Shown here one piece after another: positions 1 through 64,000 of a DNA stretch of 64,000 nucleotides. Origin of the DNA: Roseobacter sp. MH60115 (GTDB lineage: Bacteria; Pseudomonadota; Alphaproteobacteria; Rhodobacterales; Rhodobacteraceae). The number at the start of each line of letters is the position of its first letter. Positions within the stretch are counted from its first letter, which is position 1. The notes below the pieces were generated by a model. It saw nothing but the letters and a program-made list of their open reading frames with translations. It was not told where the DNA came from and searched no databases. The position numbers and the translations under genes were made by a program. The stretch lies in NCBI RefSeq assembly GCF_015644665.1, contig NZ_JADOBQ010000001.1:248001-312000 (forward strand), given 5' to 3'.

Positions 1-85
1 GCGTGAAAAGGATGATTTGATCTGTTGTCACGGGGGCCTGCTCCACGCTCTTGATTTTGCGAGTTGTTTTACCTCAACTGCGGTT

Positions 86-592
86 ATGTCTGATTTGAAC
101 TTTTTAATCACCAACGGATTTCTGACCGCGTTGGAGAATGCTGGCAAGCTGGCGCCGAGGGCGGCGGCCAGGGCCAAGGTCCGGGTGTTCAAGCTCAGGA
201 AGTATCTGGATGGGGTCGAATACAGCTGGCGCAATCCTGATCATCTGCGCTGGAGCCATATTGATCAGGCGCGGCACGTCAAGAACAGCTATCCGCCCCC
301 CGAATTCGGGGCGTTTCTCTGCGAGATTGAAAAACCGCTGTTGTTTCAGAACATTGCAGGGCTGAACGATCCGGATCCCGAAGGATATTTCGCGCGGTTC
401 CGGTCCCGCAGGTTCGAACTGGCTTGTCTGGTTGTTTATACGGAACAGCCCGACCGGCGTCTGGCTTTCCCTGTGGTCGGCACACTGGCCGAGTGCAACA
501 GACACCTGACTGCCCTGCGCGACAAAAAACTTGCAAAAAAGCTCATTGCAGACGTGCGGGCCTTGCCAAAGCCTTCGACCACCGCGCGGTAA
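86..592 (+). CDS. conserved hypothetical protein, 168 aa
   Basis: I do not recognise this family. The frame is open from position 17, but the ATG at 86 (MSDLNFLITNG) gives a more natural N-terminus than the Cys-rich upstream extension. No strong Shine-Dalgarno is visible for either start. The product is basic, soluble, without signal peptide or membrane segment, and has an aromatic-rich middle (WRNPDHLRW) and a Lys/Arg-rich C-terminal helix. An HTH gene follows 81 bases downstream on the same strand. The order (small basic protein, then HTH protein) is loosely reminiscent of a higBA-type toxin-antitoxin pair, but the gap is too wide for that and no RelE/HigB motif is evident. Confidence 0.6.
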   Translation: MSDLNFLITNGFLTALENAGKLAPRAAARAKVRVFKLRKYLDGVEYSWRNPDHLRWSHIDQARHVKNSYPPPEFGAFLCEIEKPLLFQNIAGLNDPDPEGYFARFRSRRFELACLVVYTEQPDRRLAFPVVGTLAECNRHLTALRDKKLAKKLIADVRALPKPSTTAR

Positions 593-673
593 AACCTTGA
601 CAGAGAGGGCGTTATTGCCTAAGTGTTGCTTTGCAAGACAACAGTTCTGATCGCCACAAACGGATGATGACCC

Positions 674-1078
674 ATGACTGATGTACAAACCAATGCAGGG
701 GCCGAGGCCAAAGCACCCAAACGGGCGAGCGCCCGGCGGGCTGCACGCACCTCGACAACCACCGCCCCACCGCTTGCTGCCTTGGACGAAGCGGCCTTTG
801 ATGCCGCCTTCGACGCGCTTGACCCGGCGGAGAAACACGCCGTGTTCCGCGATGTTGGTGAGGAATTGGCCCGTACGCTGGGGGCGCAGGTGATTGCCCA
901 GATGCTGAACGGATCGGACCTCAGCATGCGTGAGATCGGCGCCCAATCCGGGTTTGACCATACCGCGTTATCGCGGATTGCCCGCGGTGCTTCCAAGACC
1001 GGACCCACCTTGTGGAAGGTCTTTGCCCTGGCCGAGGCGCTGGGTTACCGGATTGAGCTGAACGCCGTCAAAAAGTGA
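674..1078 (+). CDS. helix-turn-helix protein, XRE-like, 134 aa
   Basis: Residues 1-40 are a low-complexity Ala/Arg/Thr-rich tail. The C-terminal half (about residues 80-130) reads as a helix-turn-helix: LSMREIGAQSGFDHTALSRI followed by a conserved-looking GPTLWKVFALAEALGY helix. This is the pattern of XRE/Cro-type DNA-binding proteins. The stop (TGA 1076-1078) overlaps the GTG start of the next gene, so the two are probably translationally coupled. The target is unknown. A role as antitoxin for the preceding gene is possible but not supported by spacing. Confidence 0.75.
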   Translation: MTDVQTNAGAEAKAPKRASARRAARTSTTTAPPLAALDEAAFDAAFDALDPAEKHAVFRDVGEELARTLGAQVIAQMLNGSDLSMREIGAQSGFDHTALSRIARGASKTGPTLWKVFALAEALGYRIELNAVKK

Positions 1079-1344
1079 CAAAGGCCGGTCTCGTTTCCGA
1101 CGCGCTGATCCTGGCCCCGGCGATCTGGGCCTGTTCCTTCCTGTTGCGGTCCCGCTGGTACGAACGTGAGGCCGACCGGCTGATGGCCCGCGATGCCGAT
1201 GAGCATACCGTCCAGCTCAAACGGGAAGAAGCGCGGTACTATCAGGATTTTGCGCGCGTCATGCCCAACTACATGCTGGCGGCACTGACGCTTGGTCTGG
1301 CCATCCGCGCCTTCCTGATCCTCCAGGCCATGATGACGGGATAG
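1075..1344 (+). CDS. small membrane protein, 89 aa
   Basis: It starts at GTG 1075 inside the last codons of the upstream HTH gene (GTGA overlap). Two hydrophobic stretches, about residues 8-24 and 64-86, flank a charged central segment (YEREADRLMARDADEHTV), giving a hairpin-like membrane topology. No family recognised. The overlap suggests co-expression with the HTH protein. It ends 71 bases before yebC. Confidence 0.65.
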   Translation: MTKAGLVSDALILAPAIWACSFLLRSRWYEREADRLMARDADEHTVQLKREEARYYQDFARVMPNYMLAALTLGLAIRAFLILQAMMTG

Positions 1345-1415
1345 GCTGAGGGGTTGAGCGTCCCGCGCGTCACGGATACACATCGCCAAACTCAAAGAAT
1401 GAATGGAGGGTGCCA

Positions 1416-2156
1416 ATGGCCGGACACTCAAAATGGGCAAACATCCAGCACCGCAAGGGACGTCAGGACGCCGTGCGGGCCAAGCTGTTTTCCAAGCTCA
1501 GCAAAGAGATCACCGTGGCCGCCAAGATGGGCGATCCCGATCCCGACAAGAACCCGCGCCTGCGTCTTGCGGTGAAGGAAGCCAAATCGCAGTCCATGCC
1601 CAAGGACAACATCGACCGCGCGATCAAGAAATCCCAGGTCGGCGATGGCGACGATTACGAAGAAATCCGCTACGAGGGCTATGGGCCCAACGGTGTGGCG
1701 GTGATCGTCGAGGCGATGACTGACAACCGCAACCGTACCGCATCGACCGTGCGCTCCACCTTCACCAAGAACGGCGGCAACCTGGGCGAGACCGGTTCCG
1801 TTGGCTTCATGTTCGACCGCAAGGGCGAGGTGACATACCCGGCTGATGTGGGCGATGCGGATACGGTCATGATGGCAGCCATCGAGGCGGGCGCCGAGGA
1901 TGTCGAAAGCTCCGAGGATGGGCACGTGATCTGGTGTGCGGATACCGATCTCAATGAGGTGGCCACGGCGCTTGAGGGGGAGCTGGGCGAATCCGAGAGC
2001 ACCAAGCTGGTGTGGCGGCCGACAACGACCACCGAGATGGACCTCGACAGCATGCAGAAACTGATGCGGCTCATCGATGCGCTTGAAGATGACGATGACG
2101 TGCAACGCGTCACGACGAATTTCGAAGCTAGCGATGAGGTGATGGAACAGCTCTGA
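1416..2156 (+). CDS. yebC: YebC/PmpR family transcriptional/translational regulator
   Basis: The 246-aa protein has the classic N-terminus [18 protein letters not shown] and the family block on negatively charged faces near residues 80-95 ([19 protein letters not shown]). YebC proteins bind DNA in some bacteria; members have also been linked to resolving ribosome stalling at proline runs. Full length for the family. The GGAGGG ribosome site at 1405-1410 places the start at ATG 1416 rather than the GTG at 1410. A strong hairpin terminator follows the stop. Confidence 0.95.
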
Positions 2157-2179
2157 ACTGTGCCACGCGCCAAAAAACC

Positions 2180-2210
2180 AAAAGCCGCCCGGGGGACGTG
2201 GGCGGCTTTT
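2180..2210. terminator. bidirectional rho-independent terminator after yebC
   Basis: A perfect 11-bp stem, AAAAGCCGCCC (2180-2190) pairing with GGGCGGCTTTT (2200-2210), closes a 9-base loop. It lies between the convergent yebC and the small gene at 2231-2500. The A-tract and T-tract within the arms make it usable from both sides. Confidence 0.9.
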
Positions 2211-2230
2211 GACGTCAGACCGAAACCGGA

Positions 2231-2500
2231 TCAGCGCGGTTGGTTGCAATCGGTGCAGAAAAGGGACCGCGCGAAATGCCCCCAGCCGAGGCGCTGCGTT
2301 TCCGGCTGGCCCATCGACCGCCGCGACGTGCTTCGGTTGATCCGCTTCATGAGGTGCTTGAGATCGGTAAGCCGCTTGCGGGCCCCACTGCCGCCCGCTT
2401 CGCTTTGCACGGACAGGATCTTCTTTTGAGTGTGCAGCGCGGACTCGATCAATTCGATGTCTTTTGCCGTAAGATCTAGGTTGTGTGAATTGTCCAGCAT
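2231..2500 (-). CDS. small conserved hypothetical protein, 89 aa
   Basis: The start at 2500 (MLDNSHNLDLTAKDIELIES) is preceded by AAGGA at good spacing; a longer open frame reaches 2560 but lacks this support. The N-terminal half is an amphipathic helical pair (DLTAKDIELIESALHTQKK, then RKRLTDLKHLMKRI) and the C-terminus ends in FCTDCNQPR, a single CxxC that could bind metal. Function unknown. It is convergent with yebC and shares its terminator. Confidence 0.6.
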   Translation of the reverse strand: MLDNSHNLDLTAKDIELIESALHTQKKILSVQSEAGGSGARKRLTDLKHLMKRINRSTSRRSMGQPETQRLGWGHFARSLFCTDCNQPR

Positions 2501-2590
2501 CTGAGCACATCCTTGTTGCATCCCTATCATATGGGGAACAAAGAGGGATACGCCAATCATCCCGGATAAGATTTCTGTGATTTTATTTTT

Positions 2591-3493
2591 TCACATCACA
2601 CCTGCGTGAGTATTCTTAACGAGATGTGACCCTGCGGCGGCTTTGATGCCGCGGCTGAGCGGGGCCAGCGCGTCGGTCATCAAGCGGCTGGTCTGCCAGT
2701 AAAGCTCCACATCCAAAGGATTTTCCGGAACGAGCTCGATCAGCGCGCCGCGCTGCAAATGGGTTTTGACAAGGGGCAGGGGATTGAGACCCCAGCCCAG
2801 CCCGGCCAGCGCGGCATCGACAAAGGCATGCGTAGAGGGCAGCTGATGCGCGGGCGGGGTCAGCCGTTCACCTGTCTGTTGCGTGATCCACCGGTGTTGC
2901 AGGGCGTCCTTGGCGTTGAAAGTCATAACGGGTGCTGCGGCCAGGCTCGCCGCGGTGACACCCTTGCTGAACCATATGTCAAAAAACGCAGGGCTGGCCG
3001 TCGCGATATAACGCAATGCGCCAAGCGGTGTGCAGTTGCAGCCCGATACCGCCTGCGCCTGTCCGGTGACCGCCGCACTCACCGCGCCGCGCAAAAGCCA
3101 GTCGGTGGAGGTGTCCTGATCGTCGATGACCAGATCAAAGAGCATGCCGGTTGCCTGCGTCAGCCCGGGCACAAACCAGGTGGCAAGGCTGTCGGCGTTG
3201 ACGGCGACACGCACACGCGGTGCTTGCTGCATCCGATCAGGGGACAGGTCGCGCAGCACGTGCGATTCCAGCAAGGCGACGTCATCGGCGTGCCGCGCCA
3301 GGCGTGTGCCGGCCTCGGTCGGGGTGCAGGGCTGGCCCCGGTAGATCAGCGCAGCCCCCATCCGCTCCTCCAGCGCCTTCATCCGCTGTGAAATGGCCGA
3401 GGATGTCACGCCGAGATGGGCCGCCGCTGCCTCAAAGCTGCCGTGGCGCACAATGGCGGCAAGGGCCGCAAGCTGACTGGGATCAATCGACAT
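2591..3493 (-). CDS. LysR-family regulator, ArgP/LysG type
   Basis: The 300-aa protein begins with a winged HTH typical of LysR regulators (residues 3-62, SFEAAAAHLGVTSSAISQRM) followed by a periplasmic-binding-like effector domain. It is divergent from a LysE-family exporter with 88 bases between starts, the arrangement of LysG/LysE and ArgP/ArgO, where the regulator senses Lys or Arg and turns on export. Family knowledge gives the role; the effector here is inferred from the neighbour. Confidence 0.9.
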   Translation of the reverse strand: MSIDPSQLAALAAIVRHGSFEAAAAHLGVTSSAISQRMKALEERMGAALIYRGQPCTPTEAGTRLARHADDVALLESHVLRDLSPDRMQQAPRVRVAVNADSLATWFVPGLTQATGMLFDLVIDDQDTSTDWLLRGAVSAAVTGQAQAVSGCNCTPLGALRYIATASPAFFDIWFSKGVTAASLAAAPVMTFNAKDALQHRWITQQTGERLTPPAHQLPSTHAFVDAALAGLGWGLNPLPLVKTHLQRGALIELVPENPLDVELYWQTSRLMTDALAPLSRGIKAAAGSHLVKNTHAGVM

Positions 3494-3581
3494 TAGTTGT
3501 TCTTAATTAAGCTTCACATGTTTAATTTGAGTAATGTCGAGAGGCGCGCTAGTCAATGCGGCACCTCAAAAGGATGATCGC
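3494..3581. promoter_or_regulatory. divergent regulator/exporter control region
   Basis: This AT-rich 88-base intergenic stretch lies between the LysR gene and lysE. It contains TTCTTAATTAAGCTTCACA and a following TTTAATTTGAGTAATG, unlike the GC-rich surroundings. LysR proteins normally bind such shared regions. I cannot define the operator exactly. Confidence 0.5.
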
Positions 3582-4181
3582 GTGTTTGATACCTTCCTCC
3601 CCGGCTACCTGTTGGGCCTGTCCCTGATCCTGGCCATCGGCGCACAAAACGCATTTGTCCTGCGGCAGGGGCTTCGGCGCGAGCATGTGTTCTGGGTGTG
3701 CCTGACCTGCGGGGTGTCTGATGCCGTGTTGATTGCTGTGGGCGTGGCCGGGTTCGGCGCTTTGTCGGAACGCATGCCCTGGTTTGAAACTGTGATGCGT
3801 TTTGGCGGGGCCGCCTTTCTGCTGTGGTACGGATGGCGCAGCGCGCGGTCCGCCTGGCAGGGCGGGCAGGCGCTGCAGGCGGATGGCGGCACACAGCGCG
3901 CGTTGCTGCCCACGATCCTGACCGTGCTGGCGCTCACCTGGCTCAACCCGCATGTCTATCTCGATACGGTGGTCCTGCTCGGGTCCATCTCGGCGCAATA
4001 TGACAACCGGTTGCTCTTTGGCGCTGGCGCGGTGTCGGCCAGCCTGACCTTCTTCTTCATGCTCGGCTACGGCGCCCGTTTGCTCGCACCGCTTTTCGGA
4101 CGCCCCACCAGCTGGCGTGTGCTGGACGGGTTGATTGCGCTCACCATGTGGGCCATTGCCGCGGGATTATTGTGGGCCTGA
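3582..4181 (+). CDS. lysE: LysE-family amino acid exporter
   Basis: The product (199 aa from GTG 3582) has the LysE signature near its N-terminus (GYLLGLSLILAIGAQNAFVL) and five to six hydrophobic segments, matching L-lysine/L-arginine exporters in length and pattern. AAGGA at 3570-3574 sets the GTG 3582 start; an in-frame upstream start at 3534 has no ribosome site. Divergent LysR regulator next door supports inducible basic-amino-acid export across the inner membrane. Substrate is inferred from the family. Confidence 0.9.
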   Translation: MFDTFLPGYLLGLSLILAIGAQNAFVLRQGLRREHVFWVCLTCGVSDAVLIAVGVAGFGALSERMPWFETVMRFGGAAFLLWYGWRSARSAWQGGQALQADGGTQRALLPTILTVLALTWLNPHVYLDTVVLLGSISAQYDNRLLFGAGAVSASLTFFFMLGYGARLLAPLFGRPTSWRVLDGLIALTMWAIAAGLLWA

Positions 4182-4220
4182 CCCCTTGCGGCGGGCGGCA
4201 AAACACGCTGTCTATGGCAC

Positions 4221-5126
4221 ATGGTCACCCGCACCCCCCATCGCCCGGTTGTCGGTATTTTCTGGATGCTTGTCACGGGGCTGTGTTTCATCGCGGTGAC
4301 GGCGTTGGTGAAGCATATGGGCACCCGCGTGCCGCCCGCCGAATCCGCCTTTCTGCGCTACCTGATGGGGCTGATTTTCCTGATCCCCGCCATCGGCGCG
4401 CTGCGCGCCGCGCATCTGACCCCCCGGCAGTGGCGTCTCTTTGGCCTTCGCGGCGTGATGCATGGGATCGGCGTGATCCTGTGGTTCTATGCCATGGCCC
4501 GTATCCCCATCGCGGATGTCACAGCGATGAACTATCTGGCACCCATCTATGTCACCATCGGGGCCGCGCTGTTTCTGGGCGAACGGCTGGCCTTCCGGCG
4601 GATCGCAGCCATTCTCGCCGCCCTCGCCGGGGCGTTTTTGATCCTGCGCCCGGGCTTCCGCGAGATCAGCAGCGGGCATCTAGCCATGCTGGCCACCGCC
4701 ATTGCCTTTGGGGGATCGTACCTCACGGCCAAGGTCATGGCGGATGAGGTCAAACCCGCCGTGGTCGTCGCCATGCTGTCGATTTTCGTGACGATCACCT
4801 TGGCGCCTTTTGCCCTGGCGCATTGGGTCACACCCAGTCTCGCCGATCTTGGCGTGCTCTTCCTGGTGGCCTGTTTCGCCACTGCAGGTCACTACACCAT
4901 GACCCTTGCCTTTGCCGCAGCCCCCTTGACCGTCACCCAGCCCGTGACCTTTGCCCAACTGATCTGGGCCGTTCTGCTGGGGTATCTGGTCTTTGACGAA
5001 GCCGTTGATATCTGGGTGGTTCTGGGCGGTCTGGTCATTCTGGGCTCCGTGGTTTTCATCACCTGGCGAGAAGCCGTGCTGAAGCGGGGAGAGACAACGC
5101 CCACCGTAAATGCGACCAAGGTTTGA
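4221..5126 (+). CDS. EamA/DMT-family transporter
   Basis: The 301-aa protein has about ten transmembrane segments arranged as two homologous EamA halves, each with a PAESAFLRY- or PLTVTQPVTF-like motif (first half to about residue 140, second half from 150). This is a drug/metabolite transporter of the inner membrane; substrate cannot be read from sequence. It ends only 10 bases before the BetI operator, but is probably not part of the bet operon. Confidence 0.88.
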   Translation: MVTRTPHRPVVGIFWMLVTGLCFIAVTALVKHMGTRVPPAESAFLRYLMGLIFLIPAIGALRAAHLTPRQWRLFGLRGVMHGIGVILWFYAMARIPIADVTAMNYLAPIYVTIGAALFLGERLAFRRIAAILAALAGAFLILRPGFREISSGHLAMLATAIAFGGSYLTAKVMADEVKPAVVVAMLSIFVTITLAPFALAHWVTPSLADLGVLFLVACFATAGHYTMTLAFAAAPLTVTQPVTFAQLIWAVLLGYLVFDEAVDIWVVLGGLVILGSVVFITWREAVLKRGETTPTVNATKV

Positions 5127-5135
5127 GCACGCTCT

Positions 5136-5163
5136 TTTTTATTGATTGACCAGTCAATAAAAA
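5136..5163. promoter_or_regulatory. BetI operator upstream of betI
   Basis: A perfect inverted repeat, TTTTTATTGA (5136-5145) and TCAATAAAAA (5154-5163), has an 8-base centre TTGACCAG; a second nested dyad TTGAC-CA-GTCAA lies inside it. This matches the ATTGATTGA/TCAAT pattern known for BetI sites. It lies 42 bases before the betI start, so BetI should repress its own operon and be relieved by choline. Confidence 0.88.
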
Positions 5164-5204
5164 ACCCGCTACTGCAGGCGAAACACCGTCACAAGGGGAA
5201 TCGC

Positions 5205-5777
5205 ATGCCAAAGCTGGGAATGGAGCCGATCCGCCGCACCGCATTGGTGGAGGCGACAATCGCGGAGCTTGCCTCCAAAGGGTCGCTGGATGTGACCGTT
5301 GGCCAGATTGCAAAACGCGCGGGCATGTCCACGGCATTGGCGCACCACTATTTCGGCGGCAAAGACCAGATATTCCTCGCGGCGATGCGCCAGATCCTGC
5401 GTGATTTCGGCGCGGAAGTGCGGCAGGGGCTCGCGCGGGCCAGCACCCCCAAGGCGCGGGCGGTGTCGCTGATCGAGGCCAGCTTTTCGGACACCTGTTT
5501 CTCGCCCCAGACGGTCAGCGCCTGGATGACGCTCTATGCGCAGGCGCAGACCAACCGCGAAATGCTGCGGCTCTTGCAGCTCTACCAGCGCCGTTTGAAA
5601 TCCAACCTCAGCCATGCCCTGCGCCCGCTGACGTCGCGGCCGGAGGCACATGCCGAAACACTGGCGGCCCTGATCGATGGGCTCTACCTGCGCGCGGCCC
5701 TCTCGCGCTCACAAAGCCCCGATGCCGCCCGGCGCACCGCCCTGGAAACACTCAACATGCTGCTGGAGGAGCGCTGA
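5205..5777 (+). CDS. betI: choline-responsive repressor BetI (TetR family)
   Basis: The 190-aa product begins MPKLGMEPIRR, the conserved BetI N-terminus, followed by a TetR HTH (ASKGSLDVTVGQIAKRAGMS, then TALAHHYFGGKDQIF at about 45-60). It represses choline-to-betaine genes in the absence of choline. ATG 5205 is chosen because it restores this N-terminus, with AAGGGG upstream. TGATG overlap with betC couples translation. The operator at 5136-5163 supports autoregulation. Confidence 0.95.
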   Translation: MPKLGMEPIRRTALVEATIAELASKGSLDVTVGQIAKRAGMSTALAHHYFGGKDQIFLAAMRQILRDFGAEVRQGLARASTPKARAVSLIEASFSDTCFSPQTVSAWMTLYAQAQTNREMLRLLQLYQRRLKSNLSHALRPLTSRPEAHAETLAALIDGLYLRAALSRSQSPDAARRTALETLNMLLEER

Positions 5778-7285
5778 TGTCCCGCCCGAATATCCTGATC
5801 CTGATGGTTGATCAGCTCAACGGCACCCTGTTTCCGGATGGCCCTGCCGACTGGCTGCACGCGCCCAATCTGAAAAAACTCGCCGCGCGCTCGACCCGGT
5901 TTCGCAACGCCTACACCGCCTCGCCGCTCTGTGCGCCGGGCCGCGCCGCTTTCATGTCGGGCCAGCTGCCCTCGGCCACGGGCGTCTATGACAATGCCGC
6001 CGAGTTTCCGTCGTCGGTGCCCACCTACGCCCACCACCTGCGCCGCGCAGGCTACCAGACCTGCCTCTCGGGCAAGATGCATTTCGTCGGGCCCGACCAG
6101 CTGCACGGGTTCGAAGAACGCCTGACCACCGACATCTACCCGGCCGACTTCGGCTGGACGCCCGACTACCGCAAACCGGGCGAGCGGATCGACTGGTGGT
6201 ATCACAACATGGGGTCGGTCACCGGTGCAGGTGTCGCCGAAATTTCCAACCAGATGGAATATGACGACGAGGTTGCCTTCAACGCCACCCGCAAGCTCTA
6301 TGATCTCTCGCGCGGGGCCGATGCGCGCCCCTGGTGTCTGACGGTCAGCTTCACGCACCCGCATGACCCTTACGTGGCCCGCAAGAAATACTGGGACCTC
6401 TATGAGGACTGCGACCACCTGCTGCCCGAGGTACCGGCCTTCGCCTACGAGGATCAGGACCCGCACAGCAAGCGCATCTTTGACGCCAACGACTGGCGCA
6501 GCTTCGACATCACCGAAGAGGATATCCGCCGCTCCCGCCGCGCTTACTTCGCCAACATCAGCTATCTCGACGACAAAATCGGAGAGATCCTGCAAACGCT
6601 GGAAGACACCCGGCAAGAGGCAATCATCCTCTTTGTCTCGGACCACGGCGACATGCTGGGCGAGCGCGGTCTCTGGTTCAAAATGTCCTTCTTCGAAGGC
6701 TCCTCCCGCGTGCCGCTGATGATCTCCGCGCCGCAGATGCAACCGGGGCTGCAGACCACACCCGTCTCCAACATCGACGTCTGCCCGACGCTCTGCGACC
6801 TTGCCGGCGTGTCCATGGAGGAGGTGAAGGACTGGACCACAGGTGTGTCCCTTGTCCCGATGGGCCAAGGGGTGGAGCGCAGCGAACCGGTCGCCATGGA
6901 ATACGCCGCCGAAGCCACCTATGCGCCCATGGTCTCGCTGCGCTACGGCAAGTGGAAGTACAACCGCTGCGCGCTCGATCCCGATCAGCTCTTCGATCTG
7001 GACGCTGATCCGCATGAACGGACCAATCTCGCAGAGGTCGCCGCCCATCAGGGCACCCTCAGCCAGCTCAAAACAAAATCCGAAGCCCGCTGGGACCTCG
7101 CCGCCTTCGACGCCGACGTGCGCAAAAGCCAGGCCCGCCGCTGGGTCGTCTACGACGCGCTGCGGCAAGGCGGCTACTACCCGTGGGACTACCAGCCCCT
7201 GCGCGACGCGTCAGAGCAATACATGCGCAACCACATGGATCTCAACGTGCTGGAAGATGCCAAACGCGCCCCCAAGGGTGACTGA
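5777..7285 (+). CDS. betC: choline-sulfatase
   Basis: Hydrolyses choline-O-sulfate to choline and sulfate. The 502-aa protein has the type I sulfatase motif C-x-P-x-R (CAPGR, Cys52), whose Cys is converted to formylglycine, an N-terminal metal site ([10 protein letters not shown]), and the second metal/catalytic block [12 protein letters not shown] near residue 290. The long C-terminal tail ([13 protein letters not shown]) is typical of BetC. No signal peptide, so cytoplasmic. Position between betI and betB, as in rhizobia, fixes the role. Confidence 0.95.
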
Positions 7286-7325
7286 GCCTTTCATTGTTCT
7301 TCAAATATGCCCCCCGGAGGCGATC

Positions 7326-8783
7326 ATGACCTATCCAACCCAACCTACCGCCAGCCATTTCATAAACGGTGAATACGCCGAAGACACCGCAGGCACGCCC
7401 ATCGACGTCATTTACCCCGCCACCGGCGAGCAGATCGCCACGGTCTACGCCGCAACACCCGCGCTGATCGAGCGCGCCATCGAAAGCGCGCGGGCGGCGC
7501 AGATCACATGGGCCGCCATGACCGGGACCGAGCGCGGCCGCATCCTGCGCCGCGCGGCGGAGATGATGCGGGAGCGCAATCACGATCTGTCCGTGCTCGA
7601 AACCTATGACACCGGCAAACCCTATCAGGAAACCAGCGTGGCGGACGCCACCAGCGGCGCGGATGCGCTGGAATACTTTGGCGGCATGGCTGCAACGCTG
7701 ACCGGCGAACATATCCAGCTGGGCGAGGATTGGGTCTATACCCGTCGCGAACCTTTGGGCCTCTGTGTCGGCATCGGCGCGTGGAACTACCCGACGCAGA
7801 TCGCCTGTTGGAAAGGCGCGCCCGCACTGGCCTGCGGCAATACGATGATCTTCAAACCCTCTGAGACCACGCCGCTCTGCGCCTTGAAAGTGGCCGAAAT
7901 CCTGCATGAGGCAGGGCTGCCTGCCGGTGTCTATAACGTGCTGCAAGGTCTGGGCGACGTCGGCGGCGCATTGGTCACCGACCCGCGTGTCGACAAGGTC
8001 TCGCTGACCGGCTCTGTGCCCACGGGCCGCAAGGTCTATGCCGCCGCGGCCCAGGGGATCAAGCACGTCACCATGGAACTGGGCGGCAAATCTCCAATGA
8101 TCGTCTTCGAAGACGCAGATATCGACAACGCCGTCAGCGGCGCGATCCTGGGCAATTTCTATTCCTCCGGTCAGGTGTGCTCGAACGGCACCCGCGTCTT
8201 CGTGCACAAGGACATCAAGGAGGCGTTTCTCGACCGGCTGAGCACGCGCCTGAAGGCCGCGGTGATCGGTGACCCGATGCAGCCCGAGACAAGTTTCGGC
8301 CCCATGGTTTCCGAACGGCAGATGAATATCGTGCTCGACTATATCGAGAAGGGCAAAGCTGAAGGAGCCCGGCTGGTCTGTGGTGGCACCCGGCTGGACC
8401 GCGACGGTTTCTACCTCACCCCAACGGTCTTTGCCGACGTCGCAGATGACATGGTCATCGCGCGCGAAGAAATCTTTGGCCCCGTCATGGCCGTGCTTGA
8501 TTTCGAGGACGAAGCGGATGTGATGGCCCGCGCGAACGACACCGAATTCGGTCTGGCTGCCGGTGTTTTCACCCGCGACCTGGCGCGTGCCCACCGCGTG
8601 GCCGCCGGGTTCGAGGCCGGGACCTGCTACATCAACACCTACAATGACGCACCGGTCGAGGCACCGTTCGGGGGCTCCAAGGCCTCCGGTGTCGGGCGCG
8701 AAAACTCCAAGGCCGCCATCGCCTACTACAGCCAGCTGAAATCCGTCTACGTCCGTATGGGCGATCTGGAAGCGCCTTTCTGA
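7326..8783 (+). CDS. betB: betaine-aldehyde dehydrogenase
   Basis: Oxidises betaine aldehyde to glycine betaine with NAD(P)+. The 485-aa ALDH has the general base Glu251 (MELGGKSP) and the nucleophile Cys285 (GQVCSNGTR), matching the usual BetB positions, and the Rossmann GSVPTGRKV turn. GGAGG at 7316-7320 supports ATG 7326; the same frame is open much farther upstream across betC, but that part is not coding. TGATGG overlap with the next small gene. Confidence 0.96.
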
Positions 8784-9028
8784 TGGCCAGTGCGGTGCAG
8801 AAACCGGAGGGGTTTCAACCCGTCGATATCGTCAAATGGGTGGCAACGGCCATCCAGTTGGTCGGCTACGGGCTGACGGGTCTGAACATCGTCCCATGGA
8901 ACGTATTCGCCTTTTTCGGCGGCATCGTTCTGTGGTTCGCGGTGGGTGTGATGTGGAAGGACAAGGCGATCATGGTCGTGCATGTCGGGGCATTTGTCTC
9001 GCTGCTCATTGGCTATCTGAACGCTTGA
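8783..9028 (+). CDS. small membrane protein in bet operon, 81 aa
   Basis: The ATG shares a base with the betB stop and betA follows 13 bases after the stop, so it is translated as part of the operon. Three short hydrophobic segments (about 18-36, 40-58, 63-80) form a compact membrane protein, with [20 protein letters not shown] reminiscent of SWEET/PQ-loop-like small proteins, though this is weak. I do not know a function; a helper in choline or betaine handling at the membrane is a guess from position only. Confidence 0.75.
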
Positions 9029-9041
9029 ATGGACGAATAAA

Positions 9042-10700
9042 ATGCAAGCAGATTTTGTAATTGTGGGCGCGGGCAGCGCAGGCTGTGCGATGGCCTATCG
9101 GTTGAGCGAGGCAGGGGCCTCCGTCATCGTGATCGAGCACGGGGGCACGGACGCGGGCCCCTTCATCCAGATGCCAGCGGCGTTGTCCTACCCGATGAAC
9201 ATGAAACGCTACGACTGGGGGTTTACATCCGAGCCGGAGCCGCATTTGAACAACCGTCGTCTCGCCTGTCCCCGCGGCAAGGTGATTGGCGGATCCTCCA
9301 GCATCAACGGCATGGTCTACGTGCGGGGCCACGCGATGGATTTTGACCACTGGGCAGAGCAGGGGGCCGACGGCTGGTCCTACGCCGATGTGCTGCCCTA
9401 TTTCAAACGGATGGAGAATTGGCACGACGGCGGCCATGGTGGTGACCCGACGTGGCGCGGCGCCGACGGCCCGCTGCATGTCAGCCGGGGTCCCCGGCAG
9501 AACCCGCTCTACCACGCCTTCGTCGAGGCGGGGCGCCAGGCCGGATATCATACCACCGAGGATTATAACGGTCAGAAACAGGAAGGGTTCGGCCCGATGG
9601 AGCAGACGGTCTGGCAGGGGCGTCGTTGGTCTGCGGCGAATGCCTACCTGCGCCCGGCGCTCAAACGGGACAATTGCACCCTGATCAACGGGTTGGCACA
9701 GCGAGTGGTCGTCGAGGACGGGCGCGCTGTCGGTGTCGAAATCCGTCGCGGTGGCCGTGTCGAGGTGATCCGGGCAAACCGCGAGGTGGTACTGGCGGCC
9801 TCCTCGATCAACTCGCCGAAACTGCTGATGCTCTCCGGGATCGGACCGGCTAGCCATCTGGCCGAACACGGGATCAATGTGGTGGCTGACCGTCCGGGCG
9901 TTGGGCAAAACCTGCAGGACCATCTGGAACTCTACCTGCAGATGGCGGCGAGCCAGCCGATCACGCTCTACAAACACTGGAACCTTGTGTCCAAGGCGGT
10001 GATCGGCGCGCAGTGGCTTTTCACCAAGACGGGGTTCGGCGCCTCCAACCAGTTCGAAAGCACTGGTTTCATCCGCTCGCAACCGGGGGTGCAATACCCG
10101 GATATTCAATTCCACTTCCTGCCGATTGCAGTGCGCTATGACGGCAAGGTGGCCGCCGAAGGCCACGGGTTCCAGGCGCATGTGGGGCCGATGCGCTCGC
10201 CCTCGCGCGGTGCGGTGAGCCTTGCTTCGGCCAATCCGGCGGATGCGCCGCGTATCTTCTTCAACTACATGTCGACCGATGAGGACTGGGCCGATTTCCG
10301 GCGCTGCATCCGCCTGACGCGCGAGATTTTTGCGCAGGAGGCTTTCAAGCCCTTCGTCAAACACGAAATACAGCCCGGGGATGCGGTGCAATCGGACGCC
10401 GATCTGGATGCCTTTATCAAAGAACACGCCGAAAGCGCCTATCACCCCTGTGGCACCTGCCGCATGGGGCGGGCAGATGACCGCCACGCGGTCGTGGATG
10501 CCGAGGCGCGGGTGATCGGCGTTGACGGGCTACGCGTGGCCGACAGCAGCATTTTCCCGCGGATCACCAACGGCAATCTTAACGCGCCATCGATCATGGT
10601 GGGCGAGAAGGCCGCTGACCATTTGCTGGGCCGCGATCCATTGGCGCGGTCCAACGATGAGCCCTGGATCAACCCGGCATGGGCGACCGCCCAACGTTAA
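9042..10700 (+). CDS. betA: choline dehydrogenase
   Basis: FAD-dependent GMC oxidoreductase that converts choline to betaine aldehyde, feeding electrons to the respiratory chain. The 552-aa product has the dinucleotide-binding N-terminus ([17 protein letters not shown]), the GMC signature 1 ([19 protein letters not shown] region, residues 78-96) and the catalytic His468 in [11 protein letters not shown], corresponding to His473 of the E. coli enzyme. Last gene of the operon. Membrane association is expected from the family. Confidence 0.96.
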
Positions 10701-10765
10701 CCACCTGGTAACCTTGGTTAACGAATTCCCTTGCGTGACCATCGGGGCGTCGTCATACCGCGCGC

Positions 10766-11431
10766 ATGCGTATGGTGATGATTATGATGGTCGTGTCCGG
10801 ACTTTGGCTGCCGGGTGGTGTTCTGGCGGGCAATGCGTTCTCTGGCGCGGTGCGGGTGATTGATGGCGACACGGTCGACGTGGGAGACGTTCGTGTGCGC
10901 CTCCATGGGATCGACGCGCCCGAGACCGATCAGACCTGCAGGACCGAGCAGGGTCAGGTTTGGGCCTGCGGCAAGTGGGTGACCGATCAGGTGACCACCC
11001 TGTTTGGCGGGCGGATGGCCGAATGCACGCCCGTGACCACGGACAAATATAATCGCACCGTGGCCCGCTGCACCGTGGCGGGTCAGGATGTCGGATATGA
11101 ATTGGTCAGCGCAGGTCTGGCCTTTGCCTATCGGAAATACGCGCAGGATTATGTTTTTGCGGAGAAGGGTGCCGCCATCCGGGACATCGGGCTGCATGCC
11201 AGCCGTGTGCAGAACCCATCCCAGTTCCGCCCAACACGCGCCGTTGGGCGGATCCCACCTGACCGCGCGTGCCCTGTGAAGGGCAATATCTCCAGTCAGG
11301 GCACCCGGATCTACCATGTGCCCGGACAACGCGACTATGAACGCACCGGCATCCGCACGGAACGCGGTGAGCGATGGTTTTGCTCTGCAAGCGCTGCGCA
11401 ACTTGCCGGGTGGCGTGCAGCTAAACGGTAG
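10766..11431 (+). CDS. secreted thermonuclease-family (SNase) protein
   Basis: The 221-aa protein starts with a cleavable-looking signal peptide (to about residue 21, GGVLAGNAF). The staphylococcal-nuclease-like domain follows (about 22-150) with VIDGDTVDVGDVRVRLHGID and APETDQ, including the Asp and Arg residues of the active site, and an ELVSAGLAFAYRKY helix. The C-terminus (about 168-220) is a short domain with CPVKGNIS, IYHVPGQRDY and GERWFC motifs seen attached to such nucleases. Likely periplasmic or extracellular nuclease. Convergent with pccR. Confidence 0.85.
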   Translation: MRMVMIMMVVSGLWLPGGVLAGNAFSGAVRVIDGDTVDVGDVRVRLHGIDAPETDQTCRTEQGQVWACGKWVTDQVTTLFGGRMAECTPVTTDKYNRTVARCTVAGQDVGYELVSAGLAFAYRKYAQDYVFAEKGAAIRDIGLHASRVQNPSQFRPTRAVGRIPPDRACPVKGNISSQGTRIYHVPGQRDYERTGIRTERGERWFCSASAAQLAGWRAAKR

Positions 11432-11483
11432 CGCTTTCTCTGCGCGTCACAAGCTTGGATGTCGCGTCAGGCGCGAGACCGCG

Positions 11484-12884
11484 CTATTCAACCTGATAGG
11501 GTAGAACATCGCGCAGATTGGGATCGACGCGCAGCTTGCGTTCCAGCGGTGGCACCGCACGTTGATGGCAATTCGCCCGTTCGCAAATCCGGCAGGAGAT
11601 GCCGATGGGCTCAAACGCGCCATCCCGGCTCAGGTCCATGCCATCGGCGTAGACGAGATCGCTGGCGTGCCGCACGTCACATCCTAAGGCAATCGCATAT
11701 CGGCGCACGGGTGCACCGAACCGGCCTGCGGATTTCGACACGTCGCGCGCCAGATTGATGTAGCGGACACCATCAGGGGTCTCCGCCAATTGCCGCAGAA
11801 ACTGGCCGGGCAGTTCAAAGGCGCGGTGCACGTTCCACAGCGGGCAGGCGCCGCCAAACCGGGCAAATTGCAGCCGCGTGGCGGAATGGCGTTTGGTGAT
11901 CGTGCCCGCCTGATCGACCCGGACAAAGAAAAACGGTATGCCTTTGGCGCCGGGGCGCTGGAGGGTCGAAAGCCGGTGCGCCACCTGTTCAATGGAGGCG
12001 CCAAAATGGCCTGCCAGTGCCTCGACATCATGGCGGTAGGTGCGCGCTTCCTGCTGGAACGCGGCATAGGGCATCAGCGCGGCACCCGCGAAGTAATTCG
12101 CCAGTCCAATCTTTGCAATCGCGCGGGCTTCGGCGCTGTGGAACCGCGCCAGGTCCAGCGTGGCTTCCAGCAAGGCCTCCTGTTTGATCAGCGCGACCTG
12201 CAGCAGCAGCTGGAAGGTCTGGCTTTCGGGTGGCGCGCGCCGCGACAGGGTCAGTTCGCGGGTGTCGGGATCGAAACTGCGCAGCTTGTCCGTATCTGCA
12301 AACTGCACGGAAACCTTTGCATTTCCCAAGGCTGAAACCGCGGCGACCCGGATGTTGCGATGTCCGCCTTCCTTATTTGCAAAGTGCTCGGCGGCCCGAT
12401 CCACAGCATCGATATAGTTGTCGCAATAGTGGAAAAAATCGCGCACTTCTTCCCAGGGGCTTGGGGTTGATCGCGCATCTTCCCGGCCCAGTGCTTCGTC
12501 CAATGACGCCAGCCTTTCCTGCATCTGGCGGTAACTGCGGTGCAGCTCCAGAAAGGCATGCGCAAAGGCGGGGGCGTTCGACGCGGCAAGGCGCAGATCT
12601 GCGACCGGGGGCAGGGCGTCTGCGAAAAGCGGGTCCGCCATGGCTTCGCGCATGTCACTGACCAGCCGTTCGCTGTCGCCCGTGCTCAGCTCGGTAACAT
12701 CCAGCCCGAACTCCTGCGCCAGGGCCAGCACCACCGTGGTGGACACCGGCCGGTTGTTGTTTTCCATCTGGTTCAGATAGGGCAGTGAAACACCAAGCTT
12801 GGCGGCAAAGTCCTTCTGCGTCAGGCCTAGGCGCGTGCGCAATTCGCGCAGCTTGGCACCTGCATAGAGTTTCTGTGTGGCCAT
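11484..12884 (-). CDS. pccR: short-chain fatty acyl-CoA regulator, PccR-like
   Basis: The 466-aa protein has an N-terminal XRE HTH (residues 8-62, LRELRTRLGLTQKDFAAKLG) and a long C-terminal region of the ScfR family (IrrE-like/DUF2083), ending with a Cys cluster (GISCRICERANCHQR). PccR of Rhodobacter sphaeroides activates propionyl-CoA carboxylase genes. Start at 12884 (MATQKLYAGAKLREL) follows GGGAG and removes a spurious 15-residue extension. TTTGCAAA boxes lie immediately upstream and again before pccB, consistent with regulation of both. Confidence 0.92.
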   Translation of the reverse strand: MATQKLYAGAKLRELRTRLGLTQKDFAAKLGVSLPYLNQMENNNRPVSTTVVLALAQEFGLDVTELSTGDSERLVSDMREAMADPLFADALPPVADLRLAASNAPAFAHAFLELHRSYRQMQERLASLDEALGREDARSTPSPWEEVRDFFHYCDNYIDAVDRAAEHFANKEGGHRNIRVAAVSALGNAKVSVQFADTDKLRSFDPDTRELTLSRRAPPESQTFQLLLQVALIKQEALLEATLDLARFHSAEARAIAKIGLANYFAGAALMPYAAFQQEARTYRHDVEALAGHFGASIEQVAHRLSTLQRPGAKGIPFFFVRVDQAGTITKRHSATRLQFARFGGACPLWNVHRAFELPGQFLRQLAETPDGVRYINLARDVSKSAGRFGAPVRRYAIALGCDVRHASDLVYADGMDLSRDGAFEPIGISCRICERANCHQRAVPPLERKLRVDPNLRDVLPYQVE

Positions 12885-12905
12885 CCCCCGCGTCTCTCCC
12901 GGTAG

Positions 12906-12944
12906 TTTGCAAATTTGCAGATTCGTCAAAGCTATCTTTGCAAA
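12906..12944. promoter_or_regulatory. TTTGCAAA box cluster upstream of pccR
   Basis: TTTGCAAA occurs at 12906-12913, directly followed by TTTGCA at 12914-12919, and again at 12937-12944. The octamer is self-complementary. It starts 21 bases upstream of the chosen pccR start, so it would suit autoregulation. From memory, the published PccR motif is a pair of TTTGCAAA octamers with a 4-base spacer; the spacing here differs, so the boxes rather than the exact arrangement are the evidence. Confidence 0.8.
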
Positions 12945-13151
12945 TCAGTACGGACAAGGTGCGGCAATGTTGGTTAACAAATGGTTTTGTATTTTGGGGA
13001 CCTGAAGGTTTTTCCGCACACCCTGCCAGTAAATTTGGTCGTGCAGCTGGATTGCTCCAGATACTCGGGGCAGGCCCTGCCATCGCCGCCGTTTCTACTC
13101 AGCGCAGATGGCGGTGGCGGGCGGGCCTTCCGCCGGATCGATCGGGGTGTG

Positions 13152-14381
13152 TCAGGTCAGCGGATCCTGCAGCGCAATGCGTCTTTCGCGACGGTAGACC
13201 ATCAGGATCGAGAGGACCGCCGCCGTTGAGGTGGCCAGCATGATGTAGAGCAGGGGGAAGGCCCCGGTTTCCGGACCCAGTGACGCGCCGGCCAACATGC
13301 TGAGGCCAGCACCGCCCCCGATCATGATGGCGCCGCCCAGGCCGGATGCGGAACCAGCAAGATGTGGGCGTACAGACAGCATGCCTGCGGTTGCGTTGGG
13401 GATGACCAGCCCGTTCCCCAGCCCCACAAAGGTCATTAAGCCAAAGAAACTGAGGGCACTGCCGTGGCCCACCAGGAAAATCAGCAGGGAGAGAAATACC
13501 CCGAAGGCGTTGATCAAGCTGCCGATCAGGATCAGTTTGTTGACGCCTACCCGCTGCGCCAGCATGCCGGTGAACATGTTGCCAAAGAAATAGCCAAGGG
13601 CTGGCGCGCCAAAGTAGATGCCCACCCAAAAAGGGGAGAGGCCGAAGACGACGGATCCGACAAAGGGACCGCCGCCGAGGTAGGCAAAAAACGCGCCGGA
13701 GCAGAAGCCCGCAGCAAGCGAGTACCCCCAGAACCTTGGGGAGGTCAGCAAGGCGGGATACTCGCCGAACTGTTGTGTGAGTGTCTTGCCGCTCTTGGTT
13801 GCCGTCTCGCCCTGATCTGCCCAAGCGAGCCAAAGGGTCATGGCGCCCATGATGAAGAGCGCCCAGAAATTGGCGCGCCAGCCAAAGAGCTCGTCCAGCA
13901 CCCCGCCCAGCATGGGGCTGATCATGGGCACGATCGCCATGCCCATCGTGACATAGCCGATCATCGATGCCGCCTTGTCCTGCTCGAACATGTCGCGGAC
14001 GGCGGCACGGCTGAGGACCATGGCCACGGCGACCATCGCCTGACAGACGCGGAAGACAAGGAATATCTCGGCGGTGGGAGCATAGATGCAGCCCAAGGTG
14101 GCGATGAGGAAAATACTCAGTCCAAAAAGGATCACCGGTCTGCGGCCGAACTTGTCGGAGATCGGGCCGATCAGGATCTGCAATATCGCGCTGACCCCGA
14201 GATACAGGCCAACCGAGAGCTGCATCACACCGTATTCGGTCTGGAAATATGCGGTCATATTCGGCAGGCTGGGCAGGAACATATTCATGACCATCGCGGA
14301 CATGCCGGACAGCAGGATCAGCGTCGCGATATGCGGCGGCGTGGTCCGGTCCAGGAAGCGGATGGCAGGCGGATTTTGCAT
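13152..14381 (-). CDS. MFS transporter, Bcr/CflA drug-efflux type
   Basis: The 409-aa protein has twelve predicted membrane segments and the MFS loop motif between TM2 and TM3 (GPISDKFGRRPVILFG, about residues 77-92), with the 14/12-TM Bcr/CflA style N-terminus (FLPSLPNMTAYF, PMISPMLGG). It would export drugs or metabolites using the proton gradient. It lies between pccR and pccB, divergent from pccB. A link to propionate stress is only positional. Confidence 0.85.
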   Translation of the reverse strand: MQNPPAIRFLDRTTPPHIATLILLSGMSAMVMNMFLPSLPNMTAYFQTEYGVMQLSVGLYLGVSAILQILIGPISDKFGRRPVILFGLSIFLIATLGCIYAPTAEIFLVFRVCQAMVAVAMVLSRAAVRDMFEQDKAASMIGYVTMGMAIVPMISPMLGGVLDELFGWRANFWALFIMGAMTLWLAWADQGETATKSGKTLTQQFGEYPALLTSPRFWGYSLAAGFCSGAFFAYLGGGPFVGSVVFGLSPFWVGIYFGAPALGYFFGNMFTGMLAQRVGVNKLILIGSLINAFGVFLSLLIFLVGHGSALSFFGLMTFVGLGNGLVIPNATAGMLSVRPHLAGSASGLGGAIMIGGGAGLSMLAGASLGPETGAFPLLYIMLATSTAAVLSILMVYRRERRIALQDPLT

Positions 14382-14415
14382 TCGTCAACGCTAGGCCACG
14401 TCCGGATTGTTGTCC

Positions 14416-14434
14416 ACGCATAGCTGCTATGCGT
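14416..14434. promoter_or_regulatory. 8-bp inverted repeat upstream of the MFS gene
   Basis: ACGCATAG (14416-14423) and CTATGCGT (14427-14434) are perfect arms around CTG. It sits 35 bases upstream of the MFS start and just upstream of the pccB-side TTTGCAAA boxes. It could be an operator for the transporter or a small hairpin in its leader. Confidence 0.4.
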
Positions 14435-14452
14435 CTCGCGCTTGTTTGCTGA

Positions 14453-14492
14453 TTTGCAATTTGCAAAGTACGTGGTGAATAGACTTTGCAAA
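14453..14492. promoter_or_regulatory. TTTGCAAA box cluster upstream of pccB
   Basis: TTTGCAA at 14453-14459 runs into TTTGCAAA at 14460-14467, and a second TTTGCAAA lies at 14485-14492, 70 bases before the pccB ATG. The layout (tandem octamers, then one more about 17 bases away) mirrors that upstream of pccR. Known PccR targets include pccB, so this is a likely PccR-binding region. Confidence 0.82.
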
Positions 14493-14561
14493 TTAACGAA
14501 ATATACCTTCGATCCTCCGCAATCCTTGAGTATGGTGCCGCAAACAACCAATGGGGTCCCC

Positions 14562-16094
14562 ATGAAAGATATTCTGCATCAGCTTGAAGAGCGTCGTGAA
14601 ACTGCCCGTCTTGGGGGGGGGCAGAGGCGGATCGACGCGCAGCACGGACGTGGCAAGCTTACGGCGCGAGAGCGGGTTGACCTTCTGCTGGATGAAGGCA
14701 GCTTTGAAGAGTTCGATATGTTCGTGACCCACCGCTGCACCGATTTCGGCATGGATCAGGAAAAGCCTGCGGGGGACGGTGTTGTCACCGGCTGGGGGAC
14801 GATCAACGGGCGTTTGGTGTATGTTTTCAGTCAGGATTTTACGGTTCTGGGGGGCTCTGTCTCGGAGACCCACGCCAAGAAGATCTGCAAGATCATGGAT
14901 ATGGCGGTGCAGAACGGCGCGCCGGTCATCGGCATCAACGATTCCGGTGGTGCGCGGATTCAAGAAGGTGTGGATTCCCTAGCGGGCTATGGTGATGTCT
15001 TTCAGCGTAACATCATGGCGTCAGGCGTGGTGCCGCAGATCAGCGTGATCATGGGTCCTTGCGCGGGCGGTGCGGTCTATTCGCCCGCCATGACCGACTT
15101 CATCTTTATGGTCAAAGACAGCTCTTACATGTTCGTGACGGGCCCGGATGTGGTGAAGACCGTGACAAACGAGCAGGTGACGGCGGAAGAACTCGGTGGT
15201 GCGGGCACCCATACCAAAAAGTCATCGGTGGCTGACGCGGCTTTCGAGAATGACGTGGAAGCGCTTGCGGAAGTGCGGCGTCTTGTGGACTTCCTGCCGT
15301 CGAACAACCGGGAAAAACCACCTGTCCGCCCCTTTTTCGATGACCCCGACCGGGTTGAGACGTCACTGGACACGCTTGTGCCCGAAAACCCCAACACGCC
15401 CTATGACATGAAGGAGCTGATCCTGAAGCTTGGCGACGAGGGGGATTTCTACGAAATACAGGAAGAGTTCGCCAAGAACATCATCACCGGGTTTATCCGC
15501 CTTGAGGGGCGCACCGTGGGCGTTGTGGCGAACCAGCCGATGGTGCTGGCGGGCTGTCTGGACATCGACAGCTCGCGCAAAGCGGCCCGCTTCGTGCGTT
15601 TCTGCGATGCGTTTGAAATCCCGATCCTGACATTGATCGACGTACCGGGCTTTTTGCCGGGGACCAGCCAGGAGTACGGCGGTGTGATCAAACACGGGGC
15701 GAAACTGCTTTATGCCTATGGTGAGGCGACGGTGCCGATGGTCACGGTGATCACCCGCAAGGCCTACGGTGGGGCCTATGTGGTGATGTCCTCCAAGCAC
15801 CTGCAGGCGGACTTCAACTATGCCTGGCCTACGGCGGAGATTGCGGTGATGGGCGCCAAAGGGGCGACGGAGATCATCCACCGTGGTGATCTGGGGGACG
15901 CGGAGAAAACGGCGAAACACACGGCGGACTATGAGGAACGCTTTGCCAACCCCTTCGTGGCGGCGGAACGCGGTTTCATCGACGAGGTGATCATGCCGCG
16001 CACGACCCGCAAACGCATCGCCCGCGCCTTTGCCAGCCTGCGCAACAAGCAGGCAAACACGCCGTGGAAGAAGCACGACAATATTCCGCTTTAA
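14562..16094 (+). CDS. pccB: propionyl-CoA carboxylase beta subunit (carboxyltransferase)
   Basis: Transfers CO2 from carboxybiotin to propionyl-CoA, giving (S)-methylmalonyl-CoA, in complex with PccA. The 510-aa product starts [20 protein letters not shown] and carries the acyl-CoA and carboxybiotin oxyanion-hole blocks ([43 protein letters not shown]). Length is normal. ATG 14562 restores the family N-terminus; the open frame extends upstream to 14442 through the regulatory boxes and is not coding there. Confidence 0.97.
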
Positions 16095-16113
16095 GCGAAA
16101 GAAGTACTTCGAA

Positions 16114-16836
16114 ATGAGGAGAATAGATCAGGTTGTAGATGCTTTTCGAAAGCTTGGCGGCGCGGGCCGAATGGAAGATGTCTACAAGTACTTTGAAGTA
16201 ACCGCAGAGGAAGAGTTGCCTCGGACATGGCGCGAAGGTGTTCGAGCTAGAATATACGAGCATTCATCTGATGCGCCCGGTGACTTCAGAGAAGACCTTT
16301 TCGAAAAGATTGAACATGGATTCTGGAAACTTCGAGGTGCACCCATTGAATCGGGCCTGATCGAAGAGCGAAGAGATTTGTCCGCCGATGAAGTCGTGGA
16401 AAAGGTGCTTGTTCGAGAACACTGGAGGAGCAAGCCGCAGCAATCGCTCTGGAGAAACCAGGCCTTCACAATCACCCACGCGGATGATGGCAAGTTCGAG
16501 GGCGCGGGGTTGCGGCCCTTCTTCGAATACCGCGATCTGGGGATCAAGGAGGCGACGCAGGGCAAATTCGGCGCACACATCATCCGCGCTGTGCCGGGTA
16601 TGGAAAGCCCCGCAACATGGCATTCGCATGATCTGGCGTTCCAGATGGTCTATGTCACCCAAGGTTGGGTGGTCTTCGAATACGAGGGTACTGGCGAACA
16701 TGTTCTGCGCGCAGGGTCCTGCGTGCTGCAACCGCCCGGGATCAAGCACCGGGAAGTGCGCCATTCCGACGATCTCGAACTGTTGGAGGTGATCTCCCCG
16801 GCGGATTTCGATACCCGGGACGAGGACGCCCCATGA
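16114..16836 (+). CDS. winged-helix/cupin fusion protein, 240 aa
   Basis: Residues 1-75 look like a winged-helix domain (RRIDQVVDAFRKLGG, YEHSSD, GFWKLRG) of the kind attached to restriction-type and other DNA-related proteins. Residues 118-232 form a one-domain cupin (THADDGKFEG; WHSHDLAFQMVYV with His170 and His172; GSCVLQPPGIKHREV with His212). A 40-residue linker joins them in frame. By my hand count 16141-16380 is 50% GC, versus 64% for 16501-16620 inside the cupin part. In relatives I would expect the cupin alone here, so the 5' part looks acquired. Start 16114 is 20 bases after pccB. Confidence 0.8.
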   Translation: MRRIDQVVDAFRKLGGAGRMEDVYKYFEVTAEEELPRTWREGVRARIYEHSSDAPGDFREDLFEKIEHGFWKLRGAPIESGLIEERRDLSADEVVEKVLVREHWRSKPQQSLWRNQAFTITHADDGKFEGAGLRPFFEYRDLGIKEATQGKFGAHIIRAVPGMESPATWHSHDLAFQMVYVTQGWVVFEYEGTGEHVLRAGSCVLQPPGIKHREVRHSDDLELLEVISPADFDTRDEDAP

Positions 16837-17213
16837 GCCTGGTGACGGTCATCGCATTCACCGCCGCCACGGCCTTGCCCGTGCTCGATGTGCCATCAGG
16901 CCAGCCGGTGGAGCTTTATGAGGTTTTGGTCGATAAGGTCGGTGCCGAAACATGGCTGCGATTCCGCTTTCTGACACCGGAGATCGCGCGCGACGGTGGC
17001 AGTATCACCTTCATCGAGGCCGAAGCGGATCTGGAGCACCTCTGCGCCGAAGTCGCGCTGCCCTATCTCGCGGAATACGACCTCGCGCCCGAGATCGTGG
17101 CGGTTACGCTGCTGGACCGCCCGGTGGCCTTTGGTCTCACCGATCCGGAGGTCACGCAGTTCATTGATGTGTTCAGGGTTACCTCGGGTGCCTGTATCTG
17201 GGAGGGGTTCTGA
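16833..17213 (+). CDS. conserved hypothetical secreted protein (DUF6497-like), 126 aa
   Basis: The ATG overlaps the cupin stop (ATGA), so translation is coupled. The N-terminus (VTVIAFTAATALPVLDVPSG) is hydrophobic and could be a short signal peptide. The rest is an acidic small domain with two Cys (HLCAEVALPYL, GACIWEGF). It resembles a Rhodobacterales-specific family that I tentatively equate with DUF6497. Function unknown; position suggests a constant but perhaps incidental neighbour of pccB. Confidence 0.7.
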   Translation: MSLVTVIAFTAATALPVLDVPSGQPVELYEVLVDKVGAETWLRFRFLTPEIARDGGSITFIEAEADLEHLCAEVALPYLAEYDLAPEIVAVTLLDRPVAFGLTDPEVTQFIDVFRVTSGACIWEGF

Positions 17214-17427
17214 TGCGGCCACAAGATGTTGACGCGCGGCGCGGCATTCGGCGGAAATCTGCGGCCTTGCATGCCGGGCAAGGCGGATTGGCGCTGCTCA
17301 CATTTCCTTTATCGGCGCCATTGCCTATGGTGACGCCGGGCGGTCGATTGGGCCGCTTCTTTCCAAGAACGGGCGCGGGCACCCAATATGTGCACCCGGC
17401 CGACAGACATTGTGACAGGAGATACAG
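17214..17427. other. intergenic stretch, possible remnant sequence
   Basis: An ATG shares its A with the preceding stop (TGATG at 17211-17215) and opens a frame to 17641, but after about 40 codons the translation becomes Arg/Ser/Cys-rich and overlaps a convincing lipoprotein gene in another frame. I see no gene here. The overlap pattern suggests an eroded former reading frame. Confidence 0.4.
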
Positions 17428-17568
17428 ATGTCGAAGAGCATCAAACTGCTGGCGACCTTGGGCTTCATCGCCCTCGTGGCCGCGTGTGCGAGAGAGCAGG
17501 AAGAATTCGTCGTGGTCGAGCCTGAGCCGATCTCGACTGAGCCGACATACACCGGCAAATACCAGTAA
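17428..17568 (+). CDS. small lipoprotein, 46 aa
   Basis: This reading frame is short but persuasive: AGGAGA at 17416-17421, ATG 17428, then a charged start (MSKSIK), a hydrophobic core and a lipobox ending VAAC (Cys20), and a 26-residue acidic tail rich in Pro, Glu and Thr ending in YQ. It would be a lipid-anchored envelope protein. Function unknown. A hairpin follows the stop. Confidence 0.7.
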   Translation: MSKSIKLLATLGFIALVAACAREQEEFVVVEPEPISTEPTYTGKYQ

Positions 17569-17578
17569 CCAGACGGTG

Positions 17579-17600
17579 GGGCGGGTCTTTGGACCCGCCC
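17579..17600. terminator. hairpin after small lipoprotein gene
   Basis: GGGCGGGTC (17579-17587) pairs with GACCCGCCC (17592-17600) around a TTTG loop. There is no T-tract, so it may be a weak terminator or an RNA-stabilising hairpin between two small genes. Confidence 0.55.
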
Positions 17601-17634
17601 TGACCGGCGCACCTCTGTTGTGGGGAGGGGCGTC

Positions 17635-17991
17635 ATGCTGAAGCACCGCGGATTTCCCGGTCGATTGCCGGGCACCGATTTCCATTTCACGCTCAGACGG
17701 TTCAATCCGCGTGGGGTCACCCCGCTGACAGAGCGCGCGCGTTTCAAGGATCGCAAGCCCGCCGACCGGCGCGCAGACGCGGCCTTTTTCCAGGCACTCT
17801 GGGAGCATTTTGGCCCTGAGCCGTTCGAGCGGGGCAATCTTGATGCGGGCCGGTTGTCCTGGCTTTTTGGCCGCGAGGTGATTCCCGCCACCGATCCCTT
17901 TGATCCAGCGGACTACGAGGCAATGCTGGTGATCGACGAAAGGGTTGCGCGCCAGTCATTTCCGGAAGCGTTCGAGGGAGGATCGGCATGA
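17635..17991 (+). CDS. conserved hypothetical protein, 118 aa
   Basis: Starts at ATG 17635 (MLKHRGFPGRLPG), preceded by GGGGAGGGG. The product is soluble, rich in Arg, Phe and Asp, with no membrane segment or recognisable motif. It ends with an ATGA overlap to a short open frame at 17988 that soon loses coding character. Similar small genes accompany pccB/pccA in related genomes as far as I recall; the function is unknown. Confidence 0.65.
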   Translation: MLKHRGFPGRLPGTDFHFTLRRFNPRGVTPLTERARFKDRKPADRRADAAFFQALWEHFGPEPFERGNLDAGRLSWLFGREVIPATDPFDPADYEAMLVIDERVARQSFPEAFEGGSA

Positions 17992-18152
17992 TTTTGCCAC
18001 TGCCGACGACAAACCGGCGGGTCATGGCCCATTTGCCGCCGATGGCCGCGAAAACAGTAGAATGTTCAACCAATGCGAGTATTGTCGTTGATGCAGCCGC
18101 GCGCGAATATCCCCGCACCGTGTCTGTGTACACTATTCGTACCCCTTCCCCT
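17988..18152 (+). pseudogene. possible 5' remnant of a secreted/lytic transglycosylase-type gene
   Basis: The ATG overlaps the preceding stop (ATGA), and the first 27 codons (LPLPTTNRRVMAHLPP and MAAKTVECS) look like genuine protein; from memory they recall the N-terminus of a Rhodobacterales SLT-domain protein. After that the reading loses any pattern and runs into a perfect terminator at 18153. I read this as a truncated, dead gene. The identification is from memory and weak. Confidence 0.3.
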
Positions 18153-18196
18153 GGCGGGCAGTTCAGCGCGGTTGCGCCCGGACTGCCCGCCTTTTT
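18153..18196 (+). terminator. rho-independent terminator
   Basis: GGCGGGCAGT (18153-18162) pairs perfectly with ACTGCCCGCC (18182-18191) and is followed by TTTTTC. It would end transcription from the small genes upstream and separates them from the lipoprotein gene at 18281. Confidence 0.88.
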
Positions 18197-18280
18197 CGTG
18201 AGCCAGTCCAAGGCGTTGGAACAAAGAGGCGCGCTCGGCGTTGACGGTGCGTCAGCAGCGAAAACAAAAGGATACCAGTT

Positions 18281-18487
18281 ATGCCAGTTAGAAAAGTCAT
18301 GCTTGCGCTTGCCGCCTGCGCGGGCCTCGCGGCCTGCGGCGACACCTTGGGCGAACAGGCGGTCGGCGGCGCGGCCATCGGTGCCGGTACAGCTGTGGTC
18401 ACCGGCAACGGCGCCCTGGCGGGTGCTGCCCTTGGCGCGGCGGGCAACGTGGCCTACTGCCAACTCAACCCAGGCAGGTGCAACTGA
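18281..18487 (+). CDS. small glycine-zipper lipoprotein, 68 aa
   Basis: Signal sequence MPVRKVMLALAACAGLAAC with lipobox Cys19, then a Gly/Ala-rich zipper (GGAAIGAGTAVVTGNGALAG, then AALGAAG) typical of small outer-membrane-associated 17-kDa-like lipoproteins, and a C-terminal Cys pair. An AAAAGGA site precedes the ATG. Envelope role inferred. It has its own terminator, so it is an independent unit between the pccB-side genes and pccA. Confidence 0.8.
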   Translation: MPVRKVMLALAACAGLAACGDTLGEQAVGGAAIGAGTAVVTGNGALAGAALGAAGNVAYCQLNPGRCN

Positions 18488-18518
18488 CCTAAGGTCAGAC
18501 ACTTCCCATCCTGATTTC

Positions 18519-18551
18519 AACGCCGCGCGTGCCGCCCACGCGCGGCGTTTT
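18519..18551. terminator. rho-independent terminator after the lipoprotein gene
   Basis: AACGCCGCGCGTG (18519-18531) pairs over 13 bp with CACGCGCGGCGTT (18537-18549), followed by a short T run. It lies 47 bases before the pccA start, so pccA probably has its own promoter or depends on readthrough. Confidence 0.88.
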
Positions 18552-18597
18552 GCGTGGACTGCCTCTTCATTACTTTGCACTGCCAAAAGGACCCCTC

Positions 18598-20643
18598 ATG
18601 TTCAATAAGATCCTGATCGCCAATCGTGGCGAGATTGCCTGCCGCGTCATCAAGTCTGCCCGCAAGATGGGGATCAAGACCATCGCGATCTATTCCGATG
18701 CGGATAAGCAGGCCCTGCATGTGCAGATGGCTGATGAGGCGGTGCATATCGGTCCGCCGCCCGCCAACCAGTCCTACATCGTGATCGACAAGGTGATGGA
18801 GGCGATCAAATCCTCCGGCGCCGAAGCCGTGCATCCCGGATATGGGTTTCTGTCGGAAAACGCCAAGTTTGCCGAGGCACTGGCAGAGGCGGGTGTCGCA
18901 TTTGTCGGCCCCCCCACAGGTGCCATCGAGCAGATGGGGGACAAGATCACCTCCAAGAAGATCGCGCAGGAGGCTGGGGTCAGCACGGTGCCGGGCTACA
19001 TGGGACTGATCGAAGATGCGGAAGAAGCGGTCAAGATTTCGAATGAAATCGGCTATCCGGTGATGCTCAAGGCCTCCGCGGGCGGCGGTGGCAAAGGCAT
19101 GCGCATTGCCTGGAATGATGAAGAGGCACGCGAGGGCTTCCAGTCGTCCAAAAATGAGGCGGCCAATTCCTTTGGGGATGACCGGATTTTCATTGAAAAA
19201 TTCGTGACCCAGCCGCGCCACATCGAAATTCAGGTGCTCTGTGACGCGCATGGCAATGGCATCTATCTCGGGGAGCGGGAGTGTTCGATCCAGCGGCGCA
19301 ACCAGAAGGTGGTCGAAGAGGCGCCCAGCCCGTTTCTGGATGAGGCCACACGCAAGGCGATGGGCGAGCAGGCGGTCGCCCTGGCGCAGGCGGTTGGGTA
19401 CACCAGCGCGGGCACCGTCGAATTCATCGTCGACGGCGACAAGAATTTCTACTTCCTGGAGATGAACACGCGCCTGCAGGTGGAGCACCCGGTGACCGAG
19501 CTGATCACCGGTGTCGATCTGGTGGAGCAGATGATCCGCGTTGCCAATGGCGAAAAGCTGACCATCTCACAGTCGGATGTGACGCTGACCGGATGGGCCA
19601 TCGAAAACCGGCTTTATGCAGAGGACCCGTATCGTGGCTTCCTGCCGTCCATTGGTCGGCTAACGCGCTACCGCCCGCCCGCCGAGGTTGCCGCCGGGCC
19701 GCTTCTCGACAATGACAAGTGGCACGGCGATGCCGAGAGTGGTCCTGCAGCGGTGCGCAACGACACCGGCGTCTATGAGGGCGGCGAGATCAGCATGTAC
19801 TACGATCCGATGATCGCCAAGCTTTGCACCTGGGCGCCGACGCGGGCGGAGGCGATTGAGGCGATGCGCGTGGCACTGGATAGCTTCGAGGTGGAAGGGA
19901 TCGGCCATAACCTGCCCTTCCTCTCCGCCGTCATGGATCATCCAAAATTCATTTCCGGCGACATGACGACAGCTTTCATCGCCGAAGAATACCCAGACGG
20001 TTTTGACGGCGTCGAATTGCCGGAAGCGGAATTGATCCGCATTGCGGCGGCCTGTGCAGCCATGCACCGGGTTGCGGAAATCCGGCGTGCGCGGGTGTCG
20101 GGCCGCATGGACAACCACGAACGCAAGGTCGGATCGGACTGGAACGTGCGGCTGCAGGGCCAGTCCTATGACGTGACCATCGCGGCGGATCAGGACGGCT
20201 CGACGGTGACCTTCGAGGACGGCGCGGAGTTGCGGGTGTCCGGCGCCTGGACGCCCGGTGACCAACTGGCGGAAATGACCGTGGCCGACGCCCCCCTGGT
20301 GCTGAAGGTCGGCAAGGTCAGCGGCGGGTTCCGCATCCGGACACGGGGGGCCGATCTCAAGGTGCATGTGCGCACGCCGCGTCAGGCGGAACTGGCGCGC
20401 AAGATGCCTGAGAAACTGCCGCCCGACACCTCCAAGATGCTGCTCTGCCCGATGCCGGGGCTGGTGGTGAAGATGGATGTCGCCGTGGGCGACGAAGTGC
20501 AGGATGGTCAGGCGCTCTGCACCATCGAGGCGATGAAGATGGAGAACATCCTGCGCGCCGAACGCCGGGGCGTGGTGTCCAAGATCAATGCGACCGCCGG
20601 GGACAGTCTGGCCGTGGACGATGTGATCATGGAGTTCGAATGA
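18598..20643 (+). CDS. pccA: propionyl-CoA/acetyl-CoA carboxylase alpha subunit (biotin carboxylase + BCCP)
   Basis: Carboxylates its own biotin with ATP and bicarbonate for transfer by PccB. The 681-aa protein starts MFNKILIANRGEIACRVIKS, has the biotin carboxylase ATP-grasp glycine loop (KASAGGGGKGMRIAW) and the catalytic blocks (RDCSIQRR-like ERECSIQRRNQK; FYFLEMNTRLQVEHPVTE), a central BT-type linker, and a C-terminal biotinyl domain with the biotinylated Lys647 in EAMKMENILR. Length is usual. ATG 18598 restores the canonical N-terminus. Confidence 0.97.
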   Translation: MFNKILIANRGEIACRVIKSARKMGIKTIAIYSDADKQALHVQMADEAVHIGPPPANQSYIVIDKVMEAIKSSGAEAVHPGYGFLSENAKFAEALAEAGVAFVGPPTGAIEQMGDKITSKKIAQEAGVSTVPGYMGLIEDAEEAVKISNEIGYPVMLKASAGGGGKGMRIAWNDEEAREGFQSSKNEAANSFGDDRIFIEKFVTQPRHIEIQVLCDAHGNGIYLGERECSIQRRNQKVVEEAPSPFLDEATRKAMGEQAVALAQAVGYTSAGTVEFIVDGDKNFYFLEMNTRLQVEHPVTELITGVDLVEQMIRVANGEKLTISQSDVTLTGWAIENRLYAEDPYRGFLPSIGRLTRYRPPAEVAAGPLLDNDKWHGDAESGPAAVRNDTGVYEGGEISMYYDPMIAKLCTWAPTRAEAIEAMRVALDSFEVEGIGHNLPFLSAVMDHPKFISGDMTTAFIAEEYPDGFDGVELPEAELIRIAAACAAMHRVAEIRRARVSGRMDNHERKVGSDWNVRLQGQSYDVTIAADQDGSTVTFEDGAELRVSGAWTPGDQLAEMTVADAPLVLKVGKVSGGFRIRTRGADLKVHVRTPRQAELARKMPEKLPPDTSKMLLCPMPGLVVKMDVAVGDEVQDGQALCTIEAMKMENILRAERRGVVSKINATAGDSLAVDDVIMEFE

Positions 20644-20683
20644 CCCCTGAGCCCACAGATGCCAACTGCGATATGCGACAGGA

Positions 20684-21139
20684 TCACCGCGTGATGGCGC
20701 GGTCTTTCTGTTCGCGGATTTCGCGTTGGCGCATGGGCATCTTGTCGATGCTGCGGCTGATTTCGCGCACGTCCCAGGGGAAGGGCTTGCGCAGCTTCAC
20801 GCCGCCGTCCTTGCCGATGATCACCAGCATGAACCCGCGCGGACGCAGTTTTTTGCGCAGATCCGACTGTGCATCGGGGTCGGTGTCGGTGATCACAACC
20901 ACGTCACGCGCGACCAACTCACCGGGGCGCTGCTGCAGCAGGCGCATCTGTTCGGTAAAGGCGGGGTTGTCCTCGCTGTCGGCAAAGACGACAATGGGGC
21001 GATTTTTCCACTTAAATTGGTTCAAATCGACTTCTTCCATGGTCACGAACAGCTTCGCCTCAGGCTCTGCCTCTGCGGTCTGCGCGGCGGTCCCATTGGC
21101 AAAAAGGCAAGCGAGAACAAGGGGTAATATCGGTTTCAT
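20684..21139 (-). CDS. DUF4174 family secreted protein, 151 aa
   Basis: Signal peptide (MKPILPLVLACLFANGTAAQ) then a thioredoxin-fold-like domain: RPIVVFADSEDNPAFTEQM, VVITDTDPDAQSDLRKKL, GFMLVIIGKDGGVKLRKP. This is the pattern of DUF4174, without the redox CxxC. Probably periplasmic; function unknown. Start 21139 follows CAGGAGA. Convergent with pccA. Confidence 0.8.
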   Translation of the reverse strand: MKPILPLVLACLFANGTAAQTAEAEPEAKLFVTMEEVDLNQFKWKNRPIVVFADSEDNPAFTEQMRLLQQRPGELVARDVVVITDTDPDAQSDLRKKLRPRGFMLVIIGKDGGVKLRKPFPWDVREISRSIDKMPMRQREIREQKDRAITR

Positions 21140-21304
21140 CGTGTCTCCTGTCCCGTCCAATATAGGCCGCTCATCCAGATATGCGATGGGTAATACCGGC
21201 AAATTTACCATTAAATCCGCAGCAAGAGATTGCGTGTAATGATGATGTCCTCCGCAACATCCGGACCGATCGGAGCGGTCGTTTCACATCGGGTCACACA
21301 GGTC

Positions 21305-22246
21305 ATGGACGTTATCCTTCACGTTGGTGCGCACCGCACGGGAACAACGACATTTCAGGACTACATGCGCCGCCACGCTGACCCCCTGGCGGAGGCGGGC
21401 ATTGGCTATTGGGGCCCCGGTCGGACGCGCCGGGGGCTGTTCGCTGGTCTGGTGCCGAAACCCGAGGTGGCGAAGGGCCGCGATCTGCGCCGCCGGGCCG
21501 AGGGCCGCATTCAGTTGCAACTGACCGCAGCGCGGGCGCGGGGCCTCAAGACCCTTTTGATCAGCGATGAAAACATGATCGGCACGGTGCGCGACAACAT
21601 CCGCACCGGCAGTCTCTACCCTGCCATTGGCGAGCGCATGTCACGGTTTGCCCGCGCGTTTGAGGGGCAGTTGAGCACGGTTATTTTCAGCCCCCGCAGT
21701 CTCGAACTCTACTGGAGTTCGGCCTTGTCTTATGGGATTGCCCGCGGACACGCTGTGCCGGAACGGGACAAGCTGCGCGGCATCGCGCACTCATGCCGCG
21801 GCTGGCGGGACGTGATTGCCGATTTGGCCTGCGCGCTGCCCGAGGCTGACATCCGGGTGATGCCGTTCGAAACCTATGCCGGGCGGCCAGAAATGCTGCT
21901 TGAAAAAGGGGCTGGCCTGGATGCGCCCCGGAACGCGGAACGCATGTGGCTGAACCGCGCGCCGACCCTGGCGGACCTGCGCCGTGTGCTGGCCGACCGA
22001 GGATCGGAGGGCAGCGTGCTGCCCTTTGGCATGGGGCGCTGGAACCCCTTTACCCCGGAAGAAAATGCAGCTCTGCGAGAGACTTACGCAGACGATATGA
22101 TGTGGCTCCATGCCGGTGCAGACGGCATGGCCACCCTGACAGAGGATCAAACCCGGACAAGAGCAGGAAAAATTCTGCCGGCCGGGCCACAGACAGAAGG
22201 ACAAGGGAATGAGCTCGACGAAAGACAAGTGGCGCGACCTGGCTGA
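21305..22246 (+). CDS. sulfotransferase-like protein, 313 aa
   Basis: The N-terminus [20 protein letters not shown] is a P-loop resembling the 5'-phosphosulfate-binding loop of sulfotransferases (family pattern HxGxxKTGTT, here HRTGTT). The middle has [21 protein letters not shown] and a putative PAPS 3'-phosphate strand. No signal peptide. It overlaps mcm by 38 bases in a different frame, so expression of the two is linked. Start 21305 is chosen at the family motif. Substrate unknown. Confidence 0.7.
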
Positions 22247-24338
22247 GGCGGAATTGCGCGGCAGGCCGCTCGACGATCTGACGTGGCAGACCCTCGAAGG
22301 CATTGAGGTTCAGCCGCTTTATACGGCGGATGATGTCGCCGATCTTGCGCATCTGGGTACCATCCCGGGGGAGGCGCCCTATACGCGCGGCGTGAAGGCG
22401 ACGATGTACGCAGGGCGCCCCTGGACCATCCGTCAATACGCGGGGTTTTCAACGGCGGAAGAAAGCAACGCCTTTTACCGCCGCGCGCTGGCCGCCGGGC
22501 AACAGGGGGTATCGGTTGCCTTCGATCTCGCCACTCACCGGGGCTATGACAGCGATCACCCCCGCGTCGAGGGGGATGTGGGCAAGGCGGGCGTGGCCAT
22601 CGACAGCGTTGAGGATATGAAGATCCTCTTCGACGGCATCCCGCTCGACAAGGTCTCCGTCTCCATGACGATGAATGGCGCGGTGATCCCGATCCTCGCG
22701 AATTTCATCGTGGCGGGGGAGGAGCAGGGGCATGATAAATCCCTGCTGTCGGGCACGATCCAGAACGACATCCTCAAGGAATTCATGGTGCGCAACACCT
22801 ATGTTTACCCGCCGGAACCGTCGATGCGGATCATCGCGGATATCATCGAGTACACCTCCGACCATATGCCGAAGTTCAACTCGATCTCGATCTCCGGCTA
22901 CCACATGCAGGAAGCGGGCGCGAACCTCGTGCAGGAGTTGGCCTTCACACTGGCGGACGGGCGCGAATACGTGCGGACCGCCATCGCGCGGGGCATGGAT
23001 GTGGACAAATTCGCCGGGCGGCTGTCGTTCTTCTTTGCCATTGGCATGAACTTTTTCATGGAGGCCGCGAAGCTGCGCGCGGCGCGGTTGCTCTGGTCGC
23101 GGATCATGGCGGAGTTTGAGCCGAAGAACCCCAAATCCTCGATGCTGCGCACCCATTGCCAGACCTCTGGTGTGAGCCTGCAGGAGCAGGACCCCTATAA
23201 CAACGTCATCCGCACCGCCTATGAGGCGATGAGCGCGGTTCTGGGCGGCACCCAGTCGCTGCACACCAACGCGCTGGATGAGGCCATTGCCCTGCCCACG
23301 GAAAACTCCAGCCGGATCGCGCGGAATACCCAATTGATTTTGCAGGAAGAAACCGGTGTGACCAATGTGGTCGATCCGCTTGCTGGATCCTATTACGTGG
23401 AAAAACTGACCTCCGATCTTGCGGATGCCGCCTGGAAGCTGATCGAAGAAGTTGAAGAGATGGGCGGCATGACCAAGGCGGTGGCCAGCGGTATGCCGAA
23501 ACTGCGCATTGAGGAGGCTGCGGCCACCCGGCAGGCCGGGATCGACCGGGGGACCGAGGTGATCGTGGGGGTCAACAAGTACCGCCGCGAGAAGGAAGAC
23601 ATCATTGATATCCTGGACATCGATAATGCCGCTGTGCGGGACAGTCAGATCGCGCGGCTCGACAAGATCCGCGCTGCGCGGGATGAGACCGCTTGCACCC
23701 AGGCGCTTGATGCCCTGAGCACCTGCGCAGCAGAGGGCGGCAACCTGTTGGCCGCTGCAGTAGAGGCCGCCCGCGCGCGGGCAACCGTGGGAGAAATCAG
23801 CATGGCAATGGAAAAAACCTTTGGGCGCCATCGTGCCGAAGTCAAAACGTTGGCCGGTGTCTATGGGGCCGCCTACGAGGGAGATGAAGGCTTCGCCGCC
23901 ATTCAGAAATCGGTGGAGGAATTTGCCGAGGCCGAAGGGCGCCGCCCGCGCATGCTGGTGGTCAAGATGGGTCAGGACGGGCATGACCGGGGGGCCAAAG
24001 TGATTGCCACCGCCTTTGCGGATATCGGGTTCGATGTCGATGTGGGGCCATTGTTCCAGACCCCGGCAGAGGCGGCGCAGGATGCGGTTGACAATGACGT
24101 GCATGTCATCGGCATCAGCAGTCAGGCGGCGGGCCACAAGACGCTCGCGCCGCAGCTGGTCAAGGCATTGAAAGAGGCCGGCGCTGAGGATATTCTGGTG
24201 ATCTGTGGCGGGGTGATCCCGCAGCAGGACTACCAATTCCTCTATGATGCCGGCGTCAAGGCGATCTTTGGACCCGGGACCAATATTCCCAAGGCGGCAC
24301 AGGACATCCTGTCGCTCATTCGCACCGCGCGACAATAG
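22209..24338 (+). CDS. mcm: methylmalonyl-CoA mutase
   Basis: Coenzyme B12-dependent rearrangement of (R)-methylmalonyl-CoA to succinyl-CoA, the last step of propionyl-CoA assimilation. The 709-aa single-chain mutase has the catalytic barrel ([52 protein letters not shown]) and a C-terminal cobalamin domain with the base-off motif DGHDRG (His592) and [12 protein letters not shown] and [14 protein letters not shown] precedes the ATG. Together with pccA and pccB it completes the pathway. Confidence 0.97.
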
Positions 24339-24361
24339 AGGGTGTGGAAGTTCGACACCCT
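24339..24361. terminator. hairpin after mcm
   Basis: AGGGTGT (24339-24345) and ACACCCT (24355-24361) form a 7-bp stem around GGAAGTTCG. It starts right after the mcm stop. No T-tract follows; possibly a weak terminator or a stability hairpin. Confidence 0.5.
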
Positions 24362-24409
24362 GCGGAGTCGGGAATCCACGAAGAAACAAGGGCTTGAAGG
24401 AGCGCGCGG

Positions 24410-25021
24410 ATGCTATTGGACCATGTGGCAATTGCCGGTGAAACGCTGCAAGAGGCGCGGAATTTCGTCGAGAACGCGCTTGGTGTGCACCTGCAGCCCG
24501 GTGGGGAACATGCGGTTTTCGGCACGCATAACGCCCTGCTGGGATTGGAAGAGGGCCTTTATCTGGAGGCCATTGCGGCTAACCCGGCAGCGCCAAAACC
24601 CGCGTACGCCCGGTGGTTTGACCTTGATCGGTTTGCAGGAACGGCACGTCTGACCAACTGGATTTGCCGGACAGAGGACATCACCGGAACGCTGGCTGCT
24701 CTGCCCGGCGACATGGGCCGCCCCGTCGCGCTGGAACGAGGGGATTTGCGGTGGCGGATGGCGGTGCCAGAGGATGGTATTCTGCCATTCGACAATTGTG
24801 CGCCTGCGTTGATCCAATGGGATACGCCTCTGCACCCGGCGCTGATGCTGACCCCTTCCGGGGTCCGCCTCAGGCGGCTGACCATTCAGCACCCCGAAAG
24901 TGCGGATTTACAGGCGCGTCTGGCACCACATCTGTCAGATGACCGGGTGCAATACGCACAGGGGCCTGCGGGATTGCATGCGGCATTCGACACGCCCCAT
25001 GGTCCCCGCGACATCGCGTGA
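24410..25021 (+). CDS. VOC-family (glyoxalase-like) protein, 203 aa
   Basis: The N-terminus MLLDHVAIAGETLQEARNFV is the first beta-alpha-beta module of a glyoxalase-3-like VOC protein, with a metal-ligand-like His5, followed by FGTHNALLGLEEGLYLEAI and a second half from about residue 90. Metal-dependent enzyme or binding protein; substrate unknown. GTGA overlap with the downstream GNAT gene gives coupled translation. Confidence 0.75.
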   Translation: MLLDHVAIAGETLQEARNFVENALGVHLQPGGEHAVFGTHNALLGLEEGLYLEAIAANPAAPKPAYARWFDLDRFAGTARLTNWICRTEDITGTLAALPGDMGRPVALERGDLRWRMAVPEDGILPFDNCAPALIQWDTPLHPALMLTPSGVRLRRLTIQHPESADLQARLAPHLSDDRVQYAQGPAGLHAAFDTPHGPRDIA

Positions 25022-25497
25022 GGCTCCGCCCGGCGGTAGCGGCGGACGCGGGCGCAATCGCGGCGCTCTGGAACCCGATGATCCGGGACACGCTCTCTAC
25101 CTTTACGACGGTTGAAAAAACGCCTGAGGATATCCAAACGATGATCGCCGCACGAAAAGACGCCTTCCTTGTGGCACGGGAACGGGATGCCTGTGTGGGC
25201 TTCGTTACTTTCGGTCCGTTTCGAGCGGGACCGGGGTATGCGGCGACGGTCGAACACACTGTGATCGTTGCGGACAGTGCACAGACGCGCGGGACCGGGC
25301 GCGCGTTGCTGAGCGCCGCCGAAGATGCCGCCCGTCAGCAGGGCCACCACGTGATGGTCGCGGGGATCAGCCACACCAACAAAGGTGCCCAGATGTTTCA
25401 CCGGCGGTTGGGCTACACGGAGGTTGCCCGCATGCCGCAGGTCGGGCGCAAAGCGGACCAATGGCTGGACCTTGTGCTGATGCAGAAAATCCTATGA
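25018..25497 (+). CDS. GNAT N-acetyltransferase, phosphinothricin-acetyltransferase-like
   Basis: The 159-aa protein starts at GTG 25018 and reads MRLRPAVAADAGAIAALWNPMI, with the acetyl-CoA loop in the TRGTGRALLSAAED segment (about 95-110) and the C-terminal AGISHTNKGAQMFHRRLGY typical of PAT/Bar-like GNATs. Acetylates an amine-bearing substrate, unidentified here. Coupled to the VOC gene. Confidence 0.82.
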   Translation: MRLRPAVAADAGAIAALWNPMIRDTLSTFTTVEKTPEDIQTMIAARKDAFLVARERDACVGFVTFGPFRAGPGYAATVEHTVIVADSAQTRGTGRALLSAAEDAARQQGHHVMVAGISHTNKGAQMFHRRLGYTEVARMPQVGRKADQWLDLVLMQKIL

Positions 25498-25549
25498 CGC
25501 GACGCTTCGCCCCCTGACACGCCCGGGGGGAGCAGGTAAGGTTGCCATC

Positions 25550-26230
25550 ATGTCGATCTGGTCCCGCATTTCCGAGGCGCTGTCGGCCCTTACCGCGGGT
25601 GAGGGTCTCTCTGCGGTATTCGACCGGTTGCGCAGCCCGCCCGAGCGATCCGTGGCCTTTACCATCGCCGTGATTGCCCTGGGGGCAAAAATGGCAAAGG
25701 CCGATGGGCAGGTGACGCGGGACGAGGTGACGGCCTTTCGCGAGGTGTTTCACATCGCGTCGCAGGATGAGCAGGGCGCGGCGAAGGTCTTCAACCTCGC
25801 CCGGCAGGATGTGGCCGGTTTCGAGGACTACGCGTCGCGAATCCGGGAGATGTTTGCCAGCCAGCCAGAGACGCTGCGCGACCTGCTGGAGGGTCTTTTT
25901 CATATCGCCATGGCGGATGGGTTTTATCACCCGAATGAAGATGCGTTTCTGGAACGGGTGACCGAGATCTTCGGGCTGCCACAGGCGGAGTTCAGTCGCC
26001 TGCGCATGCGATTTGCGCCCGATGCGCGGCAGGACCCTTACGCGGTTTTGGGGGTCACCCCCGACACGCCACCCCAAGAAGTACGGCGCGCGTGGCGCAG
26101 GCTGGTGCGGGAAAACCACCCCGACGCAATGATCGCCCGCGGGGTCCCCGAAGAGGCCATGCAACTGGCCCAGAAACGCATGGCGGACATCAATCGCGCC
26201 TGGGATGAGATTGCGGGCGCCGACGTCTGA
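25550..26230 (+). CDS. DjlA-like TerB/DnaJ-domain co-chaperone
   Basis: The N-terminal half (about 30-150) is a TerB-like helical domain with the repeated acidic motif MAKADGQVTRDEV and FHIAMADGFYHPNEDAFLE. The C-terminus (162-225) is a J domain with the essential HPD (RENHPDA) and the following helix. Such proteins stimulate DnaK ATPase. There is no membrane anchor as in E. coli DjlA. TGATG overlap with the next gene. Confidence 0.88.
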   Translation: MSIWSRISEALSALTAGEGLSAVFDRLRSPPERSVAFTIAVIALGAKMAKADGQVTRDEVTAFREVFHIASQDEQGAAKVFNLARQDVAGFEDYASRIREMFASQPETLRDLLEGLFHIAMADGFYHPNEDAFLERVTEIFGLPQAEFSRLRMRFAPDARQDPYAVLGVTPDTPPQEVRRAWRRLVRENHPDAMIARGVPEEAMQLAQKRMADINRAWDEIAGADV

Positions 26231-27234
26231 TGCGTCTGGCGACCTACAACATCGAATGGTTCACCAATCTCTTTGACGACGACAATCGCCTGTTGCGCGA
26301 TGGCGCGTGGTCTGCGCGCCACAACGTGACGCGGGCAGAGCAGGCGGACGCTCTGGGCGTCGTGTTTCACGCGCTGGACGCGGATGCGGTCTTGATCATC
26401 GAGGCGCCGGATTCAAACGGCAAACGCCAGACCGTGCCTGCGCTGGAGGATTTCGCCGAGGTCTTCGGGCTGCGTGCGCGCCGGGCCGTGATGGGGTTCA
26501 TGAATGAGACCCAGCAGGAAATCGCGCTGCTTTTTGACCCCGATCACCTGCAGGCGCGGCATGCGCCGATGGCGGGCACGGGCACGGTGCCGCGGTTCGA
26601 CGGCACCTTCGAGATCGATCTCGATATCGATGCGACCCGGGATCAGGTCCGCTTTTCCAAACCACCCCTGGAACTGGACATTGAAACGGCGTCGGGCGTG
26701 TCGTTCAGCCTGATCGGCGCCCATCTCAAATCCAAGGCGCCGCATGGCGCGCGCAACAAGGCACATGCGATGAAACTCGCCATCGCCAACCGCCGCAAGC
26801 AGCTGGCACAGGCGATCTGGCTGCGCGCGCGCGTGGATCAGCATCTTGCGCAGGCGCGTCCGCTGATGCTGATGGGGGATCTCAACGACGGGCCGGGGCT
26901 GGATGAATTCGAGGGCCTCTTTGGCCGGTCGTCGGTGGAGATCATTCTGGACGGGGAGGCCGGTGCCCTCTTTGATCCGCACGCACGCCGGGCGCTTACC
27001 TCCCGGCTGGGCGCGGCGCCCACGTCTGCCCGTTTCTGGATCAAACCGGAGAAACGATACCTGCAGGCGCTGCTCGACTACATCATGGTGACGCCGGATT
27101 TGCAGCAGAGAGGGGCCAGTTGGCGTATCTGGCACCCGCTGGATGACCCCGCGTGCTGGGCGAATACCACCTTGCGCGATGCGCTGGTGACGGCCTCGGA
27201 TCATTTCCCGGTCAGCATCGATCTGGACATCTGA
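26230..27234 (+). CDS. endonuclease/exonuclease/phosphatase family protein, 334 aa
   Basis: The metal-dependent EEP fold is clear: RLATYNIEWF at the start, the acidic metal ligand Glu near ALDADAVLIIEAPD, the RKQLAQAI helix, MLMGDLNDGPG (catalytic Asp/Asn), LDYIMVTPD and the terminal TASDHFPVSIDL (catalytic Asp-His). No signal peptide. Substrate (DNA, RNA or phospholipid head group) cannot be told from sequence. It overlaps the DjlA-like gene by 1 base. Confidence 0.88.
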   Translation: MRLATYNIEWFTNLFDDDNRLLRDGAWSARHNVTRAEQADALGVVFHALDADAVLIIEAPDSNGKRQTVPALEDFAEVFGLRARRAVMGFMNETQQEIALLFDPDHLQARHAPMAGTGTVPRFDGTFEIDLDIDATRDQVRFSKPPLELDIETASGVSFSLIGAHLKSKAPHGARNKAHAMKLAIANRRKQLAQAIWLRARVDQHLAQARPLMLMGDLNDGPGLDEFEGLFGRSSVEIILDGEAGALFDPHARRALTSRLGAAPTSARFWIKPEKRYLQALLDYIMVTPDLQQRGASWRIWHPLDDPACWANTTLRDALVTASDHFPVSIDLDI

Positions 27235-27271
27235 CCTCGAAGAATCGCGCCGAAACGCCTATATTGCCACC

Positions 27272-27595
27272 ATGACACGCATTCTGACGGTTCTGATCTT
27301 TTGTCTTCTCTGTGCCGCACCCGTTGCCGCGCAAGAGGATGACGCGCCCTCAATGATGGAGCGCGGCGCGCAACAATTCCTCGAAGGCCTGCTGCTGGAG
27401 ATGGAGCCTGCATTCGACAGCATGCGCGGTTTCATGGAGCAGATGGGACCTGCTCTGACGGACCTGATGGGGCAGATCGAAGATTGGTCCGTCTATGAAG
27501 CACCGGAAATCCTGCCCAACGGTGACATCATCATCCGTCGCAAGCCCGAAGGTGCAGAGCCATCCGAAGAGACGCCGCCTCAGATCGATCTTTGA
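27272..27595 (+). CDS. small secreted acidic protein, 107 aa
   Basis: A clear signal peptide (MTRILTVLIFCLLCAAPVAAQ) precedes a short helical region (MMERGAQQFLEGLLLEMEPA) and an ordered end with ILPNGDIIIRRKP. Such proteins are common in Rhodobacterales and are sometimes mislabelled AAA+ ATPase; there is no ATP-binding site. Probably periplasmic, function unknown. Its 3' end overlaps the ppx 3' end by 16 bases, tail to tail. Confidence 0.75.
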   Translation: MTRILTVLIFCLLCAAPVAAQEDDAPSMMERGAQQFLEGLLLEMEPAFDSMRGFMEQMGPALTDLMGQIEDWSVYEAPEILPNGDIIIRRKPEGAEPSEETPPQIDL

Positions 27596-29169
27596 GCGGT
27601 TCCGCGGATTTTCTTGACTTCCACCTCCGCGCCCAGAGAGGAGGCCAGTGACATCAACCGCGCCTCCGCGACTTCGCCGAAAAGCGGGACCATATCCGGC
27701 GTCAGGCGCAGGTGCAGCACCTTTTTCTTCGGGAACCAGCGCAGCGTGCCGCGTTCCGCGTCCTGCGTCATCCAGAGCATGGAGCCAAAGCGCATGGCTT
27801 TTCCCAGGATTTCCGCGTCCAGCTGCGTCTTTTCATCGATGAGATCATAAAGCTCTTCGAACCGTGTGCCCTGGCGCTTGTTGGAATAACGGTGCAGCAG
27901 CGCAAGACCCAGAAAGACGCGTTCCGAATGCTTGAGACCGCCGAGGTTGGCGCGCGTGGCATTGTCGAAACAGGTTTCCGCACGGTAGTCCGGGTGGGCG
28001 CGCCAACTGACGTCATGCAAGAGGCAGGCGGCCTTGATCAGCCGCCGCCGCGCATCGGGCACCGAGCGGAAAATAGGGTGGATGAAAGCATAGAGCAGCT
28101 TGCCGAACCCGGGCATGCGCGCGTCTTTGGCTTCGGCGAAACGGCAGGATTCAATCAGCGGATCGCGATCGCGCAGCCTTTGCGGCATCTGCTCATATAG
28201 CATGCCCTCGCGGATGCCGTAGCTGGAAATCGCGATGTCCTTGGGGCGGAAGGTCTTGACCAGGCGGCTCAGTACTTCGGTGGCCAAGGGCACAAGGCTC
28301 ATACGGGCCGAGGAAATGCCACAGGCGGCGCGCAGCTCCTCCAGATCGGCCTTTTGGATGAATTTGACCGTGGCGCTGACGCTGCGGGCGGTCATCCGGT
28401 ATTCGTGCAGCACATGCAGCGGGTAGTTGCGCCGGTGCATGTCTATGCGGGCAATTGCGCGCCAGGATCCCCCCACGAGAAACAGGCGGTCGCGTTGCAC
28501 GCCCATGGTTTCCTGCAACTGCAGCATCGTTTCCTTGATGTGCACGCGGCGCGCGGCCTTGCCGCCCTTGATCTCCTGCAGCTTCAGGGGTCCGAGCGAG
28601 GAGGAGACGCGGCGGCCCACACGACCGCCTGAAATCTCCGCCAACTCCATGGAAGAGCCTCCGATATCACAGACCAGCCCGTAAGAGCCGGGCCAGCCGA
28701 GCAGAACACCCTGCGCGGAGAGGCGTGCCTCTTCCTCTCCGTCGATGACCCAGATGCGCAAGCCGGTTTCCCGCAGCACCTCCTCGCGGAATTCAGGTCC
28801 GTCGCTGGCATCGCGAACGGCGGCGGTTGCGACGACCGTCAGTTCGGGCAGCCCCATGCCCTGCGCGAGATGCTGGAACCGGCGCAGCGCGCTGAGCGCG
28901 CGTACTCGGCCCTGGGGGTTCAGTTTGCCGCTTTCCGAGAGACCGGCACCAAGCGCACACATGATTTTTTCATTGTAGAAATAGGCGGGCGAGCGCGCCG
29001 CCCCGTCAAAGACCACAAGCCGCACGGAGTTTGATCCGACATCGACCACCCCCACACGCGATAGCGCCCGCGCGCTGGGGTCCTGAAACAAAGGTCGGCC
29101 AAAAAGCCCCATGTCTGGGTGGTCGAGCTGCGCTAGGGCAGCATCGGGCACTTCAGTTGCTTCGTTCAT
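27580..29169 (-). CDS. ppx: Ppx/GppA exopolyphosphatase
   Basis: The 529-aa protein has the ASKHA phosphatase blocks: DVGSNSVRLVVFD (N-terminal phosphate loop), AAVRDASDGPEFREEV and DIGGSSMELAEI, and a C-terminal HD-like half (LLHDVSWRAHPDYRAE). Hydrolyses polyphosphate (or pppGpp). It lies downstream of ppk on the same strand with a 108-base gap, the common pairing of polyphosphate turnover enzymes. Confidence 0.93.
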   Translation of the reverse strand: MNEATEVPDAALAQLDHPDMGLFGRPLFQDPSARALSRVGVVDVGSNSVRLVVFDGAARSPAYFYNEKIMCALGAGLSESGKLNPQGRVRALSALRRFQHLAQGMGLPELTVVATAAVRDASDGPEFREEVLRETGLRIWVIDGEEEARLSAQGVLLGWPGSYGLVCDIGGSSMELAEISGGRVGRRVSSSLGPLKLQEIKGGKAARRVHIKETMLQLQETMGVQRDRLFLVGGSWRAIARIDMHRRNYPLHVLHEYRMTARSVSATVKFIQKADLEELRAACGISSARMSLVPLATEVLSRLVKTFRPKDIAISSYGIREGMLYEQMPQRLRDRDPLIESCRFAEAKDARMPGFGKLLYAFIHPIFRSVPDARRRLIKAACLLHDVSWRAHPDYRAETCFDNATRANLGGLKHSERVFLGLALLHRYSNKRQGTRFEELYDLIDEKTQLDAEILGKAMRFGSMLWMTQDAERGTLRWFPKKKVLHLRLTPDMVPLFGEVAEARLMSLASSLGAEVEVKKIRGTAQRSI

Positions 29170-29277
29170 GCAGACATCCGGCTTTTGCTGACACCACCCT
29201 GTTCAATAACCAGCTATGGGTCAACCGGGGCGTTGTGACAAGGTTTCCTGGTCAAGGGTACGCGTGCGGGTGCGATT

Positions 29278-31452
29278 TCAGTCTTCGGTATGGGTCAGTT
29301 TCGGCACATCCGAGGCCCCGGCAGAGCCACGTCCGGAGAGAGATGGGTTTTCCATGAAAAAACGGTGGCAGTTGAAGGCAAATGCCCCTTCGGGCAGCGG
29401 CGGACGTTCGAATGTGCCGTCCGGCCCCATGACCCAGCTTTGCGCGACGTCCGCAAGGTTGGCGGCCATGATCTGGCTGACGATCTGTGCCTTTACGGTG
29501 GCGTTTTCGATCTCCACCAGCGTTTCCACACGGCGGTTGAGGTTGCGCCCCATCCAGTCGGCGGAGGAAATGAACACGCGCGATTTCTTGTGCGGCAGGC
29601 CGGCGCCATTGCCAAAGCAGACGATGCGCGAATGCTCAAGGAATCGCCCGACGATGGATTTCACCCGGATATTGTCGCTGAGGCCTTTGATGCCCGGCCG
29701 CAGGCCACAGATGCCGCGGATCACCAGGCTGATGTTTACGCCTGCCTGCGAGGCGGCATAGAGCGCGTCAATCACCTCGCTGTCGATCAGGGAGTTCATT
29801 TTCGCCCAGATCACCGCCGGTTTACCCTCCCGCGCGTATGCCGCCTCCGCGGCAATCAATTCCAGCAGGCGCGGCTTCAGGGTTGTGGGCGAAATCGCCA
29901 GATTGTCGAGGCTTTCGGGCAGCGCATAGCCGGATAGGTAGTTGAAGACCTTCGTGGCATCGCGCCCGAGCCGCTGATCGCAGGTAAAGAGCGACAAGTC
30001 GGTGTAAATCCGGGCGGTAATCGGATGGTAGTTACCGGTGCCATAGTGCGTATAGGTCACCAGCTGATTGCCCTCGCGGCGCACAACGGTCGAGATTTTG
30101 GCATGTGTCTTGAGGTCCAGAAACCCATAGACCACATGGGCGCCCGCCCGCTCCAACCGCCGGGACTGCCGGATGTTGGCGGCCTCGTCAAAGCGCGCTT
30201 TGAGCTCCACCAGTGCGGTGACCGATTTGCCATCTTCGGCGGCCTCGCAGAGCGCCTCGACAATCGGACTGTCGCGCGAGGTGCGGTAGAGCGTTTGTTT
30301 GATCGCAACCACCTGCGGGTCCCGCGCTGCCTGCTGCAGGAAGCGCACCACCATATCGAAGGTCTCATAGGGGTGGTGCAGCAGCATGTCCTTGGATCGG
30401 ATCGCGGCGAGCATGTCGCCATCATGGTCGGTCACCCGTTCGGGCACGCGCGGCGTGAACATCGGCCAGAGCAGGTCAGGACGCGCGTCCAGCACCAGTT
30501 CCTTGAGGTCAGCGGAGCCGATCATTCCGTTGATTTCGATGACCTCTTCCTGATCGACCCCTAATTCCTCCATGATCACGGACTTCAACTGCTCCGGCGC
30601 ACCGGAGGAGTGGGTCAGGCGCACGACCTCGCCGCGCCGACGGCGTTTCAGCGCCACCTCGAATTCGCGCACGAGGTCTTCGGCCTCTTCCTCGACCTCC
30701 AGATCGCTGTCGCGCAGCACGCGGAACTCGAAGTGGGCCTTGAGCTTGTAGCCGGGAAAAAGCCCGGACACGTTCAGCACCAGCAGCTCTTCGAGCGGCA
30801 GAAAACGGTGGTGCCCGTCCTCTGCGGGCAGGGCCACAAATCGGTCGATCTGGGCCGGGATCGGGAGCAGGGCCTGCAGTGGTCGTTTGTCGGAAACCCG
30901 TTCGAGTTGCAGCGCCAATGCGTAGCCGGTGTTGGGGATGAAGGGGAAGGGGTGCGCGGGATCAATGGCCAGCGGGGACAGAACGGCAAAGACCTGCGTC
31001 AGGAAGACGTCTTCGAGATACTTGCGATCCTCTGCGGTCAGGTCGCCGCTGCGCAGAACCGAGATATTCTCCTTCTCCATCTCACTCAGCAGATCGACCA
31101 GCACATGTTGCTGGGTTTCCATCAATCGCCGGGCGTTTTCGTCGATCAGGGCCAGTTGTTCGCTGGGGCTGAGCCCGTCTGCCGCGGGCGTGGTATTGCC
31201 CGCGTGCGCCAGTTCCCGCAGGCCCGCGACGCGGACAGTGTAGAATTCATCGAGGTTTGCCGCCGAGATCGAAAGAAACCGCAGGCGTTCCAGCAAGGGC
31301 ACGCGCGGGTTTTCGGCTTCCTGCACCACACGCCAGTTGAAGCCGAGCCAGCTCAGTTCGCGATTAAAGAACCGGGCTGGCCCGCTGGCATCGAGATCGG
31401 GCATCTCGGTGGCGGCGGGAAATTCGGCGGAAAGGAAATCGGCTTGGGTCAT
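29278..31452 (-). CDS. ppk: polyphosphate kinase 1
   Basis: Makes polyphosphate from ATP. The 724-aa product has the PPK1 N-terminal helix (RFFNRELSWLGFNWRVVQEA), the head domain, and the two PLD-like halves with the autophosphorylated His in DLKTHAKIST (His450) and the second active-site region TYTHYGTGNYHP (His469). Length is standard. Adjacent to ppx and hdaA on the same strand. Confidence 0.97.
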   Translation of the reverse strand: MTQADFLSAEFPAATEMPDLDASGPARFFNRELSWLGFNWRVVQEAENPRVPLLERLRFLSISAANLDEFYTVRVAGLRELAHAGNTTPAADGLSPSEQLALIDENARRLMETQQHVLVDLLSEMEKENISVLRSGDLTAEDRKYLEDVFLTQVFAVLSPLAIDPAHPFPFIPNTGYALALQLERVSDKRPLQALLPIPAQIDRFVALPAEDGHHRFLPLEELLVLNVSGLFPGYKLKAHFEFRVLRDSDLEVEEEAEDLVREFEVALKRRRRGEVVRLTHSSGAPEQLKSVIMEELGVDQEEVIEINGMIGSADLKELVLDARPDLLWPMFTPRVPERVTDHDGDMLAAIRSKDMLLHHPYETFDMVVRFLQQAARDPQVVAIKQTLYRTSRDSPIVEALCEAAEDGKSVTALVELKARFDEAANIRQSRRLERAGAHVVYGFLDLKTHAKISTVVRREGNQLVTYTHYGTGNYHPITARIYTDLSLFTCDQRLGRDATKVFNYLSGYALPESLDNLAISPTTLKPRLLELIAAEAAYAREGKPAVIWAKMNSLIDSEVIDALYAASQAGVNISLVIRGICGLRPGIKGLSDNIRVKSIVGRFLEHSRIVCFGNGAGLPHKKSRVFISSADWMGRNLNRRVETLVEIENATVKAQIVSQIMAANLADVAQSWVMGPDGTFERPPLPEGAFAFNCHRFFMENPSLSGRGSAGASDVPKLTHTED

Positions 31453-31492
31453 GGAGGCCTTGTGCGCGAGCTGTGTAAACTATCTATGACAG

Positions 31493-32167
31493 TTATCGCG
31501 CAGGGCCCTGATCATTGTCCAGCAACGTTGCTGCAAGTGCCCGTGATATCGGGCGTTTTTGTGCCAATGAGGCAGTGTCGAGGCGCTCCACCAGCGCGCG
31601 CGCCGCGGCAAAAGAGCGATCCATGCGGCGGATCAGATAGGGGATCAGATCCGCTTTTGGTGTCACCTGACGATCCGCAAAGAGCTTGGCGAGCACAGCG
31701 CTCAGCAGCGTGTCATCCGGCGCATCCAGGGCGGCGGATTGCGCCGCAGAAACGCGGCTGGCCAGATCGGGTAGGGTAAGGCCCCAGTCGCGCACCGCGC
31801 CGCAGCCGGTCAGCAACAATGTGTGACCCTCTGCCAGCACGAGGTTGTGCAGGTGAAAGAGTGCTGTTTGTGCATCAGCATCCGTCGCGATCTCCGGCAC
31901 GTCTTCCACAGCGACGGCACCCTGCGCAAGCTCTGGAATGTCGTGTCGCGCCAAATCCCTGGCAGAGAAAATGCGCGCGCCGGTCTGGGTGGCCCAGACA
32001 TGGGCGAGATGTGTCTTGCCTGCCCCTTCGGGCCCGGTCAGCACCAGCTTGTCGGCCCGCGCGCTTTCGATCATCGCCACCGCAACGGCATTGGAAGGCG
32101 CGACCAGAAAGTCCGCCCGCCCCAGCGCCGGAACGCTTGGAAGATCAAAACCCAGTTGCTCCGGCAT
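31493..32167 (-). CDS. hdaA: DnaA regulatory inactivator HdaA
   Basis: A 224-aa AAA+ domain without DNA-binding domain IV. The N-terminus EQLGFDLP resembles the sliding-clamp-binding motif of Hda; Walker A is GPEGAGKTHLAH and Walker B-like segment VAVEDVPEI. Hda with the beta clamp stimulates DnaA-ATP hydrolysis to block re-initiation. Start 32167 is the first Met that gives the clamp motif; the frame is open upstream within the transporter gene. It sits 1 base after the PerM-type gene. Confidence 0.9.
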   Translation of the reverse strand: MPEQLGFDLPSVPALGRADFLVAPSNAVAVAMIESARADKLVLTGPEGAGKTHLAHVWATQTGARIFSARDLARHDIPELAQGAVAVEDVPEIATDADAQTALFHLHNLVLAEGHTLLLTGCGAVRDWGLTLPDLASRVSAAQSAALDAPDDTLLSAVLAKLFADRQVTPKADLIPYLIRRMDRSFAAARALVERLDTASLAQKRPISRALAATLLDNDQGPAR

Positions 32168-32168
32168 G

Positions 32169-33236
32169 TCAGTCCTCTTTGCGCCCGGACAGGCCACGGT
32201 AGAGCAGCGAGTCCTTGTATTGCGCGACGCCAAACCGCGTGACGACGCCAATGGCTGCGGCGACTGGCACGGCGACCAGCATGCCGACAAAACCGAACGC
32301 CGCGCCAAAGACCGACAGCGCAAGGATCAGCCAGACCGGATGCAGCCCAACGGAACTGCCCACCAGTTTCGGGGTGAGGATGTTTCCTTCAACCACCTGG
32401 CCGACCACGAAAATACCCGCAACCAGCCCGATGGAAATCCAATCTCCCCAGAACTGAAAGAGCGCCAGACCAATGGCCAGGGCACCGCCGATCAGGGCGC
32501 CCAGATAGGGAATGAAGGTGACCAGCCCGGCGACGAAACCGACGACAAGACCGAATTGCAGCCCGACAATCATCAGGGCGATGGCATAATAGGCGCCGAG
32601 GATCAGGCAGACCGTGCCCATCCCGCGAATGAAGGAGGCCAGCGTTGCGTCGATTTCGCGCGCAAGGTTGCGGATGGTGTCCGCGTGGTCGCGGGGCAAG
32701 AGATCATCGATGCGCGCCACCATCCGGTCCCAGTCCAGCAGCAGGTAGACAGACACCACCGGCACGATGACCAGCAGGACAACCACGTTCAGCAGAGAGG
32801 CGACAGAGCTCAGCGCGGTTTCCAGCAATTGCGCACCCCGGCTCTGGATGGTTTCCCCCAGCGAGCTGATCGACTGCCGCAGGGTGGAGCTGTCATCGAG
32901 CAGCGATGGGAACCTCTCGGTCAGAAAGGCCGTGATGCTGCGGGAGTAATCGGGGGCGACGTTGACCAGCTGCAACGCCTGGTTGACCAGGGTCGGGATC
33001 ACCAGCAGGGCCATCAGCACGAAGATCAGAATGCCAACAATCGTGATCAGCCCGGTGGCGGCGACCCGGCTCAGCCCCATCCGTTCCAGGCGGTCGGCGA
33101 CGGGGTCGAGGAAATAGGCAATGGCCCCGCCCAGCACGAAGGGCAGCAGCACATGGCCGAGCGACCACAGGATCATCAGGAAAACCGCCGCTGCGATCCC
33201 CCAATAGAGCAGTTGTTTCTGTACAGGCAGCGCCAT
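32169..33236 (-). CDS. AI-2E/PerM-family transporter
   Basis: The 355-aa membrane protein has the N-terminal pair (LLYWGIAAAVFLMILWSL; VLGGAIAYFLDPVADRL), a soluble middle and a C-terminal block of membrane helices with GFVAGLVTFIPYLGALIGG and the VVEGNILTPKLVG motif of this family. Some members export autoinducer-2, others act as Na+/H+ antiporters. Immediately upstream of hdaA, a common arrangement (as in purM-perM-hda neighbourhoods). Confidence 0.88.
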   Translation of the reverse strand: MALPVQKQLLYWGIAAAVFLMILWSLGHVLLPFVLGGAIAYFLDPVADRLERMGLSRVAATGLITIVGILIFVLMALLVIPTLVNQALQLVNVAPDYSRSITAFLTERFPSLLDDSSTLRQSISSLGETIQSRGAQLLETALSSVASLLNVVVLLVIVPVVSVYLLLDWDRMVARIDDLLPRDHADTIRNLAREIDATLASFIRGMGTVCLILGAYYAIALMIVGLQFGLVVGFVAGLVTFIPYLGALIGGALAIGLALFQFWGDWISIGLVAGIFVVGQVVEGNILTPKLVGSSVGLHPVWLILALSVFGAAFGFVGMLVAVPVAAAIGVVTRFGVAQYKDSLLYRGLSGRKED

Positions 33237-33373
33237 CACATGCTCCGATGCATCTCTCTTGCGGTGACATCGCCCATGCGGGCCGGTCATTCAAGGCACT
33301 ATCCGTCAATTGGCGGGGGGAGTGCAACGGGTGGTCGCGCGCGCTCTGATGCTGGCCCGTGATCCGCTGACGC

Positions 33374-33402
33374 AAAAGGCCCCGCAGAGTGCGAGGCCTT
33401 TT
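33374..33402. terminator. rho-independent terminator after the fasciclin gene
   Basis: AAAAGGCC (33374-33381) pairs with GGCCTTTT (33395-33402), with further CGCA/TGCG pairing inside. It lies 19 bases past the end of the minus-strand fasciclin gene and is symmetrical, so it can work in both directions. Confidence 0.85.
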
Positions 33403-33420
33403 CGGGATTTCCGGTCGAGA

Positions 33421-33936
33421 TCAGTGACAAGCGGGGCGTGTGCCGGGCAGCAGGACCTTGTCGACCACGTGGATGACACCATTGTCCGCCTCGATATTGG
33501 CGACGATCACATTGGCGGTTTCCCCTGTGCCATCGGCAATCGAGACACCGTCCGCGCCCTTGCTGATGCACAGACGTTCCGACGCGAGGACCGGCTTGAA
33601 GTAGGTGGAGCCGTTCGGGATCATCTCGGCGGTCAGTTTGCGGTCATCGACATGGTAGAGCAGCACGTCTGTCAGCTGGCCCTTGTTTTCAGGCTGCAGC
33701 AGGGTGTCCACGGTGCCTTCCGGCAGCGCGGCAAAGGCATCATTAACCGGGGCGTAGACGGTGAAGGGGCCGGGGCCCTGCAGCGTTTCGACCAGTCCCG
33801 CCGCGGAAACAGCGGCGACAAGGGTGGAGAAGCGGTCATCGCCGGAGGCGATCTCAACGATGTCGGCAGCCTGGGTAGCGGTCCCGAGCGTCAGTGCAGT
33901 GGCAGCGGCAGCAGCGATTTTGTGGATGGGTGTCAT
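33421..33936 (-). CDS. fasciclin (FAS1) domain secreted protein, 171 aa
   Basis: Signal peptide (MTPIHKIAAAAATALTLG, cleavage near ATQAAD) followed by one FAS1 domain (40-165) with FSTLVAAVSAAGLVETLQ, FTVYAPVNDAFAALP and DVLLYHVDDRKLTAEM, ending GVIHVVDKVLLPG. FAS1 proteins mediate adhesion at the cell surface or in the periplasm. AAGGAGG precedes ATG 33936. Monocistronic with its own terminator. Confidence 0.92.
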   Translation of the reverse strand: MTPIHKIAAAAATALTLGTATQAADIVEIASGDDRFSTLVAAVSAAGLVETLQGPGPFTVYAPVNDAFAALPEGTVDTLLQPENKGQLTDVLLYHVDDRKLTAEMIPNGSTYFKPVLASERLCISKGADGVSIADGTGETANVIVANIEADNGVIHVVDKVLLPGTRPACH

Positions 33937-34103
33937 GGATTGTACCTCCTTGAAGTGCATTGATGTCTGATTGACATGCAAGGCTTACGGGGGGTTGGCC
34001 TGCACGGATCAGCCTCCTCGCGGGCTTGTGAGAAACGTGTAACATTTGCACACGCACCAGATTGTCGCGCGCCCGTTACCGCTTTTTGGCCGTCAGCGCG
34101 GCG

Positions 34104-34118
34104 ACCGGACATTCCGGT
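34104..34118. promoter_or_regulatory. short inverted repeat upstream of proS
   Basis: ACCGGA (34104-34109) and TCCGGT (34113-34118) flank CAT, 67 bases before the proS start. It might be a regulatory site or simply chance; no family can be assigned. Confidence 0.25.
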
Positions 34119-34184
34119 TTCACGATTGCGGGTCCTTGGTCTTTGGCCTAATCAGGGCTGATCCAAGACCTGAAAGGACGTGCG

Positions 34185-35576
34185 ATGCGCCTGACCCGAT
34201 ATTTCCTGCCTGTTCTGCGCGAAAACCCAGCGGAGGCGCAGATCGTGAGCCACCGCCTGATGCTGCGCGCCGGTATGATCAAGCAGCAGGCCGCAGGGAT
34301 CTATTCGTGGCTGCCGCTGGGCTTCAAGGTGCTGCGCAAGATCGAGAACATCGTGCATGAAGAACAGCAGCGCGCAGGCCACATGCCGGTGCTGATGCCC
34401 ACGGTGCAGCCCGCCGATCTGTGGCAGGAGTCGGGCCGCTACAACGCCTATGGTCCCGAAATGCTGCGCATTCGCGACCGGCATGATCGCGACATGCTCT
34501 ATGGTCCGACCAATGAAGAGATGATCACCGATATCTTCCGGGCGCATATCAGTAGCTACAAAGATCTGCCGATGACGCTCTATCACATCCAGTGGAAATT
34601 CCGCGACGAGATGCGCCCGCGGTTCGGGGTGATGCGGGGCCGCGAATTCCTGATGAAGGACGGGTACAACTTTGACCTGACCAAAGAAGATGCGCTGCAC
34701 GCCTACAACCGCCACCTTGTTACCTACTTGCGCACCTATGAACGCATGGGCCTGCAGGCGATCCCGATGCGCGCCGACAGCGGACCTATTGGGGGCGATG
34801 ACACCCATGAATTCCTTGTGCTGGCGGAGACGGGCGAGTCGGAGGTCTTCTACGACAGCGCCGTGACTGACCTGACATTCGGCGACCGCGAGATTGATTA
34901 CGACAGCGTGGAGCAATGCGCGGGCGTTCTGGAGGAATTCACCTCCAGATATGCCCGCACGGATGAGACCCATGACGCGGCGCTGTTCGAGCAGGTGCCC
35001 GAAGAACGCCGCCGCACTGCGCGCGGCATCGAGGTGGGGCAGATTTTCTATTTTGGCACCAAGTATTCCGACGCCATGGGGGCCACGGTGCAAGGACCCG
35101 ATGGCAAGCCGACGCCCGTGCATATGGGCAGCCACGGTATCGGTGTCAGCCGCCTGGTGGGCGCGATCATCGAGGCCAGCCATGACGACAAGGGCATCAT
35201 ATGGCCCGAAGGCGTGACGCCCTATCACTGCGGTATCGTCAATCTCAAGCAGGGGGATGCGGAAGCCGATGCCGCCTGTGAGAGCCTCTACGCCAGCCTG
35301 ACGGCGCTCGGGCTGGAACCGCTCTATGATGATCGGGATGAACGTGCGGGCGGCAAATTCGCCACGATGGACCTGATCGGTCTGCCCTGGCGGATCACCG
35401 TCGGGCCGCGCGGCTTGAAAAACGGGGTGGTGGAGCTGACCAGCCGCCGGACCGGGGAGAGCGAAGAGCTGCCACCGGAACAAGCCGTTAAGAAGATTGC
35501 CGAGATTTACAGCGGGCATCGGTCGAGCGAGCACGTGCAGATGATGGGCAAACGGTCGTTCCACACCTACATCTGA
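34185..35576 (+). CDS. proS: prolyl-tRNA synthetase, short alphaproteobacterial type
   Basis: Charges tRNA-Pro. The 463-aa protein has class II motifs 1-3 ([54 protein letters not shown]) and a C-terminal anticodon-binding domain ([18 protein letters not shown]). It lacks the large INS editing domain, which is normal for this type. AAAGGA at 34170-34175 precedes ATG 34185. Confidence 0.97.
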
Positions 35577-35646
35577 GGCTTTGCGGCAGGTCGCGCTTCT
35601 GTTAAACTGACACCTGTGCCGCCGGGGGGCGAGCAGGAGCGCAGAC

Positions 35647-36144
35647 ATGATCCTTCGCGCAGTGACCTTGGCCGTCGGGCTGACCGGCGCCTTCGGGGCC
35701 GCACAATTCCCCGCTTATTCACAGCAATACATGCAACGCCTTGGCGGGGCAGTGGATGCGCTGGCGCAGGTGGTGGCCGATTTCGATGCCTCTGCCGCCA
35801 AGGAAGGTCTCAGCCGCACCGAGGCCCTCGCGCAGATGCGCGGCACCGCCTTTGTCGAACGCCGCCGGGCCGACATGGTCCAAACATTCGACCGCTATGC
35901 ACGGTTGCGCGCCGATCTTTCGGTGCTGCAGGGTCAGGGGCCGTTCATGCGGGCCTATCATGCCACGCATCTGACCGATGCAGAGATTGCCAAACGGGCC
36001 TGGCAGGCGTTCCAGCCAGCCTTTCCCCTGACGTTGGCGACCGGCATTTTCGCCTTTGCCGGATTTCTTCTGTCGACCTTCCTGCTGGGGCTGACGCGGG
36101 CTCTGCTCCGCTGGTCGTTGCGTCGCAGGTCATTGCCTGCTTGA
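35647..36144 (+). CDS. DUF2937 family membrane protein, 165 aa
   Basis: Two membrane segments (about 1-20 and 128-155) enclose a periplasmic helical domain (YMQRLGGAVDALAQVVADFD, MRGTAFVERRRADM). The pattern fits DUF2937. Function unknown. It lies between proS and lolC on the same strand. Confidence 0.8.
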   Translation: MILRAVTLAVGLTGAFGAAQFPAYSQQYMQRLGGAVDALAQVVADFDASAAKEGLSRTEALAQMRGTAFVERRRADMVQTFDRYARLRADLSVLQGQGPFMRAYHATHLTDAEIAKRAWQAFQPAFPLTLATGIFAFAGFLLSTFLLGLTRALLRWSLRRRSLPA

Positions 36145-36196
36145 CCCTCTGCCGCCAAAGCATCAGGTTGCGCGCAACCACGGATCAAGGAAAAGC

Positions 36197-37483
36197 ATGG
36201 CTTCTTCAACCGCGCCTTTTGCGCCTTTCGAATGGATGATCGCCTGGCGTTACCTGCGCGCGCGCCGGGCCGAAGGCGGGGTCAGCGTGATGACCTGGAT
36301 CAGCCTGATCGGCATCACCCTCGCCGTCTTTGCCCTGATCGCCACATTGGCCGTCCGCTCCGGATTTCGGGCGGAGTTCGTCGATACGATCCTCGGTGCC
36401 AATGCCCATGTCACGATCTACTCGCTGGGGCAGGTGACCGAGAACGGGCAGATCGACCGCTCCATCACCGATTACGAAGCCCTCGCCGAAAGCCTGGCCG
36501 CCGTGCCCGGTGTCACGCGGGCAGCACCGCTGATCAAGGGGCAGGTGATGGCCGCCAATCAGGGCCGCAATGCTGGTGTCGAGATATTCGGGATCGACGC
36601 CGCAGATCTGCAGACCCTGCCGCGCATTGCCAATCCCGAGACCGCGCGCGGGGACATCGCCGATTTCGACGCAGGGATTGCACTTGGGTCCGGCGTGGCG
36701 CGGGAACTCGGCGTGGGCATCGGAGACAAGGTGCGGCTGATCTCTCCGAACGGTGTGAAAACCGCCTTTGGCACATCCCCGCGTGTGAACGCCTATGACG
36801 TCACCTATATCTTCAGCGCGGGGCGCTATGACATCGACCGCACTCGAGCCTATCTGCCATTCTCCGAGGCGCAATTGTTTTTCAATAGAGAGGGGTTGGC
36901 AGACGAAATTGAAGTGATGGTTGAGGTGCCGGAGCAAGTGGATGCACTTTCTCCGGCCCTGCTGGCAGCTGCGGGAGAACGGGCACAGGTCTGGACCTGG
37001 CGCGATGCTTCCGGCGGGTTTCTCCGCGCGCTGGAAGTGGAGGACAACGTGATGTTCGTCATCCTGTCCATATTGGTTTTGATCGCGGCGATGAACATCG
37101 TCTCCGGGCTGATCATGCTGGTCAAGAACAAGGGGCGCGACATCGGCATCCTGCGCACCATGGGTCTCAGCCAGGCATCGGTGATGCGTGTGTTTTTCAT
37201 CTGCGGGGCTTTCACCGGATTGTTGGGCACGCTTTTCGGCGTCATCCTCGGTTCGCTTTTTGCGCTCTACATCGATCCGATTTTCTCATTCGTGAATGTC
37301 ATGATGGGCGGTGGTGTCTGGGATCCGTCCATTCGCGGCATCTACGCGCTGCCCGCGGAACTGCACCTGACCGATGTGCTGTCTGCGGTCGCACTGTCGC
37401 TGGGGCTCTCCTTTGTGGTCACCATCTTCCCGGCCCGCCGTGCCGCCCGGATGAACCCTGTCGAGGCCCTGCGGTATGAGTGA
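36197..37483 (+). CDS. lolC: lipoprotein-releasing ABC transporter permease (LolC/LolE)
   Basis: The 428-aa permease has one N-terminal membrane segment (SVMTWISLIGITLAVFALIA), a large periplasmic domain (residues 60-270), then three membrane segments with NIVSGLIMLVKNKGRDIGIL and RTMGLSQASVMRVFF, the FtsX/LolC coupling helix. With LolD it extracts lipoproteins from the inner membrane and delivers them to LolA. It overlaps lolD by 8 bases. Confidence 0.95.
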   Translation: MASSTAPFAPFEWMIAWRYLRARRAEGGVSVMTWISLIGITLAVFALIATLAVRSGFRAEFVDTILGANAHVTIYSLGQVTENGQIDRSITDYEALAESLAAVPGVTRAAPLIKGQVMAANQGRNAGVEIFGIDAADLQTLPRIANPETARGDIADFDAGIALGSGVARELGVGIGDKVRLISPNGVKTAFGTSPRVNAYDVTYIFSAGRYDIDRTRAYLPFSEAQLFFNREGLADEIEVMVEVPEQVDALSPALLAAAGERAQVWTWRDASGGFLRALEVEDNVMFVILSILVLIAAMNIVSGLIMLVKNKGRDIGILRTMGLSQASVMRVFFICGAFTGLLGTLFGVILGSLFALYIDPIFSFVNVMMGGGVWDPSIRGIYALPAELHLTDVLSAVALSLGLSFVVTIFPARRAARMNPVEALRYE

Positions 37484-38159
37484 CGCCGTCCTGACGCTGA
37501 GGGGGATCGAGAAGTCCTACAATCGGGGTCTGCCCGGCGAGGTCACGGTGTTGCGTGGCATCGATCTGGCGGTTGCCAAGGGAGAGGTTGTGGCCCTTGT
37601 GGCGCCGTCCGGCGCGGGAAAGTCAACGCTCTTGCACATCGCCGGACTGCTCGACACCGCAGATCAGGGCCGGGTGGAAATTGACGGGCAGGATATGACG
37701 CGCCTCTCCGACAATCGGCGAACTGCGGTGCGGCGTGCTGATGTCGGCTTTGTCTACCAGTTCCATCATCTGCTCCCGGAATTCTCCGCCGCAGAGAACA
37801 TTCTCTTGCCGCAACTGGCCAATGGCACAGCGCGCGGTAAGGCCGAAACCCGGGCGCGCAACCTGTTGGACCGCGTGGGCATCGCCCCCCGCGCCACCCA
37901 CCGGCCGGCGGCCCTGTCCGGGGGCGAACAACAGCGCGTGGCCTTCTGCCGTGCGCTGGCCAACCAACCAAAGCTGCTTCTGGCGGATGAACCGACCGGT
38001 AACCTTGACCCTGAAACCTCTGATCAGGTCTTTGATGCGCTGATGGAACTGGTGCGCGGCACCGGGCTTTCGGCCGTGATTGCGACCCACAATATGGAGC
38101 TGGCTGCCCGGATGGATCGGCAGATCCGCCTTGACGCAGGCCGATTGGCGCCAGCCTAG
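37476..38159 (+). CDS. lolD: lipoprotein-releasing ABC transporter ATPase LolD
   Basis: The 227-aa ATPase has Walker [10 protein letters not shown] (about residues 46-54), Q-loop region [20 protein letters not shown] (the LolD FQxHHLLPEF motif), ABC signature LSGGEQQRV, Walker [10 protein letters not shown] and H-loop ATHNMEL. It powers LolC/E. Overlap with lolC indicates coupled translation. Confidence 0.96.
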
Positions 38160-38234
38160 ACATACCATGTGTCGCTTGACGGCCCGTTCCTCTTTCGCCC
38201 AACCTGCACTCAGACAGGGGCGGGGAAACAATAC

Positions 38235-39230
38235 ATGAGCCACCACACGCTGGATGAGATTGAAAGCCTTACCAAAAAGGCACTGCTGGCCCACGGGGCA
38301 ACGCCCTTCGTGGCCACCGAAGTTGCACGGGCCGTGCGGGCGGCGGAAGGCCATGGCAACAAGATATGCGGTCTTTATTATGTCGAAAGCTATTGTCTTC
38401 AGCTTGAAAGCGGGCGGGTCATCGGGGACGCGGCCCCCGTGGTCAGCACCCCGCGCCCGGCGGCCTTGCATGTGGACGCACAGTTCGGTTTTGCGCAGCC
38501 TGCCTTTGCGCTGGGATTGATCCCCGCGTTGGACGCAGCCCGACAGTTCGGCACAGCCACGCTCGCCGTTGGGCACGCCCACACCTGCACGTCGCTGGGC
38601 TATTTCACCGAGCAGATTGCCCGCGCCGGGTTCATCGGCATCGGCTTTACCAACGCCTCCCCCATCGTTGCGGCGCCCGATGGGAAAACCCGGGTGATCG
38701 GTACCAATCCAATCGCGTTTTCGGTGCCGGACGGGGCTGGTGGCCTGGCCATGCAGTTCGATCAATCGACGACAACCGTTGCTCTGGGCAAGATCACCAT
38801 GGCCAAGGCGTTGGGGCAGCAGATCCCGCTGGGGTGGGCGCTGGACGAGGACGGCAAGCCGACCACGGACCCGGAGGCCGCCTTGCAGGGGTCTCTTGTC
38901 TCCACGGGGGGACACAAGGGGTGGGGCTTTGGTCTGATGGCCGAGATACTTGCCGCCGGGATGACCGGCTCCGTCCTCTCCGCCAGTGTCAAACCTTTGA
39001 AGGCGCCGGTCGGTCCGCCACATGATCTGGGGCAGTTCTACATCCTGATCGATCCGGGCACATCAGCGGCCTTCGACGCGCGCCTCGCCGCGCTGGCGCA
39101 GTTGGTGGCGCAGGATGAAGGGGCGCGGATGCCCGGCCAGAACCGACAGATGGCGGATGAAGTGGAAGTGGACGCGGGCACATGGTCCCGCCTGGAGGAG
39201 TTGGCCGAAGGCCCTAGACCTTCTGCGTGA
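38235..39230 (+). CDS. Ldh-family (malate/L-lactate/sulfolactate-type) dehydrogenase
   Basis: The 331-aa NAD(P)-dependent oxidoreductase shows VARAVRAAEGHGNKICGLYY at the start, the conserved GHAHTCTSLGYF (family HxxxxG substrate His), TNASPIVAAPDGKTRVIGTNP and GGHKGWGFGLM. Family members reduce or oxidise 2-oxo/2-hydroxy acids (malate, sulfolactate, piperideine-carboxylate). Substrate cannot be fixed here. ATG 38235 is supported by conserved N-terminus MSHHTLDEIE; an earlier ATG at 38169 is unlikely. Confidence 0.88.
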   Translation: MSHHTLDEIESLTKKALLAHGATPFVATEVARAVRAAEGHGNKICGLYYVESYCLQLESGRVIGDAAPVVSTPRPAALHVDAQFGFAQPAFALGLIPALDAARQFGTATLAVGHAHTCTSLGYFTEQIARAGFIGIGFTNASPIVAAPDGKTRVIGTNPIAFSVPDGAGGLAMQFDQSTTTVALGKITMAKALGQQIPLGWALDEDGKPTTDPEAALQGSLVSTGGHKGWGFGLMAEILAAGMTGSVLSASVKPLKAPVGPPHDLGQFYILIDPGTSAAFDARLAALAQLVAQDEGARMPGQNRQMADEVEVDAGTWSRLEELAEGPRPSA

Positions 39231-39648
39231 CAAAAACCCCGGCGGCCATGAGCGCGATGCCCAGGGCCCGGCTGGCATCCATCGGCGTCACGCGCGCGCC
39301 GAAAAGCCCGAAGTGGTCGATCATCGCGGTGCTGATCAACTGCCCGAGCAGCACGAAGAACACCGCATTTCCGACCCCGAAATTCGGCGCGACAAAGGTG
39401 ATGGACAGCACGTAGAAAGCGATCAGCACCCCGGCCAGCAACAGATGTTTGGGCGCTGACACAACCTTGGTCAAAGCCTGCGGCCCAGTCACGACCATCA
39501 CCACCGCACAGGTCAAAAAGGCGATGGTGAACAGCACGGTGGCCGCCGCCGCCGGCGATCCGATGCGCACGCCAAGGGCCGCGTTCAACGCCGCAAGCAC
39601 GGGGATGCCGATCCCGGCCAACAACATGATTACAGCGTAATGAGCCAT
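39214..39648 (-). CDS. YdcZ-type DMT transporter, 144 aa
   Basis: Four to five hydrophobic segments in 144 aa, with YAVIMLLAGIGIPVLAALNA and GQLISTAMIDHFGLFG, the pattern of the DUF606/YdcZ half-size DMT family, which probably dimerise. Its stop overlaps the 3' end of the Ldh gene by 17 bases (tail to tail). Substrate unknown. Confidence 0.85.
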   Translation of the reverse strand: MAHYAVIMLLAGIGIPVLAALNAALGVRIGSPAAAATVLFTIAFLTCAVVMVVTGPQALTKVVSAPKHLLLAGVLIAFYVLSITFVAPNFGVGNAVFFVLLGQLISTAMIDHFGLFGARVTPMDASRALGIALMAAGVFVTQKV

Positions 39649-39761
39649 TCATTCTTCTCCTATAGGCTGACGCGGAACAGTTGCGACCATGGCGGCGCGG
39701 CACCGGATCGGCAAGACCGATTGCACGCCGCTGCGTCAGGATGATCAAGCGTGAGGGTCAC

Positions 39762-40172
39762 ATGTCGATACGTTTATGGTGGATAGGGCTGCTGGCGAGC
39801 GTGGCGGTGACGGGCTGCGGCGAGGGGCGGGACCGGTCGGCCTCCGGTGCTGCGCTCTTTGCGCAGAACTGTGCGGTCTGTCACGGTCAGGACGCGCGTG
39901 GTGGCGGCGGTGGCGGGGTCGAAGGGCTGAGCAAAACGCCGCCTGACCTGACCGGCCTGGCTGCGCGTAATGGGGGAAGTTTCCCGGCGAAGGACGTGCT
40001 GGCTGTGCTCGAAGGCTATGCGGTCGATGGCCAGCGCGGGCGCCACATGGCCGGGTTCGCCGCCCTGCAAAGCGAGGACCGCAAGCGCGTCCGCCTCGAC
40101 GGTGCACGTATCCGCACCACGCCCCCGCTGGCGGATCTGCTGGTCTATCTGGAGGCTGTGCAGCGTCCCTGA
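39762..40172 (+). CDS. cytochrome c lipoprotein, 136 aa
   Basis: Signal sequence with lipobox (LLASVAVTGC, Cys19), then one covalent-haem motif C37-A-V-C40-H41 and a likely axial Met (RGRHMAGF, Met96). This is a membrane-tethered class I cytochrome c facing the periplasm. GAGGG before ATG 39762 decides the start against ATG 39741. Convergent with the next gene, whose stop abuts. Confidence 0.88.
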   Translation: MSIRLWWIGLLASVAVTGCGEGRDRSASGAALFAQNCAVCHGQDARGGGGGGVEGLSKTPPDLTGLAARNGGSFPAKDVLAVLEGYAVDGQRGRHMAGFAALQSEDRKRVRLDGARIRTTPPLADLLVYLEAVQRP

Positions 40173-40850
40173 TCAGCGGCAAATGCCACCAATCTCCACA
40201 CCATCCCAGGGCAACAGCACGTTATGCGGACGCGCTTCGGGCAGGGGGGCGACGGGCATCGCGCCAGAGATCAGCCGGTGCAGGCGTTCGGTGCGTGGCG
40301 CTGTAGGATCAAGCGCGCGGCAGCAGACGAACTCCTCCATGATCGCGCCCTGCTGCTCAAAGCCGAAGTCGCTGAATTTCGGGTTGGCATCGAGATCGAA
40401 AAGATATGGGTCCCGCGCACCGTCATGCTCAAACGCCGCGCGCAAGGGGGTATAGCCGGTCTCCCTGCGGTTCTGCCATTGCCAGACATGCACCATCTCA
40501 TGGGCAAAAAGCATGGTGGCGACGAGGCCGATCTGATTCGGATAGTCAGGCAGGTAGTCATCGAGATACCAGTCCTTGTCGAAAAGGATACGGTTCCAAA
40601 GCGCGACGGCCGCGGGCTTGGAGGTCACGATCTCATCGGTGCGCGGCGGCAGGATGCGCTCGCGGCAGGTGGTGCGCGGGCGTGGCTCACGGCGGAAGGT
40701 GACGGCGCGGGTGGGCGCACCATCGACCAGCCGGACCTTGGCCGTGTCGAGCGTATCGCCATGGATCGTTCGGGCAAAGGCCTCTTCGGTGGGCGTCAGC
40801 GGTCGCCCGCAGGCCGTGAGGATCATCAGGAAGAGGAGAGCAAATCGCAT
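40173..40850 (-). CDS. HExxH lipoprotein, putative metallopeptidase-like, 225 aa
   Basis: Lipobox at MILTAC (Cys14), then a soluble domain with HEMVHVWQWQ (His117, Glu118, His121), the zincin HExxH pattern preceded by a helix. Downstream are DLDANPKFSDFGFEQQG and paired Cys (FVCCRA). No characterised family recognised. It could be a periplasmic zinc peptidase, or an inactive relative. Stops directly against the cytochrome gene. Confidence 0.7.
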   Translation of the reverse strand: MRFALLFLMILTACGRPLTPTEEAFARTIHGDTLDTAKVRLVDGAPTRAVTFRREPRPRTTCRERILPPRTDEIVTSKPAAVALWNRILFDKDWYLDDYLPDYPNQIGLVATMLFAHEMVHVWQWQNRRETGYTPLRAAFEHDGARDPYLFDLDANPKFSDFGFEQQGAIMEEFVCCRALDPTAPRTERLHRLISGAMPVAPLPEARPHNVLLPWDGVEIGGICR

Positions 40851-41031
40851 GTTCTATGAGGGCCTGAAAAGCGCTGTCGGATCAAGCCCCCGCGGGCGCA
40901 GAACAAGCAAAAATGAACATCGGTGGAGTGGGCGGGTGTTGCGCAGGCAACGCATGACCTTACGGCTGTGCGGCCATCACGCGAAACAGCAGTTCAGGGC
41001 CGCGCCCGACCTCGGGCCGGAGGGCGTCTTG

Positions 41032-41054
41032 CAAACGCTCCGGTGGAGCGTTTG
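41032..41054. repeat. hairpin repeat copy A
   Basis: CAAACGCTCC (41032-41041) pairs over 10 bp with GGAGCGTTTG (41045-41054) around GGT. Copy B lies 100 bases on and shares the GCAAA...TTTGAG frame. Confidence 0.8.
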
Positions 41055-41131
41055 AGCCCGGAGGGATGCGGGAAGGGAAGTATCAGTGGGCATGTAGTGC
41101 GCTCTCCTGGGTGTAGGGTGAAGCCGGTCTG

Positions 41132-41154
41132 CAAAGTCTCTGGGAGAGAGTTTG
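41132..41154. repeat. hairpin repeat copy B
   Basis: The arms CAAAGTCTCT and AGAGAGTTTG (41132-41154, GGG loop) pair with one mismatch. Spacing to copy A is exactly 100 bases at each matching position. Confidence 0.75.
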
Positions 41155-41188
41155 AGTGCTAAACGGGCGAAGCCCTGGACGGGCGTGG

Positions 41189-41207
41189 CCCGAGGCGGGG
41201 CCTCGGG
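41189..41207. repeat. GC hairpin downstream of the 54-aa ORF
   Basis: CCCGAGGC (41189-41196) pairs with GCCTCGGG (41200-41207) around GGG, starting 11 bases past the stop of the minus-strand 54-aa ORF. No T-tract follows; possibly a weak terminator for the DUF6338-like gene pair. Confidence 0.6.
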
Positions 41208-41217
41208 GGATTGAATC

Positions 41218-41382
41218 TTACTTCTTTTTGTTTGGCCTTTGAGTAAGCGCAGACGCTGCTATTGACTTCGGAGCAGGAGGGCGTTTCAGAACTTGATAGC
41301 TTGAGTTGTGGCCGCCCTTCATGGTGCTACCACCACGGATTGTTTTAACCGCGGGCCCCTTCCTCGCTGTGTTCGTCGCCAT
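41218..41382 (-). CDS. small basic protein, 54 aa, coupled to the upstream membrane protein
   Basis: The frame runs from ATG 41382 to TAA 41218-41220, overlapping the end of the upstream gene by 38 bases. The translation is MATNTARKGPAVKTI, then GGSTMKGGHNSSYQV, then LKRPPAPKSIAAS and QRPNKKK: very basic, no hydrophobic stretch. It is too short for most gene finders. The natural composition and overlap make it a plausible gene. Function unknown; might be a nucleic-acid-binding or partner peptide. Confidence 0.5.
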   Translation of the reverse strand: MATNTARKGPAVKTIRGGSTMKGGHNSSYQVLKRPPAPKSIAASALTQRPNKKK

Positions 41383-42010
41383 CGTAAAACTCCTCATTTT
41401 CCGTGTACGGAAATTCCAACCATATATTAGATTTAGGCAGAGATAAGTAAAGGTGTGGTACTCTTGCTAATTCTTTACCGTCCTCACCGTAAATATAGGC
41501 ATCTTCTAACAAAATTTCACGTATTTCTTCCTTCTCGGAGAACGAGTTCACCCAACCAGAGTAAGTCACGCCGATATCAGTGTTCCTGACATTAACGTAC
41601 TCAACGTGTGGTTGATTTGAATTGAATGTAAACGTCCAGACGTCTTGATCTCCAAAGCGTTTAGTAGCGCCTATCCACTGAAGAAACCTCATAAATATGC
41701 GATAGTTCTGGAAAAACATCCAGAAAATCGCAAGCCCGATTGCTAAGGGTACTGACCACAAAATTTCATCGATAAACATCGTGATATCTAGCGTTTTGTC
41801 TGCGCTAGAAAAACTCTCATCGCTGAAGTCGTACCCGAGCAAAGAGTAGATGAGATACAGGACACCATATGTAAGCAAACCAAAAGAAAACGCCTTTAGT
41901 ACAGTGTTGAACTGATTAGACTGCCCGCCGGTGACGTACTTGCTGTCAAGGTTGGCCCAGATTATGCCGGGGAGAAATACTAGAGCAAGTTGTGCTACCA
42001 CAAAGTCCAT
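41345..42010 (-). CDS. membrane protein of unknown function (DUF6338-like), 221 aa
   Basis: Three N-terminal membrane segments (about 3-20, 38-60, 82-106) are followed by a soluble C-terminal domain with VWTFTFNSNQPHVEY, TYSGWVNSFS and IREILLEDAYIYGEDGKEL. I tentatively equate this with the DUF6338 type. Base composition is low: one 60-base block (41401-41460) is 38% GC by my count. It starts 13 bases after the parE stop on the same strand, so it may be read through from parE. Likely a recent arrival. Confidence 0.7.
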   Translation of the reverse strand: MDFVVAQLALVFLPGIIWANLDSKYVTGGQSNQFNTVLKAFSFGLLTYGVLYLIYSLLGYDFSDESFSSADKTLDITMFIDEILWSVPLAIGLAIFWMFFQNYRIFMRFLQWIGATKRFGDQDVWTFTFNSNQPHVEYVNVRNTDIGVTYSGWVNSFSEKEEIREILLEDAYIYGEDGKELARVPHLYLSLPKSNIWLEFPYTENEEFYDGDEHSEEGARG

Positions 42011-42023
42011 TGAAAAACCTCAC

Positions 42024-43982
<1,959 letters not shown>

Positions 43983-44053
43983 CGGGCTCGAACCTCGTTT
44001 ATTGGTTGTCGGCGATTATGGCAGAGGCGCAGGCGGGGGGGAAGGGAGCGAGA

Positions 44054-45176
44054 TCAATCCGGCTCTAGAAACAGCTCCGATCTAAGGTCTTCGCAGATGC
44101 CGTCCAGCCTGGGAAAAAGCGCGGCGGCGGTGATCCCCATGGTGCGAAGTTCGCGCATGACCTCGGCGGGGTCGGGGATATCGAGATCGAAGGCAGTGAT
44201 GAGCGAGATATCATGTTTAGCTTCGAGAAACTGCAGGAACCCTTCTATGTCGTGCAAATTTGTGGCCGTCAAAACGCCTTGTTGCGGCAACAGGCGGCGG
44301 TTGGCCAAGGGCAAAGCGTTCAAAGCTGTCAGATAAGGGCCTGTGAGAATGAAGGATTGCGTATTGCCGACCAAGGGTTGCACTTTTTCGATGTCGAGAC
44401 AGAAGACCCGGACACGCGTTTGCCCGTGGGGTTCGGTCTTAAGCGCATTTTGTAGAGCGAAGTACATCGCGACAAAGGGCGACTTGGTCCAGTCAAGCAT
44501 CGGGGTGGGAAAACCATGGTGCTGCGCCAGAGCGATGAATGAGGAATTCTGCACCGGATCGCGCCGGTCAATTCTCGCTTCGGGTACCTCGCCGCTTAGA
44601 CGGCGATATAGTTCGCGCGTGTCTTGGTTGATATGCCCGTTGAGATCGTTCCGCGAAGAGCGGTGGAATGAGGTCTGCAAGGGCCAAGCCTTGGCTTGAC
44701 CCCGGAAGAGTCGGGTGCGGTAAGGGCCTTTGCGCATCTCTTCGCGGAAGTTGTCCCAAGAGGTTATGCCGGGTTGTCGCCGGATCTGCGAGCGTAGTGC
44801 AACGTAGGCTTTTGTCAGTATGGCCGAACCTTCGGTTCCGATATCGGCACGCCAACGGACCTGCAACTGTCCGCTCCCGTTCAGTGCGATCGTGATTTCT
44901 ACATTTTTCGCGGGCGTTAGGTCTGGGAGCCGTTCTCGTGCCTCGCGATGTGAGATAATCTGACCCGCAAAGGTATCGACCAGGTGTGTCCGTACCTTGA
45001 AAGTCTGGTCACTCGATTGATCCGAAAGGTCCAGCTCAACCAGCGTTGCAAAGAGATCTGGCGTATCCCCATCTTGAGGCAATATCCCGAGATACGTCCG
45101 TCAACATGTTCAATTCTACCCAGAGACCGCCTGGGTTCGTGCCTTTGTCTGTGCCCAACCATTGACCTTCCAGCAT
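44054..45176 (-). CDS. FRG-domain protein with apparent frameshift near its 5' end
   Basis: The main frame (to 44054) contains an FRG domain: RLFRGQAKAWPLQTSFHR and ALAQHHGFPTPMLDWTKSPF. Upstream, the frame is open only to about 45082 with a TTG start. A different frame starts at ATG 45176 behind AAGGAAG and gives MLEGQWLGTDKGTNPGGLWV, the N-terminal motif expected for this family. The two join well if one G is removed near 45093-45095 (CGGG). So the gene is either frameshifted or the sequence has an extra base. FRG proteins occur in mobile and defence contexts. Confidence 0.8.
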
Positions 45177-45240
45177 CGTCTTCCTTTCCCTTTCGCGCTT
45201 GAGGTGAGAAACTCCCTCGTTACTCGGGAGCATAGATGCG

Positions 45241-45849
45241 ATGACTTGGATCACCACCATCCCCTTCGATAAAGCCAAAGGTAGGTTGCGGCTGCTTTAC
45301 ACGCGTATCGCGGGCCCCGGAGACAATGTGGATAACATCATGATGGCGCATTCCCTGCGCCCGCACACGATGGAGGGCCATATGGCGCTCTATAAAAACG
45401 TCCTGCATCATTCGGGCAATACGCTGCCGAAGTGGTTTCTGGAGGTTCTGGGCGTGTGGGTGTCCCATCTGAACGGATGCGAATACTGTGAGAATCATCA
45501 TTTTGCTGGCATGAAACGGCTGCTGAAGGATGACGCGCGTGCTGATGCTATCCGTGCCGCGATTGCCGCAAGCGACACCGAAGCGATCCCGCTGGACCAA
45601 GCGCAAAAGGCTTCGATGCGCTATGCAGACAAGCTCAGCCGCGCACCGCAGGACATGATCGAAGCGGATGTGCAGGCGTTACGGGACGCGGGGTTCGAGG
45701 ATGGAGAGATTCTCGAGATCAATCAGGTGGTCAGTTACTTTTCCTATGCCAACCGCACGGTGCTTGGATTGGGATGTTCGACGAAGGGCGACATCATTGG
45801 CTTGTCCCCGGGGAATTCCGACGATCCAAATGACTGGGGGCATCGGTAA
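45241..45849 (+). CDS. AhpD-like carboxymuconolactone-decarboxylase/peroxidase-related protein
   Basis: The 202-aa helical protein has the AhpD-like active site Glu68...Cys80-x-x-Cys83-x3-His87 (LEVLGVWVSHLNGCEYCENHH region), which acts in peroxide or alkylhydroperoxide reduction. The C-terminal helices (INQVVSYFSYANRTVLGLG) match peroxidase-related enzymes of this family. Divergent from the FRG gene. Confidence 0.88.
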   Translation: MTWITTIPFDKAKGRLRLLYTRIAGPGDNVDNIMMAHSLRPHTMEGHMALYKNVLHHSGNTLPKWFLEVLGVWVSHLNGCEYCENHHFAGMKRLLKDDARADAIRAAIAASDTEAIPLDQAQKASMRYADKLSRAPQDMIEADVQALRDAGFEDGEILEINQVVSYFSYANRTVLGLGCSTKGDIIGLSPGNSDDPNDWGHR

Positions 45850-45954
45850 TTCAGCTTAGAGAGGCGGCGACGCGCGTTCTATGAACTCCGGTCGCATCGG
45901 ACAAGACGCCCGGCCAGCGCCAGTCGCGCATGCTATGACCCTGTTCAAACGCCG

Positions 45955-47238
45955 CTATTCGCCCTTCTTCAGGGTCTCGAAACGCAGCCCCTTGGCGGTA
46001 CGCGCGGGAAAGCCAGCCCAGTAGCTGTGATCTTCGGTGGGACGGGCCTCTTCATCCAGCGCCCGGATGCCGTCATCGGCATTGGGGATCAGATCCAGAT
46101 AGGGGTGTTTGCTGGCATCCCCTTTGAGGTGCAGGTCAAAGAAGGCGGTCGCAAAGTGCTGGGCGATGTTATTCATGCGCGTCGTGTCCCAGACCGGGTC
46201 GGCGTAGTGTTCGAAGGGCACAAATTCGAGACCTTCAACAGGTTGCCATGCTTCTCTGGGCGCGGGGATCGGTGCTGCCGCATTGTGATTGGCGTGAATG
46301 AAGGTGAGCAGGTGGCGATCAGTGCCACTGGCTTCGGTAAAGATGGTTCTGATCGCATCATAGACCGAAACATCGTCCGACCCGCCAGCCATCAGCAGCG
46401 TCGGAACGCGCAGCCCGGCCAGGCCATTGGTGTCCCAGAACCCGGCATTGCGCCCCCACGGTCCAATGGCGATGATCGCACGGACACGCGGGTCCACCAG
46501 AGCCTCGTGGCTCTCTGACCCGGCCTGGTGGCTTGCCAGCAAGCCGTTGGGTGTGCCCCAGCTATACTCGGTCGAGGCTTGGGTCACACCGGCACCGCCA
46601 AAGATCAGCGCACCATATCCTCCCATGGAATAGCCGATCACGCCCACGGCGCTGGCATCGATGATGGCGCCGAGGTCGCCACCGAGTGCAGCCATCTGAT
46701 CGAGCACGAACCGCTGATCGAACGGGCGGTGGTAAAGAGTGGCGCCAAAGGCTGCCTGATCCGAATAGGTGCTGTCGGTGTGATCGATGGAAACGGTTAC
46801 GAACCCTTTGGAGGCTAGGTTTTCGCCAAGATGCGCCATCAGAAAGCGATTGCCCGGATACCCGTGGCTGATCAGGATCAACGGGTAGCGTTCACCGGTG
46901 GCGGGTGCGGCATCGCGTGCTGCGCGCCCGGTCAGGGTGACCTCCGTGGCGCCATCACGCAGCATGGCGCGATAGGTGCCACCCGGCTGCGTGCCTTCTG
47001 CCGCAGGGTACCAGATTTCCGCTGTCAGCGGACGATCATAGACCGGCTGTTTCTGCCCGTCGATATTGACGATATCGATCTGCTCGGGGTTCACCAGGTC
47101 CAGCGTTTGCACGCCAATCGGCATCAGACCATAGGGCGCCAATTCGGGCGCATCGGGACGCACCATATCCACCGGGTTTGCCAATGCGGGAGCCGCAAGT
47201 AGGGCTGCCACGGCGGCGAGAGGGCGTGTTGCGGTCAT
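45955..47238 (-). CDS. secreted alpha/beta hydrolase, dienelactone-hydrolase/PAF-acetylhydrolase-like
   Basis: Signal peptide (MTATRPLAAVAALLAAPALA) then an alpha/beta hydrolase with ILISHGYPGNRF (oxyanion region), nucleophile Ser204 in GVIGYSMGGYG, a likely acid Asp and C-terminal His (FIHANHN). The 427-aa length and the WYPA motif before the core resemble platelet-activating-factor-acetylhydrolase-like esterases. ATG 47238 is supported by GGAG; a start 4 codons earlier is possible. Substrate unknown. Confidence 0.85.
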   Translation of the reverse strand: MTATRPLAAVAALLAAPALANPVDMVRPDAPELAPYGLMPIGVQTLDLVNPEQIDIVNIDGQKQPVYDRPLTAEIWYPAAEGTQPGGTYRAMLRDGATEVTLTGRAARDAAPATGERYPLILISHGYPGNRFLMAHLGENLASKGFVTVSIDHTDSTYSDQAAFGATLYHRPFDQRFVLDQMAALGGDLGAIIDASAVGVIGYSMGGYGALIFGGAGVTQASTEYSWGTPNGLLASHQAGSESHEALVDPRVRAIIAIGPWGRNAGFWDTNGLAGLRVPTLLMAGGSDDVSVYDAIRTIFTEASGTDRHLLTFIHANHNAAAPIPAPREAWQPVEGLEFVPFEHYADPVWDTTRMNNIAQHFATAFFDLHLKGDASKHPYLDLIPNADDGIRALDEEARPTEDHSYWAGFPARTAKGLRFETLKKGE

Positions 47239-47483
47239 CGTATGCTCCAAGCGGGTATCGTCCTACCTGCACGCATAGATTGACAGGTTTTCCCCGCCGT
47301 TCAACCAGTTATGAGTGTTTTTTTGTGTCCAGAACGCTGTTTTTGTGGTGCCAGGCCCAGGCGGCGCGTGACCGGAATTGTATCCAAAGATATCTGGCCG
47401 GGCTCTCCGCGCCGCCCACTTTTTTTGAAATGCGATGCTGCACGCCTCTTCCACCGGAGGTTTTCGAGGCGTAAGGCAGGGGT

Positions 47484-48857
47484 ATGGCAAAAGTGATGAC
47501 ATATCCCGAACATGGCCGCGCCATCCTGGTGCTGGGCTTGCCGCTGATTGGCGGTCATCTGGCGCAGATGGCGATCGGCGTGACGGATACCGTCATGCTC
47601 GGCTGGTATGGTGTGGACGCGCTGGCGGCGGTCACGCTTGGATCGACCTTTTTCTTTGTGCTTTTCATCTTCGGGTCCGGGTTTGCCTGGGCGGTCATGC
47701 CAATGGTTGCCTCGTTTGCCGCCGAAGGCGATGAGATCGGGCTGCGCCGTGCCACGCGTATGGGGCTGTGGCTGAGCCTCGCGTTCGGCCTTCTGGCACT
47801 GCCGGTCATGATCTGGTCCGAGCCCTTGTTGCGCTTGCTGGGGCAGGGGGAAATGCTGGCCGCCGATGCCAGTGCCTATCTCTCTATCGCCGGTTTCGGC
47901 ATCGTGCCGGCTCTCCTTGTCATGGTGCTTAAATCCTACCTCGCGGCGTTGGAGCGTACGCAGGTCGTACTGTGGATCACGGTGATCAGCGCGGTGGTCA
48001 ACGGGCTGATCAACTATGCGTTGATCTTTGGCAACTGGGGGGCACCAGAACTTGGTATCGCCGGGGCGGCCATCGCGTCTGTTGTGACGCAACTGGTCGG
48101 CTTGGTCGGGGTCACAGCCTATGCCGCGATGTCTTTGTCGGAACACGCATTGTTTCAACGGTTGTGGCGCCCGGATTGGCAGATGCTGACACAGGTGTTC
48201 CGGCTGGGATGGCCGATTGGGCTGACCAGCCTGAGCGAGGTCGGATTATTCGCGGCGTCCGCCATGATGATGGGCTGGCTTGGAACCGTGCCGCTGGCGG
48301 CGCACGGGATTGCGGTGCAACTGGCCTCGCTCACCTTCATGGTCCATATGGGATTGAGCAACGTGGCGACCATCCGCGCGGGCAACGCGTATGGGCGACA
48401 CGACCCGGCGCATATGGAGAAGGGCGCCTTGATGGTCACCATGATGTCGCTGGGCATGGCCGCGTTGACGATCTTGTTGTTCCTGTTGCTGCCTGAGCCA
48501 TTGATCTCGCTTTTCATGCAGGAAAACGAACCACAGCGCTTGCAGATTCTTGCAATCGGGACAGGGCTGCTTGCCATGGCGGCGCTGTTCCAATTGGTCG
48601 ATGGGGCGCAGGTGATCGCCCTTGGGCTGCTGCGGGGCATACAGGACACGCGTGTGCCGATGATCCTCGCGGCGCTGAGCTACTGGGTCGTCGGCATCCC
48701 CTGTTCCTACCTCTTTGGCTTCATTTGGGACCTCAAGGGCATCGGCGTCTGGCTGGGTCTGGTCGTCGGGCTCGGACTGGCCAGTGTGTTGCTCTCAACC
48801 CGTTTCTGGGCCGTTGCCCTGCGCAAACTCAAGGGTACCGAGAGCCTGCCTGCCTGA
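47484..48857 (+). CDS. MATE-family efflux transporter
   Basis: The 457-aa protein has twelve membrane segments in two halves, beginning HGRAILVLGLPLIGGHLAQM and with GVTDTVMLGWYGVDALAAV and the second-half SLSEVGLFAASAMMMGWLG, typical of NorM-like MATE pumps. Exports cationic compounds with Na+ or H+. Preceded by a 245-base intergenic region without a gene. Confidence 0.93.
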   Translation: MAKVMTYPEHGRAILVLGLPLIGGHLAQMAIGVTDTVMLGWYGVDALAAVTLGSTFFFVLFIFGSGFAWAVMPMVASFAAEGDEIGLRRATRMGLWLSLAFGLLALPVMIWSEPLLRLLGQGEMLAADASAYLSIAGFGIVPALLVMVLKSYLAALERTQVVLWITVISAVVNGLINYALIFGNWGAPELGIAGAAIASVVTQLVGLVGVTAYAAMSLSEHALFQRLWRPDWQMLTQVFRLGWPIGLTSLSEVGLFAASAMMMGWLGTVPLAAHGIAVQLASLTFMVHMGLSNVATIRAGNAYGRHDPAHMEKGALMVTMMSLGMAALTILLFLLLPEPLISLFMQENEPQRLQILAIGTGLLAMAALFQLVDGAQVIALGLLRGIQDTRVPMILAALSYWVVGIPCSYLFGFIWDLKGIGVWLGLVVGLGLASVLLSTRFWAVALRKLKGTESLPA

Positions 48858-48975
48858 CCGGCGAGCAATCGGGTTTTGCAGCATTGGCCCCGCTTTCAGT
48901 GGTCCGGGTTTTAGGCGGGTAGAGCTTAATGTAATGCTTTAGAATTTCTATGCAATATATTGTTATAAAATATAA

Positions 48976-49773
48976 TTACGCGAATGTGTTTTGTGGAGAC
49001 CAGGACTTCAAGTGGCTCAATATCTTTGTCAACACCGTGCGGGCGGCCTGGGCCTTTTCCGGGTCGTAGAGCCACGGATCCTGTGCTGCCCGCAGATATG
49101 TCGACAGGGACACTTCCATCTGAAGCGCATGCACGCCGCGCTTCGGGGACCCGTAGTGGCGCACAATCCACCCGCCCTTTGACCGCTTGTTTATGGCGCT
49201 TGTGTAGTTTTTCTCGCTCAGGCAGATGCCCGCCACATGGGCGGCCAGCTTGTGATCGCAGGTGGCGCCCATATAGGTGCCGATGCTGAAATCGGGTGCG
49301 ACACCCTCAAACAGGTTCGGGACTTCTGATCGCGTTGCGCGACAATCATACAAAACCGCAAATCCATGCCGGGACCGCACCCGGGCAATCTGTGTGGCAA
49401 GGGCTGCGTGATAGGGTACGTAGAAGGCGGAACGCCAGCTGGCCATCTCCAGCTTGTCAGGTGGGTAGGTCCAGATTGCCTGACCGTCCTGATTGAGGAT
49501 CGGCACAAAGGGAGCGATGTTGAAGTTTCCCAAGCTGCTTGCGCGTTCGGCAGGGTTGCGGTCCGGGTCACAGATGTATCGATGGAAGTTGGCCTGCACG
49601 ATTGTCACATCCTCCACCAGACCCCTGTAGAGCCGATCAATATGCCAATGCGTGTCGGTGAGCGCGCGCCCAATGTTGTTGAGCCGTTGCATGATGGGAT
49701 GCGCAATCTGCGTGCTCGCGTGGGGAATGGCGAGGATCAGCGGGCTGGACCCCATTATCACGTTGACTGGCAT
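48976..49773 (-). CDS. N-formylglutamate amidohydrolase family protein
   Basis: The 265-aa protein fits FGase: LILAIPHASTQIAHP at the N-terminus (metal His), DTHWHIDRLYRG, ANFHRYICDPDRNP, YDCRATRSEVP and VRHYGSPKRGVHALQMEVS. This family deformylates N-formylglutamate in histidine breakdown, though some members act on other substrates. No hut genes are nearby. Start 49773 removes an unsupported extension. An AT-rich 3' gap separates it from the MATE gene. Confidence 0.88.
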   Translation of the reverse strand: MPVNVIMGSSPLILAIPHASTQIAHPIMQRLNNIGRALTDTHWHIDRLYRGLVEDVTIVQANFHRYICDPDRNPAERASSLGNFNIAPFVPILNQDGQAIWTYPPDKLEMASWRSAFYVPYHAALATQIARVRSRHGFAVLYDCRATRSEVPNLFEGVAPDFSIGTYMGATCDHKLAAHVAGICLSEKNYTSAINKRSKGGWIVRHYGSPKRGVHALQMEVSLSTYLRAAQDPWLYDPEKAQAARTVLTKILSHLKSWSPQNTFA

Positions 49774-49982
49774 TGGTGCAATCCTCGCATGGCCGCCTGA
49801 TGCAAAGCGCGTCGGCGTCTGAGATGCTGTCGATAGCACATAGAGAGTTTCCGCAAGGAAGCCCGGGCGTGCGGTCAGTTCACTGTGGTTAAAATCCCGT
49901 CAAAGCCGTACGCAGACTGACATGCGGTGCTGGATGCACCCCATGTCAGCTGCCGGTTCCCATGCCATTTTCCGCAGTGGGA

Positions 49983-50816
49983 TCAGGTTTCTTTCTTGTC
50001 GTTCACAATGTTCATCTGTGCCAGCCCGCTTTGCCCAAGATCGACGGAAGAGAAGGGACCACCATGGCACATCTGCCCGGGATCCTTCAGATCGACAGGG
50101 GGGGCTTCGGCCAATATCTCCGCTGCAAACTGCTCTGCATTGTCTTTCGGGCGGTACCCCAGAAAGGATGCCTTGGCGTTGTCCACCGGTGCGCGGTCGT
50201 TGTTGGACACGCCGTAGACAATCCCAAAACCCACCGACGGGGTGTCAATCGCGCGGGTCACCAATTGGATAAGATCATCATAGCTGAGCCAGGAGCCCAG
50301 AGCCCGGGTATTCGTGACCTGCGCGCAGGACAGGATGCGCAGGTGCACCGATTCCAGCCCGCGTTTGTCCCAGTACATGCGGCCCAGGTCTTCGGTGAAA
50401 CATTTGGCCAGCCCGTAGAAGGTGTCGGGACGGTGCTCCGCATCGATGCCGATGAAATCCGATTTCAGGTGCATGCCGACCGCGTGGATCGACGACGCAT
50501 AGACGATGCGTTTCACGCCTGCCTTGTAGCCTGCTTCCCAGATGTTGTAGGAGCCGACAAAATTTGGCCCGAGCAGTTCTTCGAAGGGTTTTTCATCTAC
50601 GATGGCGCCAAAGTGGATGACCATATCCGCACCCTCAAGCACGGGCGCAATCTGGTCCATCTGTGCCAGATCGGCCTGAACGTAGGTCTCTTTGTCATAG
50701 AGCGTGCCGATGTCTGCAGCGATGTCCGTGCTGACCAGCGTGTCGCACATGGCCGCAAGTGGTTCGCGCAGGTAAGAGCCCAAGCGGCCTGCGGCCCCTG
50801 TTAGTACCAGTTTCAT
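49983..50816 (-). CDS. NAD-dependent epimerase/dehydratase family, uronate-dehydrogenase-like
   Basis: The 277-aa extended-SDR protein has the NAD loop LVLTGAAGRLGSYL, the catalytic Ser in YASSIHAVG and the Tyr-x3-Lys (FYGLAKCF). The sequence pattern (GADMVIHFGAIVDEKPFE, SDFIGIDAEHRPDTFYGLAK) resembles uronate dehydrogenases that oxidise hexuronates to aldarolactones. Co-oriented with the FAD oxidoreductase upstream, 18 bases away. Confidence 0.82.
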   Translation of the reverse strand: MKLVLTGAAGRLGSYLREPLAAMCDTLVSTDIAADIGTLYDKETYVQADLAQMDQIAPVLEGADMVIHFGAIVDEKPFEELLGPNFVGSYNIWEAGYKAGVKRIVYASSIHAVGMHLKSDFIGIDAEHRPDTFYGLAKCFTEDLGRMYWDKRGLESVHLRILSCAQVTNTRALGSWLSYDDLIQLVTRAIDTPSVGFGIVYGVSNNDRAPVDNAKASFLGYRPKDNAEQFAAEILAEAPPVDLKDPGQMCHGGPFSSVDLGQSGLAQMNIVNDKKET

Positions 50817-50834
50817 CTTTGTCCTTCCTGACCG

Positions 50835-52028
50835 TCAGATCACGGCCTTTTCCAAGAATTTCTCACCGCGCAAGACACGGTCCACATAGAAGGGCCTGAG
50901 ATCAAGACTGCGGTATTCCCCATAGGCGATATGCTCGGCCAACCCGCGTCCGAGAGCCGGTGACTGTTGCAATCCATGTCCCGAAAACCCGTTGCAGAAC
51001 AGGAAGTTCGACACTTCCGGATGCGGTCCGACAATCGCGTTCTGGTCGAGCTTGTTGTAGTCGTAGTGCCCGACCCACATGTTGATCAGCTTGATCTCTT
51101 CGAACTGTGGGATGCGGGTGGCGATGATCGGCCAGAACTTCTCCTCCCAAAGCCCGTGGTCGGCGTTGAAATCGTCAAAATCCACCGCCGGGTCGTCGTC
51201 GGGCGGCCCTCCTGCGAGGTAATAGCGCCCGTCGGTGCGCATGTGTACGCCCGTGGGGTCGATGGTCAGGGGCAGGTCGCGGTCCAGCGGATGGGAGGCA
51301 TCGAAGATATAGGTATAGCGGCGGCGCGGCTCGATGGGGATATCGAGACCTGCCATTTGCGCCACAAGTGCCCCGCGCGTTCCCGCAGTGTTCACCAGCA
51401 CGCCGCAGGCAATAAAACCGCCGGATTTCAGGGTCACCCCGGTGACGCGGTTGCTATCGCGCGTGATCGCCGTAACCTCGTCATGGGCATATTCAACGCC
51501 GTTCTTGCGCGCCATGCGCTTGAACCAGTCGAACATGGTGCCGCCGTCGAAATAGCCCTCATCCAGCAGATTGTGATTGGCCCCGAGGATGTCATCGAGC
51601 CGGTAAAAGGGATAGTCGGCGGCGATCTCATCGCGCGTCATGAATTTGGTGCCCGCGCCAAGGCTGGCCTGCACTTTCTGGCTTTCGCGCAGGGTCTCGG
51701 CAAATTCGGGCGTGTCGGCGAGGTACATATAGCCGTAGCTTTGCAGCACCAGTTCAGGCACCTCGGGATGATCGCCCATGAAGCGGCGGAAGTTCTTGAT
51801 GAATTCTGCGCCGAACTGCGACACACCAATATTCACTTTGTTGGAAAACTGTTGGCGGATGCAGCTGTTGGTGTGGCTGGTTGCGGCATGTTCATAGGTC
51901 GGGTCCTTTTCGACCACCAGCACGCGCCCGTGAAACCCCGGCATCTGCGTCAGCCACCACGCCACGCTCGAGCCGTAGATCGCGCCGCCGACAATGATCA
52001 CGTCATAGTTCTGGTGCTGAGTCGTCAT
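50835..52028 (-). CDS. FAD-dependent oxidoreductase, DadA/sarcosine-oxidase-like (DAO family)
   Basis: The 397-aa protein starts with YDVIIVGGAIYGSSVAWWL (FAD-binding) and has the DAO substrate domain (GVHMRTDGRYYLAGGPPDDD) and the C-terminal GHGLQQSPALGRGLAEHI flavin motif. Oxidises an amino or N-methyl substrate. Start 52028 (MTTQHQNYDV) is preceded by GGAGG. The cluster with an SDR suggests a catabolic unit; the substrate is unknown. Confidence 0.85.
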   Translation of the reverse strand: MTTQHQNYDVIIVGGAIYGSSVAWWLTQMPGFHGRVLVVEKDPTYEHAATSHTNSCIRQQFSNKVNIGVSQFGAEFIKNFRRFMGDHPEVPELVLQSYGYMYLADTPEFAETLRESQKVQASLGAGTKFMTRDEIAADYPFYRLDDILGANHNLLDEGYFDGGTMFDWFKRMARKNGVEYAHDEVTAITRDSNRVTGVTLKSGGFIACGVLVNTAGTRGALVAQMAGLDIPIEPRRRYTYIFDASHPLDRDLPLTIDPTGVHMRTDGRYYLAGGPPDDDPAVDFDDFNADHGLWEEKFWPIIATRIPQFEEIKLINMWVGHYDYNKLDQNAIVGPHPEVSNFLFCNGFSGHGLQQSPALGRGLAEHIAYGEYRSLDLRPFYVDRVLRGEKFLEKAVI

Positions 52029-52072
52029 CCCGTCCCCCTCCTGTCTTTTCGGAACACGGGCACGCGGGGTCG

Positions 52073-52702
52073 TCAAGCTTTGTGATCCCTAAAGCGGGCA
52101 AAAGGCCTGACCAGCGCCCGTGCGACCATCTCCAGCCGGTCCTGCCCGTAGAACATATCACCCTCGACGAAATAAGTCGGTGATCCAATGACATGGCGGG
52201 CGATGGCCTCTTTTGTATTGGCAGCGTGCTGCTCTTGTGTCGCGTCGCTCATTGCTTCTGCCACCAGGGTCTCCGCCTCCATGCCGAGGCCCTCCGCGAT
52301 GCGGGCAACGGTACTGCTGTCTGCCGGGTCCGCGTCATCGCGCCAATGGGCCTGCAGCAGCGCGCGGCTCAGGGCATGCACGTCCCATCCCATCTCTTGC
52401 GCCGCGATGATCGCGCCATTGCCGAGGGCCAGCGGATTGTCGTGATGGGTCGGCCGCCGCATGATCCAGGGCAGGTTCCGAAATTCCGCCCACCGCATCA
52501 ACTCGCGCCCGAAAAAGTAATCCATATGCGGCTTCGGGCGCGCGTTGAACGGGGCACCCCCTGCCGCGGCCATGACCGGATCAAAGTCAAACGGTCGGTG
52601 GATAATCTGCGCGCCATGTTCATCGGCAATCTCTGCCAGACGCCAGGCCCCGAAATAGGCATAGACCGAATGGCAGGCATAGAAGTATTCAATGGTTTTC
52701 AT
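52073..52702 (-). CDS. 2-hydroxychromene-2-carboxylate isomerase-like, DsbA/GST-kappa fold
   Basis: The 209-aa protein reads TIEYFYACHSVYAYFGAWRL (DsbA-like first strand, without CxxC; the Cys-less serine/histidine pattern of HCCA isomerases), with PHMDYFFGRELMRWAEF and VIGSPTYFVEGDMFYGQDRL, where the VxGxPTYF block is family-typical. Such enzymes use glutathione in aromatic breakdown. 4 bases from the kinase gene upstream. Confidence 0.85.
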   Translation of the reverse strand: MKTIEYFYACHSVYAYFGAWRLAEIADEHGAQIIHRPFDFDPVMAAAGGAPFNARPKPHMDYFFGRELMRWAEFRNLPWIMRRPTHHDNPLALGNGAIIAAQEMGWDVHALSRALLQAHWRDDADPADSSTVARIAEGLGMEAETLVAEAMSDATQEQHAANTKEAIARHVIGSPTYFVEGDMFYGQDRLEMVARALVRPFARFRDHKA

Positions 52703-52706
52703 GAGC

Positions 52707-53726
52707 TTATCCTTCTTCGGCCAGAGCGCGTGCGTCCTGTGCCATCAAGGCGATGATCTCTCGCAAGCGTCCTGTGTCCTTGGGGTTCGATGCATTGCCG
52801 TCCAACCCGCGTTTCAACACACCCTGCAGGATCGCAAGCAGGCGGAAATATGAAAACACCACGTAGAACACCCAGTGATCTGGCCGGGTAATTCCGCGCC
52901 GCGCGCAATAGTCCGTGACATAGGCGTCTTCGTCCGGCAGGCCGGTGGCAGCACGATCCACACCGCCGAGGCCACGGAAGTGGCCCGCATGCGGCAACCG
53001 CCAATGCATGCATTGATAGGCCAGATCGGCGAGCGGATGGCCCAATGTGCTCAACTCCCAATCGAGAAGTGCGACCACCTCTTCGCGATCGGGGGCGAAG
53101 ATCATGTTGTCGATGCGGAAGTCACCATGCACGATGCTGCTGGCACCGTCATCTGTCACCATATGCTCGTCGAGCCAGCGCATCAGCCAGTCCACATCCG
53201 GCAGCGGGGCGGTGGCGGTCTGTTGATACTGGCCCGACCATCGCGTGAGTTGCCGCGCAAAATAACTCCCGGGCTTGCCATAATCCGCCAGACCGACCTC
53301 GTCAGGCACCACGTTATGCAACGCGGCCAGCGCGCCGTTCATTGCATCGTAGACACGCCCTCGTGCCTCCTGGTCGATCTTGGGCAGGGCCGGGTCCCAG
53401 AAAATGCGCCCCTCGACCATTTCCATGACCATGAACTGAGTGCCCAGCGGGGTGTCGTCTCCGGACAGGTGATAGACCTGCGGCACCGGCACATCAGTGG
53501 CGGCCAGCGCCTGCATCACGCGGAACTCGCGGTCGACCGCATGCGCGGATTTCAGCAGTTTGCCGGGCGGCTTGGCCCGCAGTACATAATCGGTGCCGCG
53601 GCTGGTCACGCGGTAGGTCGGGTTCGACTGCCCGTCCGAGAATTTCTCGAAACCGTCCAGCGCGCCGAAGCCGTCGACATGCGCGGCCAGATAGCGTTCC
53701 AGCTCTTTCGGGTCGTGGCGGTGCAT
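52707..53726 (-). CDS. phosphotransferase-family protein (ACAD10-like aminoglycoside-kinase fold)
   Basis: The 339-aa kinase-fold protein has the nucleotide-loop region FSDGQSNPTYRVTSRG, catalytic-loop HGDFRIDNMIFAP and metal-binding LLDWELSTLGHPLADLAY. It matches the family found beside or fused to acyl-CoA dehydrogenases (ACAD10/11), here divergent from an ACAD gene 100 bases away. Those proteins phosphorylate 4-hydroxyacyl-CoA in fatty-acid breakdown, so a similar role is plausible. GAGGGAG supports ATG 53726. Confidence 0.88.
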   Translation of the reverse strand: MHRHDPKELERYLAAHVDGFGALDGFEKFSDGQSNPTYRVTSRGTDYVLRAKPPGKLLKSAHAVDREFRVMQALAATDVPVPQVYHLSGDDTPLGTQFMVMEMVEGRIFWDPALPKIDQEARGRVYDAMNGALAALHNVVPDEVGLADYGKPGSYFARQLTRWSGQYQQTATAPLPDVDWLMRWLDEHMVTDDGASSIVHGDFRIDNMIFAPDREEVVALLDWELSTLGHPLADLAYQCMHWRLPHAGHFRGLGGVDRAATGLPDEDAYVTDYCARRGITRPDHWVFYVVFSYFRLLAILQGVLKRGLDGNASNPKDTGRLREIIALMAQDARALAEEG

Positions 53727-53825
53727 CGGCAAATCTCCCTCGTGACCCATGGACAAGTCCCGGTGATCTAAGCAACTCTGCGGGCGCGGGGAAAGCCCCG
53801 ATTACCGGTCAGGGAGGCGCGGGCG

Positions 53826-55061
53826 ATGGATATGAATTTTGGCATGGCGGAGGAAAATCGGGCCCTTCTGGACCGGGTGGCGGCGATGATCCGTGACGAG
53901 GTGATGCCGATGGAGGCGGAATACCACGCGGAGATCGGCAAAGAAGACCGCTGGGCCTACACGGATCGCCAGGCCGAGATCCTCGAAGGGCTCAAAGCCA
54001 AGGCCAAGGCGGCGGGCCTGTGGAATTTCTGGCTGACGGATAGTGAAAAGGGGTTTGGTCTCAGCACCGTGGAATACGCCTATTTTGCCGAGGAAATGGG
54101 GAAAACGCCGCTTGGCGCTGAGGTTTTCAACTGCTCCGCACCGGACACCGGCAATATGGAGGTGTTCGAGCGCTACGGCACACCGGCCATGAAAGAGCTC
54201 TGGCTCGCGCGGCTGCTCGAAGGCGAAATTCGGTCAGCCTATCTGATGACGGAACCCGACGTCGCCTCCTCTGACGCCACCAACATCGCCATGTCCTGCG
54301 TGCGGGAGGGCGACGACTATGTCCTGAACGGGGAGAAATACTGGGCGTCGGGGGCGGGGGATCCGCGCTGCAAGGTCTATATCGTCATGGTCCGGACCGG
54401 GGATGAGGAGACACCCAGACATCAGCAGCATTCGATGATCGTTGTCGATGCCGCCACGCCCGGCATCGAGATTTTGCGGCCCATGCATGTCTTTGGCCAC
54501 GACGACGCGCCCCACGGGCATATGCACATCCGTTTCACGGACGTCCGGGTGCCCGCCGAGAACATGTTGCTGGGTGAAGGACGCGGGTTTGAAATCGCGC
54601 AAGGTCGGCTGGGCCCAGGGCGCATCCATCACTGCATGCGATCTGTCGGGCAGGCGGAAGCGGCGCTGGAGTTGATGTGTCGCCGCTCGCTGCAAAAAGA
54701 GGCATTCGGCAAACCGCTGGCGAACCTCGGCGCGAATTTTGACATCATCGCGGAGTGCCGGATGGAGATCGAGCAGGCGCGGCTCTTGTGTCTCAAGGCG
54801 GCCTGGATGATGGATCAGGGGGATGCGCGTGCTGCCGCCCCGTGGATTTCGCAAATCAAAGTTGTCGCCCCGCGGATGGCACTGAAGGTGATTGATGAGG
54901 CCATGCAGATGCATGGCGGGCAGGGCATCAGCCAGGACACGCCGCTTGCCATGGCCTGGACCTGGCAGCGCGCCTTGAGGTTTGCGGATGGGCCGGATGC
55001 GGTGCACCGACGTCAGGTGGCGCGCGCGGAACTGCGCAAACATACGCAGGCAAAAGTCTGA
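53826..55061 (+). CDS. acyl-CoA dehydrogenase
   Basis: The 411-aa flavoenzyme has the N-terminal helical domain, FAD-binding [20 protein letters not shown], the middle beta domain ([20 protein letters not shown]) and C-terminal [18 protein letters not shown] and [15 protein letters not shown]. Length and motifs fit the ACAD10/11-associated type. Divergent from the kinase gene. Substrate presumably a branched, hydroxy or medium/long-chain acyl-CoA; not resolvable from sequence. Confidence 0.92.
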
Positions 55062-55067
55062 AAACCG

Positions 55068-55328
55068 TCATGTTGCCTGCAGGTGAAGGGTGTACCGTCG
55101 GGCTGCGTACGCGGGGGTCTGTATCTGGCAACCTACGGTAGCATAAGCGGAATTCTGCCCGAGTTTCTGTCCAGTCACATGGAACTTCCAAGCCTCTTCC
55201 GGAGTTTTTAAATCGTTAACGAAAGTCATTCTGGCGCTGCCCGGAACCGATTTAACGAGTGCCTGGGGAGTTTGGGTAACCAGTGCTTGGTGGGTTGGGC
55301 CTTTGGTCTGACCCACCATGTTGCTCAT
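55068..55328 (-). CDS. small hypothetical protein, 86 aa
   Basis: ATG 55328 is preceded by AGGAGGG 11 bases away. The translation (VGQTKGPTHQALVTQTPQ, then VPGSARMTFVNDLKTPEEAW, TGQKLGQNSAYATVGCQ) is polar and natural-looking, with no hydrophobic run. It lies in lower-GC DNA than its neighbours, between an ACAD and an M19 gene. Not recognised. It may be a spurious frame. Confidence 0.45.
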   Translation of the reverse strand: MSNMVGQTKGPTHQALVTQTPQALVKSVPGSARMTFVNDLKTPEEAWKFHVTGQKLGQNSAYATVGCQIQTPAYAARRYTLHLQAT

Positions 55329-55543
55329 ATGACAAATGTCCCTCCTGACAGCAAAAAGGTTGTAGCAACCGATACAGATCACGAGCTGTGTGTAAGAGGC
55401 TAAAATATTGTATTTTATACAGAATTAAGAATTTTTTGGGGGATTACTTGCCCCTGCTGATTGCAAGACAACAAGAAGCATGGGTGCTCGGACTGACAAA
55501 TCAATGTCGCTATGCCGATAGGCGGGTCGTTTTTTGAATTGAG
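55329..55543. other. AT-rich intergenic region upstream of the M19 operon
   Basis: The stretch around 55400-55440 is strongly AT-rich (TATTGTATTTTATACAGAAT) and gives no gene. It probably holds promoters for the operon at 55544 and for the minus-strand small frame. Confidence 0.4.
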
Positions 55544-56554
55544 GTGACGGCCATTCTTTCCCAGACTGCCCGCATGCGCGCGCCCTTGATCGACAATTTG
55601 CAATACGCGAATTTTTCCCCCAGTATCTTTGAGGAAATGCGGGCAGGTGGTGTCGATGCGGTGCATGTGACTATCGCGTATCATGAAAGCTTTCGGGAGA
55701 TGGTGCTCAATCTCGAACAGTGGAACCGCTGGTTCGAGGCACACCCGGAGTTGATCTTCAAAGGGACGACCGGTGACGATGTGCGTCGCGCGCAGGAGAC
55801 AGGTCGCACGGCGATTTTTTTCGGATTTCAGAACCCCAGTCCGATTGAGGATGACATCGGATTGGTGGAGATCTGCCATCAGCTGGGCATCCGCTTCATG
55901 CAACTCACCTACAACAATCAATCGCTGCTGGCGACGGGGTGTTATGAGGAGGATGACACCGGGCTGACCCGCATGGGGCGTCAGGTGGTGACCGAGATGA
56001 ACCGTGTCGGTCTCGTAGTGGACATGTCACATTCTGCCGACCGCTCAACGCTTGAGGCGATTGATCATTCCACGCGGCCCATCGCCATCACCCATGCCAA
56101 TCCGCATTGGTGGCATGCCGCTCTGCGTAACAAATCAGACGAGGTTCTGACGGCCCTGACGGCATCGGGCGGCATGCTCGGCTTCTCCCTCTATCCGCAT
56201 CACCTCGCGGGTGGCAGCGCCTGCACCCGGCAGGATTTCTGCGCCATGATTGCAGAGGCCGCGCGGCGCTATGGCGCGCAACATCTGGGCTTGGGGTCCG
56301 ACCTATGCCAGGATCAACCGGACAGCGTGGTCGAATGGATGCGGGTTGGGCGCTGGTCAAAGGTGATCGATTATGGCGAAGGATCGGCGCAGAACGCAGG
56401 GTTTCCCCCGATGCCGGATTGGTTTGGAGGCAATCGCGACTTCGGCAATATTCGCAAGGGGTTGTTGGAGCAGGGTCTGAACCAGACGGACGTCGACGGG
56501 ATCATGGGCGGCAATTGGTACAGGTTCTACTCCGAGAATTTTGGCCGGGCATGA
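55544..56554 (+). CDS. M19 (membrane dipeptidase) family protein, divergent active site
   Basis: The 336-aa TIM-barrel protein keeps two family His positions (VDMSHSADRSTL, His163; AITHANPHWW, His184) and the C-terminal GGNWYRFYSENFG. The N-terminal metal motif HxD of classical members is replaced (PLIDNLQYANFSPS), and the bridging Glu appears as Gln (FGFQNPSPIED). A conserved variant of the family as I recall it. GTG 55544 start; no strong ribosome site. First gene of a coupled three-gene operon. Confidence 0.82.
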   Translation: MTAILSQTARMRAPLIDNLQYANFSPSIFEEMRAGGVDAVHVTIAYHESFREMVLNLEQWNRWFEAHPELIFKGTTGDDVRRAQETGRTAIFFGFQNPSPIEDDIGLVEICHQLGIRFMQLTYNNQSLLATGCYEEDDTGLTRMGRQVVTEMNRVGLVVDMSHSADRSTLEAIDHSTRPIAITHANPHWWHAALRNKSDEVLTALTASGGMLGFSLYPHHLAGGSACTRQDFCAMIAEAARRYGAQHLGLGSDLCQDQPDSVVEWMRVGRWSKVIDYGEGSAQNAGFPPMPDWFGGNRDFGNIRKGLLEQGLNQTDVDGIMGGNWYRFYSENFGRA

Positions 56555-58203
56555 AGGACTTCATCGCCCCTCCTCAAGCCCCTCTGCGTCCGCCAGACAC
56601 GGTGATGCGGTTGAGCCGCATGGGGTCGATGTTTCCCACCCGGCTTTCGTTTCTGCGCACATTGATGCGGTTCCTGGCAGCTGAAAATGCGCGGATCACG
56701 CGCCGCTCGTGGCAGATGTGCGCTGAAGGATATGGCCATGCCGTTTATTGTGTCGACCTTGGCGGGTACACGTATTCGCTGGTCGCTGTCTCAACGAAAC
56801 TTGATCCGGCGGCGCGGACCGACCGCGTGATCGCCTCCGCCTGGGACACGGCCTATGTGCTCTATGATGGCGTGCCGGATGCAGATGAGGTGGCACGGAT
56901 CTGTGCCACCGCGCCAAAACAGGAGGCTGCGCGGTTCACCGAACGCGATCTGGTGCTGAGCCGCGCCAACAAATCCGTCCGCTTGTTCGCTCATGTGGTG
57001 GACCGGCTGCGGGCGGGTCGTCAACCGGATGCCGCAATGATACGCGACATCGGGTATCTGATGCGCACGACTGCCGTTTACGGCAATGGCAAATTCGGGA
57101 TTGCGGATCGCGCCTGTATCGACACCCGGCCGGGGTTTTCCGGCCCGTTCATGGCCGAGATGCTGACCGTCTGGCTGATCCGCCATTTCACTCATGATCT
57201 GGTGGAGCATGTGGGGCAGGGGCGTCTGGACCGCAACCTCAAACGTCATCTCGGGATTGGCAATTCCACCGGGCTTGGCATGGCACCGTTTCTGGTCACA
57301 CATCCGGTTTTGCTCAACAACTGGATGCTCGCGCGGGAAACCGCTTTGGCGCGGGTGCGGGCTGTGGCGCACCTAAATGAAGAGATGCAGGCGCGCTTGC
57401 GCCAGTTGATGAAGCGGGCAGACCGGCACCTCGCAGAGTGGCAGGTGCCCGATCTTGCGCATCAGCGTCGCATTGATTGCCTCTGCACGGACTGGGCTGC
57501 CTTCTCGGCCAAGGTGGTGCCGGATGGGTTTGCCCCTGAAAACGCGATCGAGGCGCTGATCGACCGTGCGTTGTCTGAATCGGAGGACCTTCAGGAACTG
57601 CTGGTGGCGCTGGTGATCGAGCTTTTTCCGGACCTTGTGGACGGTCTGGCCGACTGCATGGCCGATCCTTGCGGCCCGGTGCCGGAACCGATTGCCGATA
57701 CCGGTGGACTGCGTGACGTCCTTGAGCGCAGCTTTGGCTGGGCATTGGCGCTGGACTACGACGCAACAGATCAATGTCGGCAGTTCTGGTATGTGAGCGA
57801 AGCCAAACAGGAGCCGCGGCTGGGCGACCGTTTTGCCGAAGAGGGGGCCGCGTTGGAAAGCCCGCTGGATGTTGCGCGGCGGATGAAGGCGCTGCATGAT
57901 GATCTGCCGCAAACATCAACGGCCCTGACCGTCTTCCTAAAGGAACATCCAGAGCACTTGATGGCCGTCGAGCGGGCTGCGCTTGCGGCGCGCTATCCAT
58001 ACGCTGAAATCCGCGACAACCTGATCGGCCAGCAGTGCCTGCCCATCGACATGCTGCGCTGCAAGCTGTCGTTTTTCGGAGCGTCGAAATTCGATCCGAA
58101 ATCTGACAGGTGGACCCGCATCACCCTGTGCCAGGGCGCCCCTCTGGCGGATGAGCTGGCAAGCCGCTCGGATGACTGGTGGCTGCCGGTCTTCGAGGGA
58201 TGA
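56551..58203 (+). CDS. unrecognised 550-aa protein, middle gene of dipeptidase operon
   Basis: The ATG overlaps the dipeptidase stop (ATGA). The product is soluble and largely helical, rich in Arg, Leu and Asp, without signal peptide. Notable stretches: MLTVWLIRHFTHDLVEHVGQ, GIGNSTGLGMAPFLVTHP (Gly-rich loop), CDRW-like RIDCLCTDWAAFSAK, and C-terminal RWTRITLCQGAPLADELASR. No catalytic motif I know. Strictly coupled to neighbours on both sides, so likely a functional partner. Confidence 0.75.
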   Translation: MKDFIAPPQAPLRPPDTVMRLSRMGSMFPTRLSFLRTLMRFLAAENARITRRSWQMCAEGYGHAVYCVDLGGYTYSLVAVSTKLDPAARTDRVIASAWDTAYVLYDGVPDADEVARICATAPKQEAARFTERDLVLSRANKSVRLFAHVVDRLRAGRQPDAAMIRDIGYLMRTTAVYGNGKFGIADRACIDTRPGFSGPFMAEMLTVWLIRHFTHDLVEHVGQGRLDRNLKRHLGIGNSTGLGMAPFLVTHPVLLNNWMLARETALARVRAVAHLNEEMQARLRQLMKRADRHLAEWQVPDLAHQRRIDCLCTDWAAFSAKVVPDGFAPENAIEALIDRALSESEDLQELLVALVIELFPDLVDGLADCMADPCGPVPEPIADTGGLRDVLERSFGWALALDYDATDQCRQFWYVSEAKQEPRLGDRFAEEGAALESPLDVARRMKALHDDLPQTSTALTVFLKEHPEHLMAVERAALAARYPYAEIRDNLIGQQCLPIDMLRCKLSFFGASKFDPKSDRWTRITLCQGAPLADELASRSDDWWLPVFEG

Positions 58204-58706
58204 GTTGGTCGCGCGCGGAGGTTCTCGCCCTGGCCACGAAAGCCGCGCGCGGCGCCGGGGCACCGCCTGCGCAGGCGGCTCATTTTGGCAGGGCGGCGGC
58301 GATACATCTCGGGCAGGGACGCGATGCCGCCGCGCTTGGTCAGGCGCTCGATGCTCTGCCCGCCGGCGCCATCATGCGCATGCCTCTCCAACTGCAAGAG
58401 CTTCTGCTCGCCGCCCACGGCACAGTTCAACACAGGTTGGAAATCCCCACTGGGGGTCAACCGAGCTTGCTGCGGAGCTATCTGGAGACCTTGCCCCATG
58501 CGACCGAGGTGGTCGCCGCGCATGGGGATAGCCTTGACGTCACCGTCGATACGACCACATCAGCCCCCTCTCTGAGGCTCGGCAGGGTGGAGGGCTGTGC
58601 CGCCCTGCTTGCGCAGATGACGGTTCTGGCCGCCAGAACCTTCGTCCCCGACAGCGAAACCTCGCGCCGGGCAGGGGCGGGTGCGGGGACCAGCGACAAT
58701 GATTGA
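58200..58706 (+). CDS. DUF3726-like protein, 168 aa
   Basis: The ATG lies within the last codons of the previous gene (ATGAG). The start SWSRAEVLALATKAARGAGA resembles the start of DUF3726 proteins, followed by a hydrophobic-amphipathic body. Shorter than usual for that family as I remember it (around 200 aa). Function unknown. Third gene of the coupled operon. Confidence 0.65.
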   Translation: MSWSRAEVLALATKAARGAGAPPAQAAHFGRAAAIHLGQGRDAAALGQALDALPAGAIMRMPLQLQELLLAAHGTVQHRLEIPTGGQPSLLRSYLETLPHATEVVAAHGDSLDVTVDTTTSAPSLRLGRVEGCAALLAQMTVLAARTFVPDSETSRRAGAGAGTSDND

Positions 58707-58725
58707 CGGCAGGTAGGGTGGGCTT

Positions 58726-59508
58726 TCAGGCCACCTTTGACGGCGCAAACGGGTTCTCTTCAAAACACACATGCGCCAGGTAAAGCCCCTGCGGCGGACA
58801 GACGGGCCCGCAAGCGACGCGATCCTGTGCAGCCAGTGCGGCAGCCACCTGATCCGGCGCCCAGGAGCCCGCGCCAACACGCTCCAATGTGCCGACGAAG
58901 CTGCGCACCTGATTGTGCAGAAAGGACCGGGCGCGCACGTCGAAATGCACCTCCGGACCATGGGCCGTCTCCACCCTTGCCACGTCCAGACGGTCCAGGG
59001 TTTTCACCGGGCTGTCTGCCTGACAGATGGTGGACCGAAAGGTCGTGAAATCATGCCGCCCGACCAAATGCGCGGCGGCGCTCGCCATGGCAGGGACGTC
59101 CAGCTCGTGTTTGACCTGCCACACCAGCCCGTCCTGATGGGTGGCCGGTGCCCGGCGCATCAGGATGCGAAAGAGGTATTGCCTTTGCAGCGCGGAAAAC
59201 CGGGCATGCCAGTCATCGCAAACCTCGGCACAGGCGACAATTGCCACCGGATCGGGTTTCAGGTGATAGTTCAACGCCTCTGACAGGCGAAAGGGATCCC
59301 ATGTCTCCATCATGTCGCAATGGGCAACCTGCCCCAGCGCATGCACCCCGGCATCCGTCCGTCCTGCCGCGGCAATCGTATGCGCGCGCGGCTCCAACCG
59401 GGCCAGGGCGGCCTCGATTTTCCCCTGGACCGTGGCCTGCGCCTTCTGGCGCTGCCACCCGGCAAATGGCTTCCCGTGGTACTCGACTTTTAATGCATAG
59501 CGCGGCAT
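58726..59508 (-). CDS. truA: tRNA pseudouridine synthase A
   Basis: The 260-aa enzyme has [19 protein letters not shown], the catalytic Asp in [24 protein letters not shown] and [16 protein letters not shown]. It modifies uridines 38-40 of tRNA anticodon stems. Start 59508 gives the family N-terminus; the open frame reaches 59595. Divergent from ycjX, 114 bases between starts. Confidence 0.96.
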
Positions 59509-59622
59509 GGCGCAGGCCCTAGCGCGCGGTGCGTGTCGCGTCAAATGGCTTTGAAGCCTCTGGTACCCCCGCGCGCCAGCGCTTATGTGTTGCAAAACGA
59601 AAACTGCAGGGACAGGCAGGCT

Positions 59623-61038
59623 TTGGTCATCACTTCAATCGCCGACACGGTGCTGCGCCAGATCGAAAACGTGCAGGACACTGTAAACGAGACCCTGTTC
59701 GAGCCGGTGGTGCGTATCGGTGTGACCGGGCTTGCACGGTCCGGAAAGACTGTCTTCATCACCTCGCTGATTGCCAATCTGCTGGACCGGGGCCGCATGC
59801 CGCATCTGGTGGCGGCAGCCGAGGGTCGGATCGAGGCGGCTTTCCTGCAACCGCAGCCGGATGACACCGTGCCGCGCTTCGATTTTGAGACCCATCTGGC
59901 GCAATTGACAGCGCGCGAACCTGCCTGGCCGGACAGCACCCGAGCCATTTCGGAATTGCGGTTGTCCCTGCGGGTGCAGCGCGCAGGGTTGCTGGCGGGG
60001 CTGCAGGGGCCGCGCACGATCCACGTGGATATTGTCGACTACCCCGGTGAATGGCTGCTTGACCTCGCCCTGCTCGACAAGGATTACGCAACCTGGTCCG
60101 CAGAGGTTCTGACCCGCATCAAAGACCGCGCGGAGGCCTCGGCGTTCAACGCGCTGGTGGCCTCAACAGACCCGGCTGCGGCGCTTGAAGAACCGGCAGC
60201 AAAGGCCCTCGCCGCGGCCTTCACCGATTATCTTCACGCGGCACGGCAAGCGGGGTTTTACGATTGCACGCCGGGGCGGTTCCTGCTGCCGGGGGATCTG
60301 GCGGGATCGCCGGTGCTTACCTTTGCGCCTCTGCCCACAGACGGGAAAGCCCCGCGCAAATCGCTCCTGCGCGAAATGACCCGGCGCTATGAAGCCTATA
60401 AACACCAGGTCGTGCGTCCTTTTTTCCGTGATCATTTTGCCCGGATCGACCGCCAGGTGGTGCTGGTCGATGCCTTGGGCGCAATCCACAAGGGGCCGCG
60501 TGCCGTAGAGGACATGCGCGGGGCCATGACCGACATCCTCGGCGCGTTCCGCCCGGGCCAGAATGCCTTCCTGACCCAGCTCTTCCAGGGCAAACGGGTG
60601 GAGAAAATCCTCTTCGCCGCCACCAAGGCGGATCATCTGCACCACCGGCAACACGGGCGGTTGACCGCGATCATGGAGGCCTTGGTACGCGGGGCCGTCG
60701 ACCGGGCCCGGTTTGCGGGTGCAGAGACATCGGCCATGGCCATCGCCTCCCTGCGCGCTACCGTCGAGGATACGGTTTCCCACCAAGGTCAGACGCTGGA
60801 CGTGGTGCGTGGCACCCTGCTCGACAGCGGAAAACAGGCTGCATTCTATCCGGGCGCCTTGCCGGAAGACCCCAGCCACCTGCTGACGCCCGCCCGCAGC
60901 GGCGCAGAAAGCTGGCTGGAAGACGACTACCGTGTGATGAATTTCGCACCTTCCCCGCTAACTTTGCGCCCCGGAGATGGTCCACCGCATATCCGGCTTG
61001 ATAAGGCCGCCCAATTCCTTTTAGGGGATAGGCTATGA
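59623..61038 (+). CDS. ycjX: YcjX-family P-loop ATPase
   Basis: The protein has Walker [11 protein letters not shown], then [28 protein letters not shown] and [12 protein letters not shown], typical of the YcjX-like (DUF463) GTPase-related family. Start uncertain: TTG 59623 gives [20 protein letters not shown] directly after a AGGGA, 471 aa; the frame is open back to GTG 59533. Associated in enterobacteria with ycjF in a stress-related operon. Same here with a GNAT gene between. Confidence 0.85.
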
Positions 61039-61484
61039 GCACGATCACCATTTCACCGGCGCGGACCCTTGATGCGGGCGCGGTAGGTCACATCCTGTCG
61101 GCCTCCAACGATATGATGCCCTGGCTGCCGCGATTGCACTCGGCTGCCGAAGAGATCATGTACGCAGGCGATATGATCGAGGCGGGCTGGGTTCGCGTGG
61201 CCAAGAGGAATGGCAAGGTCGTGGGCTTCATCGCGCGCTGGGAAGAAGAAATCCACGCGCTCTACGTCCTGCCGGATGAGCAGGATAGTGGCGTGGGAAC
61301 ATCGCTGCTGGATGATGCCAAGGCCGACACCGACAGGTTGGCGCTCTGGAGCTATCAGGCCAATTCATCGGCGACGCGGTTTTATGGATTGCGGGGCTTT
61401 GCGGAAACAGCCCGGACCGATGGCAGCGAGAACGATGTGGGGCTGCCGGACATCCGGTTCGAATGGACCAGGGGCGCATCCTGA
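61035..61484 (+). CDS. GNAT N-acetyltransferase, 149 aa
   Basis: The compact GNAT fold: TISPARTLDAGAVGHILSAS, VRVAKRNGKVVGFIA, LYVLPDEQDSGVGTSLLDDA (acetyl-CoA loop QDSGVGTS) and FYGLRGFAETARTDGS. Overlaps the ycjX stop by 4 bases and shares its stop A with the ycjF start. Substrate unknown. Confidence 0.83.
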   Translation: MSTITISPARTLDAGAVGHILSASNDMMPWLPRLHSAAEEIMYAGDMIEAGWVRVAKRNGKVVGFIARWEEEIHALYVLPDEQDSGVGTSLLDDAKADTDRLALWSYQANSSATRFYGLRGFAETARTDGSENDVGLPDIRFEWTRGAS

Positions 61485-62488
61485 TGGCCCGCGGCCCGGT
61501 CCTGATCGAGCTGGAAGATGAAAAATCCGACAGGCTGACCGTTGCGGACGCACCGCCGGTGCCAGACGACACGCCGGGAATGCCAAGCGGTCAGGCGATG
61601 CAGGTAGCTGCGGGGATTGCCGCGCGCAAACCTTCACGACTGGTGCGCTGGTTCTGGTCGCTGGGCATCGCCCTTGTCGGCGCGATTGTCTCGATCAAGG
61701 CGTGGGGGTTTCTGACCGATCTGGTTGCGCGCAATGCAATCCTGGGCTGGGGCATCACTGGCCTGTTGGGCGCGTTCCTCTTTGTTTTGGCTGTGCTGGC
61801 CCTGCGCGAGATCGCTGCTCTGGGTCGGCTCGGCCGGTTGGACGGTCTGCGTCGCGCCGCCGATACCGCGCTGGTGGACGAGGATCTTGAGGCGGCGAGG
61901 GCGGTCACCGATCGGTTGGTGGCGCTTTACAAAGGGCGTGAGGATACCCGTTGGGGCCGGAACCGACTGGCCGAGCTGCGCCGCGATCAGATGGATGCGT
62001 CGAGCCTGTTGGCGCTGGCGGACCGCGAGTTGCTGGGGCCGTTGGATCAGGCCGCACAACGTGAGGTCGAAGCCGCCGCACGACAGGTGGCGACCGTAAC
62101 GGCGCTGGTGCCGCTGGCGCTGGCGGATGTGGCCGCGGCGCTGACGGCCAATCTGCGTATGATCCGCCGCGTTGCGGAGGTCTATGGCGGTCGGTCGGGG
62201 TTTCTGGGCGGCTGGCGGTTGACCCGGGCGGTCATGGCGCATCTCGTGGCCACCGGCGCCGTTGCCGTGGGGGATGATCTGCTGGAGCCGGTGCTGGGCG
62301 GGTCCATCATCGGCAAGCTCTCGCGCCGCTTCGGTGAGGGGCTTGTCAATGGCGCGCTGACGGCACGTGTCGGGGTTGCGGCGATGGAAGTCTGCCGTCC
62401 CTTGCCCTTCGCGGTTGGAAAAAAGCCGAAAGTACCCAATATCATTAAGAGTAGCCTCAGCGGATTGTTCGGATCGTCGAAATCCTGA
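61484..62488 (+). CDS. ycjF: YcjF/TIGR01620-family membrane protein
   Basis: The 334-aa protein has two hydrophobic segments (about 60-85 and 92-115: GIALVGAIVSIKAWGFLTDL; GITGLLGAFLFVLAVLALRE) and a DUF697-like C-terminal half (VYGGRSGFLGGWRLTRAVMA; GDDLLEPVLGGSIIGKLSRR). ATG 61484 shares its first base with the GNAT stop. It is the usual partner of YcjX. Confidence 0.85.
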   Translation: MARGPVLIELEDEKSDRLTVADAPPVPDDTPGMPSGQAMQVAAGIAARKPSRLVRWFWSLGIALVGAIVSIKAWGFLTDLVARNAILGWGITGLLGAFLFVLAVLALREIAALGRLGRLDGLRRAADTALVDEDLEAARAVTDRLVALYKGREDTRWGRNRLAELRRDQMDASSLLALADRELLGPLDQAAQREVEAAARQVATVTALVPLALADVAAALTANLRMIRRVAEVYGGRSGFLGGWRLTRAVMAHLVATGAVAVGDDLLEPVLGGSIIGKLSRRFGEGLVNGALTARVGVAAMEVCRPLPFAVGKKPKVPNIIKSSLSGLFGSSKS

Positions 62489-62527
62489 ACCGCGACGGCG
62501 ATGATGGGGTTCATGGGAGACGTTTGA

Positions 62528-64000
62528 ATGGAGAGTTTTGCTGCTGATCTTGCCACGATGGTGCGCAGACCGCTGGAGCCCGAACATGTCGCGGCGATGC
62601 GCAAGAAGGGCATAGTCAGCGACAAGAAGGCCGGAGAGATGGTGCAGGAGCCAGGGGCGGAGTCGGCGGAGTTTCACTACGTCGTCGACGGTGAGGTCGA
62701 AGCCGTCGATCCGATGACGATGGAGCGCATGGGCAATGCGACGCTGGGGCCGGGGCAGTTCTTTGGAGACCTGCAGTTCCTCTCGGGCGGCGTGTCTCTG
62801 GCAGGTGCCCGTGCGGTGGTGGACAGCACGCTGCTCTGCGTGCCGCGTGACGAGATGCTGCAACTGATGTCCGACATGCCGGAGATGAGCGACATTGTCG
62901 TGACGGTACTGGCGGCGCGGCGGCGCCGGGCGGTGGAGCAATCGGATTCTGCGCTGACCCTGATCGGATCGGAGATCAGCCGCGACATCCGGCATGTGGC
63001 GAGCTTTGCCGCGCGCAACCGCATCCCTTTCCGCGAGATCGAGGTGACATCGGATGAGGCGGTGGCCCTGGCTGCGCAATGCGGGATCGAGGAGGCACAG
63101 CCGGGCGTGATTTTCGGGCGTGAACGCAAGATCGACCCACCAACGCCGCGCAGCGTGGCCCAGATGCTCGGGCTGCATCTGGAAACCCAGGAAGACGCCA
63201 GTTTTGATGTGCTGATCGTCGGCGGCGGGCCGGCGGGTGTGGCTGCCGGTGTCTATGCGGGGGCCGAAGGGCTCAGCGCGCTGGTGCTGGAGGATATGGC
63301 CGTGGGCGGGCAGGCGGGCACGTCAAGCCGGATCGAGAATTACATGGGCTTTCCGACGGGCATTTCGGGCGGTGATCTGGTGGGACGCGGCGAGGTGCAG
63401 GCGATGAAGTTCGGCACCAAGTTTTCCGTGCCCCGGCGCGCGTCTGCTTTGCGCCAGTGTAACGAGAAATGGTTTCACGCAACGCTGGATGACGGGCAGG
63501 AGGTGAGCGCCAAGGCCCTGATCGTAGCCACCGGTGTCCAGTACCGCCGCATGCCGTTGGAAGGTCTGGAAGGGTTCGAAGGCGCGGGCGTGTATTACGC
63601 GGCCACGGAAGTGGAATCGCGCTATTGCCGGGACACGGAGGTGGCCGTGATCGGGGGCGGTAACTCGGCAGGGCAAGCGGCGATGTTCCTAGCGCGCACC
63701 ACGCGCCACGTGCATCTGCTCGTACGCGGGCCCTCGCTGGCATCCTCGATGTCCGATTATCTGGTGCAACGTCTCACCACGCATCCGCGCATCACCATCC
63801 ATACCCGCACCGAGGTGACCGCGCTGCACGGGGAAGAGACGCTGGACAAGATCACCATCTGCGACAATGCCTCTGGTCAGGACTGGGACCTGCGGACGGG
63901 GGCGCTTTTTGTCATGGTCGGGGCGGCGCCCAATACCGAATGGCTTTCCGGGTTGATCAAGCTGGACGACAAGGGGTTTGTGCTGACAGGAGCGGATGCG
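62528..64000 (+). CDS. cNMP-binding-domain pyridine-nucleotide reductase, thioredoxin-reductase-like (partial)
   Basis: 491 codons are visible; the gene runs off the window. Residues 10-115 are a cyclic-nucleotide-binding-like domain (TLGPGQFFGDLQFLSGG). From 225 a TrxR-like domain follows: FAD loop VGGGPAGVAAG (232-237), ATGV (334-337) and NADPH loop GGGNSAGQAA (376-385). Where TrxR has CxxC just before the NADPH loop, this protein reads GVYYAATEVE, so both redox Cys are absent. GGGAG precedes ATG 62528. Possible ligand-gated NADPH oxidoreductase; acceptor unknown. Confidence 0.9.
   Translation, partial: MESFAADLATMVRRPLEPEHVAAMRKKGIVSDKKAGEMVQEPGAESAEFHYVVDGEVEAVDPMTMERMGNATLGPGQFFGDLQFLSGGVSLAGARAVVDSTLLCVPRDEMLQLMSDMPEMSDIVVTVLAARRRRAVEQSDSALTLIGSEISRDIRHVASFAARNRIPFREIEVTSDEAVALAAQCGIEEAQPGVIFGRERKIDPPTPRSVAQMLGLHLETQEDASFDVLIVGGGPAGVAAGVYAGAEGLSALVLEDMAVGGQAGTSSRIENYMGFPTGISGGDLVGRGEVQAMKFGTKFSVPRRASALRQCNEKWFHATLDDGQEVSAKALIVATGVQYRRMPLEGLEGFEGAGVYYAATEVESRYCRDTEVAVIGGGNSAGQAAMFLARTTRHVHLLVRGPSLASSMSDYLVQRLTTHPRITIHTRTEVTALHGEETLDKITICDNASGQDWDLRTGALFVMVGAAPNTEWLSGLIKLDDKGFVLTGADA

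Follow-up and report, generated by a model that had tools for sequence, protein, structure and literature searches.

Trigger enzymes such as PutA are metabolic proteins that carry a DNA-binding domain. In PutA a single enzyme owns that domain, whereas the winged-helix (wH) module described here is carried by three mutually unrelated proteins of a single cluster, the propionyl-CoA carboxylase (pcc) cluster, and its DNA binding is putative. Small wH domains that can likewise be combined with different bodies occur in wH-HNH, PUA-wH-HNH and DpnI-type restriction enzymes, and wH domains of several nucleases are described as readers of N6-methyladenine (6mA) (PMC11037411). The system in the window, i.e., the whole 64-kb stretch of DNA analyzed here, differs from these enzymes in its metabolic partners, its lack of a nuclease domain and its constant locus. 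The stand-alone cupin of the pcc cluster shares the cupin domain and the gene order at pcc loci with the protein studied here, but it has no wH and uses its own start codon. PccR, a ScfR-family regulator of propionyl-CoA carboxylase (PMC10370305), controls the same pathway and differs from the module in being a separate regulator protein. The titles and abstracts among the matches listed describe no such fusions of wH with cupin, RidA or PccA, which is weak evidence of novelty since subscription journals are mostly uncovered.

The gene of interest is an in-frame fusion located between pccB and pccA. Its ORF runs on the forward strand from an ATG at 16114 to a stop codon ending at 16836 and is spaced by 19 bases from the pccB stop, which ends at 16094; the original prediction had let the gene begin at 16095, which is too early. 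Its description as a 240-aa fusion of wH, linker and cupin was otherwise borne out, as residues 1-74 are wH-like, residues 75-112 form the linker and Cupin_2 lies C-terminally. The locus contains the following features:

11484..12884, minus strand: PccR-like regulator; tblastn finds homologues adjoining pcc in two genomes, G968 and G1092, at 73% and 75% identity
14453..14491, plus strand: candidate TTTGCAA boxes 5' of pccB, at 14453, 14460 and 14485
14562..16094, plus strand: pccB, propionyl-CoA carboxylase beta chain, 510 aa (Pfam Carboxyl_trans, E 9.2e-201)
16114..16335, plus strand: residues 1-74, the wH-like and GC-poor domain of the grafted module (alignment, composition)
16336..16449, plus strand: linker of the module, residues 75-112, joined to the cupin near residues 111-112 (identity to other fusions)
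16450..16836, plus strand: cupin domain, which no longer has its native start codon (Cupin_2, E 1.4e-8 when the cupin part is searched by itself; native starts of relatives)
16833..17213, plus strand: DUF6497 protein whose start overlaps the stop of the fusion (Pfam, E 1.9e-37)
17620..17991, plus strand: conserved pcc-cluster protein, no Pfam match
18598..20643, plus strand: pccA, propionyl-CoA carboxylase alpha chain; the G1095 homologue bears the module (Pfam and locus comparison)

A methylmalonyl-CoA mutase gene is also among the neighbors. The GC step that had been noticed inside the gene is real, with 47.7% GC (GC3 41.9%) in the wH part and 60.5% (GC3 72.9%) in the cupin; the linker has 55.3% and pccB 59.0%. 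Among 221 control windows of 74 codons, taken from 51 long ORFs that were picked mechanically within the 64-kb window, GC was as low in 2 and GC3 as low in 6. An artefact or chance ORF can be ruled out because the full-length fusion recurs in L005 (95% identity to the window protein) and in L006, from Tateyamaria omphalii (73%).

These two copies came from a genome-contig scan that took short peptide patterns from the window protein as seeds and yielded 28 related loci. The cupin is fused in these 2 (L005, L006), stands alone in 25 (L007-L031) and is cut off in one, where a truncated pcc cupin lies at L032:5019-5207 of a Sulfitobacter MAG with 47 of 128 residues matched. The relatives start with MTLWKNQAFTI.HADDGKFEG and similar sequences, i.e., where a stand-alone cupin had been predicted to begin. 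A cupin free of wH in 25/28 loci and the low GC of the wH also support the proposal that a domain of foreign composition displaced the cupin's own start. pccA is present in 27/28 loci and pccB in 25/28, where L023 and L027 extend only a short distance upstream and L029 showed neither gene. The slot between pccB and the cupin is variable. It holds orfX in L006, L014, L015, L017, L020, L027 and L031, orfX lies 3' of the cupin instead in five loci (L021, L022, L025, L028 and L030), and a RidA-family gene occupies the slot in L007, the sole locus tested for it. In G1134 (L086:1896-2706) a different ORF, with a signal-peptide-like start by eye, lies between pccB and RidA. The genus of the window has a pcc-type cupin in 9/19 genomes, of which two are fused (the window and G304, the genome of L005). 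The tblastn matches in L017, L021 and L023 with an apparent start at query residues 69-73 read through stops 5' of stand-alone cupins. Broad conservation of the fusion was ruled out in the samples searched (the 28 loci and the genus, family and order of the window), and the same full-length architecture in most Rhodobacterales, which would have spoken against the original prediction, was looked for and not seen there. A relocation of RidA elsewhere in the window genome was also discarded, as the best matches are merely 31% identical.

The distribution of the module was searched with the N-terminal 112 aa of the window protein, or alignments of it, at a cut-off of E<=0.001. Matches were found in 2/295 genomes of the family, 6/385 of the class and 6/398 of the phylum, and in 5/394 of the family with a better profile, 3/121 of the relatives of G1095 and 7/361 of the order, in overlapping samples that represent each genus by few genomes. 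Strong matches (E < 1e-30) come from six genomes, namely the window, L005, L006, G968, G1092 and G1095, and each of the six copies is located in the pcc cluster. Their partners are three unrelated proteins: cupin in the window, L005 and L006, RidA in G968 and G1092, and PccA in G1095. In G968 the module lies directly 3' of pccB and continues into RidA (Ribonuc_L-PSP confirmed by Pfam), while in G1092 it lies 3' of orfX and continues into a RidA part that is 72% identical to the RidA of L007. It also follows orfX in L006, where it continues into the cupin, and in G1095 it lies 3' of a terminator-like stem (by eye) and continues into PccA, with biotin carboxylase domains per Pfam. The latter protein (L074:1501-3294) is a PccA whose N terminus is extended in frame by a wH part of ~110 aa. 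The wH on RidA in G968 and the wH on PccA in G1095 are 77% identical, and the GC of the wH is lower than that of its partner in 6/6 copies. In L068:1501-2247 the RidA part of a wH-RidA fusion aligns with the C terminus of the PADLOC model PD-T4-2_B (E 2.3e-17), which probably reflects merely the common RidA domain.

What is constant is therefore the module together with the pcc locus, and the wH is not confined to the cupin. The pairing of wH and cupin that had been put forward is real as a fusion, but the module is not cupin-specific, as other genomes carry it on RidA or PccA. Since the pcc copy occurs in only 3/394 family genomes, its rarity shows that the module is dispensable, a point against the reading preferred below. 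Within the genus of G968 the graft is present in 1/5 genomes. Our preferred reading, to which we give a probability of roughly 0.4, is that a wH module resides in the pcc cluster as the N-terminal part of whichever gene lies downstream, and putatively acts on pcc via DNA. That its work concerns the pcc operon is suggested because nothing but module and locus stays constant.

The partner's ancestral start codon is gone in the cupin and RidA fusions: the ATG of three aligned congeners is AAG at the G968 junction, and M-T of the cupin is Q-S at the window junction. In G1095, PccA retains its ATG and the leader GAGGGACAGGCC, which resembles the purine-rich leaders of other pccA genes. Because both are retained, PccA may also be made alone in G1095, from within the fusion. 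The linker is common to the window, L006 (58% identity to the window), G1092 (47%) and G968 (42%), and barely recognizable in G1095 (20%).

In the wH tree of 16 sequences, the six pcc copies cluster together (71/83; recovered in 72% of 200 bootstrap trees). L066, L067 and L070 (apparent chance matches) and repeats of the same places were kept out of this tree and of alignment A5; L097 was also excluded as a chance match, and L095 and L096 are in the tree and not in A5. The fused cupins are not one group in the cupin tree, which was made without the truncated L032: window and L005 join the unfused L007 (100/98), and L006 joins the unfused L017 (94/89). Because the wH copies group together while the fused cupins join local unfused ones, the trees fit a module that was recruited to the pcc locus once and then grafted onto local proteins, with moderate support for a single group of pcc copies. 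Alternatively, the two cupin lineages may stem from a single wH-cupin join that was spread by crossovers inside the cupin.

The sister of L005 is L007 (from genome G306), which has RidA at the position of the module, and the identities among the window, L005 and L007 form a mosaic around one tract:

13700..16480, no strand: patchy recombination-like tract common to the window and L005, clear at 13.7-15.2 and 16.10-16.48 kb and mixed between

Identity between L005 and L007 outside this tract is mostly 94-99% but falls to 90-92% at 18.7-19.2 kb and to 87-94% at 11.6-12.5 kb, and at 16.6-20.9 kb the window is 84-92% identical to L005 and L007 alike. At 13.7-15.2 kb the pattern is reversed, with 95-98% identity between window and L005 and 90-92% between L005 and L007. 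Identity between window and L005 is 98.8% in the module (16097-16344), while at 15800-16096 L005 is closer to L007 (94.9%) than to the window (90.9%). A second patch in which L005 has higher identity to the window than to L007 lies at 11750-12350, within the PccR-like gene. Synonymous divergence between window and L005 is 0.33 for pccB, 0.04 for the wH (74 codons only), 0.62 for the cupin and 0.63 for pccA. Because of this mosaic and these divergences, we infer that the pattern fits an exchange of the module between the lineages of the window and L005 by recombination.

Such a mosaic surrounding the module is also what a selfish or near-neutral passenger might leave, i.e., a fragment of a nuclease-type gene in a recombination-prone slot where only stop-free in-frame joins are tolerated. 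The variable content of the slot (orfX, RidA or another ORF) and the probable mobile DNA, by eye, around some module relatives agree with this. However, the protein is conserved between window and L006 despite large synonymous divergence, the module is also found 5' of pccA, outside the slot, and a passenger would leave the lack of strong copies elsewhere unexplained; we regard this explanation as rather unlikely. dN/dS of the wH is 0.10 between window and L006 at a dS of 2.1, which is near saturation, and the other computable pairs range from 0.10 to 0.58, while dS could not be computed for the remaining pairs. The wH is likely under constraint, which is imprecisely measured because of this saturation and spread. 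A phage or viral origin was rejected because phages gave no match and neither did two scans of viral contigs, and a plasmid origin because only distant matches were seen, in 2 and 5 records.

Under the preferred reading the module would act on pcc, and the cluster already appears to have a regulator. The gene at 11484..12884 on the minus strand, which we name PccR-like by assumption, adjoins pcc in the window, G968 and G1092, while in G1095 (L102) no PccR-like gene was found within the 20 kb examined. PccR is not known to be related to the wH module. Candidate TTTGCAA boxes, which we take to be the PccR-type motif, lie 5' of pccB in the window, G968, G1092 and G1095, with further copies in the window at 12906 and 12937. 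The presence of both PccR-like genes and candidate boxes in the window, G968 and G1092 counts against control of pcc by the module. A comparison by eye of the 60 bases 5' of six module copies revealed no shared operator. The palindrome GAAGTACTTC directly 5' of the start codon in the window is common to the window and L005, but it was not taken as an operator because it is missing in L006, G968, G1092 and G1095.

The fusion could alternatively, as originally proposed, be a one-component regulator whose cupin responds to a metabolite and whose wH recognizes a pcc operator, with the RidA and PccA fusions as parallel sensor fusions. The cupin is a Cupin_2 domain (PF07883) by Pfam (residues 161-225, E 5e-8, 33.0 bits against a gathering score of 27.2), and it also passes the Pfam cut-off of AraC_binding (25.6 vs 21.1 bits). 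H170, H172 and H212, presumably a metal site, are conserved in the structure alignment A4 (window plus 23/28 loci), and the nearest solved relative of the pcc-cluster cupin is PDB 2o8q (E 5.9e-45). The AraC_binding match, the conserved histidines and the position of the gene in the operon would suit a sensor. Against it speak the three unrelated partners, one of them a catalytic subunit, the lack of a known ligand and the PccR-like gene that is present already. We therefore consider a one-component regulator unlikely.

The module itself is likely a winged helix, judged from its sequence, and its homology is with nuclease-associated domains. In the plasmid search 4/5 weaker relatives were annotated as HNH endonuclease; HNH was confirmed by Pfam in L069 and L095, labeled by eye in L065, L077, L078 and L096, and L064 has a sub-threshold DUF3427 only (the labels of L063 and L071 are also by eye). 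This agrees with the expectation that the wH would match unrelated proteins. G16, R44, F63, G69 and W71 are invariant across 13 aligned wH sequences. A stand-alone wH protein of ~82 aa in G135 (L034:1492-1740), near an ArdC-like antirestriction gene (labels by eye), is possibly close to the source of the module. In the window protein, HNH had no match at E<=1 in Pfam or NCBIfam, which sets it apart from wH-HNH endonucleases, and residues 1-81 had zero Pfam or NCBIfam model matches at that threshold. Forkhead (PF00250), taken to represent the winged-helix families, was absent from the window wH in Pfam and was matched below cut-off in 2/13 wH sequences, both distant non-pcc relatives (E 0.028 and 0.039). 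DpnI_C, the Dam-replacing HTH and a 6mA reader, was matched in only one of the 13, again from a distant relative, with E 0.11 and 13.2 bits where the gathering score is 23. These sub-threshold matches carry little weight because the unrelated families Unstab_antitox (0.027) and HEPN_Swt1 (0.033) score level with Forkhead. The best PDB profile match of the wH was a forkhead (E 0.13), with no DpnI chain up to E 10, and two AlphaFold2 predictions were of low confidence (mean pLDDT 41 and 51). Whether the proposed match to a DNA-binding family is upheld depends on what is counted: no curated model reached its cut-off, but there is homology to N-terminal domains of nucleases. DNA binding by the module is putative, as curated DNA-binding models do not match the window wH. 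A role as a DNA tether or as a reader of modified DNA, in the way that type IV restriction enzymes read 6mA through wH domains, is highly improbable for the module; it would place pcc proteins on DNA and leave transcription alone. wH fusion endonucleases including wH-HNH are described as 6mA-dependent (PMC11037411) and the module is kin to domains of HNH-type proteins, but the similarity to DpnI_C is limited to that one distant relative and DpnI is missing from the PDB profile matches.

The module is most likely a domesticated, putative DNA-binding module tied to the pcc operon. According to our preferred reading, a wH module of ~110 aa, kin to domains of HNH-type nucleases, would have entered the pcc cluster of some Rhodobacteraceae and been retained as an in-frame N-terminal extension of the next gene downstream, be it cupin, RidA or PccA. 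It would bind DNA at or near pcc and match pcc expression to the operon's own product, and the partner protein would serve as carrier or as metabolite-responsive body. Regulation of pcc by the module is plausible in this scheme. A bolder version, which we hold with considerable doubt, is that the operon owns the module, which swaps partners, spreads by recombination and turns operon proteins into DNA-bound self-monitors, perhaps as a reader of methylated DNA.

Fusions usually hold a pair of domains together, whereas here, in a few marine bacteria, one domain tracks one locus while its partner changes, and the set of partners includes the biotin carboxylase subunit PccA with a wH extension. This hints at a new route by which a metabolic gene cluster can acquire a built-in DNA-binding part. 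Should the module control pcc, the locus would be a compact natural experiment in the acquisition of regulators by operons. Should it instead be a passenger, it would mark an insertion-tolerant slot inside a central metabolic cluster.
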